49,040 nt of DNA, taken from Bacteroidota bacterium. GTDB lineage: Bacteria > Bacteroidota > Bacteroidia > Palsa-948. The position numbers and the translations under genes are program-made. The stretch covers positions 1 to 49,040 of the forward strand of contig PLUL01000049.1 in NCBI GenBank assembly GCA_003164895.1, read 5' to 3'. This document shows, in pieces, positions 1 through 49,040 of this stretch. The notes below the pieces were generated by a model. That model worked only from the letters and a program-made list of their open reading frames with translations, searched no databases and had not been told where the DNA came from. Each line of letters begins with the position of its first letter. Within the stretch, counting starts at the first letter, position 1.

Positions 1-24
1 ATAAACTTTAAATAACAAGACACA

Positions 25-738
25 ATGGAATTCCAAAAAAGCTTTTCGCTCAAACAAGCATATGACTGGCTGACTGCAAACGGACTTGGACAAGAAAGTA
101 ATGAAATTAAAAGTTCGCCTGACTATTACCAAACATATACTAGCACATTAAGACGTGCAAAAATTATTGTTCTCTTAAAAAGCAAAAAACGCCTTGACGA
201 ATTCTGCAAAGCTATTTGGACTTCTGGACTATCAGATAGGGGGAAAACAAGAATTAAATGGTACGAAAGCCTCGTGATTAGATTTAAAGGCGTTCAAGAA
301 GGAATAATTAATGATGAAGACGAAGAGGAGGAAATAGCCACAGAAGAGAAAGAATTCGCATACGAAAATGATTTGCGGAATTATCTTGTAAGAAATCTTA
401 CGGCAATTGAGAAAGGACTAAAACTTTTCGAAGCAGATGGTAAGACAGGAGAAGAATTTTATGTGCCTGAAACCAATAGGCGAATTGACATTTTAGCCAT
501 TGACAAGGATGGAAAATTTGTTGTTATTGAATTAAAAGTAAGTCGCGGTTATGAAAAAGTTGTAGGGCAAACACTTTTTTACCAATCAAGTATCAAAACA
601 ATTTTCAAACAAGACAAAGTACGAGCAATAATTATAGCAAGAGAAATTACACCTGAACTAAAGACAGCAACATCATTCTTGCCCGACTTTGAATTATTTG
701 AATATCAACTTTCGCTTTCGCTAAACAAAATAAAATAA
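25..738 (+). CDS. NucS/DUF91-like PD-(D/E)XK nuclease
   Basis: A 237-residue protein. Its C-terminal half (about residues 110-230) looks like the NucS/DUF91 nuclease fold: E114 in an E-x2-L-x2-YL helix, D155 in RRIDILA, E169 and K171 in VIELK, and a following GQ (182) before a Tyr-rich helix. This D...ExK set is the usual metal-dependent PD-(D/E)XK active site. Residues 1-90 form a separate, mostly helical N-terminal part that I do not recognise, joined by a very acidic linker (about 97-110). Family knowledge suggests cleavage of branched, mismatched or foreign DNA; the substrate here is unknown. The gene stands alone at the window edge and is followed by an interspersed repeat. The ATG at 25 gives the only convincing full-length start. 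Confidence 0.75.
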   Translation: MEFQKSFSLKQAYDWLTANGLGQESNEIKSSPDYYQTYTSTLRRAKIIVLLKSKKRLDEFCKAIWTSGLSDRGKTRIKWYESLVIRFKGVQEGIINDEDEEEEIATEEKEFAYENDLRNYLVRNLTAIEKGLKLFEADGKTGEEFYVPETNRRIDILAIDKDGKFVVIELKVSRGYEKVVGQTLFYQSSIKTIFKQDKVRAIIIAREITPELKTATSFLPDFELFEYQLSLSLNKIK

Positions 739-783
739 AACGACTGGTACTCAGATGAACGGAGATAATGACCAAATTTTATT

Positions 784-870
784 TGCGTGAGGGATTGCAG
801 CGGAAAGCCCACAGCGTAGCGAGGACTTGAAGCGAAAAGCCCGACCGCGCGCTTCGCGCGGGCACGCCCC
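784..870. repeat. Bacteroidota-type interspersed GC-rich repeat with hairpin
   Basis: This GC-rich stretch stands out from its AT-rich surroundings. It contains two related units, GATTGCAGCGGAAAGCCC (793-810) and GACTTGAAGCGAAAAGCCC (823-841). A perfect 7-bp stem follows (CCGCGCG at 845-851, CGCGCGG at 855-861) with a 3-base loop. From memory, similar 'gggattg-agcgg-aaagccc' elements are scattered between genes in many Bacteroidota genomes. It lies between the convergent nuclease and proline dehydrogenase genes, so it may also act as a transcription stop, although no T-run follows the stem. Confidence 0.6.
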
Positions 871-879
871 AATAATAAT

Positions 880-2097
880 CTATTTAGAAGCCGCAGGTAA
901 CATTTTAGAAAACTTTCTTCTTTCTTTTTCTTCCAGAATCATTTTCAGTTCGCGGCTCAGTTGCCCGGCAATAGCGGTATTCTCTTCGGCGCGCCTCATT
1001 AAATAAGGCAGAGTAGATTTCACAGGTCCGTAAGGCAGGTATTTGGTAACGTTGTATCCCATGTCAGCAAGATTGAAGGTGATGTTATCGCTCATTCCGT
1101 AGAGCTGCGAGAAATATACGTTAGGATGATTGTTGCGAATGCCAAGTGCCTTCATCTTTTCGAGCAGATGGGTGGTGCTGGCTTCATTGTGTGTGCCGGC
1201 ACAGAGTTTAATGATGTCAATATTCTCCAGACAAATATCCACCGCCTTATCAAAATCAATATCGGTAGAAATTTTATCCTTCTGAATAGGCGAACGGTAA
1301 GCGCATTCGAAGGCGCGCTTGTTTTCTCTTTCCATATACGCACCGCGCACTAATTTTATTCCGATGAAGAATTTTTCTTCGCGTGCTTCCCATATAAGTT
1401 TTTTCAGGTAATCAATTCTGTCCCACCTGTACATTTGAAGCGTGGTGAGGATGATTGCGCTTTCGCGGTTGTATCTGCGCATCATCAGTTCCGCCAGAGA
1501 ATCTATTGCATCTTGAATCCAGCTTTCTTCGGCATCAAAATAAATAGGCACGTTGCAGGTGAAAGCTTCTTTGCATATTTCGTCCATGCGTGCAAGAAGG
1601 TCTTTCTTTTCTTTCTTCTCCGCCTCATCGAGTTCGTGGTGCGAATTTATTTTTTCGAGCAGCACATGACGCGCAATTCCTGTGAGTTTTAAACTGGTAT
1701 AAGGGATTGCAGGATTTCCCTTAGCAATGTGAATTATTTTTATGACTTCGGCTTTTGTGTTTTCAAAATCTTCTATGCTCTCTTTTCCTTCCACAGAATA
1801 ATCGAGAATGGAACCAACACCTGATTTCCCCAAATGCTTAACTACTTTTTGGCTTTCATCCAGCGTTTCGCCAGAGCAGAACTGTTTGTAAATAGTTGCC
1901 TTTACTGCTGCGGAAATCGGTAGATGTAATTTTATTGCTATTAGCGTGAGCTTTGAAAATACTTTTACCAGAAATGGATTCTGCATCAGCTTAAAAAGCC
2001 ATAGCGAGTGTTTAAGTTCGCCGTTATCTTTATTCTTAAAAGCAATTTCGGTATTGGCGAAATAAGTTGGTTGAGAATTATTTTTCTGAGAGCTCAT
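880..2097 (-). CDS. Proline dehydrogenase (monofunctional, FAD)
   Basis: A 405-residue FAD-dependent proline dehydrogenase. It oxidises proline to pyrroline-5-carboxylate and passes electrons to the quinone pool. Family hallmarks are visible: KLVRGAYMERE on a barrel strand, and the substrate-binding C-terminal helix YLPYGPVKSTLPYLMRRAEEN with the paired arginines and EN. It is the single-domain form, with no fused P5C dehydrogenase as in PutA. It lies 68 bp downstream of norB in the same direction. The spacer carries its own promoter-like element with an FNR-type palindrome, so it may be induced together with the NO genes. The fold assignment is firm; the co-regulation is inference. Confidence 0.92.
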   Translation of the reverse strand: MSSQKNNSQPTYFANTEIAFKNKDNGELKHSLWLFKLMQNPFLVKVFSKLTLIAIKLHLPISAAVKATIYKQFCSGETLDESQKVVKHLGKSGVGSILDYSVEGKESIEDFENTKAEVIKIIHIAKGNPAIPYTSLKLTGIARHVLLEKINSHHELDEAEKKEKKDLLARMDEICKEAFTCNVPIYFDAEESWIQDAIDSLAELMMRRYNRESAIILTTLQMYRWDRIDYLKKLIWEAREEKFFIGIKLVRGAYMERENKRAFECAYRSPIQKDKISTDIDFDKAVDICLENIDIIKLCAGTHNEASTTHLLEKMKALGIRNNHPNVYFSQLYGMSDNITFNLADMGYNVTKYLPYGPVKSTLPYLMRRAEENTAIAGQLSRELKMILEEKERRKFSKMLPAASK

Positions 2098-2125
2098 GAC
2101 ATTTAATAATTTAATTTCTACTTGG

Positions 2126-2169
2126 CAATTTTATCTTTAATCATGGATAAATAATGTGATTGTAGTCAT
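2126..2169 (-). promoter_or_regulatory. Predicted FNR-type promoter of proline dehydrogenase
   Basis: The near-palindrome GTGA-TTGTAG-TCAT (2156-2169) overlaps the norB stop codon. On the minus strand a -7-like element TAAAATTG (7 of 8 to TAnnTTTG) ends at 2126, exactly 30 bases from the palindrome edge. The same spacing occurs at five other promoters nearby. The proline dehydrogenase ATG starts 29 bases further downstream. This is the weakest of the six boxes, with one base off in the palindrome and one in the -7. Confidence 0.5.
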
Positions 2170-3506
2170 GGTTTAATTTCTTTCTGAAATAAATAATTAT
2201 ATGTTGCTTTCAGCATAGGAGAAATTATCATAATTAGCCCGACAAAAATTCCAAGTCCTGAAAAAGCAAATACAATAAGTATCGGATTTATTTTCTCCAT
2301 GATTTCCTGAAAAGTAAGTTTGTCATCTATTACCAGAATTCCTTTTTCGATTCCTGCTGCAATCAGGCAAAGCCAGAATATCAGCAGAAAAATATTAAAT
2401 ATCCAAAATCCCATAGTGATAATTTTTTTCTGACTGATTGTAAATTCGTGTTTGGTAACATCGGTTATCAGGAAAAATGCGGATGCAAGCAAAATAATTG
2501 TGTTGATTCCAATGGTACTTCCCATTGCATGAGCCACCGTAACATGAGTGCCGTGCGTGTAAACGTTAATTGCAGGAACCGAGATAAGAAGAGCCAGCGC
2601 AAGATTCAGAAACACCCATACATCGGATGCCACAATAAACCTTACGGGGAGAATATGAAAATTTCTTTTTGCATCGGAAAGAGAATTCTTCCAGTTCCAA
2701 ATTATTTTTCCGAGAATCAAAAGTTCAGTCATGCTGATGAAATACGAAATCATGCGAACCCAAATTGCAGATGGAACAATGTAAATATGATGCGCCCAGC
2801 CGAAAAGTAAATTTGCAAAACCGAGAAAGTACATCAGAAAAGCCAAACGGGATTGTGCAATTTTTTCATCTTCAGTAATTCGAGTCATCACGAAAATTGC
2901 TGTACCGTAAACCAGCATATTCCATGAGCCGACCATTGCTCCGCCTGATTTCCATTGAACGGTAAGATCGCGGATTAAATTATTTCTGAAGTAGGGGAGA
3001 AGCCACAAGTAAGATTCGCTGAATGTGATGAAGAAGAAAACAATTCCGGTAGCCCACATCCACATATACACGGGCCAGTTGCCAACTTTTTTAAATGCTG
3101 ATTTAAAATAATTTATACCGAATAAAATCCAGGAAATAAAAATGGGAATGGAAAGTATTGCGGGAAATTCCCAATATTCTCTTCCTCCGAATTTCCCCAT
3201 GAAATAGCAACATAAAATTAATATTCCTGTTACCATAAAAATCCAAAAATGAATCTTTGGAATTTTTTCTGACCACAACTTTGTTCCGCAATACGTATTT
3301 GTGTAATAATAAATTCCACCTATGGCGCAAAGAAAAATCCAAGCCACCACCAGCGAAACGTGAAGCGGTCTTAATTTTACAAATGAAATTTCTTTCAGAA
3401 AATCAGGATACACAAATTGAAATGCACCAAGACTGCCAAATAAAATTCCAACCACAAGAGCAATTAATCCCAACGATACAAATAATATTCCGGTTTCTTT
3501 TTTCAT
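2166..3506 (-). CDS. norB: Divergent cNOR-type nitric oxide reductase large subunit
   Basis: A 446-residue heme-copper-oxidase-superfamily membrane protein with about 12 hydrophobic segments. NorB features: H49 in RPLHVSLV (heme b ligand), GGREYWEFP (about 107-115), H239-H240 in GWAHHIY (FeB ligands), E261, and THGTHVTVAH (317-326) with the likely heme b3 ligand H326. It lacks the fused N-terminal cytochrome of qNOR and overlaps norC by 4 bp (ATGA), so it is cNOR-like. The segment that in classical NorB reads HLWVEGVWE aligns without gaps to GGAMVGSWN (188-196), so the first FeB histidine and the conserved glutamate are missing. Position 328, normally the second heme b histidine, is Met. It is either a distinct NOR class or an enzyme with altered chemistry. 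Confidence 0.8.
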   Translation of the reverse strand: MKKETGILFVSLGLIALVVGILFGSLGAFQFVYPDFLKEISFVKLRPLHVSLVVAWIFLCAIGGIYYYTNTYCGTKLWSEKIPKIHFWIFMVTGILILCCYFMGKFGGREYWEFPAILSIPIFISWILFGINYFKSAFKKVGNWPVYMWMWATGIVFFFITFSESYLWLLPYFRNNLIRDLTVQWKSGGAMVGSWNMLVYGTAIFVMTRITEDEKIAQSRLAFLMYFLGFANLLFGWAHHIYIVPSAIWVRMISYFISMTELLILGKIIWNWKNSLSDAKRNFHILPVRFIVASDVWVFLNLALALLISVPAINVYTHGTHVTVAHAMGSTIGINTIILLASAFFLITDVTKHEFTISQKKIITMGFWIFNIFLLIFWLCLIAAGIEKGILVIDDKLTFQEIMEKINPILIVFAFSGLGIFVGLIMIISPMLKATYNYLFQKEIKP

Positions 3507-3919
3507 TTTTGAGTAATGGTTCCGTCAAAATTTATTTCAAACTTTTTCACTGGTGAAGTTCCGGTCTTGTCAACATATTTCAGGTAAGCAACAAGTGATT
3601 TAATTTCATCTTCCAATAAATTAAAGTTAGGCATTCGCTGTGTTCCGGCTTGAAGAAATGCGCGGGCATACATTTCTCCTTTTCCAGGCGACGATACCAT
3701 ATTTGTCAAATCCGGACCCATGTATCCGCCAAGTCCGTAAAGTTGGTGGCAAGCGGTGCAATTATATTTTTGATAAAGAAGTTTTCCGGCTTGAGCATCT
3801 TCGGTCATTAATTCTTTTCCGTTATCCTCATCCGTTCCAATCGTAAAAACAAGAGATGTGTGTATGAAAAACAATGCAATTAAAAACCAGAAAATAAAAC
3901 GTCTTGTTTGGGTGGACAT
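3503..3919 (-). CDS. norC: NorC-like membrane-anchored cytochrome c subunit
   Basis: A 138-residue protein with one N-terminal membrane anchor (about residues 8-28) and a single class I cytochrome c domain: C54-T-A-C57-H58 heme attachment, the NorC signature HQLYGLGGYMGPDLTN just after it, and Met96 (RMPNF) as the likely sixth ligand. It should pass electrons from periplasmic donors to NorB. It lies 9 bp after the first Crp/Fnr regulator and overlaps norB by 4 bp, so regulator-norC-norB form one transcription unit. The match to NorC is strong even though its partner NorB is divergent. Confidence 0.9.
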   Translation of the reverse strand: MSTQTRRFIFWFLIALFFIHTSLVFTIGTDEDNGKELMTEDAQAGKLLYQKYNCTACHQLYGLGGYMGPDLTNMVSSPGKGEMYARAFLQAGTQRMPNFNLLEDEIKSLVAYLKYVDKTGTSPVKKFEINFDGTITQK

Positions 3920-3928
3920 GAAAAGTAT

Positions 3929-4666
3929 TTAATTGAGTGGTTCATCTCCAATAGCGATGAGAGACAGTTTATCAAAATTTTTTATCACTAATTTTTTATT
4001 GTGCATCGAAACCACTTGCTTGCTGTCAAAATCAGATAGAATTTTATAGAGATAGCTTTTTGTGGTGCCAATAATATCTGCCAAATCTTTTATCGAATAA
4101 TTGATAGGCATTTTTCCGGTTGCGGCACTTTTATTCTTCATTGACATTGAAATAAGTATTTCGGCAAATTGCTCTCGAATTTTTTTTCTGGATATGCTGG
4201 TAATCCTGTCTTCAATAAAACTTATTTTGTCGCACATATCTTTCATTAGTTTTCTTGAAACGACGGGTTCTTTTTTGATAAGATCTTTAAAATCGTTTGT
4301 CGGAATGAAACATACTTTCACCGGTTCAACAGCAAGCGCATTGAAATAATAATTTTCGCTGTTGACGAATGAATAAATTCCGATTATATCGCCGGGTCGT
4401 GCAAACCACAAAATAAATTCTTTATTTCTTTCTCCAAATGTCGAAACTTTAACAACTCCTTCCTGAATGCAGAATACACCTTGAAACGCATCGTTTTGTC
4501 TTACGATCATTTCGTTTTTTTCATATTGCCTGAATTGTTTGTTGGCAAACATTCCGTCAAGAAGTTCTTTTGGACAATCCTTAAACACCGAAAATTTTTT
4601 CAACCAACATTGATTGCAATTTGGGATTTCGAATTGAAGTTTTGCAGAACTGTTAATCGAATTCAT
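3929..4666 (-). CDS. Crp/Fnr-family regulator 1, first gene of the norCB operon
   Basis: A 245-residue Crp/Fnr regulator: cyclic-nucleotide-binding-like beta-barrel (about 35-125), dimer helix, C-terminal winged helix-turn-helix (about 190-215, DLADIIGTTKSYLYKILSDF). Cysteines C17, C20 and C31 near the N-terminus, plus C119 in VKVCFIP, occupy the positions of the four [4Fe-4S] ligands of E. coli FNR, with longer Cx2Cx10C spacing. Its recognition helix (TTKSYLYK) lacks the Glu-x3-Arg pair used by CRP/FNR to read TGA half-sites, unlike its two neighbours, so it may bind a different sequence. It heads the operon with norC and norB. Sensing of O2 or NO is inferred from the cysteines and the neighbourhood. 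Confidence 0.88.
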   Translation of the reverse strand: MNSINSSAKLQFEIPNCNQCWLKKFSVFKDCPKELLDGMFANKQFRQYEKNEMIVRQNDAFQGVFCIQEGVVKVSTFGERNKEFILWFARPGDIIGIYSFVNSENYYFNALAVEPVKVCFIPTNDFKDLIKKEPVVSRKLMKDMCDKISFIEDRITSISRKKIREQFAEILISMSMKNKSAATGKMPINYSIKDLADIIGTTKSYLYKILSDFDSKQVVSMHNKKLVIKNFDKLSLIAIGDEPLN

Positions 4667-4688
4667 TTTAAAAATATTTAATAGAAAC

Positions 4689-4732
4689 CAAATGTATTTA
4701 TCAAAAGAAAATTAAACAATGACTTGAATCAT
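4689..4732 (-). promoter_or_regulatory. FNR-type class II promoter of the regulator-norCB operon
   Basis: The perfect palindrome ATGA-CTTGAA-TCAT lies at 4719-4732. On the minus strand the -7 element TACATTTG (exact TAnnTTTG) is the complement of 4689-4696. The palindrome edge is exactly 30 bases from the last G of the -7 element. The palindrome centre is therefore near -41 from the expected start, the class II position. The ATG follows 23 bases downstream of the -7. Confidence 0.75.
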
Positions 4733-4756
4733 AAACACAACTGACTAAATAGGAAA

Positions 4757-5476
4757 TTACTCTGCAACGTTTGCAAGTTTTGCAAGCTCCCCGATATTCA
4801 GAATTTTTATCTTCTTTCCGATAAGTTTGATGATTTTACTTTTGTTGAAATCAGATAATACCCTTATGGTTGTTTCAGTTGTTGTTCCAGCCATATTGGC
4901 GATATCTTCCCGCGTTAATACAGTATTGATAGTTATATTGTCTTCTTCCAAACCAAAAAAATCTTTTAGAAGCAATAGAACTTCAGCAATTCTTTCCCGT
5001 ACATGCTTTTGTGCCATATTGGTTACCATCTGTTCGGCAATTTTCAAATCGCTTGACAATACTTTAATTGTTTTCATTGAAAATTCAGAATTCCTCATTA
5101 ACAAATCCAAGTAAACTGCTTTTGGGAAAAAACAGATGAGTGTTTTTTCGAGCGCGGTAGCGGTAGCGTGATAATTATCTGTGTGCAACAAAGCACGATA
5201 CCCAACTACGTTACCGGTTTTTGCAAGACGCACAATTTGTTCCTTTCCGTTATCACCAAGTTTATGTACTTTCACTTTTCCCGAATAGATACAATATAAT
5301 CCTTGCGGCTGATTGCCTTCGTAAAAAATCACCTGCCCTTTTTTATATATACTAAAAGATTTTTGTGTGGAAAGCTGAACGAGTTCTGTTTTTGGTAACG
5401 CACAAAACATAGAACTTGAAATATTTTCGCATTTATCGCATGGAGGTATTTCAATTTTTTTTGCAACAACTTTCAT
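4757..5476 (-). CDS. Crp/Fnr-family regulator 2 (FNR-like, four Cys)
   Basis: A 239-residue regulator when started at the ATG at 5476 (MKVVAKK). An upstream in-frame Met at 5518 would place the start beyond the predicted -7 element. Order: Cys cluster C13-x2-C16-x8-C25, cyclic-nucleotide-binding-like barrel with C115 in TLICFFP at the FNR Cys122 position, dimer helix, winged HTH (LTREDIANMAGTTTETTIRVL). The recognition helix has E-x3-R spacing as in CRP (REtvgR) and FNR, which fits a TGA...TCA half-site. It has its own FNR-type promoter, suggesting autoregulation. It could be the O2/NO sensor acting on the ATGA-N6-TCAT boxes; this is inference. Confidence 0.88.
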   Translation of the reverse strand: MKVVAKKIEIPPCDKCENISSSMFCALPKTELVQLSTQKSFSIYKKGQVIFYEGNQPQGLYCIYSGKVKVHKLGDNGKEQIVRLAKTGNVVGYRALLHTDNYHATATALEKTLICFFPKAVYLDLLMRNSEFSMKTIKVLSSDLKIAEQMVTNMAQKHVRERIAEVLLLLKDFFGLEEDNITINTVLTREDIANMAGTTTETTIRVLSDFNKSKIIKLIGKKIKILNIGELAKLANVAE

Positions 5477-5496
5477 ATACTTTAATTTTTCTAAAG

Positions 5497-5540
5497 CAAA
5501 GTAACATACAAGAATCAAAAAAAAAGATGATGTAGGTCAT
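5497..5540 (-). promoter_or_regulatory. FNR-type promoter of Crp/Fnr regulator 2
   Basis: The perfect palindrome ATGA-TGTAGG-TCAT is at 5527-5540. On the minus strand TACTTTG (complement of 5497-5503; TAnTTTG, one base short of consensus) ends exactly 30 bases from the palindrome edge. The preferred ATG (5476) lies 20 bases further. This layout supports the shorter start. Confidence 0.7.
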
Positions 5541-5674
5541 GTTTTGAAATATGGGTGAATGTGTCAAATTTCAAACGTGAATCTAAAAAAATGTCAAAGT
5601 TTTCCTACAGAAGGAATTAATAATTAGATAGCAGCTCGAGGAAAAATATTTAATAATCAGGTGTGGGAAAAAAA

Positions 5675-6385
5675 TCAATCGCTCAAATTTGCGCTGTGAA
5701 GAAGTTCATTTATTTTAAGAACCTTTATTTTTTTTCCAATGAATTCAAGAATTCCATCTTCTTTTAGTTCTGCAAGGATACGAATCGCAGTTTCTGTTGC
5801 CGTACCTGCAATATTGGCAATCTCTTCTCTGGTAAGAACTACATTCAGCGTGGCGTTATCTTTTTCAAAACCATATACTTCTTTCACAAAAAGAATTGCT
5901 TCCGACATTCTTTCCTTCACTGGTTTTTGAGCAAGATCTGTTATTTTGTGTTCGGCATTTTTTAAATCGTTGGAAAGCATTTTCATTACCTGAAGAGTAA
6001 TGGCATTATTGGTTTCAACAAATTTGAAAAATAATTGTTTTGGAATAAAGCAAATGGAAGTTTCTTCAATTGCTTCGGCGGTGGATGTATATTTTTCTCC
6101 GCCTAAAAGTGCCCTGTATCCAAGAAGATCTCCTGATTTTGCCAAACGAACAATTTGCTCTCTGCCGTTTTCGGCTAATTGAAACAATTTTACTTTGCCG
6201 GCATTGATGCAATAAATTCCGTGAGGATATGATTCCTGCTTAAAAATATCCTGACCTTTTTTATAGGTCGCACATCCTTTTTGTTCGTTTAGTTCGCTAA
6301 CTTCGGCTTTGGTCAGATCACAAAAGACCGATTTGAATCTAGCATCACAAAACTGGCAATCAAGATGGGGGTTTGCCTTTTTCAT
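5675..6385 (-). CDS. Crp/Fnr-family regulator 3 (FNR-like, four Cys)
   Basis: A 236-residue paralogue of regulator 2. N-terminal C10-x2-C13-x8-C22, C112 in TSICFIP at the FNR Cys122 position, and winged HTH LTREEIANIAGTATETAIRIL with the E-x3-R pair. Regulators 2 and 3 are clearly more like each other than like regulator 1; they share stretches such as ENGREQIVRLAK/DNGKEQIVRLAK, consistent with duplication. No exact ATGA-N6-TCAT palindrome was found in the 90-bp gap upstream. A TAAATTTG -7 candidate (complement of 6465-6472) is present, so it may be expressed constitutively or read through from the upstream cytochrome gene. Confidence 0.88.
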   Translation of the reverse strand: MKKANPHLDCQFCDARFKSVFCDLTKAEVSELNEQKGCATYKKGQDIFKQESYPHGIYCINAGKVKLFQLAENGREQIVRLAKSGDLLGYRALLGGEKYTSTAEAIEETSICFIPKQLFFKFVETNNAITLQVMKMLSNDLKNAEHKITDLAQKPVKERMSEAILFVKEVYGFEKDNATLNVVLTREEIANIAGTATETAIRILAELKEDGILEFIGKKIKVLKINELLHSANLSD

Positions 6386-6475
6386 GTGATATTTTTTATT
6401 ATGACATGCGTATTATTTTTTCTATAAGTTCTAAGATACATAAAATTTACTTCACCTTTTAAATCAAATTTATCA

Positions 6476-7060
6476 CTAATTAATTCCTATATCAATTTTG
6501 TCTGAAAGCTGCACCGCCAAAGATTTTATAGTATTTGATAAAATCCAAATTACGAATAATAACAAACATAATAAACCCATTAATAAATATTCTGTAAAAC
6601 TAAATAAATTTAGCAAGCTGACTGTTTGTTTTTTTTCACCGGAAGAAACAACTGGAGAAGATAAATTGTTAGCAGCACTTGATGGGCTTGGTACAATCTC
6701 AGTCTTTGCAGATGATAATTCGGTTGATTTTGTTACAATAAATCCAATTATGGAGTTGATTTGATCTTCACTTATTGCCAAATCGGGCATGGGAATTTTA
6801 TTATTGTCGTTAAATAATTTTACTGCTTGAGCATCGCCTGCTTTCACAAGAGTTTGTGAGGATTTAACCCATTTCTGTATCCATTGTTTTTCATGTCTGC
6901 TTTGAACATCCTTCAAATCCGGTCCAACTAATTTACCTTTCCCAACTGTATGACAGCTTGCGCAGTTGGTTTTAAAAAGTTGTTCTCCATCTTGTGCAAT
7001 TGCAACCGTAATGCTGCTGATTAAAGTAGCGAGAGCGAGAATTAGGTTTTTTGTTTTCAT
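6476..7060 (-). CDS. Secreted/membrane-anchored monoheme cytochrome c
   Basis: 194 residues from the ATG at 7060, which opens a good signal peptide (about 1-22, ending SITVAIAQ). An upstream in-frame Met at 7123 would overlap the predicted promoter and is rejected. One cytochrome c domain: C33-A-S-C36-H37, GPDL (about 46-49), Met91 in KIPMPDL as likely sixth ligand. A Ser/Pro linker and a C-terminal membrane helix (about 157-176) with a short tail follow. It is an anchored periplasmic electron carrier, possibly a donor to the NorCB pair. Its promoter carries two FNR-type boxes, the most of any gene here. Confidence 0.88.
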   Translation of the reverse strand: MKTKNLILALATLISSITVAIAQDGEQLFKTNCASCHTVGKGKLVGPDLKDVQSRHEKQWIQKWVKSSQTLVKAGDAQAVKLFNDNNKIPMPDLAISEDQINSIIGFIVTKSTELSSAKTEIVPSPSSAANNLSSPVVSSGEKKQTVSLLNLFSFTEYLLMGLLCLLLFVIWILSNTIKSLAVQLSDKIDIGIN

Positions 7061-7101
7061 GATTATAAGTTTAAAATTTATTTTTGGATTATTCTCTAAA
7101 A

Positions 7102-7169
7102 CAAAAGTATGTGCAAGTAACATACTGATATATGATGTTCATCATATCAATATATGATATTAGTCATAT
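7102..7169 (-). promoter_or_regulatory. FNR-type promoter with two tandem boxes (cytochrome c)
   Basis: Two identical 6-bp-arm palindromes ATATGA-N6-TCATAT lie at 7130-7147 and 7152-7169, 22 bp (two helical turns) apart. On the minus strand an exact -7 element TACTTTTG (complement of 7102-7109) ends 30 bases from the core edge (7132) of the nearer box. The further box would sit near -63. The ATG is at 7060. Confidence 0.78.
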
Positions 7170-7240
7170 TTATTTTTTACAAGCTATTCCTAATATTGCA
7201 ATAATAAAGCATTTTATGCAATATTTCAATTTATCTGAAG

Positions 7241-7284
7241 ATGATGTTACTCATACTTTGTAATAAATAGAAAATATACTTTCG
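7241..7284 (+). promoter_or_regulatory. FNR-type promoter of the 61-residue membrane protein gene
   Basis: The perfect palindrome ATGA-TGTTAC-TCAT is at 7241-7254. The -7-like element TACTTTCG (7 of 8 to TAnnTTTG) is at 7277-7284, with its G exactly 30 bases from the palindrome edge, as in the neighbouring promoters. The ATG at 7289 starts only 5 bases after the -7, so the mRNA would be leaderless or nearly so. Confidence 0.65.
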
Positions 7285-7288
7285 CTTC

Positions 7289-7474
7289 ATGAACAGCACT
7301 TACACGGCTATATTTTTCACCGTTTTGACTTTTCTTGCATGTTCAGGAATAATTCTTTTCATCACTTCAATGCGTTTATCGTTCAACAAAACGATGAAAA
7401 AAGGATTTTACCTTATTCTTATATCATTTCTCTGCGGAATGACAATGATGGGCTGGGTGCTTAGCCAGATATAG
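7289..7474 (+). CDS. Small two-helix membrane protein, function unknown
   Basis: 61 residues with two hydrophobic helices (about 6-28 and 40-59) joined by a short basic loop (RLSFNKTMKK), so both ends are probably on the same, periplasmic side. I do not recognise the family. Support for it being real: it sits directly behind a promoter of the same design as the norCB operon, diverges from the cytochrome c gene, and overlaps the end of the convergent thioredoxin-like gene by 14 bp. Cys18 and Cys49 are present. It may assist a respiratory complex, but nothing in the sequence proves that. Confidence 0.6.
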   Translation: MNSTYTAIFFTVLTFLACSGIILFITSMRLSFNKTMKKGFYLILISFLCGMTMMGWVLSQI

Positions 7475-8087
7475 AATTGTTTTCCCAAGCCGGAATCAGT
7501 TTTAGAAAATCATTTTGTATGGATTCTCCTTTATCTTGTGCGTACCAGAGATGAACATTTTTCACAAATTCATGGTGAGAAATATTCGGATTGGCTGACT
7601 TGAATTCTTTTACTTTCTCGGCAATTTGTTTAGGTCGTGGACCCCAAATTCCAATTTTATCTCCCGATATTTCATCTGTACAAATTAAAATGGGAATCGA
7701 ACGAGCTCCATTGGTAAGATTTTTATCCATGATTTCCGGATTTTCATCGCGTAAAATAATTTTCAGATCAATATTCACATTTAAAGATCCCATTTTTGAA
7801 ATCACCGGAAGATTCTGCGCTCCATCACCGCACCAAGATTCTGCAATGACCAACCAATTCCATTTTTGGTTTACTCTTTTAATTAGGTCTGACAGGTCTT
7901 TTCCGATTACAATTTGTTTATCAATCCGTTTCATGCGTTGAGCGTTGAGTTTTGTGGCTTCAATTCTTTCAATACTTTGTTCAACGCCAGATGTAGATTT
8001 AGACTCGGATAATTGAATAACAAAATTTCTATAATCAGAATAACCCCAACTTCTGCTGATTGGATGTTTTAATTTTTCTTTTTCCAT
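7461..8087 (-). CDS. Thioredoxin-like protein with monothiol WCGDG motif
   Basis: 208 residues. The C-terminal part (about 75-180) is a thioredoxin fold: strand WNWLVIAESWCGDG (C86), a helix, and SIPI with the cis-Pro-like P132. The usual second catalytic cysteine (CxxC) is replaced, leaving CGDG, so it is not a standard dithiol reductase. C136, just after the cis-Pro strand, could be a partner. Residues 1-75 are a helical N-terminal extension. No signal peptide is seen, so it is probably cytoplasmic. Its promoter region carries an FNR-type box, suggesting a role in NO/thiol stress; that is inference. Confidence 0.75.
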   Translation of the reverse strand: MEKEKLKHPISRSWGYSDYRNFVIQLSESKSTSGVEQSIERIEATKLNAQRMKRIDKQIVIGKDLSDLIKRVNQKWNWLVIAESWCGDGAQNLPVISKMGSLNVNIDLKIILRDENPEIMDKNLTNGARSIPILICTDEISGDKIGIWGPRPKQIAEKVKEFKSANPNISHHEFVKNVHLWYAQDKGESIQNDFLKLIPAWENNSISG

Positions 8088-8163
8088 CTTAATTTAATAT
8101 TGTAATTGTTTTTATCCCAGTTATGTTTCGATGGCATTTTGTTAAAAAATAATTTTTAACTTT

Positions 8164-8207
8164 CAAAAGTCCACATAAAAGTTTAATTGCACTATGACAT
8201 TTGTCAT
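8164..8207 (-). promoter_or_regulatory. FNR-type promoter of the thioredoxin-like gene
   Basis: The perfect palindrome ATGA-CATTTG-TCAT is at 8194-8207. On the minus strand GACTTTTG (complement of 8164-8171, 7 of 8 to TAnnTTTG) ends exactly 30 bases from the palindrome edge. The ATG at 8087 is 76 bases further, implying a leader of about 70 bases. It occupies part of the 466-bp gap before nrdJ. Confidence 0.6.
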
Positions 8208-8375
8208 CTTCATAAAATAAATCGAATTGCTTAAAACTTTTTCAAAACTTTTCAGAATAAAATAATTTTGAAACTTTTTTTATTATAGTTTTGTTTTATA
8301 ATTCACTTTTTCTTCAAAAAATATTTTCTTAAATACTTTTTCTAGAGATAGAATCAGTAAAGAAAGCGAAGCGTC

Positions 8376-8418
8376 TGTTATTGTAAGCACATTTTTGGCA
8401 AACGTTATTACAATAACA
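8376..8418. promoter_or_regulatory. 11-bp perfect inverted repeat upstream of nrdJ
   Basis: TGTTATTGTAA (8376-8386) and its exact reverse complement TTACAATAACA (8408-8418) are separated by 21 bases. No T-run follows, so it does not look like a terminator. It is 54 bases upstream of the candidate nrdJ -33 element. It may be an operator with half-sites three helical turns apart or an RNA stem. It does not resemble the NrdR box. The rest of the 8088-8553 gap holds the FNR-type promoter and the nrdJ promoter, and I see no other feature. Confidence 0.45.
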
Positions 8419-8471
8419 TGATGAAAATGATTTTTGTTGAAAAGTAAGTTTAAAAGTTTAAAAATAAAATG

Positions 8472-8500
8472 TTGTTATAAAATATTCTGTCTTTAATTTG
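8472..8500 (+). promoter_or_regulatory. nrdJ: Candidate nrdJ promoter
   Basis: TTG (8472-8474), 19 bases, then TAATTTG (8494-8500), one base short of TAnnTTTG. The nrdJ ATG is 54 bases downstream, a normal leader length. Support is by consensus and position only. Confidence 0.4.
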
Positions 8501-8553
8501 CATTCTGATTTTTAAAACACCTACAAAAAATAATTCCCGAAACTTTAATTAAA

Positions 8554-11166
8554 ATGATTACCGACGAAGTGGCTAACAAAAAACAAAAATCTTTTATTGA
8601 GGCACGCAAAACAGCTCTCAAACAAAATGAACAACAACCAACTTACCAAGAAATTCTTGAAAAGTGTACCGTATATTTTCATGGCGATGACCTTGCCGCT
8701 TCTACTTGGCTGAACAAGTATGCCATGAAAGATAAAGAAGGAAATATTCTTGAACATACTCCGGAGGAAATGCATTTGCGAATGGCGAAAGAGTTTGCGA
8801 GAAAAGAAAATGATTTCCAGCAAGCATCAAAATTGAATGGTAGCCACAGCAGTCTTTCAAAATACGGACAGCAGCGTGAACACCTCGATGAAGAAAAAAT
8901 ATTTGAATTATTTAAAGATTTCAAATACATTGTTCCTCAGGGAAGCGTTATGTCTTCGCTTGGAAATAAAAATGTAATTGCATCACTTTCCAACTGCATT
9001 GTACTTCCAGAAATTTTTGATTCTTACGGTGGAATTTTTTACACCGATCAGCAAATGGCTCAGTTGTTCAAAAGAAGATGTGGTGTTGGCGTTGATCTTT
9101 CCACGCTTCGTCCGGAAGGATCGCATGTTTCTAATTCAGCTGGAACAACAACTGGTGCAGTTTCCTTCATGGAACGTTTTTCAAACACAACACGCGAAGT
9201 TGCGCAGAATGGAAGACGTGGCGCATTAATGATTACAATTGATATTGCGCATCCGGATGTTGAACATTTTATTACGGTGAAACAGGATTTATCAAAAGTT
9301 ACAGGTGCAAATATTTCTGTGAGAATTTCCGATGAGTTCATGACTGCAGTTGCGAAGAATACGGATTATACTTTGCGTTGGCCCATTGATTCTGCTGAAC
9401 CGAAATTTTCAAAAACAATTAAAGCTCGCGAACTCTGGAATACAATTATTAAATGCGCTCACAATACTGCTGAACCTGGAATTATTTTCTGGGACAGACA
9501 GCATCATTATTCTACTTCATCGGTTTATCCGGGATTTAAGAATGTTTCTACGAATCCATGTTCTGAAATTGCAATGCAAGGCGGAGACAGTTGTCGTTTG
9601 ATTGCTCTTAATCTTTTTAGTTTTATTGAAGAGCCATTCACTAAGAACGCAAAATTTGATTACACTAAATTTTACGAAACAACTTATGAAGCGCAACGAT
9701 TGATGGATGACTTGGTTGACCTCGAACTGGAAGCCATCGAACGCATCCTCGGAAAAGTTGCAAGCGATTCTGAACCTGATTATATAAAACAAGTGGAAGT
9801 TGAAACATGGAAGCTTCTTTATAATGCCGGAAAGAAAGGCAGAAGAACCGGACTTGGATTCACCGCGCTTGGCGATACAATGGCAGCGCTCGGATATCAA
9901 TTTGATTCCGCCGAAGCAATTACGGAAGTAGAAAAAATCATGAAATTAAAATGCGAAGCTGAATTTGACAGCAGCATTGACATGGCACTTGAGCGCGGAA
10001 AGTTTGAAGCATTCGATGCAAAATATGAAAACACTTCCGAATTTGTACAGATGCTGCAAAAAGAATTGCCGGATGTTTACAATCGCATGATGAAAGTTGG
10101 AAGAAGAAATATTTCTCTCAGCACAGTTGCGCCTACCGGAACTTTAAGTATGCTTACTCAAACTTCTTCCGGCATAGAACCGGTGTTTATGCTTTCGTAC
10201 AAGAGAAGAAGAAAAGTAAATGTACACGACAAGAACGCACGCGTTGATTTTGTGGATGCGATGGGAGATTCCTGGCAGGAATTTATCGTCTATCATCCAA
10301 AAGTGAAAATGTGGATGGAAGCTACCGGAGAAACCGATATTACAAAAAGCCCATACAGCGGTTCTACAGCTTCTGAAATTGATTGGAAGAAGAGAGTTGA
10401 ATTACAGGCGGTAGTTCAAAAATACACTACTCACTCAATTTCTTCAACCATTAATCTTGCATCGGATGTAAAAATGGAAAAGGTTGGTGATATTTATCTC
10501 GAAGCATGGAAAAAAGGGCTGAAAGGAATTACTGTTTACCGCGATGGCTCACGCAGCGGTGTTCTTGTGGCGAATGACGAAAAGAAAAAAAGTAAAAAAT
10601 CAGATACCATTATTGAAACACGTCCTCCTAAACGCCCAAGAATTCTTGATGCGGATGTAATTCGTTTTAATAATCAAAATGAAAAATGGATTGCTGTTGT
10701 TGGTATCATGAATGGAAGACCATACGAAGTTTTCACCGGAAAAGCAGAAGATTCATTTTACATTCCTGCCTGGGTTGAAAAGGGATGGGTAATTAAAAAT
10801 TCTACCGATGACGGCAAGAAAAGATATGACTTCCAGTTTGTGGATAAAGAAGGATACAAAGGAACGATTGAGGGATTATCACGCGCATTCAATAAAGAGT
10901 TTTGGAATTATGCAAAATTAATTTCTGGAGTACTTCGACACGGAATGCCTTTGCCGCACGTTGTTAATTTAATTGAAAACCTTCACTTCATCAGCGATAA
11001 TATTAATACTTGGAAGAGCGGTGTTATTCGAGCCCTGAAGAAATTCATTCCCAACGGAACCGAAGCTGCCGACAAAAAATGCGGTGAATGCGGAGATCCC
11101 GAAGGATTAATTTATGAGGAAGGTTGTTTGAAATGCAAAAGCTGCGGACACAGCAAGTGCGGATAG
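8554..11166 (+). CDS. nrdJ: Class II adenosylcobalamin-dependent ribonucleotide reductase
   Basis: An 870-residue oxygen-independent enzyme that makes deoxyribonucleotides using vitamin B12. The catalytic set is complete: C148 (LSNC) and C347 (DSCRL) as the redox pair, C336 in NPCSE as radical cysteine with E338, and the C-terminal barrel motif STVAPTGTLS followed by SSGIEP. An alpha/beta domain (about 690-835) follows, then a Cys-rich tail (about 841-869, CGEC...CLKCKSCGHSKC) that is probably a zinc ribbon and redox relay. Length and architecture match Bacteroidota NrdJ. No cobalamin riboswitch was seen upstream. The enzyme suits a microaerobic or anaerobic lifestyle, in keeping with the neighbouring FNR/NO genes. 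Confidence 0.96.
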   Translation: MITDEVANKKQKSFIEARKTALKQNEQQPTYQEILEKCTVYFHGDDLAASTWLNKYAMKDKEGNILEHTPEEMHLRMAKEFARKENDFQQASKLNGSHSSLSKYGQQREHLDEEKIFELFKDFKYIVPQGSVMSSLGNKNVIASLSNCIVLPEIFDSYGGIFYTDQQMAQLFKRRCGVGVDLSTLRPEGSHVSNSAGTTTGAVSFMERFSNTTREVAQNGRRGALMITIDIAHPDVEHFITVKQDLSKVTGANISVRISDEFMTAVAKNTDYTLRWPIDSAEPKFSKTIKARELWNTIIKCAHNTAEPGIIFWDRQHHYSTSSVYPGFKNVSTNPCSEIAMQGGDSCRLIALNLFSFIEEPFTKNAKFDYTKFYETTYEAQRLMDDLVDLELEAIERILGKVASDSEPDYIKQVEVETWKLLYNAGKKGRRTGLGFTALGDTMAALGYQFDSAEAITEVEKIMKLKCEAEFDSSIDMALERGKFEAFDAKYENTSEFVQMLQKELPDVYNRMMKVGRRNISLSTVAPTGTLSMLTQTSSGIEPVFMLSYKRRRKVNVHDKNARVDFVDAMGDSWQEFIVYHPKVKMWMEATGETDITKSPYSGSTASEIDWKKRVELQAVVQKYTTHSISSTINLASDVKMEKVGDIYLEAWKKGLKGITVYRDGSRSGVLVANDEKKKSKKSDTIIETRPPKRPRILDADVIRFNNQNEKWIAVVGIMNGRPYEVFTGKAEDSFYIPAWVEKGWVIKNSTDDGKKRYDFQFVDKEGYKGTIEGLSRAFNKEFWNYAKLISGVLRHGMPLPHVVNLIENLHFISDNINTWKSGVIRALKKFIPNGTEAADKKCGECGDPEGLIYEEGCLKCKSCGHSKCG

Positions 11167-11222
11167 TTGCTTAACAAAGAAAGTTAATCCAAATAATGAC
11201 GGATTAGTGTATAAAATGTAAA

Positions 11223-11855
11223 TTACTTTCTTCCAAAGTCCGCAGGATTTTCCCCCCATGCTTTTGTTTCCCATTTAAGGAGTTTGTTGGGGTATTTATT
11301 TTGGTTTAACCATTTTTCCGCTCTTTCAATAAGATAGAAAAGCGATTTGTTGGCAGGAGTTGTTTTTAATTTAGTGTTTGCTTTATGAATTTTTATCCAA
11401 TGAATGGCGGTTATGCTGTCGGAATAAACAGGAACAGAACTGTTTTGCTTTTTCAAATACCCAAGCGCATGAACAATAGCAAGAAATTCTCCGATATTAT
11501 TTGTTGCATCTTCAAACGGACCGAATTTGAATAATTCTTGTTTTGTTTTGGTGTAAACTCCTTTGTATTCCATCACCTTGCCGTCATAAGCGGCATCCAC
11601 AGAAATACTTTCAAGAATTGGTTTGCCGATCTTTGCTATTTGTTCCGAAGATAATTCTGTTTCAAAAATATCTTTGCCGATAAAATCTCGGGGAGATTTT
11701 TTAAAGGCATTTTCTGCCGCCTCTTTTGTTTTGAAAGATTTGTATTGTGCTCCGGTAAAATTTTGGATTTGCCTTTTGCATTTATCCCACGAATCAAAAA
11801 TGCCAGTCTCTTTTCCTTTCCACACTACATAGTATTTGGATTTTTGTTTTGCCAT
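11223..11855 (-). CDS. RNase HI with N-terminal viroplasmin-type RNA/DNA-binding domain
   Basis: 210 residues. The N-terminal domain (about 6-52, KYYVVWKGKETGIFDSW...) is the viroplasmin / hybrid-binding domain typical of eukaryote-like RNase H1. The RNase H domain follows with the catalytic carboxylates D87 (SVDAAYDG), E123 (NIGEFLA), D146 (VYSDS) and D206 (PADFGRK). It removes RNA from RNA-DNA hybrids. It is the last gene of the leftward ridA-ileS-dksA-lspA run, 18 bp after lspA. The protein ends right after the last catalytic Asp region, which is normal for the family. Confidence 0.93.
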   Translation of the reverse strand: MAKQKSKYYVVWKGKETGIFDSWDKCKRQIQNFTGAQYKSFKTKEAAENAFKKSPRDFIGKDIFETELSSEQIAKIGKPILESISVDAAYDGKVMEYKGVYTKTKQELFKFGPFEDATNNIGEFLAIVHALGYLKKQNSSVPVYSDSITAIHWIKIHKANTKLKTTPANKSLFYLIERAEKWLNQNKYPNKLLKWETKAWGENPADFGRK

Positions 11856-11873
11856 GAATAAAATAAAAGTTGA

Positions 11874-12542
11874 TCAGGCAGGATTATTCTCAGATACATT
11901 TCCGGTATTCGCGGTTCCATTCGCTTCAGTAACAATTGTTGATTCGGTTGTTTCTTGAGCTTCCTTCCTGAAAAATCTTCTCTGAAAAAGAAGAATGATG
12001 ACAACACCAATAGTTATAGCAGAATCGGATACATTAAAAATAGGAAATGAAAAATCAAATGGTTCCTGGCTCCAAAAAACATGATGCCAGAATGAATGGA
12101 AATAAAACATATCCACCACCGCTCCATGTAAAAATCCGGCATAACCGCCACCGTGCGGCAAAAATGTGGCAACTTCCATAGGAGAACTTTGTGAAAACAT
12201 CAATCCGTAAAAGGCGCTATCAAGAATATTTCCAATCGCTCCTGCCATGATAAGCGAAATGCTGAAGATGAGTCCGCTATGCGATTTTTGTTTTATAAGA
12301 GAAGATAAATACCATCCAATTCCGCCGACAGCAAGAATCCGAAACAAACTCAAAAGTATTTTTCCGTAACTTCCTTGTAGTTCGAGTCCGAAAGCCATTC
12401 CAAAATTTTCTGTAAAATGAATAGAGAATAAATTTTCTATCACCTGAATCTGATCACCCAAAGCCATGTGTGTCTTGATCCAGATTTTTAATGTCTGATC
12501 AATTAATAGAACGAGGAAAACGATGAGTGCGGCTTTTTTCAC
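11874..12542 (-). CDS. lspA: Lipoprotein signal peptidase II
   Basis: A 222-residue inner-membrane aspartyl protease that cleaves prolipoprotein signal peptides. Family motifs: NFGMAFG near the first loop, GNILDSAFYG, GAVVDMFYF and FNVSDSAITIG, the last two carrying the catalytic aspartates. It is longer than the usual 160-170 residues because of a periplasmic insertion (around HSFWHHVFWSQEP) and a non-conserved hydrophilic C-terminal tail of about 35 residues. Start is GTG at 12542 (VKKAALIVFLV), with a hydrophobic first helix directly after. It sits between the DksA-like gene and the RNase H gene. Confidence 0.94.
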   Translation of the reverse strand: MKKAALIVFLVLLIDQTLKIWIKTHMALGDQIQVIENLFSIHFTENFGMAFGLELQGSYGKILLSLFRILAVGGIGWYLSSLIKQKSHSGLIFSISLIMAGAIGNILDSAFYGLMFSQSSPMEVATFLPHGGGYAGFLHGAVVDMFYFHSFWHHVFWSQEPFDFSFPIFNVSDSAITIGVVIILLFQRRFFRKEAQETTESTIVTEANGTANTGNVSENNPA

Positions 12543-12550
12543 AAACTAAG

Positions 12551-12619
12551 GTTTACTGTCTGCGGTCTACGGTCTACAGTAGGTTTTGAACCGTAAACTG
12601 TAAACCATAGACTGTAAAC
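12551..12619. repeat. Heptamer repeat block arranged as inverted halves
   Basis: The dksA-like/lspA gap is almost entirely 7-base units. The left half repeats GTCTGCG, GTCTACG, GTCTACA; the right half repeats GTAAACT, GTAAACC, ATAGACT, GTAAAC. A short TTTTGAA lies between. The halves are partly complementary (GTTTAC at 12551-12556 against GTAAAC at 12614-12619), so the RNA could fold into a long imperfect hairpin inside the operon. Similar degenerate heptamer blocks are, from memory, seen between genes in other Bacteroidota. Confidence 0.6.
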
Positions 12620-12621
12620 TT

Positions 12622-13458
12622 TTAAGAGTTCTGCGTCAATTTTGCTTCAATGCTAAGTGTAGCATGAGGAACACTGCGCAATCTTTCTTTCGGAATTAAT
12701 TTTCCTGTAACGCGACAAATTCCATACGTTTTATTTTCAATACGGATAAGTGCATTCTTCAGATTTTGAATATGGCGTTCCTGGCGCGAAGCAAGCTGTG
12801 CAATTTCTTCGCGCGACATTGCATCTGAACCATCCTCAAGCACTTTGAAAGTTGGAGAAGTATCGTCCGTTCCGTGCTCATCTTTGTGAGCAAGTGTATT
12901 ATTCAAAAGTTCGTAATCGCGTACAGCTTCAGTAACTTTTTCATTGATAATAGCTTTAAACTCATTCAATTCTTTATCAGAATAGCGAGTGCGCTTATCT
13001 TGTTTGCCTTTAAATTTTGGCTGTGGTGGATCGGGTTTTCTAAAAACAGGGATGGGTTCATAATTTTTCATGTCAGAAAAAGTGCCGCTGTCCCATGAAT
13101 AGGTTTCTTCTTTTAACAATTCGAGTTCTTCAGCCAATTCTTCTTTGGTTTTCTTTTTTTCCTTCAACGGCTTTTCATCCGGAATTGGTTTTAAAGGAAT
13201 AGGTGCTTTTGTTTGTACAATTGGTTTTACAACCTTTTCTTCCTTTTTAGAGATATGTTTCTCTTTTGCAGAAACTTTTTTTGTTTCTTTCTTCGCAACT
13301 ACTTTCTTAACAATTTTTTTCTTTGTCGCTTTTGCAATTTTTTTCTTTGCTACAGTTTTCTTTTTTGCAGTTACTTTCTTTGTCTTTTTAGATGCAACTT
13401 TTTTAGCTTTCTTCACTGGTTTTGCTTTGGCTTTTGCCTTCTTTTTTGCTTTTGCCAT
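12622..13458 (-). CDS. TraR/DksA-like protein with histone-H1-like Lys-rich N-terminus
   Basis: 278 residues. Residues 1-70 and on are dominated by Lys/Ala units (KAKAKPVKKAKK, KKIAKATKKK), like histone-H1-type bacterial tails that bind DNA or RNA. The C-terminal 120 residues are DksA-like: a coiled-coil hairpin (KDKRTRYSDKEL...REEIAQLASRQERHIQNLKNALIRIENKTYG), then the former zinc finger ICRVTGKLIPKERLRS...LSIEAK. Of the four usual zinc cysteines only the first remains; the others are Thr, Ser and Ala, so zinc binding is unlikely. Family knowledge suggests action at RNA polymerase. It is 11 bp downstream of ileS, in the ridA-ileS-dksA-lspA order. Confidence 0.85.
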   Translation of the reverse strand: MAKAKKKAKAKAKPVKKAKKVASKKTKKVTAKKKTVAKKKIAKATKKKIVKKVVAKKETKKVSAKEKHISKKEEKVVKPIVQTKAPIPLKPIPDEKPLKEKKKTKEELAEELELLKEETYSWDSGTFSDMKNYEPIPVFRKPDPPQPKFKGKQDKRTRYSDKELNEFKAIINEKVTEAVRDYELLNNTLAHKDEHGTDDTSPTFKVLEDGSDAMSREEIAQLASRQERHIQNLKNALIRIENKTYGICRVTGKLIPKERLRSVPHATLSIEAKLTQNS

Positions 13459-13469
13459 GGTAATAAAAA

Positions 13470-16400
13470 TTAATTTAATTGTTTAATGCGGTCAATTGCG
13501 ACCATTGTTTTTATTTCTTCATCCACCTCAATCTCAACACCGTCTCCATTAATATCATTCACTATCTCAAAAGTATTTGCCAAAATTTCCGCGCGAATGT
13601 AATCTAAATTATTTAAAATGGCGGAATTTATTTTCTTATGATCTTTAATTTTTACTGTAATCTTATCCGTAACATCAAATTTTTTCTCTTTTCGAAGATT
13701 CTGAATACGATTTACGATTTCGCGAGCAATTCCTTCATCTTTTAGTTTTTCGGTAATTGTAATGTCGAGCGCCACGGTAAGTGCCCCGCTGTTTGCTACT
13801 TTCCATCCGGGAATATCAACCGGGATTATTTCCACGTCTTCAGAAAGAAGTTCAATCGTTTCATTCTCGATTTTTATTTGGTAGCGATTATTTTTTTCGA
13901 TAGCTGAAATCACGGACTGTGCATTCTCAGCAGCAAATGACTGCACAGCTTTCATATTCTTTCCGCATTTTTTGCCAAGCGTTTTAAAATTCAATTTCAG
14001 GTTCTTCACGATCTGCGTGTTGCTTTCGCTCACATACTCGATCTCTTTCACATTCACTTCCGAAAGGATCAGATCTTTTACCAATTCCAATTTATTTTTA
14101 AACGAATCATCCAATATCGGCACGCGGATCTTTGTGAGCGGCTGACGAACGCGAATGTTTTCCTTTTTGCGGATGGAAAGAATCATCGAAGATATCTTCT
14201 GCGCCATCTCCATTCTCTCTTCCAGCGGTTTGTCAATGGAAGTTTCGTCTGCTTTTGGAAATAAACTTAAATGAACGCTTTCCGCTTTTTGTTTTCCGGT
14301 GATATCATTCAGGTCTTTAAATAATTTCTCGCAGAAGAAAGGCGCAATGGGCGATGAAAGCTGCGCAACCACTTCCAGACAACGATATAGAGTTTGATAC
14401 GCTGAAATTTTATCCTGCGTGTATTCTCCTTTCCAGAATCTTCTTCTGCATAGGCGAACATACCAGTTGCTCAAATGCTCATCCACGAAAGTTTCGATAG
14501 CACGGCCGGCTTTTGTCGGCTCATAGCTGCTGTAACTTTCATCCACGGATTTTATCAGTGAATTCAGTTCAGATAATATCCAGCGGTCAATTTCAGGTTT
14601 GTCCTTCAAAGGAATTTCTTTTTCTTTGAAAGTGAAATTGTCAATGTTCGCATACAGAGCGAAGAACGCATAGGTATTATAAAGCGTTCCCAAAAAACTT
14701 CTTTGTTTTTCTGCAACTCCTTCCAAATCGAATTTCAAATTGTCCCAAGGATCGGCATTGGTGACCATGTACCAGCGCACAGCATCGGGACCGTATTTTT
14801 CAAGTGTAGAGAACGGATCGACTGCATTGCCGAGGCGCTTGCTCATTTTATTTCCATTCTTATCGAGCACCAAACCGTTGCTCACTACATTTTTATAGGC
14901 CACAGAATCAAAACACAAAGCGGCGATTGCATGAAGCGTGTAAAACCATCCGCGGGTTTGGTCAACTCCTTCTGCGATGAAATCAGCAGGGAAAGCCCTG
15001 CCTTTTTCGATCATCTCTTTATTCTCAAAGGGATAATGCCATTGTGCGTAAGGCATCGCTCCCGAATCGAACCAAACATCGATCAGATCCGATTCACGTG
15101 ACATTTTTTTTCCGGAATCAGAAACCAAAAACACTCTGTCAATATACGGTTTGTGCAGATCAAAATCTTTTCCGTCAATATTGAACTCAGAATTGAATCC
15201 GGCTTTCTTTGCTTTCTCCAATTCTTTTTTCAGATCCTCCACTGAACCAATGATTTTCTCTTCCTTACCATCCTCCGTTCTCCAAATAGGAAGCGGAATT
15301 CCCCAAAAGCGTGAGCGAGACAAATTCCAGTCCTGCAAATTGTTTAGCCATTCTCCAAAACGCCCTGTACCCGTGTGCGCAGGTTTCCAGTTGATGGTTT
15401 TATTGAGTTCCACCATTCTGTCTTTGTACTCTGTCACTTTTACAAACCAACTATCGAGCGGATAATATAAAATCGGTTTGTCCGTGCGCCAACAGTGAGG
15501 ATAGCTGTGTTCGTACTTTTCTTTTTTGAAAAGTTTTCCTTCTTCCTGAAGTTTCAGCACAATGCGTTCATCAACACTCAGATATTCTTTTAACTCTTTT
15601 ATTTTTCCTTTTGATTCTAAAACCTTTTTCTGTCTTTGGAATTCAACTTTCTTTTCTTCGTCAGATAAATATGCTTCTTTCACATATTCATCTCCATAGA
15701 GAAAAACATCATCTTTTACTTCCGGCAAAAACTTTCCGCGTTTGTCAACTAAGGTAAGCGAACCAATTCCGTTTTGTTTTGCTACACGAAAGTCATCCGC
15801 ACCAAAACTCGGAGCGATGTGAACGATTCCTGTTCCGTCTTCGGTGGTTACAAAATCTCCCAAAATAACCCGGAATGGGTTTTGGCTTCCTCCAAGGGGC
15901 AATGAAATTTCTCCAAAGTCGAGTAATTTCTTATAATGGATTCCTTTCAAATCTTTTCCTTTATACTCCGCAATTATTTTCCAATGACTAATTCTTGTTT
16001 TTTCTTTAATTTTATTTTCACGAAAATTAATTGCCCAAGTTTTTTCTATTGGCATTCCTGCAATAACATTTCTAAAATCTCCAACTTTTAAATCTTTCAC
16101 ATTTAATTCCGGAGCAACTTCAAAATATTTTGCAAATAAGTCTTTTGCAAGAATAACTGTTATGGGCTGAAAAGTATACTCGTTTATGGTCTTAACAACA
16201 ATGTAAGTAATTTTTTCTCCCACAGCGAGCGCACAATTTGATGGAAGCGTCCACGGAGTTGTCGTCCATGCTAAAAAATAAACTTCGCCCTTTTCGGGTT
16301 CAAGTACTGACCCAAATGGAATATGACTGCTTGATACCCTAAACATCGCCACCGCGCTAGTATCCCTCACATTCCTGTAACACCCCGGCTGGTTCAATTC

Positions 16401-16979
16401 ATGTGTGCTTAGTCCCGTTCCCGCAGCAGGAGAATAGGGCTGGATGGTATATCCTTTATATAAAAGTTTTTTGTCGTAGAGTTTTTTCAACAGCCACCAA
16501 ACGCTTTCGATGTAATTGTTCTCATACGTAACGTACGGATGTTTCATATCCACCCAATAACCCATCAAACGGGTAACTTCTTCCCATTTGTCCTGATACT
16601 TCATCACCTCGGTTCTGCAAGCTTTGTTGTAATCTTCGATGGAAATTTTTTTTCCGATGTCTTCTTTGGTGATGCCCAGTGTTTTTTCAACCGCAAGTTC
16701 AATAGGAAGTCCGTGTGTGTCCCAGCCTGCTTTGCGTTTTACCTGTTTTCCTTTTAATGTTTGATATCGGCAGAATAAATCTTTAATAGTTCGCGCCATC
16801 ACGTGGTGAATGCCGGGCATTCCGTTGGCAGATGGCGGACCTTCATAAAAAACAAACGGTTCAGCGCCTTCTCGCGAAGAAATACTTTTTTCGAAAATCT
16901 TCTCCTTCTCCCACCATGCAAGAATTTCTTCTCCGATGAGAGGAAGATTTAAACCCTTATATTCTGTGTACTTATTCAT
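13470..16979 (-). CDS. ileS: Isoleucyl-tRNA synthetase
   Basis: A 1169-residue class I aminoacyl-tRNA synthetase that charges tRNA-Ile. The HIGH-type signature is in GMPGIHHVMAR (about 53-63) and KMSKR (NGNKMSKRLGN, about residue 710). The editing domain between them includes the WTTTPWTLPSN threonine-rich motif. The long anticodon-binding C-terminal region with extra alpha/beta sequence is typical of the longer Bacteroidota/eukaryote-like type, which lacks the Cys4 zinc tail of the shorter bacterial form. Its ATG directly abuts the ridA stop (16979/16980), so the two are translated from one mRNA. Confidence 0.97.
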   Translation of the reverse strand: MNKYTEYKGLNLPLIGEEILAWWEKEKIFEKSISSREGAEPFVFYEGPPSANGMPGIHHVMARTIKDLFCRYQTLKGKQVKRKAGWDTHGLPIELAVEKTLGITKEDIGKKISIEDYNKACRTEVMKYQDKWEEVTRLMGYWVDMKHPYVTYENNYIESVWWLLKKLYDKKLLYKGYTIQPYSPAAGTGLSTHELNQPGCYRNVRDTSAVAMFRVSSSHIPFGSVLEPEKGEVYFLAWTTTPWTLPSNCALAVGEKITYIVVKTINEYTFQPITVILAKDLFAKYFEVAPELNVKDLKVGDFRNVIAGMPIEKTWAINFRENKIKEKTRISHWKIIAEYKGKDLKGIHYKKLLDFGEISLPLGGSQNPFRVILGDFVTTEDGTGIVHIAPSFGADDFRVAKQNGIGSLTLVDKRGKFLPEVKDDVFLYGDEYVKEAYLSDEEKKVEFQRQKKVLESKGKIKELKEYLSVDERIVLKLQEEGKLFKKEKYEHSYPHCWRTDKPILYYPLDSWFVKVTEYKDRMVELNKTINWKPAHTGTGRFGEWLNNLQDWNLSRSRFWGIPLPIWRTEDGKEEKIIGSVEDLKKELEKAKKAGFNSEFNIDGKDFDLHKPYIDRVFLVSDSGKKMSRESDLIDVWFDSGAMPYAQWHYPFENKEMIEKGRAFPADFIAEGVDQTRGWFYTLHAIAALCFDSVAYKNVVSNGLVLDKNGNKMSKRLGNAVDPFSTLEKYGPDAVRWYMVTNADPWDNLKFDLEGVAEKQRSFLGTLYNTYAFFALYANIDNFTFKEKEIPLKDKPEIDRWILSELNSLIKSVDESYSSYEPTKAGRAIETFVDEHLSNWYVRLCRRRFWKGEYTQDKISAYQTLYRCLEVVAQLSSPIAPFFCEKLFKDLNDITGKQKAESVHLSLFPKADETSIDKPLEERMEMAQKISSMILSIRKKENIRVRQPLTKIRVPILDDSFKNKLELVKDLILSEVNVKEIEYVSESNTQIVKNLKLNFKTLGKKCGKNMKAVQSFAAENAQSVISAIEKNNRYQIKIENETIELLSEDVEIIPVDIPGWKVANSGALTVALDITITEKLKDEGIAREIVNRIQNLRKEKKFDVTDKITVKIKDHKKINSAILNNLDYIRAEILANTFEIVNDINGDGVEIEVDEEIKTMVAIDRIKQLN

Positions 16980-17396
16980 TTATATAGTAGCTATAACTTT
17001 CAACTCAATCGCAATGGGAGTAGGCAAACAATTTATCTCAACAGTGGTTCTGCAGGGAGGATTGCTTGCAAAATATTCTGCCCACAATTTATTGTACTTC
17101 GGAAAATCATCTTTCATGTTGGTGAGATAAACTGTTACGTCAATAATTTTATCCCAACTGCTTCCTGCCTCCTCTAGAATATATTTCACATTTCTAAAGA
17201 CACTGCGGCATTGTTCTTCTATATTATAAGAAATAATTTCTCCTTTCCCGTTCAATTCAACCCCTGGAATTTTTTTAGTTCCTTTCTCGCGCGGACCAAC
17301 TCCCGAAAGAAAAAGTAAATTGCCAACCTTCCTTCCATGAGGATATAAACCAACCGGTTCAGGTGCTTTAGAAGAATTTATATTTTCGTTTGACAT
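16980..17396 (-). CDS. RidA-family enamine/imine deaminase
   Basis: 138 residues from the ATG at 17396 (MSNENINSS). RidA-family proteins are small trimeric enzymes that hydrolyse reactive 2-aminoacrylate-type enamines. The substrate arginine is in PPCRTTVEI near the C-terminus, and the core GNLLFLSGVGP, VTVYLTNMKDD and YFASNPPCRT segments fit. The details (IPGVELNGKGEI) resemble the 2-aminomuconate-deaminase-like branch, so the exact substrate is open. It is first gene of the leftward operon and is led by a good promoter; it diverges from nuoE. Confidence 0.88.
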   Translation of the reverse strand: MSNENINSSKAPEPVGLYPHGRKVGNLLFLSGVGPREKGTKKIPGVELNGKGEIISYNIEEQCRSVFRNVKYILEEAGSSWDKIIDVTVYLTNMKDDFPKYNKLWAEYFASNPPCRTTVEINCLPTPIAIELKVIATI

Positions 17397-17414
17397 ATTA
17401 ATTAAAAAGGATTG

Positions 17415-17444
17415 CAAAGTTAAAAGTATAAGTGAAGCAACAAA
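17415..17444 (-). promoter_or_regulatory. Bacteroidota-type promoter of ridA-ileS operon
   Basis: On the minus strand TTTG (complement of 17441-17444), 18 bases, then an exact -7 element TAACTTTG (complement of 17415-17422). The ridA ATG lies 18 bases downstream. Both boxes match the Bacteroidota sigma consensus with the expected spacing. Confidence 0.65.
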
Positions 17445-17489
17445 TTATCAACTCTGAAAAAAATCATGTTTCTATTTAAAATAAATAAA

Positions 17490-17497
17490 TAGATTTG
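17490..17497 (+). promoter_or_regulatory. -7 element immediately before nuoE
   Basis: TAGATTTG (exact TAnnTTTG) ends 6 bases before the nuoE ATG at 17504. No clear TTTG lies 18-20 bases upstream. If used, the nuo mRNA would start at or next to the ATG. No purine-rich ribosome site is visible in front of nuoE. Confidence 0.35.
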
Positions 17498-17503
17498 CCG
17501 CCT

Positions 17504-18091
17504 ATGCAACAAGATTCATCTGCATCAAAGTATTCTGGCAAGAAGCATGTGAAATTTTCTGACGATGCGCTTGCTCTCGCAGAGAAGATAATGAAGCGTT
17601 ATCCGGACAAAAGACAGAAGTCTGCTATCCTTCCTATTCTTCATATTGCACAAGCGGAATTCAACGGTTGGTTGAGTGTTGAAGTAATGGATTATGTTGC
17701 AACACTTTTAAAAATTCAGCCGATAGAAGTTTATGAAGTTGCATCTTTCTATTCGATGTTCAACTTAAAACCGGTTGGCAAATGTGTTATTGAAGTTTGC
17801 CGTACCGGACCTTGCTGGCTGATGGGCGCCGAAGACATTGTTAAGTTCATCGAGAAAAAATTGGGCATCAAAGAAGGACAAACAACTCCCGATGGAATGT
17901 TTACCTTAAAAACTGTAGAGTGTCTGGCATCCTGCGGAACAGCACCGATGATGCAGATCGGAGAAAAATATCACGAGAATCTTACTTTTGAAAAATGCGA
18001 AAACATTTTGGACGATTATAAAAATAAAGGTGAAGAAATTTCTCATTGGAGAAAAGAAAGAATCAAGCATCATACCGACAAGCATATTTAA
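17504..18091 (+). CDS. nuoE: NADH-quinone oxidoreductase subunit E
   Basis: 195 residues; the peripheral complex I subunit with a [2Fe-2S] cluster (N1a). Ligands are visible in VCRTGPCWLMGA and VECLASCGTAPMM. An in-frame TTG at 17495 would extend it by three residues, but the ATG at 17504 (MQQDSSAS) is preferred. It is the first gene of this nuo operon; nuoA-D are not upstream, where ridA diverges instead. The stop codon overlaps the nuoF start (TAATG). Confidence 0.95.
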   Translation: MQQDSSASKYSGKKHVKFSDDALALAEKIMKRYPDKRQKSAILPILHIAQAEFNGWLSVEVMDYVATLLKIQPIEVYEVASFYSMFNLKPVGKCVIEVCRTGPCWLMGAEDIVKFIEKKLGIKEGQTTPDGMFTLKTVECLASCGTAPMMQIGEKYHENLTFEKCENILDDYKNKGEEISHWRKERIKHHTDKHI

Positions 18092-19431
18092 TGGGAAGGC
18101 AAATACTCATAAACGATTTAGATAAGGAAGGCGTCAACACGCTTTCCGGCTACAAAGCCATTGGCGGTTATACCGCTATTGAAAAAGCATTGAAGATGAA
18201 GCCGGAAGAAATTGTTGAAGAAGTAAAAAAATCAGGACTTCGCGGAAGAGGCGGTGCCGGATTTCCTGCAGGAATGAAGTGGAGTTTCATTGCGAAACCT
18301 CCCGGAGTTCCGCGTTACCTCGTTTGCAATGCCGATGAATCGGAACCTGGAACTTTCAAAGATCGTTTTTTGATGGAGAAGAAACCTCATATCCTTATTG
18401 AAGGTATGATCATTTCTTCTTTCGCACTTGGAGCTAACACTTCTTACATATATATAAGAGGAGAAATGATGTATGTGTTTCATATTCTTGAAAAAGCAAT
18501 TCAGGAAGCTTACGATGCAGGTTATCTCGGAAAAAATATTTTAGGAAGCGGGTATGATCTCGATCTTCATGTTCATTGTGGAGGCGGAGCTTATATCTGC
18601 GGAGAAGAAACCGGATTGATCGAATCGCTGGAAGGGAAAAGAGGAAATCCAAGAATCAAACCTCCGTTTCCTGCGGTTGTCGGTTTGTATGGATGTCCAA
18701 CTGTAGTTAATAATGTAGAAACTCTTGCCAATGTTCCATGGATCGTAAATAACAGCGGTGATGAATACGCAAAGATCGGAATCGGAAAATCAACAGGAAC
18801 AAAATTAATTTCTGCTTCAGGACATATTAACAAACCGGGTGTTTACGAAATTGAACTCGGAGTTCCGGTAGAAGAATTTATTTTCTCGGATAAATATTGC
18901 GGAGGAATTCGCAATGGAAAAAAATTGAAAGCGGTGGTGGCAGGTGGTTCTTCAGTGCCGATTCTTCCAACAGAACTTATTTTGAAAACTGCGAAAGGCG
19001 AACCAAGATTAATGTCCTACGAATCGCTTTCCGATGGAGGATTCCAAACCGGAACCATGCTCGGATCGGGCGGATTCATTGTGATGGACGAAGATACCAG
19101 CATCGTAAAAAATCTCTGGAACTTCACACGCTTTTATCATCACGAAAGCTGCGGACAATGTTCCCCCTGCCGCGAAGGAACCGGTTGGATGGAAAAAGTG
19201 TTGCATAAATTTATTGAAGGTCATGCACAAACGAAAGATATTGACTTGCTTTGGGATATACAGCGAAAAATTGAAGGCAAAACAATTTGTCCTCTAGGTG
19301 AAGCTGCTGCATGGCCTGTGGCTGCAGCCATTCGTCATTTCAGAAGCGAGTTTGAAGAATATGTTCATCAAGGAAAGAATATGATCGATGTGAAGCATTA
19401 TTACAGGTTGAATAATTTGCAAGAAGCATAA
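18091..19431 (+). CDS. nuoF: NADH-quinone oxidoreductase subunit F (NADH/FMN binding)
   Basis: 446 residues from the ATG at 18091 (MGRQILINDL), which shares one base with the nuoE stop. It binds NADH and FMN and carries cluster N3. Visible: GLRGRGGAGFPAGMKW (glycine-rich nucleotide loop), CNADESEPGTFKDR, GAYICGEETGLIESLEG, and ESCGQCSPCREGTGW with a later Cys (TICPLGEA) for the [4Fe-4S] cluster. It is of normal length, and nuoG starts 7 bp later. Confidence 0.97.
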   Translation: MGRQILINDLDKEGVNTLSGYKAIGGYTAIEKALKMKPEEIVEEVKKSGLRGRGGAGFPAGMKWSFIAKPPGVPRYLVCNADESEPGTFKDRFLMEKKPHILIEGMIISSFALGANTSYIYIRGEMMYVFHILEKAIQEAYDAGYLGKNILGSGYDLDLHVHCGGGAYICGEETGLIESLEGKRGNPRIKPPFPAVVGLYGCPTVVNNVETLANVPWIVNNSGDEYAKIGIGKSTGTKLISASGHINKPGVYEIELGVPVEEFIFSDKYCGGIRNGKKLKAVVAGGSSVPILPTELILKTAKGEPRLMSYESLSDGGFQTGTMLGSGGFIVMDEDTSIVKNLWNFTRFYHHESCGQCSPCREGTGWMEKVLHKFIEGHAQTKDIDLLWDIQRKIEGKTICPLGEAAAWPVAAAIRHFRSEFEEYVHQGKNMIDVKHYYRLNNLQEA

Positions 19432-19438
19432 TTATTAA

Positions 19439-20458
19439 ATGGCAAAAGTTACGATAGACGGCAAATCAATTGAAGTTCCAGACGGAACAACCATCCTCAA
19501 TGCTGCGCGCATGATCGGTGGAGATATTGTTCCGCCTGCGATGTGCTATTATTCCAAACTAAAAACAAGTGGCGGTTATTGCAGAACATGTTTAGTGAAA
19601 GTTGCACAAGGTTCTGCAAAAGATCCGCGCCCGATGCCAAAACCGGTTCCTTCCTGCCGTCAAACGGTAATGGACGGAATGGTGGTTGAAAATATTACTT
19701 CACCCGAAATTGTTGAAGCACGTGCGGGCGTGGTTGAATTCCTTTTACTTAACCATCCTCTTGATTGCCCTATCTGCGATCAGGCAGGAGAATGTCATTT
19801 ACAAGATTTAGGCTACGAGCACGGAAAAATGAAAACCCGCTATGAGTTCAAGCGCAGAGAATTTGAAAAAATAGATATTGGAGATAAGATCAAATTGCAC
19901 ATGACACGCTGCATTCTTTGTTACCGCTGCGTGAAAGTTGCCGATCAGCTTTGTTCTTGCAGAAATCATGGCGTAATGAATCGCGGAGATGTGGCAGAAA
20001 TTTCTACCTACATTGAGAATGTGGTTGACAAAGACATGAGCGGCAATATGATTGATGTTTGTCCGGTTGGCGCACTCACCGATAAAACTTTCCGTTTCAA
20101 AAGCCGCGTGTGGTTCACAAAACCTGTGGATGCGCATCGCACTTGCGATAAATGTTGTGGCAAAGTTCGATTGTGGTACAAAGGAGAAGAAGTTCTTCGC
20201 GTTACTGCCAGAAAAGATAAATACGGAGAAGTGGAAGATTGGATTTGCAACTCTTGCCGATTTGATCACAAGAAAACAAGTGATTGGGTGATTGAAGGTG
20301 CTTCGCACATTGACCATCACTCTGTAATTTCTGCAAATCATTACGAAACGGGAAAAGCATTGGAGAATTTAAAATCAGATATAGAAAGACACCAAAAACA
20401 ATTGAAAGAAAATAAGTTTGCTCTTGGACAAGGAGCAATGAATCCGAATAATGTTTGA
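19439..20458 (+). CDS. nuoG: Short NADH-quinone oxidoreductase subunit G (Fe-S domains only)
   Basis: 339 residues, against about 900 in E. coli NuoG. It has the N-terminal [2Fe-2S] domain (AMCYYSK...GYCRTC), the His-Cys3 cluster motif (CPICDQAGECHLQDLG), the [4Fe-4S] motif (TRCILCYRCVKVADQLC) and a further Cys-rich motif (RTCDKCCGKV...WICNSCRFD). It ends before the large molybdopterin-oxidoreductase-like domain. The end is clean, with no remnant downstream, so this is a naturally short form rather than a frameshift. The cytochrome gene follows 7 bp after. Confidence 0.93.
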   Translation: MAKVTIDGKSIEVPDGTTILNAARMIGGDIVPPAMCYYSKLKTSGGYCRTCLVKVAQGSAKDPRPMPKPVPSCRQTVMDGMVVENITSPEIVEARAGVVEFLLLNHPLDCPICDQAGECHLQDLGYEHGKMKTRYEFKRREFEKIDIGDKIKLHMTRCILCYRCVKVADQLCSCRNHGVMNRGDVAEISTYIENVVDKDMSGNMIDVCPVGALTDKTFRFKSRVWFTKPVDAHRTCDKCCGKVRLWYKGEEVLRVTARKDKYGEVEDWICNSCRFDHKKTSDWVIEGASHIDHHSVISANHYETGKALENLKSDIERHQKQLKENKFALGQGAMNPNNV

Positions 20459-20465
20459 AGTAAAT

Positions 20466-21455
20466 ATGAAAAAGCTGAAAAAGATTTTAGTTTGGTTTTT
20501 GATGATAGTTGTAATCTTCATCGCAGGAGGAATGTCTTATGTTAAACTTGCTTTGCCAAATGTTGGAGCAGCTTCGGAAATGAAAATAGAATCCACTCCA
20601 GAAAATATTGCTCGCGGAGAATACCTTGCCAATCACGTTACAGTTTGTATTGATTGTCACTCCAAGCGCGACTGGACAAAATTTTCAGGACCTCCAATAG
20701 AAGGAACTTTTGGAATGGGTGGCGAAATATTTGACCAGAAATATGGTTTTCCGGGAGCATATTATGCAGCAAACATTACTCCGGAAGGAATCAGCCGTTA
20801 TACTGATGGAGAACTTTTTCGCGTTATCACAACCGGAGTGAGCAAAGAAGGAAAAGCAATGTTTCCCATTATGCCTTGTGCCACTTACGGAAAATTGGAT
20901 GAAGGTGATATTAAATGTATCGTTGCCTACATTCGCACACTAAAACCAATTAAGAACGAAGTTCCGCAATCTTCTTCGGATTTCCCTATGAATTTTATCA
21001 TCAACACAATTCCGGAAAAAGCACACTTCACAAAGAGACCTGATAAAAAAGATTTTATTGCTTACGGAAAATATATTACAACCGCAGCAGGATGTATTGA
21101 ATGTCATACTAAGGCGGATAAAGGAAAATTAATTCCCGGAACAGAGTATGGTGGAGGAAGAGAATTTCCAATGCCCGATGGGACATGGATTGTCTCAAGC
21201 AATATTTCTCCCGATACTACCGGAATTGGAAACTGGTCAGAAGGCAGATTCGTGAATGCGTTTGAGCAGCGTTCCGATTCAATCACTCTTAACACTAAAC
21301 TTGAAGTCGGAAAGCAAAATTCAGTTATGCCATGGACCATGTATGGAAAAATGACAGAGGAAGACTTGAAAGCAATTTTTGCATATTTGAAAACTGTTAC
21401 TCCAATTAATAATACTGTCCACAAATTTTCATCGACACCTAAGAAAAAATGTTAA
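20466..21455 (+). CDS. Diheme cytochrome c inserted in the nuo operon
   Basis: 329 residues from the ATG at 20466; an ATG at 20451 would overlap nuoG. It has a single N-terminal hydrophobic segment (about 7-26) as an anchor or uncleaved signal, then two cytochrome c domains. Domain 1 has CIDCH (61-65); domain 2 has CIECH. Each has a likely Met ligand (MFPIMPC, SVMPWTM). Both resemble cytochrome subunits of periplasmic alcohol/gluconate-type dehydrogenases. It is translationally embedded: 7 bp after nuoG, and its end overlaps the nuoH start by 7 bp. A cytochrome here is not part of standard complex I. Confidence 0.9.
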   Translation: MKKLKKILVWFLMIVVIFIAGGMSYVKLALPNVGAASEMKIESTPENIARGEYLANHVTVCIDCHSKRDWTKFSGPPIEGTFGMGGEIFDQKYGFPGAYYAANITPEGISRYTDGELFRVITTGVSKEGKAMFPIMPCATYGKLDEGDIKCIVAYIRTLKPIKNEVPQSSSDFPMNFIINTIPEKAHFTKRPDKKDFIAYGKYITTAAGCIECHTKADKGKLIPGTEYGGGREFPMPDGTWIVSSNISPDTTGIGNWSEGRFVNAFEQRSDSITLNTKLEVGKQNSVMPWTMYGKMTEEDLKAIFAYLKTVTPINNTVHKFSSTPKKKC

Positions 21456-22480
21456 GCTACATAATATATAAAGCGATTCTTGTTGTTATTGTCTTCAGCA
21501 TTACGCTGGTCGCAGCGATGTATTCAACATATGCTGAAAGAAAGATTGCCGGATTCTTACAAGACCGACTTGGACCAAACAGAGCCGGACCTTTCGGAAT
21601 TCTTCAGCCCGTTGCCGATGGAGTGAAAATGTTCATGAAAGAAGAAATGATTCCGAACGTTTCTAATAAATTTCTTTTCATTCTCGGACCATCGGTTGCC
21701 ATGTTCACTTCCTTAATGACAGGCGCGGTGATTCCATGGGGAACTTCTCTGACAATTGCCGGACATCAATATTCATTGCAGGTAGCAGATGTTAACATCG
21801 GAATTCTTTATTTGCTTGGAGTAACTTCGGTTGGAGTTTACGGAATTATGATTGGCGGATGGGCTTCCAATAATAAGTTTGCACTTCTTGGCGCGTTGCG
21901 CGCATCCTCACAAATGATTTCTTACGAAGTAGCGCTTGGATTAAGCATCATCGCGCTCATCATGACCACTGGAACGCTGAGCATTGGCGAGATCGCAGCG
22001 CAGCAACATGGATGGCATTGGAATATTTTGTACCAGCCGCTCGGATTTTTAATTTTCATCATCTGCGCATTTGCCGAAACCAACCGCGCTCCTTTTGATT
22101 TGCCTGAATGCGAAAGCGAATTGATTGGCGGTTATCACACCGAATATTCCTCCATGAAACTTGGCTTTTATCTTTTTGCCGAATACACCAACATGTTTAT
22201 TTCATCGGCAGTAATTGCAACTCTTTATTTTGGTGGATATAACATGCCGCTTCTTGGTCGATTTGTGCACGACCCGAATGCGCTTGTATTGCTCGGAACA
22301 TTTTTCCTTTTTTGCAAAATATGTTTCTTCATCTTTTTATTCATGTGGGTGCGCTGGACACTTCCACGTTTCCGCTATGATCAATTGATGAATTTAGGGT
22401 GGAAAGGATTAATTCCACTTGCGATTTTGAATATTGCTATTACCGGAATTGTAATGTGGATTACAGGAAAAATAAATTGA
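21449..22480 (+). CDS. nuoH: NADH-quinone oxidoreductase subunit H
   Basis: 343 residues with about eight membrane helices; it forms the quinone entry chamber of complex I. Signatures: AERKIAGFLQDRLGPNRAGP near the N-terminus and the conserved acidic loop FAETNRAPFDLPECESELIGGYHTEYS. Start ATG at 21449 overlaps the preceding cytochrome gene by 7 bp, so they are probably translationally coupled. Full length. Confidence 0.97.
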   Translation: MLSYIIYKAILVVIVFSITLVAAMYSTYAERKIAGFLQDRLGPNRAGPFGILQPVADGVKMFMKEEMIPNVSNKFLFILGPSVAMFTSLMTGAVIPWGTSLTIAGHQYSLQVADVNIGILYLLGVTSVGVYGIMIGGWASNNKFALLGALRASSQMISYEVALGLSIIALIMTTGTLSIGEIAAQQHGWHWNILYQPLGFLIFIICAFAETNRAPFDLPECESELIGGYHTEYSSMKLGFYLFAEYTNMFISSAVIATLYFGGYNMPLLGRFVHDPNALVLLGTFFLFCKICFFIFLFMWVRWTLPRFRYDQLMNLGWKGLIPLAILNIAITGIVMWITGKIN

Positions 22481-22485
22481 AATTG

Positions 22486-23067
22486 ATGCAGTCGTTAACA
22501 AATAGAAGTAAAGTAGTCAGCAATAAGAAGATGACCTTCATGGAGAGAATTTATCTCCCTGCTATTTTTGGCGGCATGATGATCACGTTGGGGCATTTCT
22601 TCAGAAAGAAAACTACTGTTCAATATCCGGAAGTGAAACGCCCGTTTGCACCTGTATATCGAGGAATGCACGTTTTGAAACGCGATGAAAACGGTGCCGA
22701 GCGTTGCACCGCTTGCGGACTTTGTGCCGTTGCTTGCCCTGCTGAAGCCATCACAATGGTTGCTGCCGAAAGAAAACCCGGAGAAGAAAAATTATACCGC
22801 GAAGAAAAATATGCTTCTACCTATGAAATAAACATGCTGCGTTGCATTTTCTGCGGTGATTGCGAAGATGCTTGTCCAAAGGAATCTATTTTTCTAACTG
22901 ACAGAATTGTTCCATCGGATTCTTTCAGAGATAAATTTGTTTACGGAAAAGATTTACTGGTAGAACCGATGGAAGAAAACAAACGAATTGATATTTCAAA
23001 ACGACAAACAAAAGAAGTGCTGGAATTTAAAAAGCATAAAGAATTCCAGCACAACAGATTAAAATAA
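22486..23067 (+). CDS. nuoI: NADH-quinone oxidoreductase subunit I (two [4Fe-4S])
   Basis: 193 residues from the ATG at 22486 (MQSLTNRSK). A longer reading frame into nuoH exists but is unlikely. It carries the two ferredoxin-type motifs CTACGLCAVACP and CIFCGDCEDACP for clusters N6a and N6b that lead electrons to the quinone site. An N-terminal amphipathic/hydrophobic stretch (LPAIFGGMMITLGHFF) sits on the membrane. It follows nuoH by 5 bp. Confidence 0.96.
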   Translation: MQSLTNRSKVVSNKKMTFMERIYLPAIFGGMMITLGHFFRKKTTVQYPEVKRPFAPVYRGMHVLKRDENGAERCTACGLCAVACPAEAITMVAAERKPGEEKLYREEKYASTYEINMLRCIFCGDCEDACPKESIFLTDRIVPSDSFRDKFVYGKDLLVEPMEENKRIDISKRQTKEVLEFKKHKEFQHNRLK

Positions 23068-23085
23068 TGGGATACTGAATAATTT

Positions 23086-23583
23086 ATGACGATATATCTT
23101 TTTTATTTTCTTTCCTTCCTTGCAATCCTTTGCGGACTCATGGTGGTTCTTGAAAAAAATCCAGTTCACAGTGTGTTGTATTTGATCATTACTTTTTTTG
23201 CCATTGCAGGTCATTATATTTTACTGAATGCTCAATTCCTTGCGGTTGTTCATGTTATTGTTTACGCCGGAGCAATCATGGTTTTGTTTTTGTTCGTCAT
23301 CATGCTTTTGAATCTTAACAAAGAAACAGAGCCGCATAAAACCAATCTTGTAAAATTTGCTGCTGTAATTTCGGCTGGATTGCTTTTGGTAGTTTTGGTT
23401 GCCGCGTTGAGAGGCACAGAATCCTTACCATCACCATCAACAATAAACGCAGATATGGGTCTTGTAAAAAATCTCGGAAAAGTTTTATTCAATCAATTTT
23501 TACTGCCATTTGAAACTGCTTCATTGCTTTTTCTTGCAGCGATGGTCGGGGCAGTAATGCTGGGAAAACGTGATATCAAATGA
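23086..23583 (+). CDS. nuoJ: NADH-quinone oxidoreductase subunit J
   Basis: 165 residues with five membrane helices; a core membrane subunit next to the quinone chamber. The conserved helix 3 region [20 protein letters not shown] is present. It overlaps nuoK by 4 bp (ATGA). Normal length for Bacteroidota. Confidence 0.95.
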
Positions 23584-23897
23584 ACACGATACAAAGTATA
23601 CATATTAACCATTATATTCTGTTGAGCGCAGTTTTGTTTTGCATTGGAGTGATGGGGGTTTTGTTCCGCAGAAATGCAATTATAATTTTTATGTCTGTCG
23701 AGTTGATGCTGAACGCAGTAAATCTTTTGCTCGTTGCATTTTCTTCTTACTGGAATGACCCTGCAGGACAAGTATTTGTTTTCTTTGTGATGGTAGTTGC
23801 CGCGGCAGAAGTTGCGGTTGGATTAGCAATTTTGGTAATGATTTATAGAAACACTGGTTCGACTGATATTGATGTGTTGAATAAATTGAAAAATTGA
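23580..23897 (+). CDS. nuoK: NADH-quinone oxidoreductase subunit K
   Basis: 105 residues with three membrane helices. The two membrane glutamates needed for proton transfer are visible in [15 protein letters not shown] and [11 protein letters not shown]. It overlaps nuoJ by 4 bp and is followed by a 75-bp spacer holding a palindromic repeat before nuoL. Confidence 0.95.
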
Positions 23898-23900
23898 TTC

Positions 23901-23962
23901 GTCATTGCGAGCGAAGCGAAGCAATCTCACAAAAAGATTCCTCTCTGCGTTCGGAATGACAA
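23901..23962. repeat. Interspersed palindromic repeat within the nuo operon
   Basis: The nuoK-nuoL spacer reads CGTCATTGCGAGCGAAGCG ... AATCTC, then a short A-rich loop, then AGATTCCTCTCTGCG ... CGGAATGAC. The two ends are imperfect reverse complements (GTCATT-CG against CG-AATGAC, AATCT against AGATT), so the transcript can form a long hairpin. From memory, 'GTCATTGCGAG-GAAGCGA-GCAATCTC' elements are dispersed in many unrelated bacterial genomes. There is no T-run, so it need not stop transcription. Confidence 0.7.
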
Positions 23963-23972
23963 CAAAAAATAT

Positions 23973-25883
23973 ATGAACTCGATTTTTACACTGATACCAT
24001 TATTTCCGCTTCTGGGATTCCTTGTCATTGGTTTGTTCGGCAAGAAAATTTCAAAAGGATTAGTTGGAATTATTGGCTGCGGAACCGTTTTTGTTTCGCT
24101 TGTACTTTCTGTTTATGCATTTTCAGGACTAATTGGTGGCGGTGAAAAATCAGGTAACTCAATTACCATTCATCTTTTTGATTGGATTACAGCCGGAAAT
24201 TTTTCAGCTCCATTTAATTTTTTAATTGATCCGCTTTCCTGCTGGTTCTTGCTCATCATCACAGGTATTGGATTTTTAATTCATGTTTATTCGGTAGGCT
24301 ACATGCACGATGATCCTGCATTTGACCGATTCTTTGCTTACCTGAACTTATTTATTTTCTTCATGCTGCTTCTCGTGTTGGGCGACAGTTACCTGACTAT
24401 GTTTGTAGGGTGGGAAGGAGTTGGACTTTGTTCTTACTTGCTGATTGGTTTCTGGTTCAAGAACAACGATTACAACAAAGCTGCAAACAAAGCTTTCATC
24501 ATGAATCGCATTGGCGATTTAGGATTCCTGCTTGGCATCATTCTTATTTATGTAACCTTCGGAAGCATTCGTTACAAAGAAGTTTTTGATGTTGCCAGTT
24601 CATTTCCATCCAGCAAACCCGTAATTATTGCAATCACACTTTTACTTTTTGTCGGTGCAACCGGCAAGAGCGCACAGATTCCTCTTTATACCTGGCTACC
24701 CGATGCAATGGCGGGTCCAACTCCTGTTTCAGCACTCATTCACGCAGCAACAATGGTAACCGCAGGTATTTACATGATTGCTCGTTCAAATATTCTTTAC
24801 ACGCTCGCTCCAATCTCTATGGATATTGTAGCCGGCGTTGGGTTGTTCACCGCAATCTTCGCAGCTACAATCGGATTATTTCAGAATGATATTAAAAAAG
24901 TTCTCGCTTATTCAACCGTGAGCCAGCTTGGATATATGTTTTTGGGATTAGGCGTTGGTGCTTATACAGGAGCAGTATTTCATGTTACGACTCATGCGTT
25001 CTTCAAAGCGTTGCTGTTCCTCGGTGCAGGAAGTGTTATTCACGCGATGAGTGGTGAACAAGACATTCGTAAAATGGGCGGACTGAAAAAATATTTGCCG
25101 AAAACTTATCTCACTTTCTTCATTGCGACGATTGCAATATCAGGAATTCCGCCATTTGCCGGATTTTTTTCCAAGGATGAAATTCTTGGACACGCATATA
25201 CATATAATAATTTCTTTTGGCTGATGGGCGTACTCGGTTCTGTGATTACAGCATTTTATATGTTCCGTTTGTTCTTTCTCACGTTCTTCGGAAAATTCCG
25301 TGGAACAGAAAAACAAGAACATCACCTTCATGAATCTCCAAGCACGATGACTATTCCGCTGATTATTCTTGCCGTACTTTCTGTCGTTGGAGGTTTCATC
25401 GGAATCCCTGAAGTATTTGGCGGCACACATTGGCTGCATGAATTTTTATCTCCTGTATTTTCCGCTTCAGATTTAAAAACTCTTCCGAAAGAAATGTCGC
25501 ACTCAAAAGAAATTACTTTGATGGTGGTTGCTGTACTTGCAGTTTGCACTTCAATTTATTCAGCATGGTTTTATTATTTGAAGAAAGAAAATATTCCTGT
25601 TGCGGATGGCGTGGCAATAAATCCCGTGCAAAAAACTATTTACCATAAATATTATGCGGATGAATTTTACGAAGCAGTTTTCACCAAACCGTTAAACTGG
25701 CTTTCAGAAAAATTCCACAAAATTATTGAACTAAAAGCAATTGACCGTGCAGTGAATTTTGTCGGTGAAAGTGTAACGTGGATGAGCGGACAAGCGCGAT
25801 TGCTGCAAACCGGACATATTGGATTTTACATTTTTGCGATGGTCGTGAGTATCATCCTTATTTTATTCTTTAAGTTATTATGA
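23973..25883 (+). CDS. nuoL: NADH-quinone oxidoreductase subunit L (proton pump)
   Basis: 636 residues; an antiporter-like complex I subunit. Key membrane residues are in VGWEGVGLCSYLLIGFW (Glu), GATGKSAQIPLYTWLPDAMAGPTPVSALIHAATMVTAG (Lys and the broken-helix motif) and KKVLAYSTVSQLGYM. The C-terminal part holds the long lateral helix and the last anchoring helix. The 75-bp gap before it is the largest in the operon and contains the palindromic repeat. It overlaps nuoM by 4 bp. Confidence 0.97.
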   Translation: MNSIFTLIPLFPLLGFLVIGLFGKKISKGLVGIIGCGTVFVSLVLSVYAFSGLIGGGEKSGNSITIHLFDWITAGNFSAPFNFLIDPLSCWFLLIITGIGFLIHVYSVGYMHDDPAFDRFFAYLNLFIFFMLLLVLGDSYLTMFVGWEGVGLCSYLLIGFWFKNNDYNKAANKAFIMNRIGDLGFLLGIILIYVTFGSIRYKEVFDVASSFPSSKPVIIAITLLLFVGATGKSAQIPLYTWLPDAMAGPTPVSALIHAATMVTAGIYMIARSNILYTLAPISMDIVAGVGLFTAIFAATIGLFQNDIKKVLAYSTVSQLGYMFLGLGVGAYTGAVFHVTTHAFFKALLFLGAGSVIHAMSGEQDIRKMGGLKKYLPKTYLTFFIATIAISGIPPFAGFFSKDEILGHAYTYNNFFWLMGVLGSVITAFYMFRLFFLTFFGKFRGTEKQEHHLHESPSTMTIPLIILAVLSVVGGFIGIPEVFGGTHWLHEFLSPVFSASDLKTLPKEMSHSKEITLMVVAVLAVCTSIYSAWFYYLKKENIPVADGVAINPVQKTIYHKYYADEFYEAVFTKPLNWLSEKFHKIIELKAIDRAVNFVGESVTWMSGQARLLQTGHIGFYIFAMVVSIILILFFKLL

Positions 25884-27346
25884 ATACGGCTATACTGATA
25901 TTATTTCCCCTTGTTGCTGCGCTGCTGATTTTATTTTTAAAATCGGAACAAGTGAAGAAATTTGCTTTGGCATTTTCTCTCATTGAGCTTGTACTTTCCA
26001 TTTATGCGCTTTCAAAATTCAAGATTAACGCGGAACCGCAAATGATGGTTAACCTCGTTTGGATTCAATCTCTTGGAATCCATTTCAAGGTAGCGATGGA
26101 TGGAATCAGCATACTGCTTGTTCTTCTTACAACTGTTTTAGTTCCGCTCATCATACTTTCTTCTTTCAGCAGAGAAATTAAAAATCCCAATTATTTTTAT
26201 GCGCTCATTCTTTTTATGCAGATGGCACTGGTAGGAGTGTTCACTGCGATGGATGGATTTTTATTTTACATCTTTTGGGAACTTGCACTTATTCCAATCT
26301 GGTTTATCTGCTTATTGTGGGGCGGAGAAAATCGTGCACGCATCACGTTTAAATTTTTTGTCTATACACTCTTTGGAAGTCTGCTGATGCTGGTCGGACT
26401 TATCTATGTCTATCTGCATACTCCCGATTCTCATTCATTCGACATTCAAGCATTATATACTGCAGGAGCTTCGCTTTCATCCGCAGAACAAACTTGGATT
26501 TTCTGGTCGTTGTTCATCGCATTTGCAATCAAAATGCCTGTGTTTCCTTTTCACACCTGGCAGCCCGACACATACACCAACGCTCCAACACAAGGAACCA
26601 TGCTTCTTTCAGGAATCATGCTGAAGATGGGAACGTACGGACTCATCCGATGGTTGCTGCCTCTGGCTCCGCTCGGAGTTCAGCAATGGGGACACGCTGC
26701 AATGATACTTTCTATCGTTAGTATTCTTTACGCTTCCATCATCGCCATCATGCAAAAAGATTTCAAACGACTGATCGCGTATTCATCCATCGCTCACGTT
26801 GGATTAATTTCAGCGGGAATATTTTCTCTTACCGTTCAAGGATTGCAAGGCGGGATGATGCAAATGCTCGCGCACGGAATTAATGTGGTAGGATTATTTT
26901 TTGTGGTGGATGTACTTTTCAATCGTACCAACACACAAGAACTTTCTAAATTGGGTGGAATAAGAAATGTAACTCCATACTTTGCTACCATGTTCATGCT
27001 GGTTCTTCTTGGAAGCGTTGCGCTTCCTCTGACGAACGGATTTGTTGGAGAATTTTTACTCATCAATGGAGTGTATCAATACAATGCGTACATGGCAGGT
27101 TTCGCAGGACTGACAGTAATTCTCGGTGCGGTGTACATGCTTCGCAGTTATCAAAAAATTATGCTTGGAGAAACGAATTCTCTCACATCCACTTTTGCGG
27201 ATTTAAACTTTAATGAAAAAGCGGTATTCGTTCCAATCGTGTTATTGATAATTATAATGGGAGTTTATCCGAAACCAATCTTAGACATTGCGGAACCGGC
27301 AATAAAACATATTGTTGAACTGATTCATCCGGCTGTAATATTATGA
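25880..27346 (+). CDS. nuoM: NADH-quinone oxidoreductase subunit M (proton pump)
   Basis: 488 residues; the central antiporter-like subunit. Signatures include YIFWELALIPIWFI (channel Glu), FAIKMPVFPFHTWQPDTYTNAPTQGTMLLSG (Lys and broken helix) and FKRLIAYSSIAHVG. Start and stop overlap nuoL and nuoN by 4 bp each. Confidence 0.97.
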   Translation: MNTAILILFPLVAALLILFLKSEQVKKFALAFSLIELVLSIYALSKFKINAEPQMMVNLVWIQSLGIHFKVAMDGISILLVLLTTVLVPLIILSSFSREIKNPNYFYALILFMQMALVGVFTAMDGFLFYIFWELALIPIWFICLLWGGENRARITFKFFVYTLFGSLLMLVGLIYVYLHTPDSHSFDIQALYTAGASLSSAEQTWIFWSLFIAFAIKMPVFPFHTWQPDTYTNAPTQGTMLLSGIMLKMGTYGLIRWLLPLAPLGVQQWGHAAMILSIVSILYASIIAIMQKDFKRLIAYSSIAHVGLISAGIFSLTVQGLQGGMMQMLAHGINVVGLFFVVDVLFNRTNTQELSKLGGIRNVTPYFATMFMLVLLGSVALPLTNGFVGEFLLINGVYQYNAYMAGFAGLTVILGAVYMLRSYQKIMLGETNSLTSTFADLNFNEKAVFVPIVLLIIIMGVYPKPILDIAEPAIKHIVELIHPAVIL

Positions 27347-28740
27347 AGACACTGTACATACTAACTGCTCTTGGTGTAATCGCAATGCTGGCGGAGTTGT
27401 TTCGCTTTAAAAAATTTTTGTTGCCAATCGTACTTATCGGATTGATGGGCGCTATTGCTTCTTCTGTAAGAGATTGGAACACGAACATTCATTATTACAA
27501 TTACATGATGACATTCGATAATTACGCCATCCTGTTCACTATCGTTCTTTGCGTAACTGCTTTCCTCTGGTTTATGATGTCGAAAGATTTTTTCGGAAGT
27601 GAATCCAGCAAGACCGACCACTATGCTTTGGTTCTTTTCGCGCTGTGTGGTGCAATGCTGATGGTTTCGTATTCAAACATGGTGATGCTTTTTCTTGGAA
27701 TAGAAATCCTTTCAATCCCGATGTACGTTTTGGCGGGAAGCAATAAAGATTCTTTAGCTTCCAACGAAGCATCTCTTAAATATTTTCTGATGGGTGCTTT
27801 TGCTACAGGATTTTTACTTTTCGGTATTACAATGATCTACGGTGCAACCGGAACTTTTGATCTCCGTTCTATCGGAATAACTCTTAAATCTCCTGAACTC
27901 ATTCAGGTGTGGAGAGGTGCAGGCGGAACAACTTTACTTTATTCAGGAATCCTAATGATGCTGATCGGTTTGTGTTTCAAAATTTCAGCAGTGCCATTTC
28001 ATTTCTGGGCACCTGATGTTTACACCGGTGCGCCAACACCTGTTACTGCTTTCATGGCAACCATTGTAAAGACGGCTGCCTTTGCTGCGTTCCTTCGCTT
28101 GTTCATCACTTGTTTTTCAGGATTGGGAAATGTGTGGATGAATACGATATGGGTTCTTGCCGGACTCACAATACTTCTTGGCAACATTACAGCCGTTTAT
28201 CAAACCAGCGTGAAACGAATGCTTGCTTATTCCAGCATTTCGCACGCAGGATACATGTTGCTTGCCATCCTTGCCATGAACAATCATTCGGTCGGATCGG
28301 TGTTGTTTTATGCTGCTGCATATTCTGTGGCAACGATTGGGGCATTTACTGTTTTGTCAATCATCGAAAAGAATTTTGAATTGGCGTCTGTTGATTCGTT
28401 CAGCGGATTGGCAAAGAAAAATCCTCTGCTCGCATTTGCAATGACAATCTCCATGCTTTCTCTCGCGGGAATTCCTCCGCTTGCCGGATTCTTCGGGAAA
28501 TATTACATCTTCACTTCTGCTTTACAAAGCGGTTACGTTTGGCTCGTGCTGATTGCGGTGCTTGGTTCACTTATTGGAGTTTACTATTATTTCAGAATGA
28601 TCATAAAAATGTTCAGTTCAGGAACAGGAGAGGTGACAAATATTGAAATTTCTACTCTACAGAAAATTGTTCTAGTAATCACCATTTTACTTTCTATACT
28701 TCTTGGAATTTTTCCTGACATGGTGATTAGCTTGCTATAA
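27343..28740 (+). CDS. nuoN: NADH-quinone oxidoreductase subunit N (proton pump)
   Basis: 465 residues; an antiporter-like subunit, last gene of the operon. Signatures: FLGIEILSIPMYVLAG, FKISAVPFHFWAPDVYTGAPTPVTAFM and VKRMLAYSSISHAGYM. The 55-bp gap after it carries a fresh -7 element for the DedA gene, and no clear terminator was seen. Confidence 0.97.
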   Translation: MKTLYILTALGVIAMLAELFRFKKFLLPIVLIGLMGAIASSVRDWNTNIHYYNYMMTFDNYAILFTIVLCVTAFLWFMMSKDFFGSESSKTDHYALVLFALCGAMLMVSYSNMVMLFLGIEILSIPMYVLAGSNKDSLASNEASLKYFLMGAFATGFLLFGITMIYGATGTFDLRSIGITLKSPELIQVWRGAGGTTLLYSGILMMLIGLCFKISAVPFHFWAPDVYTGAPTPVTAFMATIVKTAAFAAFLRLFITCFSGLGNVWMNTIWVLAGLTILLGNITAVYQTSVKRMLAYSSISHAGYMLLAILAMNNHSVGSVLFYAAAYSVATIGAFTVLSIIEKNFELASVDSFSGLAKKNPLLAFAMTISMLSLAGIPPLAGFFGKYYIFTSALQSGYVWLVLIAVLGSLIGVYYYFRMIIKMFSSGTGEVTNIEISTLQKIVLVITILLSILLGIFPDMVISLL

Positions 28741-28762
28741 GATTTCTCCTAAGTATTTTTCC

Positions 28763-28770
28763 TACTTTTG
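28763..28770 (+). promoter_or_regulatory. -7 element before the DedA gene
   Basis: TACTTTTG is an exact TAnnTTTG, 25 bases before the ATG at 28796. No good -33 TTTG was found at the right distance, so strength is uncertain. Confidence 0.4.
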
Positions 28771-28795
28771 CGTTTCTTTCCTGATTAAATTTAGT

Positions 28796-29446
28796 ATGCA
28801 CGAATCTTGGGAATTTATTCAAACATTAACCAATCCTGAATCCATCATTCGATATGGCGGAATTGCGCTGCTCATCTTCGTCATCTTTGCCGAAACAGGT
28901 TTGATGGTAGGATTTTTTCTTCCGGGCGATTCGCTCGTGTTTGTTGCCGGATTGATTTGTGGAACAGAACATCAACTCATGAACATCAGCATTATTATGC
29001 TTGCCGCATCACTTTCGCTTGCTGCAATCATTGGAAATATTGCCGGATATTATTTCGGAAAAAAAATCGGTCCGGCATTGTTTACAAAAGATGATAACCT
29101 CATCTTCAAAAAAAGATATGTAGAAATCACTAATTCATTTTATGAAAGACACGGAGGCAAATCGTTGGTGCTCGGTAGGTTTCTTCCCATCATCCGCACA
29201 TTTGCGCCCATCCTTGCCGGAGTGATAAAAATGAATTTTAAACCCTTTATTTTTTATACCGTCATAGGAGCAATCTTGTGGATCGGTTCGCTTTCTATAC
29301 TGGGGTATTATTTAGGAAGAATAGGTTGGATAAAAGAAAATCTGGAATGGATTGTAATTGGCTTGGTAATTATTACTTCTCTTCCAATCATTAATACTTT
29401 TAGGAAGGAAAAGAAGTTGGGAAAAGAGAATGGTAAGCAATCATGA
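28796..29446 (+). CDS. DedA-family membrane protein (VTT domain)
   Basis: 216 residues. The DedA/SNARE-associated family signature is clear: GFFLPGDSLVFVAGL (re-entrant loop 1) and GRFLPIIRTFAPILAGVIKMN with the essential arginine (re-entrant loop 2), plus three or four membrane helices. Members move lipids such as undecaprenyl phosphate or phosphatidylethanolamine across the inner membrane, or keep membrane homeostasis. Which lipid is used here cannot be told from sequence. It is probably transcribed alone, between the nuo and exb clusters. Confidence 0.92.
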   Translation: MHESWEFIQTLTNPESIIRYGGIALLIFVIFAETGLMVGFFLPGDSLVFVAGLICGTEHQLMNISIIMLAASLSLAAIIGNIAGYYFGKKIGPALFTKDDNLIFKKRYVEITNSFYERHGGKSLVLGRFLPIIRTFAPILAGVIKMNFKPFIFYTVIGAILWIGSLSILGYYLGRIGWIKENLEWIVIGLVIITSLPIINTFRKEKKLGKENGKQS

Positions 29447-29569
29447 TATAATAAAATACCAGTTACCCAATAAAACGACCAGATACTAAATTGTTTTATA
29501 AAAGTTCCTGTATCATAAAATTTTTTTAAGTTTGAGCCGTTTTTCAAAAACTCTAAATAAACGATAATT

Positions 29570-29577
29570 TAACTTTG
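29570..29577 (+). promoter_or_regulatory. -7 element before the exbB operon
   Basis: TAACTTTG, an exact TAnnTTTG, 27 bases before the exbB ATG. No TTTG was found at the preferred 18-20 base spacing. The 158-bp gap contains nothing else I can identify. Confidence 0.4.
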
Positions 29578-29604
29578 AACACTAAACTTTAAACTTTCAA
29601 TACT

Positions 29605-30390
29605 ATGAGCAAGAAATCAAACCCAATGAACAACCTCATCCTTATTCTTTCGGCAATTGTTGTCGGAGTATTAGTTTATTTATTCGTTCTTGGAAACGGC
29701 TCCAACTTTGAAGAAGGAGATAACGCAAAACATCCGCTCAACATTATGGGCATCATGTTCAAAGGAGGAATTATTGTTCCGTTGTTGATTGCAATCATTC
29801 TCATTGTGGTTACATTCACCATCGAGCGTTTCATCACGCTTGCCAAAGTAAGCGGAAAAGGAAATGTGCAGACATTTATTCAGAATATCCGAAATTATAT
29901 TTCTAACGGACAAATAAATGAAGCAATTGCAGAATGCGACAAGCAAAAAGGTTCTATTGCAAATGTGGTTCGTAATGGCTTGGAAGAATATTCGAGAGTA
30001 GAAAATGATTCAACAATGGATAAAGAAAGAAAAGTAACCGCTATTCAAAAGGGTTTGGAAGAAGCAACTGCGCTTGAACTTCCAATGATGTCAAAAAATT
30101 TAGTAATACTTTCCACTTGCGCTTCTATCGCGGTGTTGATTGGTCTTATCGGAACGGTAGTAGGTATGATTCGTGCGTTCAGCGCGATGGCTCAGGCAGG
30201 AGCTCCTGATACGGTGGCACTTGCAACTGGTATTTCTGAAGCGCTTGTAAATACTTTCTTTGGAATCATTGGCTCAACAATGTCAATCATTCTTTATAAT
30301 TATTTTAGTTCAAAAGTAGATGCGCTTACATTCGCAATTGACGAAGCAGGATTCAGCATTGTACAAACTTTTTCATCAAAACATAAATAG
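29605..30390 (+). CDS. exbB: ExbB/TolQ-type proton channel subunit
   Basis: A 261-residue MotA/TolQ/ExbB-family protein. Helices: an extra N-terminal one (about 8-29), the main TM1 (GGIIVPLLIAIILIVVTFTIERF), then after a large cytoplasmic loop TM2 (SIAVLIGLIGTVVGMIRAF) and TM3 (SEALVNTFFGIIGSTMSIILYNYF). It forms the pentameric channel that powers TonB. The extra N-terminal helix is common in Bacteroidota. First gene of exbB-exbD-exbD-tonB. Confidence 0.93.
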   Translation: MSKKSNPMNNLILILSAIVVGVLVYLFVLGNGSNFEEGDNAKHPLNIMGIMFKGGIIVPLLIAIILIVVTFTIERFITLAKVSGKGNVQTFIQNIRNYISNGQINEAIAECDKQKGSIANVVRNGLEEYSRVENDSTMDKERKVTAIQKGLEEATALELPMMSKNLVILSTCASIAVLIGLIGTVVGMIRAFSAMAQAGAPDTVALATGISEALVNTFFGIIGSTMSIILYNYFSSKVDALTFAIDEAGFSIVQTFSSKHK

Positions 30391-30410
30391 GATTCATTTT
30401 TCGAATATTT

Positions 30411-31070
30411 ATGGCTAAAATAAAACTTCCGCGCAGTGCTCCTTCCCTTGACATGACACCCATGGTGGATTTGGCGTTCCTGCTCGTTACGTTTTTTATG
30501 TTGACGGCTAAGTTTCGTGTGAACGAAGCGGTGCCGATTAATCCTCCTGCTTCTCACTCCGAAAAAATTCTTCCTGAAAACACTTTATTGGTTACAGTAG
30601 ATACTGCTGGTCATGTTTTCTTTTCGATGGATGGTCCCGATGTGCGCAGAAATTTATTAAAAGACATTGCAACTACTTATAAAATGACTTTTACTCCTGA
30701 AGAATATAAAAGATTTTCATTAATGACAGATTATGGTTTGCCGATAAGCAAGCTTCATGATTATATTAAAGGGGGAGAAAAGGAAAGAGGAGCAATGGAT
30801 AAAAAAGCTACGGGAATTCCTATTGATTCGATGGCGAACGCACCGGGTGGTGAATTAGGAAATTGGATATTTTATGGCTACAAACAGAAATCAATTCATG
30901 ACCAGCAAAACAAAATCCCAAGAGATAAACAATGCCGAATTGCAATTAAAGGAGATGGTCAAACAAATTATTTTAAAATAAAACGGGTTATAAAAATTTT
31001 TCAGGATAATAATCCGGCAATAAATAGTTTTCAGCTTATCACAAATCAGGAAACAGAAAATTTAGATTAG
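30411..31070 (+). CDS. exbD: ExbD-type proton-coupling subunit, copy 1
   Basis: 219 residues. One N-terminal membrane helix with the essential aspartate (MTPMVDLAFLLVTFFML) and a periplasmic domain. It is longer than E. coli ExbD (141) because of an insertion in the periplasmic part (about 85-150: VRRNLLKDIATTY ... GGEKERGAMDKK). The C-terminal peptidoglycan-facing domain (QCRIAIKGDGQTNYFKIKRVIKIFQDN) is recognisable. It lies 20 bp after exbB. Confidence 0.9.
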   Translation: MAKIKLPRSAPSLDMTPMVDLAFLLVTFFMLTAKFRVNEAVPINPPASHSEKILPENTLLVTVDTAGHVFFSMDGPDVRRNLLKDIATTYKMTFTPEEYKRFSLMTDYGLPISKLHDYIKGGEKERGAMDKKATGIPIDSMANAPGGELGNWIFYGYKQKSIHDQQNKIPRDKQCRIAIKGDGQTNYFKIKRVIKIFQDNNPAINSFQLITNQETENLD

Positions 31071-31073
31071 GAT

Positions 31074-31700
31074 ATGGCAGAAATAATGGAAAGCGGTGGC
31101 GGAGGTCACGGCAAACATCAAAAGAAAAGAGCGAAAAAACATTCATCGCGGGTGGATATGACTCCCATGGTGGATTTAGGATTTTTGTTGCTCACTTTTT
31201 TTGTGCTTACTACGCAATTCAGCAAGCCAAAGGAAATGGAGATAAACATGCCTGTTAAACCAAAAGACACATCGAATATAATGACGGTAGATACCACTTC
31301 TTTAACACTTCTATTAACCGAAAAACAAGAAAAGGTTTATTATTATTATGGAAAATTCAAAAACGACCCATCTATAATTCAAACAACAGATTATTCAAAA
31401 GAAGGAATAAGGAAAGTTTTTCGCGAAAGCAATAAAAATGTTAGAGAACAAGTAAAGAAGTTGAAAGAAAAATATGCGAACCATCAATTGGCAGATACTG
31501 CTTTTAAGCGCATGTTAATGGATATAAAAGGTGGAAAAGAAGCTCGTTTTGTAATTGTAAAAGCAGATGAGAAAGCGAAATACAAAAATGTAATTGATGT
31601 TATTGATGAACTGAATGTGGCAGATGTTGGTAAATATGCATTAATAGATATTTCACCTGCAGAAAAACAACAACTGAAAGCGTGGGGAAAAATTAATTAA
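31074..31700 (+). CDS. exbD: ExbD-type proton-coupling subunit, copy 2
   Basis: 208 residues, starting 3 bp after copy 1. A basic N-terminus (KHQKKRAKKHSSR), then the membrane helix with Asp (MTPMVDLGFLLLTFFVL), and a periplasmic domain with its own insertion. It is clearly diverged from copy 1. Two unequal ExbD proteins next to one ExbB is a common Bacteroidota arrangement and may give a mixed ExbD dimer in the channel. Confidence 0.9.
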   Translation: MAEIMESGGGGHGKHQKKRAKKHSSRVDMTPMVDLGFLLLTFFVLTTQFSKPKEMEINMPVKPKDTSNIMTVDTTSLTLLLTEKQEKVYYYYGKFKNDPSIIQTTDYSKEGIRKVFRESNKNVREQVKKLKEKYANHQLADTAFKRMLMDIKGGKEARFVIVKADEKAKYKNVIDVIDELNVADVGKYALIDISPAEKQQLKAWGKIN

Positions 31701-31708
31701 GGAAGAGT

Positions 31709-32524
<816 letters not shown>

Positions 32525-32575
32525 GATACTTCCGTTAACCATTTTTTATTTTTCTTCTTTTTTTAGCTTTCGCTT

Positions 32576-32610
32576 TACCACTTACTAAAAAAATCCTACC
32601 ACTTACTAAA
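32576..32610 (+). repeat. 14-bp direct repeat with 21-bp period upstream of second tonB
   Basis: TACCACTTACTAAA occurs at 32576-32589 and again, identical, at 32597-32610, a period of 21 bp (two helical turns). A diverged third copy, CACTAACTAAA, is at 32718-32728. The repeats lie in the only sizeable gap (214 bp) of the TonB cluster. Direct repeats with this period are typical of dimeric response-regulator sites (for example LytTR). Confidence 0.5.
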
Positions 32611-32738
32611 TTCCCGGAACATTTCTTCTGTGGCTTCGTTCCGCTATGTAGATAAAAGATTCTTAAACTTTATTCATTAACCAATCTAACTGCATCCTTG
32701 AAGAGAAACTACTCAAACACTAACTAAAACTCTTCAAC

Positions 32739-33569
32739 ATGAAAACACATCCATTGTTTTCTCAAAGCTGGTCGGAAGTTACCAGCGGAGAAAGAAACGA
32801 AATCGTTTTTGAAAATCTGAACCACAACTACGGCGCTTACGAAATCAGAAGAAATTATGACAGAACTTTGCTGAAAGCATTTTCAGGAACAGCCACGCTT
32901 ATTATTTTGCTTTCGGCTTATCTGTTGATTTCATCCTTATTTAAAAAAGTGGAAATCATTATTCCGCCTTCTACAGATGCGACAATAATTATTTGTCCTC
33001 CAAAAACAAATGAGCCAATAATTCCCAAACCAATTGAACATCCAATAACGCATTCCTCTGCGGTAAATAACCAAAATCTTCAACCCGAAGTTTCAGACGA
33101 CCATAGCCGTGACAATGAAAATATTATTCCGAGAAATACAAATTCATCTTCCACCGGAACACCTACAGACACAACCGGAATTGAGATGAATAATTTTCCA
33201 CACAATGGCGGAGGAGAACCAACATTGCCTGTTGATACTTTTACACATCCTCCATTTGGTTTAGAAAAAATGCCTGGTTTTCCTGGCGGTGATGAAAAAC
33301 TTTATGCTTTTTTGAAAAACAATTTGCGTATTCCTCAAGAAATTATTGAATCAGGAGCTATAAGAGAAAAAGTGGGAATTGCATTTGTTATTGACAAAGA
33401 TGGAAGCATAACAAGAGCAACAATTATTCAAAAAGGAAGCAGATATACGCAGTTGAATAATGAAGCAATGCGTGTCATTAATTTGATGCCGAAGTGGGAA
33501 CCGGGGCTTCAAAACGGAAAGCCGGTGAAAGTGCAGATGGTTTTACCCATCCGATTCGAAGTAAAATAA
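32739..33569 (+). CDS. TonB-like energy transducer, second copy
   Basis: 276 residues with the same layout as the upstream TonB: cytoplasmic FSQSWSEVTSGERNEIVFE ... YGAYEIRRNY, one membrane helix (about 47-67), a Pro/Thr/Asn-rich linker (about 75-165) without the proline run, and a TonB C-terminal domain (MPGFPGGDEKLYAFLKNN ... VIDKDGSITRATI ... MPKWEPGLQNGKPVKVQMVLPI). Probably a duplicate specialised for other receptors. The 214-bp gap in front suggests its own promoter. Confidence 0.9.
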   Translation: MKTHPLFSQSWSEVTSGERNEIVFENLNHNYGAYEIRRNYDRTLLKAFSGTATLIILLSAYLLISSLFKKVEIIIPPSTDATIIICPPKTNEPIIPKPIEHPITHSSAVNNQNLQPEVSDDHSRDNENIIPRNTNSSSTGTPTDTTGIEMNNFPHNGGGEPTLPVDTFTHPPFGLEKMPGFPGGDEKLYAFLKNNLRIPQEIIESGAIREKVGIAFVIDKDGSITRATIIQKGSRYTQLNNEAMRVINLMPKWEPGLQNGKPVKVQMVLPIRFEVK

Positions 33570-33591
33570 TAATTTTGCTCAAGAAATTATT

Positions 33592-33792
33592 ATGTCATAC
33601 AAACCCGTTCAGATTTTTGGCTTCGTTATGAGTTTCGCTTACGTATTTGCGGGCTTGCTTTTGATGCTGACAAATTTTTTGGAAGAATTAATTGCCAATC
33701 ACCAATATAGAACAATATTCGGAGCTGCACTTTTAGTTTATGGACTTTTCAGAGTGAGATATTTTTTTATTCAACTAAGAAAAAAAGAATGA
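33592..33792 (+). CDS. Small two-helix membrane protein
   Basis: 66 residues with two hydrophobic helices (about 6-24 and 40-55) and a basic tail (QLRKKE). The family is not recognised. It is tightly placed: 22 bp after the second tonB and overlapping the next lipoprotein gene by 4 bp (ATGA), which argues that it is real. It probably sits in the inner membrane with the ExbB/TonB machinery. Confidence 0.7.
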   Translation: MSYKPVQIFGFVMSFAYVFAGLLLMLTNFLEELIANHQYRTIFGAALLVYGLFRVRYFFIQLRKKE

Positions 33793-34730
33793 AATACAGA
33801 TTTTATATTTTTTTCCTTCTGCTTGCTGTCAACTGTCTATTTGTATTTTCTTGTGAAAATCAAGGAAGCACACCCACTCAGGGAAAGCAAAAAATATTTA
33901 TTGACGAATCATACACTCCGCTTTTTCAGGCGGAAGTGGAAGCGTTTGAAGGGCTTTATAAAAATTCGGATATTCTTGATACTTACAAACCCGAAGGAGA
34001 CATCGTGAATGATTTTCTGAAAGATACCTGCAGAGTGATTATTCTTGGACGAGATTTAACAAAAAATGAAAAAGATTTCTTCGCAAGCAAAAAATCATTT
34101 CCACTCTCCACAAAAATTGCCGTTGATGCGCTGGCATTCATCACTCACAAGGAAAATCCGGTTGTCAATCTTACTTACAATGAATTAAAAGATGTTTTCG
34201 CAGGAAAAATCACCAATTGGAAATTTTTGGATTCATCAGTGAAAGAAAAAAGTTCGCAGGACACAAGCATCACTATTGTTTTTGACAATGAAAAATCCTG
34301 CAATGTGCGAATGATAAAAGAAAAATTATTGAACGAAGGAGAATTTCCGAAAAATTGTTTTGCCGTTAAAACAAATCAGGAAGTGATTGATTTCGTCAGC
34401 AAAAATAAAAGCGCGATTGGCATTATCGGAGCAAATTGGATAAGCGATAGTAATGACACGCTCACGCGAACTTTTCTCAGTAAAGTAAATGTGCTTGGAG
34501 TTTCATTGGAACAAAATCCGGGAGATTTTTTTCAGCCATTTCAGGCGTATATTCACAGCGCGGAATATCCGTTCTGTCGCGATGTTTATATTATTAACCG
34601 CGAAGGCAGAACAGGATTGGGAACAGGATTTGCAGCATTTGTTGCCGGCGAAAAGGGACAATTAATAATTTTGAAAGCCGGAATGGTTCCTTCAATAATG
34701 CCGGTGAGAATTGTAACGGTAACTAAATAG
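33789..34730 (+). CDS. PstS-like substrate-binding lipoprotein
   Basis: 313 residues. A lipoprotein signal with Cys22 (LFVFSC) leads to a PstS/PBP-like domain: FIDESYTPLFQAEVEAF, LTYNELKDVFAGKITNW (typical of PstS-type proteins), VFDNEKSCNVRMI, and NKSAIGIIGANWISD. No pstCAB genes are near, so it is unlikely to feed a classic phosphate ABC transporter. In Bacteroidota such proteins recur beside exbB-exbD-tonB, and it may bind phosphate or another ligand for TonB-linked uptake. Function beyond the fold is open. Confidence 0.85.
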   Translation: MKYRFYIFFLLLAVNCLFVFSCENQGSTPTQGKQKIFIDESYTPLFQAEVEAFEGLYKNSDILDTYKPEGDIVNDFLKDTCRVIILGRDLTKNEKDFFASKKSFPLSTKIAVDALAFITHKENPVVNLTYNELKDVFAGKITNWKFLDSSVKEKSSQDTSITIVFDNEKSCNVRMIKEKLLNEGEFPKNCFAVKTNQEVIDFVSKNKSAIGIIGANWISDSNDTLTRTFLSKVNVLGVSLEQNPGDFFQPFQAYIHSAEYPFCRDVYIINREGRTGLGTGFAAFVAGEKGQLIILKAGMVPSIMPVRIVTVTK

Positions 34731-34763
34731 TAATTCAAAAGGAAAAATTAAAAATTAAAATCT

Positions 34764-36437
34764 ATGAAAAAGGTAATCATTTTGTTTTTTGTATTTAATT
34801 CATCATTAATAATTAATAATTTATCATTTGGTCAAACCTTGCAGGATGCCATAAAACTCACGGAGAGTGAGCAGTTTGAAAAAGCTTCGGAAGCATACGT
34901 GTCGCTCATTCAGCGCGAGCCAACCAACGGTGATAATTATTTTTTCTACGGAGAGAATTATTTTAAGCAAGAAATTATTGATTCATCCTTCAAAGCGATT
35001 GACCTTGATTCCGCACAAATTTTTTATCAAAAAGGTATTAGTAAAAATCCAGGTAATCCTATTAACTATGTCGGGCTTGGAAAAGTTTTATGGTACGAAG
35101 GAAAATCGGCAGATGCGAAAGAACAATTTTACAAAGCAGTGCAAATTATTTCTCCAACCAATAAAACAGCATCTTTCACTCCGCATCAAAAAGCACTTGT
35201 GGATATGAAGATTGCAGAATGTTATACCAAAGCGAGAAATAAAGATTTGCAGGAAGCAACTAACTTTCTGAATAAAGCGTTGAAAGAAGAGCCAAACAAT
35301 CCGGATATTTATATTCTGCTTGGAGATGTGATGCTTGAACAAAATCCCGGAGATGCATCGCTTGCAATCGGGCAGTACAAAAAAGCTGCTGACTTGGATA
35401 AAAAATCCTGCAAAGCATTGCTTCGAATTGGTCAGCTTTACAACCGCGCAAGAAATCTTCCTGAAGCAATAAAAAATTATGATCAGGCAATTTCCGTGGA
35501 TCCGAATTTCGCTCCAGCATATCGCGAAAAAGCGGAAGTTTATTACCGTGGAAAGCAGTATGATCCCGCCATTACTAACTATCAAAAATATCTTGAACTC
35601 AACAGTGGAAGCCTCAGCGCAAGAGTGCGCTATGCATCCTTTCTTTTTCTGAGCAAAAAATATAAAGAAGCGATTGCCGCGATTCAGGATATACAAAAGC
35701 AAAATACTACTGTCATATTTCTTTATCGCCTGCTTGCATATTCTTATTTTGAAATGGGAAATTGCACAGACGGATTAACTGCGATTGACAACTTTTTTGC
35801 AAAAGCAACTCCGAAAAAAATTCTTGCTTCTGATTATGAATACAACGGAAAACTGCTTTCGAAATGCGGAAAAGATTCGCTGGCGATTGATAAATTAAAA
35901 ATGGCAATTCAGAAAGATACTTCCAAATCTGAATTGAACGGTGATTTAGGGAAAGCCCTGATGAAAATGAAAAAATATCCCGAAGCCATTAATGCATTGA
36001 ACAAAAAAATTAAAGGCGGAAAAGAAGTTGATGTAAATGATTATTACAGTTTGGGTCTTGCCTATTATTACAGCAAGCAATGTGGAAAAGCCGACACCTC
36101 TTTTATGCAGATAGTTGTTTTGAGACCGGATATTCCTACCGGATATTTATATAGAGCGAAAGCAAATACTTGTCTTGACCCTGACAGCAAAAAAGGATTA
36201 GCAAAACCTTTTTATGAAGATTATCTCACAAAAATAAAACCGGAAGAAATTGATAAAAATAAAGACAATGTTATTCAGGCGTATGAATATTTTCTGAGCT
36301 ATTATTTTATTATTCAGAAAGATTACACAAGCGCGAAGTGCGCGGCAAAAAAATTAACAGAACTTGATCCTGAGAATAAGAAAGCGAAAGCAGCGTTAAA
36401 AGATCCCAATGTTGTTAAAGCAACTTGCCAGCAGTAA
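34764..36437 (+). CDS. Secreted tetratricopeptide-repeat protein
   Basis: 557 residues with a signal peptide (about 1-23, ending LSFGQ) and about ten TPR-like helical repeats through the whole protein (for example IYILLGDVMLEQNPGDASLAIGQYKKAADLD, LLRIGQLYNRARNLPEAIKNYDQAIS). It is likely a periplasmic scaffold. It follows the PstS-like gene by 33 bp and is the last gene before a terminator, so it belongs to the ExbBD-TonB cluster and may organise or gate that system. Confidence 0.87.
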   Translation: MKKVIILFFVFNSSLIINNLSFGQTLQDAIKLTESEQFEKASEAYVSLIQREPTNGDNYFFYGENYFKQEIIDSSFKAIDLDSAQIFYQKGISKNPGNPINYVGLGKVLWYEGKSADAKEQFYKAVQIISPTNKTASFTPHQKALVDMKIAECYTKARNKDLQEATNFLNKALKEEPNNPDIYILLGDVMLEQNPGDASLAIGQYKKAADLDKKSCKALLRIGQLYNRARNLPEAIKNYDQAISVDPNFAPAYREKAEVYYRGKQYDPAITNYQKYLELNSGSLSARVRYASFLFLSKKYKEAIAAIQDIQKQNTTVIFLYRLLAYSYFEMGNCTDGLTAIDNFFAKATPKKILASDYEYNGKLLSKCGKDSLAIDKLKMAIQKDTSKSELNGDLGKALMKMKKYPEAINALNKKIKGGKEVDVNDYYSLGLAYYYSKQCGKADTSFMQIVVLRPDIPTGYLYRAKANTCLDPDSKKGLAKPFYEDYLTKIKPEEIDKNKDNVIQAYEYFLSYYFIIQKDYTSAKCAAKKLTELDPENKKAKAALKDPNVVKATCQQ

Positions 36438-36446
36438 TCACAGAAA

Positions 36447-36476
36447 GTGGGTTTCAACTCACCCACACTCTTTTTT
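36447..36476 (+). terminator. Rho-independent terminator of the TonB/TPR cluster
   Basis: Perfect 6-bp stem GTGGGT (36447-36452) / ACCCAC (36461-36466) with an 8-base loop, followed by ACTC and six Ts. It starts 9 bp after the TPR gene stop. Confidence 0.75.
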
Positions 36477-36532
36477 AGTGAAATGCAACTATTTTGCTAA
36501 CAAGTGCGTCTTTTAACAAATAGTCATCATTA

Positions 36533-36564
36533 TTTGCATGAATCAAATCATTTACATACCTTTG
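36533..36564 (+). promoter_or_regulatory. Bacteroidota-type promoter of the SprB-repeat protein
   Basis: TTTG (36533-36536), 20 bases, then an exact -7 element TACCTTTG (36557-36564). The ATG is 61 bases downstream. Both elements match consensus. Confidence 0.65.
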
Positions 36565-36625
36565 CTTTTAATAGTCGTGCAACCTTTTTGACTTTGGAAT
36601 CATCTACTCATAAAGAAACACAGAA

Positions 36626-39600
36626 ATGAAACATCCAACAAAATTCAACAAATTACATTTCATTGGAAAGTGTTTTTATTCAGGAAAATTAATTCTGCTT
36701 GTAACAATTGTATTTTCGCAAGCATTTTCTGCATTTTCGCAGCAAAATTTTCAAGGCGGTAGAAAGAGGGACACGCTTGATCTACTCGCTCACAGACAAA
36801 GTATAAGCAGTATAGTTAAAAAGAATGCTAATCTCCAATCAATAGCTCTTACCGGAGTTCCTTTCATTAATAATTTAGATAATGCTTCTGGTGTAGCAAG
36901 AAATTCCAATGGCTTACCTATTGTAAATAACTTAGGAATTACTGCTGGCGGAACAGCAAATCAACTAGTTGCTGGATTTATTGGCTCTGGGATTGTAGTA
37001 AATGGCGGCTTATTACAGTATTCAGACGTTAGCCAATATGGAACTTTTACAAATGGCAATACAACCGGTTTGGGAATCACAAGCGGTGTAGTTCTGACCA
37101 CAGGTCATGCCATTGATGCTGGTTTAGCTAATAATTCACTCAAAAGTACAGATTTCGGAGTTGTCTATGCTGATCCTAATTTAACTACTTATGTTTCATC
37201 ACAAGCAAACCATGATCCAGTCATTCTAACTTTAACAATAACTCCTTCATGCAACACACTGGCAATCGAATTTGTATTTGGATCTGAGGAATATCCTAAA
37301 TACGTCAATTCAGCATTTAATGATGCATTTGGTTTTTTTGTGACAGGTCCCAATCCTTCGGGAGGTAATTATACTGCAACTAATATTGCCCAAATTCCAA
37401 CAACAACAACCGGATCAAAAGTAGTTACAATTAATAATGTTAATAACGGTCAAACTACGAGTTGCACTACACCGGGACCATGTACTAATTGCGCTTATTA
37501 CTATGATAATACTAATAATTGTAACGGAGCAAACATTACATATAATGGATATACTCAATTGATTACCTCAACTTTAGCTGTAACGCCATGCGCCACTTAT
37601 GTTTTTGAAATTGCCATCGCAGATGCTTCTGATGGTATTTGGGACAGTGGAGTTTTTCTTAAACAGCTTTATTGTTCCAGTGCTGTTAATGTAACCACTT
37701 CATCTGTGCCAACATGTTCCTGTAATGGCACAGCTACTGCGAATGCTTCTAATGGGCAACCTCCTTATTCATATTCCTGGAACAACGGGCAAACTACTTC
37801 TACTGCTACCGGACTTTGCGCGGGTAATTATTCTGTTACAGTAAGTGACCAAACTGGTTGTGTGTTAAATACCAATATAACCCAGGTTACGGTAGGTTCT
37901 CTTACACCCGGTACGGCTTCCATTCAATCTTTTTCTAATGAAACTTGCAATGGAAATAATGGAAGTGCTACAGCAACTATCAATGGCGGTACAGGTCCTT
38001 TCACCTATTCATGGAATACTACTCCTGTGCAAACCACTCAAACAGCAAACAATCTTCCTGCCGGAACGTATCAATGCACGGTTCATGATTCCAATGGATG
38101 CAATGCGGCTACTATTGTTACAATTACAAATACTGCAGGACCAACAGTAACCACATCCTCTACTCAGGCAGGTTGTTTGGTTGCAAACGGAACAGCCACA
38201 GCAACTATCACTAGTGGTGGTACTGGACCTTTCACCTATATGTGGAACACCACTCCTCCGCAAACTACACAGATAGCTAATAATCTTGCTATAGGAAATT
38301 ATACTGTAACAGTTACCGACGCACATGGCTGTTCTGCGCAAACTTCTGTTGCAATAACAAGCACAAATGGGCCTCTTGTTAATATTTCCGGAACACAAGC
38401 GGGTTGCACTGTTGCAAACGGGACAGCTACTGCAACTATTACCAGTGGCGGTACTTCTCCTTTCACTTATGTATGGAACACCACTCCTCCGCAAAGTACA
38501 CAAACAGTAACTGGCCTTGCTGCCGGAATGACTTATACAGTCATTGTGAAAGATGCTAATGGATGTAGTGCGGTTGCGACTGTTTCGGTTGCAACTACAG
38601 GGAATGTTCCTTCCACCACTGCGGCTACAACGAATACTGTTTCCTGTTTTGGAGGAAGCAATGGAAGCGCCAATGCAATTCCATCGGGAGGAAGTCCGGG
38701 TTATACTTATACATGGACTCCATCGGGTGGAAATGCACAGACAGCAAGTAACCTTTCTGCCGGAACTTATTCTGTAATTGTATCGGATATCAACGGATGC
38801 ACAGCCACAACCACCGTTGCCATCTCTCAACCCGCTACTGCTGTTGCTGCTACTTTCTCTCAAACAAGTGCATTATGCTTTGGGGGATCTACCGCAAGCG
38901 CCACAGTAACTCCATCGGGTGGAACACCGGGCTATATTTATTCGTGGACTCCTTCAGGTGGAAATGCACAGACTGCAAGTAATCTTTCTGCCGGAAACTA
39001 TAATGTAACCGTAACAGATGCCAACGGATGCCCTAAGGTGATTCCAGTAACAATCACTCAGCCGCAAGCACTTTCCATTCCAATCACTCCGACAAACATT
39101 ACATGCAATGGAGGCACGAATGGAAGCGCTATTGCAAATCCAGCGGGCGGAACTCCTGTGTATACGTATACATGGAGCACCACTCCTGTACAACATACAC
39201 AGTCTGCAAATAATCTTGGTGTAGGAAGCTATACAGTTACTGTTACCGATACTCATGGATGTACCAAACAATCAACAGTAGCTATTACTCAACCATCACC
39301 AATTCTTCTTACTGTTTCAGGAAGCGACACCGTCTGCAAGGGAGATAAAGCAACTCTGACTGCTAATGTGAATGGCGGAACTCCTGCTTACACGTATACC
39401 TGGATGCCGGGTCCGCAAAACGGAGTTTCCATTGTTGTAAACCCAACTACGTCGTCCAATTATTCTGTTGCCATCACCGATGCAAACGGATGCACCTCTA
39501 CTATGGGAGGATTATTCCATGTTACGGTGCTTCCTGCTCCTGCCGCGTTATTCGATACTGCTTCTTCGGGAACATTTGCTACCTCGTATATATTTTCTGA

Positions 39601-40072
39601 TCTATCCACTCCTTCGGTAACAATTACCGGCTGGAACTGGAACTTTGGAGACAATTCTTCTATTTCCACTCAGCAAAATCCGGTGCATACTTTTCCGGGT
39701 GCAGGAACTTACACCGTAACAGAAGTAGCGTTTAACAAATTCGGATGTCCGGACACTTTCAAAAGAATGATCACCATCAACGAGGGTATCATTATTCCAA
39801 ACGTATTCACTCCCGATGGTGATGGCGTGAACGATGTGTGGTACATCCCCAACAGCGGAATGAAGCAATTCAGCGTGGAGATATTTGACAGGTGGGGTAC
39901 AAAGGTGTTTGAAACTACTGCCGATCAGATCCGTTGGGACGGACGTTCTTCTTCCGGTAAATTGCTCTCTGACGGTACTTACTTTTACGTTCTCAAAGCA
40001 TATCTAAAAGAAGGTAACGGTGAGAAGAATTATTCTACCACAGGCTATGTTACTCTGCTTACTAAAAAATAA
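36626..40072 (+). CDS. Secreted SprB-repeat surface protein with type B sorting domain
   Basis: 1148 residues. A signal region (about 1-39), then a choice-of-anchor L-type domain (about 100-355; hallmarks ITSGVVLTTG and LAIEFVFGSEEYPKYV). About eight SprB-like repeats of roughly 70 residues follow (pattern C-x-G-x2-GSA ... GG-x2-P-Y-x-Y-x-W ... G-x-Y-x-V-x-V-x-D-x2-GC), then a PKD domain (WNWNFGDNSS ... GTYTVT), and the gliding-motility-type C-terminal sorting domain (IPNVFTPDGDGVNDVW ... WDGRSSSGKLLSDGTYFYVL) recognised by the type IX secretion system. It is likely an adhesin or motility-associated surface protein. It has its own promoter and a strong terminator. Confidence 0.92.
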   Translation: MKHPTKFNKLHFIGKCFYSGKLILLVTIVFSQAFSAFSQQNFQGGRKRDTLDLLAHRQSISSIVKKNANLQSIALTGVPFINNLDNASGVARNSNGLPIVNNLGITAGGTANQLVAGFIGSGIVVNGGLLQYSDVSQYGTFTNGNTTGLGITSGVVLTTGHAIDAGLANNSLKSTDFGVVYADPNLTTYVSSQANHDPVILTLTITPSCNTLAIEFVFGSEEYPKYVNSAFNDAFGFFVTGPNPSGGNYTATNIAQIPTTTTGSKVVTINNVNNGQTTSCTTPGPCTNCAYYYDNTNNCNGANITYNGYTQLITSTLAVTPCATYVFEIAIADASDGIWDSGVFLKQLYCSSAVNVTTSSVPTCSCNGTATANASNGQPPYSYSWNNGQTTSTATGLCAGNYSVTVSDQTGCVLNTNITQVTVGSLTPGTASIQSFSNETCNGNNGSATATINGGTGPFTYSWNTTPVQTTQTANNLPAGTYQCTVHDSNGCNAATIVTITNTAGPTVTTSSTQAGCLVANGTATATITSGGTGPFTYMWNTTPPQTTQIANNLAIGNYTVTVTDAHGCSAQTSVAITSTNGPLVNISGTQAGCTVANGTATATITSGGTSPFTYVWNTTPPQSTQTVTGLAAGMTYTVIVKDANGCSAVATVSVATTGNVPSTTAATTNTVSCFGGSNGSANAIPSGGSPGYTYTWTPSGGNAQTASNLSAGTYSVIVSDINGCTATTTVAISQPATAVAATFSQTSALCFGGSTASATVTPSGGTPGYIYSWTPSGGNAQTASNLSAGNYNVTVTDANGCPKVIPVTITQPQALSIPITPTNITCNGGTNGSAIANPAGGTPVYTYTWSTTPVQHTQSANNLGVGSYTVTVTDTHGCTKQSTVAITQPSPILLTVSGSDTVCKGDKATLTANVNGGTPAYTYTWMPGPQNGVSIVVNPTTSSNYSVAITDANGCTSTMGGLFHVTVLPAPAALFDTASSGTFATSYIFSDLSTPSVTITGWNWNFGDNSSISTQQNPVHTFPGAGTYTVTEVAFNKFGCPDTFKRMITINEGIIIPNVFTPDGDGVNDVWYIPNSGMKQFSVEIFDRWGTKVFETTADQIRWDGRSSSGKLLSDGTYFYVLKAYLKEGNGEKNYSTTGYVTLLTKK
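37911..39300 (+). repeat. Tandem SprB-type repeat region at DNA level
   Basis: About seven successive units of roughly 190-210 bases within the adhesin gene. Several are nearly identical over long stretches; for example 'GGTGGAAATGCACAGAC-GCAAGTAA' occurs in two neighbouring units (38726 and 38958 on). High local identity suggests repeat number changes by recombination. Confidence 0.75.
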
Positions 40073-40090
40073 TTCCATTAACCGGAATTC

Positions 40091-40133
40091 AAGCACTATA
40101 ATAAAATAAATAATTATTTTACTATAGTGCTTT
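40091..40133. terminator. Bidirectional terminator between adhesin and exporter genes
   Basis: AAGCACTAT (40091-40099) pairs with ATAGTGCTT (40124-40132), and inner AATAAAATAA / TTATTTTA extends the stem. A-rich and T-rich flanks allow it to stop transcription from both sides. It lies between two convergent genes, 18 bp after the adhesin stop. Confidence 0.7.
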
Positions 40134-40203
40134 AAGTCGTGCTGGTGACAATTTATATAAATCCAGAAACGTGATTGCTCGAAACCGATTGCCTTATAAA
40201 TTT

Positions 40204-41085
40204 CTACTTCCTGTTTACTAAATAAACTCCCAGCAGAATAACGAGGATGGCAAATAGCTGATGAATGGAAATTATTTCTCCGTCAAACATTCCCCATAGC
40301 ATGGCTACTACAGGAATGAGATAAGTAATGGAAGATGCGAAAAGCGTACCTGTATTTTTTATCAGCAAATAAAACAACATTACAGAAAGTGCTGTGCCAC
40401 AAATAGCAAGAATGGAAACATATCCCAAGCTGTGCCAGAAAAGAGGGTGATGATAAGCCGATGAAAAATCGGTAAACAAAAGTACAATTCCTCCAAGCGG
40501 ACCCACCAGCATCATTGACCAACATGTAGTGGTAATGGAATGATATCCACCTGCATATTTACCTGTAAGGTTTACACTCAGTCCGTATAAAATAGTTGCA
40601 ATCATTACATATCCTCCGTAATTTATGCTTGTTCCCATGTCAGAAAACTTTTCGGGAATAAGCAATCCTATTGCACCCACTAAACCAAGTATTAATCCAA
40701 TAATAGTAGTTGCTCTTGTTTTCGCTTTGAATAACAATACTCCAATGATCAGCGTAAAAAGAGGTGTAAGAGAATTGAGCATTCCGGTTAGCGAGGAACT
40801 GATGCCTGTTTCCGCCGCGGTAAAAAGAAATGCGGGAATAAAATTTCCGAACATACCAATTCCGAGGAATTTATGCCAGTCTTTTAGTTCAGATTTTTTT
40901 ACATATTTTAAACCAAATGGCAGAATGAAAAGAAACGCAATGAACATTCGCAGTGCTGCCACTTGCACGCTGCTGAATGCTTCGAGTCCGCGTTTCATGA
41001 GGATGAACGAGCTGCCCCACACAAGCGTAAGCACCAGAAAAATTAACCAGTTCCAGAATTTTGTATTGAAGTTCACAGAAGACAA
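40204..41085 (-). CDS. EamA-family (DMT superfamily) transporter
   Basis: 293 residues with ten predicted membrane helices in two EamA repeats. Signature: LVWGSSFILMKRGLEAFSSVQVAALRM in the first repeat, and SSLTGMLNSLTPLFTLIIGVLLFKAKT plus the corresponding second-half LYLIPVVAMLWG-like region. The family exports amino acids, nucleotides or drugs; the substrate cannot be read from sequence. It stands alone, divergent from the cold-shock gene. Confidence 0.9.
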   Translation of the reverse strand: MSSVNFNTKFWNWLIFLVLTLVWGSSFILMKRGLEAFSSVQVAALRMFIAFLFILPFGLKYVKKSELKDWHKFLGIGMFGNFIPAFLFTAAETGISSSLTGMLNSLTPLFTLIIGVLLFKAKTRATTIIGLILGLVGAIGLLIPEKFSDMGTSINYGGYVMIATILYGLSVNLTGKYAGGYHSITTTCWSMMLVGPLGGIVLLFTDFSSAYHHPLFWHSLGYVSILAICGTALSVMLFYLLIKNTGTLFASSITYLIPVVAMLWGMFDGEIISIHQLFAILVILLGVYLVNRK

Positions 41086-41163
41086 AAATACTTTTTTTGT
41101 TGCTGAGACGGGAAAGAGAAACCTCTTGCGTAAACAAAACTTAGACTCAAGCCAAATTAAGGT

Positions 41164-41171
41164 TATATTTA
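41164..41171 (+). promoter_or_regulatory. -7 element of the cold-shock gene
   Basis: TATATTTA (7 of 8 to TAnnTTTG), 28 bases before the ATG at 41200. Confidence 0.35.
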
Positions 41172-41199
41172 CATCTAATCAATTAAATTATATAACATC

Positions 41200-41397
41200 A
41201 TGAACGGAATTATTAAAAAAAAGACAGACAAAGGTTTTGGTTTCATTAAAGTTGAAGGTCAGGACAAAGATTTATTCTTTCACAGCAATTCAGTGGTAGG
41301 AACCACTTTCGATCAGCTGAATGAAGGAGACAAAGTAACGTTTGACGCTGAAGATTCTCCCAAGGGAAAGAACGCAGTGAACGTTCAAACAACATAA
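41200..41397 (+). CDS. Cold-shock domain protein (CspA-like)
   Basis: 65 residues forming a single cold-shock domain: GFGFIKVEGQDKDLFFHSNSV covers RNP1 (GFGFI) and RNP2 (LFFHS). It binds single-stranded RNA/DNA and acts as RNA chaperone. The first strand is GIIKKKTDKGFGFI rather than the usual G-x-VKWFN, which is common in this branch of Bacteroidota. Monocistronic, with a strong terminator 20 bp downstream. Confidence 0.93.
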   Translation: MNGIIKKKTDKGFGFIKVEGQDKDLFFHSNSVVGTTFDQLNEGDKVTFDAEDSPKGKNAVNVQTT

Positions 41398-41416
41398 TCT
41401 TTTTATTTCTCAGAAG

Positions 41417-41446
41417 AAAAGGCGTATCACACGATGCGCCTTTTTT
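41417..41446 (+). terminator. Rho-independent terminator of the cold-shock gene
   Basis: AAAAGGCG (41417-41424) pairs with CGCCTTTT (41437-41444), and an inner T.G, A-T, T-A, C-G extends the stem to 12 pairs around an ACAC loop. A T-run follows to 41446. Confidence 0.88.
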
Positions 41447-41533
41447 ATTTTAGAAATATCACGGATTGGGAGAATATGAGAGTGAGAGAAAGCTAAAGTG
41501 CATTTTTCCCTTGCAGTGATTTGCAATCATTTG

Positions 41534-41605
41534 TAGCGGGAAGTGGATTCGAACCACTGACCTTTGGATTATGAGCCCAACGAGCTACCCCTGCTCTATC
41601 CCGCA
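41534..41605 (-). tRNA. tRNA-Met (CAT), initiator type
   Basis: A cloverleaf is readable on the minus strand: acceptor TGCGGGA / TCCCGCT, D arm GAGC-AGGGGTA-GCTC, anticodon stem-loop TTGGG-CTCATAA-TCCAA with anticodon CAT, T arm AGTGG-TTCGAAT-CCACT. Initiator traits are the unpaired 1-72 position (T against T), the GAGC/GCTC D stem as in E. coli initiator tRNA (elongator Met has GCTC/GAGC), and consecutive G-C-type pairs at the base of the anticodon stem (one is G.T). The 3' CCA is not encoded (ACAA follows). The D loop is only 7 bases. Confidence 0.9.
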
Positions 41606-41723
41606 ATGTTTGAAATATATAATACAAACAAAGTACATTTTTGTAATTTATGGCATGATATAAATCATAAAGAATAAAATAAATTAATAACGTATCTCAA
41701 TACTCCCGCGAAGTTAGGAAATC

Positions 41724-41752
41724 TTGATATGAACGTGTTCTTTTTATCTTTG
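41724..41752 (+). promoter_or_regulatory. Promoter directly abutting the GNAT start codon
   Basis: TTG (41724-41726), 18 bases, then an exact -7 element TATCTTTG (41745-41752). The ATG at 41757 is 5 bases from the -7 element, so transcription would begin at or next to the start codon. Confidence 0.55.
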
Positions 41753-41756
41753 ACAA

Positions 41757-42293
41757 ATGCAATTTGAAGAGATAAAAACAAAACGGCTTACGCTCCGAAA
41801 ACTTACTCCCGAGGTTTACCGTTACGTGTTTGATAATTTAGAAGAAGACGAACAAGTTGATTTCTTTGGATTCAGCACACAGGCTGAATTGTTTACCGAA
41901 GAAGAAAAATACCGCAACGGACTTACCACTTTCAATAAATCATTTTTGCTTTTTCATTTAATACTTAACGATACTCAAAAGGTAATTGGCTGGTGCGGTT
42001 ATCATACATGGTACACTCCTCATTTCAGGGCAGAGTTGGGTTATGTGCTGAACGATGATGCTCACATGAATAAAGGATATATGACCGAAGCACTCGAAGC
42101 AATTATTGATTACGGCTTTAGTGTAATGGACCTTCACCGCATCGAAGCATTTGTCGGACCAGGCAACTCCGCTTCGTTAACACTGCTTACTAAATTTCAT
42201 TTTAAAAAAGAAGGACACCTGCGCGAGCATTATTTTAAGAACAACAAAATGGAAGATTCCATTGTGCTTGCTTTGCTCAAACGGGAGTATTAG
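41757..42293 (+). CDS. GNAT acetyltransferase, RimJ/RimL-like
   Basis: 178 residues of the GNAT_3 type: KTKRLTLRKLTPE at the start, VIGWCGYHTW strand, AELGYVLNDDAHMNKGYMTEALEAIIDYGF (acetyl-CoA binding loop) and HRIEAFVGPGNSASLTLLTKFHFKKEGHLREHYF. These are the standard RimJ/RimL features, transferring acetyl groups to protein N-termini or small amines. The substrate is not determined. The start at 41757 is the only good one and lies against a promoter, implying a leaderless message. Confidence 0.9.
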   Translation: MQFEEIKTKRLTLRKLTPEVYRYVFDNLEEDEQVDFFGFSTQAELFTEEEKYRNGLTTFNKSFLLFHLILNDTQKVIGWCGYHTWYTPHFRAELGYVLNDDAHMNKGYMTEALEAIIDYGFSVMDLHRIEAFVGPGNSASLTLLTKFHFKKEGHLREHYFKNNKMEDSIVLALLKREY

Positions 42294-42659
42294 GCGAAGT
42301 ATAAAACTGTTTAAAGAACGTTAATAAACAGTTAATACATTAATAATATTAATTCTGTGGTTCAAATAATTTTTCTCATACATTCGCGCAATTGTTCTTG
42401 GAGTTTTATGAAGTGATCATCCTACAAGAGTAATAAATCGTTCTCCCTCCCCCATAGATTTATTTACGATCTGAAACCGCTTCGAATGTTTATTTCATTT
42501 TTATGCAATCTTTTTGATTGTTCAATTGTGATTTAAATAGTATTTGAAAATTTGTCTCGATACATAAATTTAACACAACTATTGTTTTCATGTAATTGAA
42601 AATGTACAATACTGCAATACTGAAAAGTAAATTCAACAATTAAATTAAAAAATAAAATC
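42294..42659. other. 366-bp AT-rich intergenic region, no clear feature
   Basis: I found no gene, RNA or strong hairpin here. A weak TAAATTTA (-7 like, 42563-42570) is about 90 bases before the lamin-tail gene, and AT-rich runs precede its ATG. There is no terminator behind the acetyltransferase gene that I can see. Confidence 0.5.
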
Positions 42660-43661
42660 ATGAAAAAACATCTACTTAGCTTCGTTCTTTTACTTTCTGC
42701 TTTTGGATTGAAAGCACAAAACTGTTCCGACATTTTTTTCTCTCAGTATGTTGAAGGTTTTGGAAACGACAAAGCCTTGGGAATTTACAATCCTACTATG
42801 AATCCAATTCATCTAAACAATCAATACCGCATGATACGTTACAGCAACGGATCTTCGGCAGCAGCGGGTGAAAACAATAATGAGGCAATGATTAATCTTG
42901 GAAATCCTACTATTGCTTCAGGTCAGGAATGGGTAATTGTTATTGACTTGGTTGACCCTGCTGGTACCGGAATGAATATGCCGGTTGATACAGCATTACA
43001 ACTCAAAGCCGATACTTTTCTTTGCCCGGATTACAACACCAGCTACACCATGTATTTTAATGGCAACGATGCTTTGTCAATTCAAAAAACTTTGGATGGC
43101 GGTAACACATGGCAATACGTAGATATTTTTGCTCAGATTTGCGACCCTAATATGACCAGCAATGATGGTACAGGCGGTTGGTGTAATATTTTTCCTTATG
43201 TCTGTTCATATGAACAAGCTTGGACCTATCGCCATACGCTTATTCGTAAATCATCGGTTATGCAAGGAACAATTGTAAATCCCAATCCATGGATTGTAAG
43301 CGACCAATGGGATTCATTATTGAGTTATAGATTTGGATCTCCATTAGATAGTACTATAAAATATTTAGGACACCACAAATGTGATTGCCCAACAGGTGCA
43401 GGCATTAATGAAATAGATAATTCGGTTTCGATACAGCTTTTTCCTAATCCTGTAAGCAATAATAATTTCACAATTACTTCTTCCGAATTCATGCAGGCAA
43501 TAGAAATTAATAATGTAATTGGACAGCAAGTGCTGCGCAAAGAAACCAAACACTCAAAGCAATTTGCAGTTGAAACCGGAAACATTCCAAAAGGAATTTA
43601 TTCTGCTCGGATTTATTTCTCTGAAGGAAAAACAAAAACAGTAAAACTTATTGTTCAGTAA
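42660..43661 (+). CDS. Secreted lamin-tail-like protein with type A T9SS sorting domain
   Basis: 333 residues: signal peptide (1-19, SAFGLKAQ), then a lamin-tail-like domain (CSDIFFSQYVEGFGNDKALGIYNPTMNPIHLNN is the hallmark opening), a middle part with WQYVDIF and several Cys, and a type A C-terminal sorting domain (INEIDNSVSIQLFPNPVSNNNFTI ... GIYSARIYFSEGKTKTVKLIVQ). Exported through type IX secretion and probably bound to the cell surface. In bacteria the domain is often paired with secreted nucleases and phosphatases, and an endonuclease I gene lies two genes downstream. Confidence 0.85.
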   Translation: MKKHLLSFVLLLSAFGLKAQNCSDIFFSQYVEGFGNDKALGIYNPTMNPIHLNNQYRMIRYSNGSSAAAGENNNEAMINLGNPTIASGQEWVIVIDLVDPAGTGMNMPVDTALQLKADTFLCPDYNTSYTMYFNGNDALSIQKTLDGGNTWQYVDIFAQICDPNMTSNDGTGGWCNIFPYVCSYEQAWTYRHTLIRKSSVMQGTIVNPNPWIVSDQWDSLLSYRFGSPLDSTIKYLGHHKCDCPTGAGINEIDNSVSIQLFPNPVSNNNFTITSSEFMQAIEINNVIGQQVLRKETKHSKQFAVETGNIPKGIYSARIYFSEGKTKTVKLIVQ

Positions 43662-43701
43662 TAATTTTTAAACATTAAGTTTTAGTTTGATACTTTCTTC
43701 C

Positions 43702-46605
43702 ATGAATACAATGAAATATATTTGTCTCTTATTCCTTCTTTTTAGCTCCACTCTTTTCGCCCAAACCGGAGGAGTGATAAAAGGAACTGTAAAAGATGCC
43801 AACACAGGCGAAGCCGTTATTGGAGGAAGCGTTTCTTATGCTCCCGGCAAAGGTGCTCAAACAGATATTGATGGCAACTTTACTCTAAAAATAGATTCTG
43901 TCGGAATTTATACAATTACGGTTTCTTATATTGGATATGAAGAACAGAAACAAAAAGTAAAAGTGGGAGACAAACCGGTGATTGTTAATTTTTCGATGCA
44001 TGCGCAAACGCTGAAAGAAGTGGAAATAGTATCAGATGTGGCAAAAACACGATCTACTCCTGTTGCTTTTTCCAATGTTTCTTTACAGCAAATTCAGGAG
44101 GAGATAGGAACACGGGATATAACTATGGTTTTAAATTCAACACCCGGAGCGTATGCAACAGAGTCAGGCGGAGGCAGCGGCGATTCGAGAGTTAATATCA
44201 GAGGATTTGACCAAACCAATGTAGCGGTGATGATAGATGGCGTTCCGGTGAATGACATGGAAAACGGAAAAGTTTATTGGAGCAACTGGGATGGATTAAG
44301 CGATATTACTCGCACCATGCAGGTGCAGCGCGGACTGGGAGCTTCCAAGTTAGCGATTCCATCTGTAGGAGGCACTATAAATATTCTTTCGAAAGGCATT
44401 GACCAAAACATGTCTGCCGATGTTAAACAAGAAATAACCAGCTACGGATTAAATAAAACTTCCTTTGGTTTTAATTCAGGGTTATTAAATCATGGGTGGG
44501 GAGTAACAGTTGCAGGATCCAGAAAGTTTGGAACAGAATGGCCGGATGGAACCTACACAGATGCGTGGTCCTATTTTGGAAAAATTCAAAAACGTTTTAA
44601 TAAACATTTGATTAGCTTTAGCACCAGCGGAGCTCCGCAATCACACGGTCAAAGATATACTATGCTGCCTGTTGGAATATATAGTAAAGAGTTATCCGAT
44701 AAATTAGGTATCAATACAGATTCAGTTTACCGACATTCTGTATATACAACCCATACAAAAGGCGAACGCGGTTTAGCTTACAATCCTGACTGGGGAACTC
44801 TTACCGGAGATGAAGGCACAAGCAATGGCACTGTTGGCTTTTTATCAAAACCAAATCACGGCAATGTTTATAATCAAAGCGTAAATCATTTTTATAAACC
44901 GCAATACAATCTATCGCACTTTTGGACACCCAACGAAAAACTTACTGTTTCCACTGTTGCTTATCTTTCCACTGGTCATGGAGGAAGCACATTCCTGAAA
45001 AATAATAATCTTGGAAGAGATTCTTTAACCGGATTACTCACTGCCGAAAATACTTATACTTTTAATGCCAGCCCGGGATCTGTTGCCCCGATGTACAATC
45101 CTACTCAACATGCAGCATCTAATTATCTTTGGACACAAAACAACGATCATTTTTGGTATGGAGCGCTTACCTCGTGGAACTATAAAGTAAATCAAAATCT
45201 TACCGCTCTTTTTGGGCTTGATGCCCGATCCTATACAGGTTCGCATTACGGATCTATATATAATTTAATGGGCGCTGATTATGCTATTGATAATTCTAAT
45301 CTAAACCAGCCCAAGGGCTCATATCCTGGAGATCCGCTATTACAATATTCTGTAAAGCATGTTAACGATAAGATTGGTTATTACAATAAAGATAAAGTGG
45401 ATTGGGGTGGAGCATTTGCTCAGGCAGAATATAAGAAAAATAAATGGAGTACTTTTTTTACTGCATCCGCTTCAGAAACTGGTTACCAGCGCATTGACTA
45501 TTTTAAAAAAGAAGATTTAGTCATCAATGGAAACACTTATGCTCAAGCCGTAGGTTATGGCGATGTGTTTTATTATAATGGTACAAATCATATAACTGCG
45601 GCAAGAGGCACTGCAGTTACTACGCATGGCGATACCACTTTTGTTGGTACTGGAGCTAACAAACAATATATTGTAAACGCGACAGCTTACACCAATCAGT
45701 CAATGGAAGCACGCGCTGCCACTACCGATAGAAAATGGTTCACCGGATATACTGCAAAAGGAGGCGCAAACTATAATTTGAATGATAATAATAATGTATT
45801 TGTCAATTTAGGATACTTGGATATGGCGCCCCGCATGAGCGTAGTGTTTGATAATAACAATAACCTATTCGCCAATATAGCTCATCAATATGTTTATGCA
45901 GTTGAAGCAGGCTATGGCATTAAGGAAAAAACATTTGCAGTGAACGTAAATCTGTATTATACTTTATGGAAGAATAGATCGCCCAATTCTTCTCAATCTG
46001 TTCCAGATCCAACTTATGGTACCCTTTATTATAATATCACTGGCTTAGACGAATTGCACAAAGGAATTGAAGTGGATTTCATTTATAAGATTATTAAAAA
46101 TTTAGATTTTCAGGGAGTAGTATCCTTGGGAGATTGGAAAGCTGTTTCGGGGTCAACGGTATATGTGTATGATCCTCTTGGAGTATTAGTCAAAACGGTT
46201 GATTTCAGCGCAAAAAATGTTCACATAGGAAATGCTGCACAAGACCAATTCAGCGGAAGCTTAAAATATAAGTTCATGAAAGGATTATATATAAAACCAC
46301 GATACACATATTTTGCAAAGAACTATTCAAACTTTGACCCAACCACTTTAATTAATAATAACAAGGACAGAGAATCGTGGAAAATGCCCAATTATGGAAT
46401 TCTGGATTTATTTGCAGGGTATGATTTTAAAATGTATAAGATAAGAATGACTGTAACCGCAGGAGTTACCAATATATTGAACACAGTTTATATTGCAGAT
46501 GCATTAAACAATGGTAACGGAATTGCGTCATTTAATGCAACCGTAGCTACAGTATATATGGGAATGGGCAGACGCGCAACTGTTTCATTAAAAATAGGAT
46601 TTTAA
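43702..46605 (+). CDS. TonB-dependent outer-membrane receptor
   Basis: 967 residues from the ATG at 43702; a TTG further upstream is less likely. Signal peptide (SSTLFAQ), carboxypeptidase-D-like regulatory domain (about 24-100, GVIKGTVKDANTGEAVIGGSV ... YIGYEEQ), plug domain (about 115-235, DITMVLNSTPGAYATESGGGSGDSRVNIRGFDQTNVAVMIDGVPVNDMENG), then a beta-barrel ending in GRRATVSLKIGF with the C-terminal Phe. No SusD partner is adjacent. It probably imports a ligand made available by its neighbours, the lamin-tail protein and the endonuclease. Powered by the ExbBD-TonB set upstream. Confidence 0.93.
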   Translation: MNTMKYICLLFLLFSSTLFAQTGGVIKGTVKDANTGEAVIGGSVSYAPGKGAQTDIDGNFTLKIDSVGIYTITVSYIGYEEQKQKVKVGDKPVIVNFSMHAQTLKEVEIVSDVAKTRSTPVAFSNVSLQQIQEEIGTRDITMVLNSTPGAYATESGGGSGDSRVNIRGFDQTNVAVMIDGVPVNDMENGKVYWSNWDGLSDITRTMQVQRGLGASKLAIPSVGGTINILSKGIDQNMSADVKQEITSYGLNKTSFGFNSGLLNHGWGVTVAGSRKFGTEWPDGTYTDAWSYFGKIQKRFNKHLISFSTSGAPQSHGQRYTMLPVGIYSKELSDKLGINTDSVYRHSVYTTHTKGERGLAYNPDWGTLTGDEGTSNGTVGFLSKPNHGNVYNQSVNHFYKPQYNLSHFWTPNEKLTVSTVAYLSTGHGGSTFLKNNNLGRDSLTGLLTAENTYTFNASPGSVAPMYNPTQHAASNYLWTQNNDHFWYGALTSWNYKVNQNLTALFGLDARSYTGSHYGSIYNLMGADYAIDNSNLNQPKGSYPGDPLLQYSVKHVNDKIGYYNKDKVDWGGAFAQAEYKKNKWSTFFTASASETGYQRIDYFKKEDLVINGNTYAQAVGYGDVFYYNGTNHITAARGTAVTTHGDTTFVGTGANKQYIVNATAYTNQSMEARAATTDRKWFTGYTAKGGANYNLNDNNNVFVNLGYLDMAPRMSVVFDNNNNLFANIAHQYVYAVEAGYGIKEKTFAVNVNLYYTLWKNRSPNSSQSVPDPTYGTLYYNITGLDELHKGIEVDFIYKIIKNLDFQGVVSLGDWKAVSGSTVYVYDPLGVLVKTVDFSAKNVHIGNAAQDQFSGSLKYKFMKGLYIKPRYTYFAKNYSNFDPTTLINNNKDRESWKMPNYGILDLFAGYDFKMYKIRMTVTAGVTNILNTVYIADALNNGNGIASFNATVATVYMGMGRRATVSLKIGF

Positions 46606-46646
46606 TAAAAAATAACAACAACCAATAACAATTAAAAACAACAAAA

Positions 46647-48944
46647 ATGACAAAACATCTATTAACAACACTGATTGCTATATGCATTGCAGTGTTTGGT
46701 ATGGCACAAGCTGTGCTGCCAACAAGTTGGGGATTCCCAACTACCACTTTACCTTCAGGATGGACATCAGCCGGAACCGGATTCGGTTACTATTCAGGTT
46801 CAGGAAATCCTGCGCCTGCGGCAAAATTTTCTGTAACCGGTGATATGCTTACAATAAATTTTGCATCAACACCAGGTACAATATCGTATGATATTACCGA
46901 TAATCCTCCAACGGGACAAACCTATTCAAGTAATTTTCAGGTACAGCAATCGGCTGATAATATTACTTATACAACTGTTGCAACCTATACCGCTCAGGCA
47001 AATGTTGGTGCAACAGCAGGTACTTATTACAGCATTCCTGCAACTGCGTTAAATAGGGCTACCCGTTATGTTCGCTTTAATCTAGTTACAAAAGCAATTG
47101 GAAATATTGGTTTAGATAATGTGACAATTACTGCTGGTACTACAACTGCTGCATCAATAATTGTAAAACAAGGAACAACGTCAATTGTCAATAGTGGAAC
47201 TTATACTTTGGCTTCTCCCGTTAGCACTATGCTACCAACTACATTTACTGTGCAGAACTTAGGAACAGTAGGTACGTTAAGTGTTACTGCTGCAAACCTC
47301 ACAGGTCCTGCTGCATCTGATTATTCTGTAACAATTGCTATGCCTTTAAATGTGTCTGCGTCAAGCACAGGAAATCTGGTGGTTAATTTCACCCCTTCTG
47401 CTTCTGGAACACGCAATGCAGTTTTAACACTGACTAACAATGATGCTACAAATAGTTCTTATGTGATTAACTTAAACGGTATTGGAGGGAACTTGGCAAC
47501 TCAACCGACCGCTCAGGCAACCAATTTAACTTTCCCTATGGCGAAATCTTATCACATTCAAGGAGGTTTTACAGCAGCTTCTCCTGCAGCTGATGGTTAT
47601 TTGGTATTAAGAAAAACAGGCTCTGCAATAACAGATGTTCCGGTTAGCGGCACAGTTTATCAACGTGGCGATTATATTGGAAGTTCTCAAGTTGTGTATT
47701 GCTCAAATGCCACCGGCTTTTTTCCGAATAATATTGTAGCCAATACAACTTATTACTTTGCAGTATTTGCTTACAATGGAGTAAGTACCTACCGCAATTA
47801 TTTAACAACAGCTCCACTAACAGGAAGCGTTACAACTTCCGGTTCAATGCAAGCTACTATGCATCCTACTTACTACAATACTGTTTCAACAGCAAACACA
47901 ACTTTTGTTGCTGATTTGCATAATGCAATTACTACTCATACTTTGCAGTGGTACAGTTATTTCGGTAATATGGTGATTGAACCTTTTTACGTTCGCGATA
48001 CTACAGGAAATCAAAGAGTAATAACATGTGTTTACAGTGGAGAGAATAAGGTTTTTACCGAACCGTTTGACTGGACTACAGAAAATTTCAGCCGCGAACA
48101 TACTTATTGTGAAAGCTGGATGCCTACATATAGTTGCACTGTTTATCAAAATAATCCAGAATATAACGATTTCCATCTCATTACACCTACTGACCAAAAT
48201 AATGCTAATGCTCTTCGCAGCAATTATCCATTAGGTGTTGTAGCTGGAACTCCCACCTATACTTATTTGGGTTGCAAATTAGGTAATGATGCAAACGGAC
48301 ATAAAGTTTGGGAGCCGCGCAATTCCGATAAAGGATCTGCTGCACGTCACATGTTGTACGAATGTATTTCCTATACAAGCATTACACCAACTTGTACACC
48401 GCTGAATACAAGTACAACTTGGGGCGGAAGCTGGTCATTGCCCTCTATTTGCTATACAGGCGTTCCTTACGGACAAGATCAAACTGTTTTGAAACAATGG
48501 AATGATCAATATCCTCCTGATAATTTTGAAATTGCTCTTAATGATTTTATTGATTCATTGCAAGGCAATCGTAATCCATTCGTTGATCATCCTGAATATG
48601 TTTGTTACATTGATTTTAGCACCATGACATACTTGGCTACTCCAAGTTCACCCTGTCCTGCAGCTACAGGAATCAATGAAATAAGCAATCAATTTGGTTC
48701 GGCTCTTGTATATCCCAATCCGGCAAACAATTCATTTACTATTTTAATTGGTGAAAATAAAAGCACAAACGCAAATGTTTCAATCATGAATATGATAGGA
48801 GAACAAGTTGCTTCTTTTTCAAACCTCGAAAATTACAACGGAATGATAGATTGTTCTAATGTAAATATTGCGAATGGATTATATATAGTGAAAATTAATT
48901 CTGGAGAAAAAACTTTTGTTTCTCGAGTAATGATTAACAAATAA
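46647..48944 (+). CDS. Secreted endonuclease I with anchor-type domains and T9SS sorting signal
   Basis: 765 residues: signal peptide (1-20, VFGMAQA), a jelly-roll-like N-terminal domain (about 25-165), a choice-of-anchor D / ASH-type domain (about 170-280), a fibronectin-like domain (about 285-395), then the endonuclease I domain (about 410-660) with the metal-site motif ENFSREHTYCESWMP and EYNDFHLITPTDQNNANALRSNYPLG, and a type A sorting domain (INEISNQFGSALVYPNPANNSFTI ... IVKINSGEKTFVSRVMIN). It should cut DNA and possibly RNA outside the cell. It sits 41 bp after the receptor and before a strong terminator. Confidence 0.92.
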   Translation: MTKHLLTTLIAICIAVFGMAQAVLPTSWGFPTTTLPSGWTSAGTGFGYYSGSGNPAPAAKFSVTGDMLTINFASTPGTISYDITDNPPTGQTYSSNFQVQQSADNITYTTVATYTAQANVGATAGTYYSIPATALNRATRYVRFNLVTKAIGNIGLDNVTITAGTTTAASIIVKQGTTSIVNSGTYTLASPVSTMLPTTFTVQNLGTVGTLSVTAANLTGPAASDYSVTIAMPLNVSASSTGNLVVNFTPSASGTRNAVLTLTNNDATNSSYVINLNGIGGNLATQPTAQATNLTFPMAKSYHIQGGFTAASPAADGYLVLRKTGSAITDVPVSGTVYQRGDYIGSSQVVYCSNATGFFPNNIVANTTYYFAVFAYNGVSTYRNYLTTAPLTGSVTTSGSMQATMHPTYYNTVSTANTTFVADLHNAITTHTLQWYSYFGNMVIEPFYVRDTTGNQRVITCVYSGENKVFTEPFDWTTENFSREHTYCESWMPTYSCTVYQNNPEYNDFHLITPTDQNNANALRSNYPLGVVAGTPTYTYLGCKLGNDANGHKVWEPRNSDKGSAARHMLYECISYTSITPTCTPLNTSTTWGGSWSLPSICYTGVPYGQDQTVLKQWNDQYPPDNFEIALNDFIDSLQGNRNPFVDHPEYVCYIDFSTMTYLATPSSPCPAATGINEISNQFGSALVYPNPANNSFTILIGENKSTNANVSIMNMIGEQVASFSNLENYNGMIDCSNVNIANGLYIVKINSGEKTFVSRVMINK

Positions 48945-48976
48945 TATCTGTTGAATCACGCTAATTGAATAATGAA

Positions 48977-49015
48977 AAAGCAACCATCCACTTTATTGGG
49001 TGGTTGCTTTTTTTT
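48977..49015 (+). terminator. Strong rho-independent terminator
   Basis: AAAGCAACCA (48977-48986) pairs with TGGTTGCTTT (49001-49010), extended by T.G, C-G, C-G, A-T to 14 pairs with a 6-base loop, then a T-run. It ends the lamin-tail/receptor/endonuclease locus, 32 bp after the endonuclease stop. Confidence 0.92.
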
Positions 49016-49040
49016 ATATGCTTTTGGTATAAAAAATAAG

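Follow-up and report, generated by a model that had tools for sequence, protein, structure and literature searches.

The promoters analysed here carry a palindromic box, ATGA-N6-TCAT, at one fixed distance from a -7 element, and the box together with this geometry is a real and widely conserved regulon. Judged by comparison of sequences, the box is probably bound by an FNR variant acting as a class II activator, which would drive a low-oxygen regulon. The window, i.e. the whole stretch of DNA that was analysed (49,040 nucleotides), contains six such promoters (Table 1).

Table 1. Boxes, -7 elements and genes of the six window promoters
Feature	Position	Strand	Remarks
Box 1, ATGACTACAATCAC, one mismatch	2156..2169	-	Proline dehydrogenase promoter; offset-30 orthologous boxes in congeners
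-7 element, TAAAATTG	2126..2133	-	Proline dehydrogenase promoter
Box 2, ATGATTCAAGTCAT	4719..4732	-	Regulator 1-norC-norB promoter; kept in four congeners
-7 element, TACATTTG	4689..4696	-	Regulator 1-norCB promoter
Box 3, ATGACCTACATCAT	5527..5540	-	Regulator 2 promoter; offset-30 box before regulator 2 orthologues
-7 element, TTACTTTG	5497..5504	-	Regulator 2 promoter
Box 4, proximal, ATGATGAACATCAT	7132..7145	-	Cytochrome c promoter
-7 element, TACTTTTG	7102..7109	-	Cytochrome c promoter
Box 4b, distal, near -63.5	7154..7167	-	Cytochrome c promoter, 22 bp upstream of box 4
Box 5, ATGATGTTACTCAT	7241..7254	+	Small-protein promoter; kept in L175
-7 element, TACTTTCG	7277..7284	+	Small-protein promoter
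Box 6, ATGACAAATGTCAT	8194..8207	-	Thioredoxin-like protein promoter; kept in L175
-7 element, GACTTTTG	8164..8171	-	Thioredoxin-like protein promoter
Proline dehydrogenase	880..2097	-	Target; PF01619
NorB-like haem-copper subunit I	2166..3506	-	Target; PF00115
NorC-like cytochrome c	3503..3919	-	Target; PF13442, weak PF22085
Regulator 1, Crp/FNR family	3929..4666	-	Recognition helix TTKSYLYK
Regulator 2, FNR-like	4757..5476	-	Best candidate box reader
Regulator 3, FNR-like paralogue	5675..6385	-	47% identical to regulator 2
Cytochrome c with membrane tail	6476..7060	-	Target; PF00034
Small protein, 61 aa	7289..7474	+	Target; hydrophobic by eye; L175 homologue 56%
Thioredoxin-like protein	7461..8087	-	Target; PF14595

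All the palindromes listed by the first-pass annotation were present, and only that at 2156 was imperfect; the six exact copies (4719, 5527, 7132, 7154, 7241 and 8194) fell within 4719-8207. The spacing between the edge of the box and the final G of the -7 element, given there as 30 bases on the coding strand of the gene that follows, was exact at 6/6 promoters. The annotation had also described the -7 elements as TAnnTTTG-like. An element was found at each promoter, but the consensus was matched exactly by only two of the six, the other four having one mismatch. The box at 7154 lacked a -7 element of its own and lay exactly 22 bp upstream of that at 7132. The fixed offset fits the class II position near -41.5 that had been proposed, counted from predicted start sites. 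The composition figures in the annotation (approximately 62% AT and 0.3 expected boxes) were correct, the G+C content of the studied stretch being 38.0%. The probability of six exact boxes arising there by chance was approximately 2e-7, and that of a -7 element lying at exactly 30 bases for five of the six exact boxes was approximately 2e-8. Over the window, 10 exact boxes were counted against 1.85 expected, and none of 100 shuffles reached 10. Concerning the genes, 2166..3506 was assigned as NorB because it is paired with NorC, and profile searches gave no family match for the small protein.

Two other sites of the window were recorded. That at 41655 (offset 30, TTTGTTTG) is weak, and the next gene on the same strand is 539 bases away. 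That at 17454 (CTGAAAAAAATCAT, TAGATTTG) precedes a gene for a 2Fe-2S thioredoxin-like protein and counts as no more than a candidate.

A scan of the complete 3.25-Mb genome (G000) for ATGA-N6-TCAT followed by a relaxed -7 element at 31 offsets gave 86 matches. Offset 30 was the sole peak, with 22 matches compared with a mean of 2.1 at the 30 other offsets. A box occurring without the 30-base offset, which the first-pass annotation had named as a refuting outcome, was therefore not what the scan showed. Since 16 of these 22 matches fell outside the window, the regulon is genome-wide and not local as first described. Nor was the box equally common inside genes, the other refuting outcome named there: among the sampled loci of the genome, to which these counts apply, 9/9 boxes with a -7 element at 30 were intergenic, compared with 11/30 other boxes. 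A single palindrome of contig 55 is flanked by -7 elements at 30 in both directions, indicating that it may serve two divergent genes.

The FNR box of E. coli and A. fischeri is TTGAT-N4-ATCAA, and the box found here is the FNR box with A replacing T at the first position. When the search was relaxed to TGA-N6-TCA at offset 30 from an exact TAnnTTTG, 18 sites were obtained in the genome. All 18 ended in TCAT and the distal letter was A in 11, indicating that the promoter-proximal half-site is the stricter one. No composite with T or G on both sides was found in this genome, compared with 11 of the ATGA/TCAT type, and the KTGA/TCAM composite was likewise absent from it. The logo consensus was aTGAY-N4-RTCAT, the inner bases being mostly pyrimidine and purine, respectively; the T at logo position 14 arises partly from choosing loci by TCAT, and the unselected evidence for it is the 18/18 count.

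Conservation was evident in the relatives. In the syntenic congener L175, the box and a -7-like element occurred at offset 30 in five of the six window promoters; the sixth, that of proline dehydrogenase, had the box and a poorer -7 element. The boxes of the regulator 1-norCB and regulator 2 promoters were kept in L174, L176 and L177, and that of the proline dehydrogenase promoter in L174 and L176. In the congener promoters, the seven core bases were 86-100% identical, whereas the 22-base spacers were 23-77% identical. Tandem boxes with the same 22-bp spacing as 7132/7154 occurred in L175 and L178. A counterpart of box 2 was also located upstream of norC in L050 and L053, and an offset-30 box preceded norC in several Flavobacterium. 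Conserved boxes are present in a cultured, harmless relative, Flavobacterium aquatile LMG 4008 (L055), too. In a set of 26 norB loci, drawn from Bacteroidetes and elsewhere, matches stood out at offsets 30 and 31 (49 and 26), compared with 0-12 at the other offsets.

Scanning of related genomes on a larger scale bore out the box as well. The exact composite was found in 207 copies in 71 of 149 genomes of the same class, compared with 6 copies of the reversed pattern and approximately 202 for 11 wrong gaps together, or about 18 per gap. In a sample of the phylum, matches were concentrated in the same class. In other lineages, boxes with T or G letters were observed at the same geometry (145 matches over four combinations; control, 23).

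The genes behind the box in this genome extend well beyond proline dehydrogenase, norCB with regulator 1, regulator 2, the cytochromes c and the thioredoxin-like protein of the window. They included genes for Hsp20, universal stress protein (Usp), phasin-like and TerB-like proteins, for ATP synthase subunit a, electron-transfer flavoprotein and cytochrome oxidase subunit II, and for pyruvate:ferredoxin oxidoreductase (PFOR), citrate synthase and ATP-type PEP carboxykinase (PEPCK), in addition to those for an ArsR-type regulator, a MobA-like enzyme, peptidase U32 and proteins of the 2-hydroxyglutaryl-CoA dehydratase/BcrAD type. In the class genomes, the box preceded hemN, ccoN, ccoS and copper nitrite reductase (nirK), all above the NCBIfam cut-offs, as well as a NorC-like cytochrome, PEP carboxykinase, pyruvate phosphate dikinase, peptidase U32 and cytochromes c. 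HemN and the cbb3 oxidase are classical FNR targets. With norC, copper nitrite reductase, cbb3 oxidase, hemN, cytochromes c, PFOR, PEPCK, Usp and Hsp20, the target set is FNR-like.

Twelve matches to the Crp/FNR HTH were obtained in the genome. An E-T-x-I-R recognition helix was found in regulators 2 and 3 and in at least three others; because at least five of the twelve paralogues share it, no single protein can be assigned to the box. On sequence grounds, the likely readers are regulators 2 and 3 of the window. Most close orthologues of regulator 2 have an offset-30 box in their own promoter, and regulator 3 has no canonical box in its own. Regulator 1 was rejected as a reader: its helix lacks both TGA-reading residues, Glu and Arg, and it is therefore probably a target of the box. 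The same E-T-x-I-R helix occurs in two long Crp proteins whose N-terminus is receiver-like (C3:48158 and C34:87262), and one of them is surrounded by the boxed genes for Usp, Hsp20, phasin and TerB. These proteins raise the alternative that other paralogues are the main readers, the regulon being a general stress or two-component output in which regulators 2 and 3 are minor. We consider this unlikely, given that the own-promoter box belongs to the regulator 2 orthologues, that no box precedes the second long protein and that the first has only CTGA/TCAG at 29.

Recognition helices of this family read E-T-I-S-R in FNR and R-E-T-V-G-R in CRP of E. coli. Rodionov et al. (2005; PMC1274295) connected residue 180 with motif base 3, where the core begins, and residue 181 with the A in TGA. 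Compared with the E. coli sequences, the regulators here have Glu at 181, mostly Thr or Ala at 180, and Ile at 184. By this alignment, Glu 181 matches the TGA of the box, and we infer that Thr/Ala 180 and Ile 184 pair with the new box letter A. In G281, a genome whose boxes are of the TTGA form, one regulator has the helix PETLSR and TTGACCTGAGTCAA lies beside its gene, which would fit such a helix-letter code. Given that G281 is the only clear contrast, we put the code forward as a hypothesis. In L163, a CTGA/TCAG box lies next to a regulator whose helix is of the E-T-x-I-R type.

The FNR-like working of regulators 2 and 3 was assessed from their cysteines and predicted structure. Among 30 regulator 2 homologues, C13, C16 and C115 were invariant and C25 was present in at least 90%; two of the orthologues without C25 (L159 and L165) had a third Cys as C-X2-C-X2-C instead. 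The spacing in the family is CX2CX8C, compared with CX2CX5C in E. coli FNR, and C115 aligned to the central cluster ligand of FNR. Regulator 2 has the Crp/FNR fold, with a cNMP-like domain and a Crp-type HTH. Its AlphaFold2 model (pLDDT 88.7) gave a TM of 0.82-0.83 over 236-237 columns with A. fischeri holo-FNR and 0.85 over 214 columns with 2gau, the P. gingivalis Crp/Fnr protein; a profile search of solved structures also returned 2gau and A. fischeri FNR as the best relatives. The best named NCBIfam family was Fnr (PRK11161; 108.7 bits, below the cut-off of 228). Since their helix and box are not those of FNR and this cut-off is not reached, regulators 2 and 3 are not filed as FNR. Nevertheless, the model and the conserved residues suggest that both are probably FNR-like in working, with an Fe-S cluster, and we infer O2 sensing by [4Fe-4S]. 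The first-pass annotation had left the label as FNR/DNR; the conserved cysteines, the closest named family and the low-oxygen targets fit FNR better than DNR.

The DNR half of that label corresponds to a second alternative, in which operator and geometry are the same and the signal is NO on haem, as in DNR/NnrR, rather than O2 via Fe-S. The box does occur at norCB and copper nitrite reductase, three regulators adjoin norCB, and HcpR of P. gingivalis is a haem-binding protein that responds to nitrosative stress (PMC12040651). Against this stand the conserved FNR-type cysteines and the many targets unrelated to NO (ccoN, hemN, PFOR, PEPCK and Usp), and we regard NO as a distinctly unlikely sole signal.

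Under the preferred reading, that of a low-oxygen FNR-type activator, aTGAY-N4-RTCAT would be the operator of regulators of the regulator 2/3 kind. A dimer centred near -41.5 would place the promoter-proximal half-site TCAT where the Bacteroidota -33 element is expected and would recruit RNA polymerase to the TAnnTTTG -7 element by class II activation, and regulator 2 would activate its own promoter too. Falling oxygen, and perhaps NO, may cause the regulators to turn on nitric oxide reduction, cytochromes and alternative oxidases; the same signal would switch on oxygen-independent metabolism and survival proteins. The direction of regulation is thus predicted to be positive. Points that weigh against this reading are the sharing of the E-T-x-I-R helix by several paralogues, the CX2CX8C spacing, the missing canonical box of regulator 3 and the box beside the regulator in L163. 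That the box overlies the expected -33 position could also suggest a dimer that covers this region and blocks the promoter, but a repressor would tolerate many positions and the fixed 30-base spacing is a mark of class II activation, making repression improbable. The AT-rich genome notwithstanding, a chance or compositional origin was ruled out by the shuffles, the reversed-pattern and wrong-gap controls, and conservation, and retains practically no probability.

A wider picture is conceivable, though short of an even chance: a class-wide FNR network of Bacteroidia with its own DNA code, in which an Ile-for-Ser helix would correspond to the A-for-T box, other lineages would use T or G at the same geometry, and several paralogues, including the receiver-like Crp proteins, would act on one operator able to drive two divergent promoters. 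Bacteroidota are abundant and have their own promoter code, and we found no account of how they switch on NO reduction and respiration at low oxygen. Because the motif is exact and its spacing fixed, the regulon becomes computable for thousands of genomes. It may also extend the known link between recognition-helix residue and box letter and point to the docking site of a class II activator on a TAnnTTTG promoter.

The first-pass annotation knew of no description of this box for Bacteroidota, and we found neither such a box nor any Bacteroidota FNR box in the literature searched, which takes in only a minority of subscription journals and not RegPrecise. The known Bacteroidota Crp/FNR motifs (HcpR2 and BT4338) differ from ATGA-N6-TCAT. 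HcpR of Bacteroides, Porphyromonas and others is likewise a Crp/FNR-family protein found in Bacteroidota and responds to nitrosative stress, but its regulon is mainly hcp and its box is GTAACnnnnGTTAC in most HcpR2 genomes (PMC1274295); instead of GTAACnnnnGTTAC with Pro 181, we found ATGA-N6-TCAT with Glu 181. BT4338 (Cur/MalR) of B. thetaiotaomicron, a member of the Crp family, likewise activates a promoter with the Bacteroidota -7 element, but it acts on carbohydrate genes through wwwTATGTTnTAnAACATAwww (PMC6989115), and the boxes here do not match the motif TATGTTnTAnAACATA. The DNR and NnrR denitrification regulons similarly depend on Crp/FNR activators of nir/nor genes; they differ in being proteobacterial, with the boxes CTTGATnnnnATCAAG and ctTTGcgnnnncgCAAag (Rodionov 2005, PMC1274295), neither of which is matched here. 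A CRP assignment, with TGTGA-N6-TCACA and Arg180, does not agree with Thr/Ala at 180 and the missing KTGA/TCAM composite in the genome. The closest solved structure, 2gau, is 33% identical to regulator 2, but its profile match begins past the N-terminal Cys region, its residue aligned to C115 is not Cys, and its helix is MTVSNAIR compared with TTTETxIR here. The closest likeness is to FNR of E. coli and A. fischeri, with the dimeric Crp/FNR fold, the TGA-N6-TCA core, the predicted class II position, hemN/cbb3/nor-type targets and probably the four-Cys pattern in common. Unlike FNR, the box starts with A and not T, the helix has Ile for Ser, the cysteines are spaced CX2CX8C, and the promoter has the Bacteroidota -7 element TAnnTTTG in place of the sigma-70 -10 element.

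Because the recognition helix of regulator 1 (TTKSYLYK) is without the usual TGA-reading Glu and Arg, this protein probably reads a sequence different from the ATGA-N6-TCAT box. Its orthologues carry N/S-Y-L-x-K at the corresponding place. Two long Crp-type proteins, both of which begin with a response-regulator receiver-like region, share the E-T-x-I-R helix of regulators 2 and 3. The gene of the first (L102) has neighbours for Hsp20, Usp, phasin and TerB that carry the box. In two relatives of regulator 2, the candidate box reader (loci L159 and L165), the fourth conserved Cys, C25, is gone and a C-X2-C-X2-C is present, which suggests ligand replacement.

Contigs labelled Ardenticatenales and Eremiobacterota (L052, L068) encode NorB relatives with 51-53% identity, reflecting either horizontal transfer or misbinning.

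Features of the regulators and boxed genes
Feature	Location	Description
Regulator 1	window 3929-4666	first gene, norCB operon
Long Crp-type proteins	L102, L103 (contigs 3 and 34)	open reading frames 368 and 371 aa long
BcrAD-type ATPase and HGD-D genes	L095:2591-3430, L096:3677-4840	under an ATGA-N6-TCAT box
CTGAAAAAAATCAT + exact TAGATTTG	window 17454-17497	offset 30
Two-sided box	L096:3616-3629	-7 element at 30 bases on either side

The window 17454-17497 site directly precedes a 2Fe-2S thioredoxin-like (NuoE-type) gene, which may be a further target. The boxed BcrAD-type ATPase and HGD-D genes raise the possibility that this member of the Bacteroidota has an anaerobic acyl-CoA dehydratase or reduces aromatic rings.

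In six other Bacteroidia genomes (G267, G281, G335, G293, G294 and G371), TTGA/TCAA or GTGA/TCAC boxes occur at the identical 30-base offset, as if the geometry were common and the letter depended on lineage. The two-sided box is flanked by divergent 2-hydroxyglutaryl-CoA dehydratase-type and MobA-like genes, and comparable two-sided boxes, with offsets of 30-31, are found at Flavobacterium norB loci.
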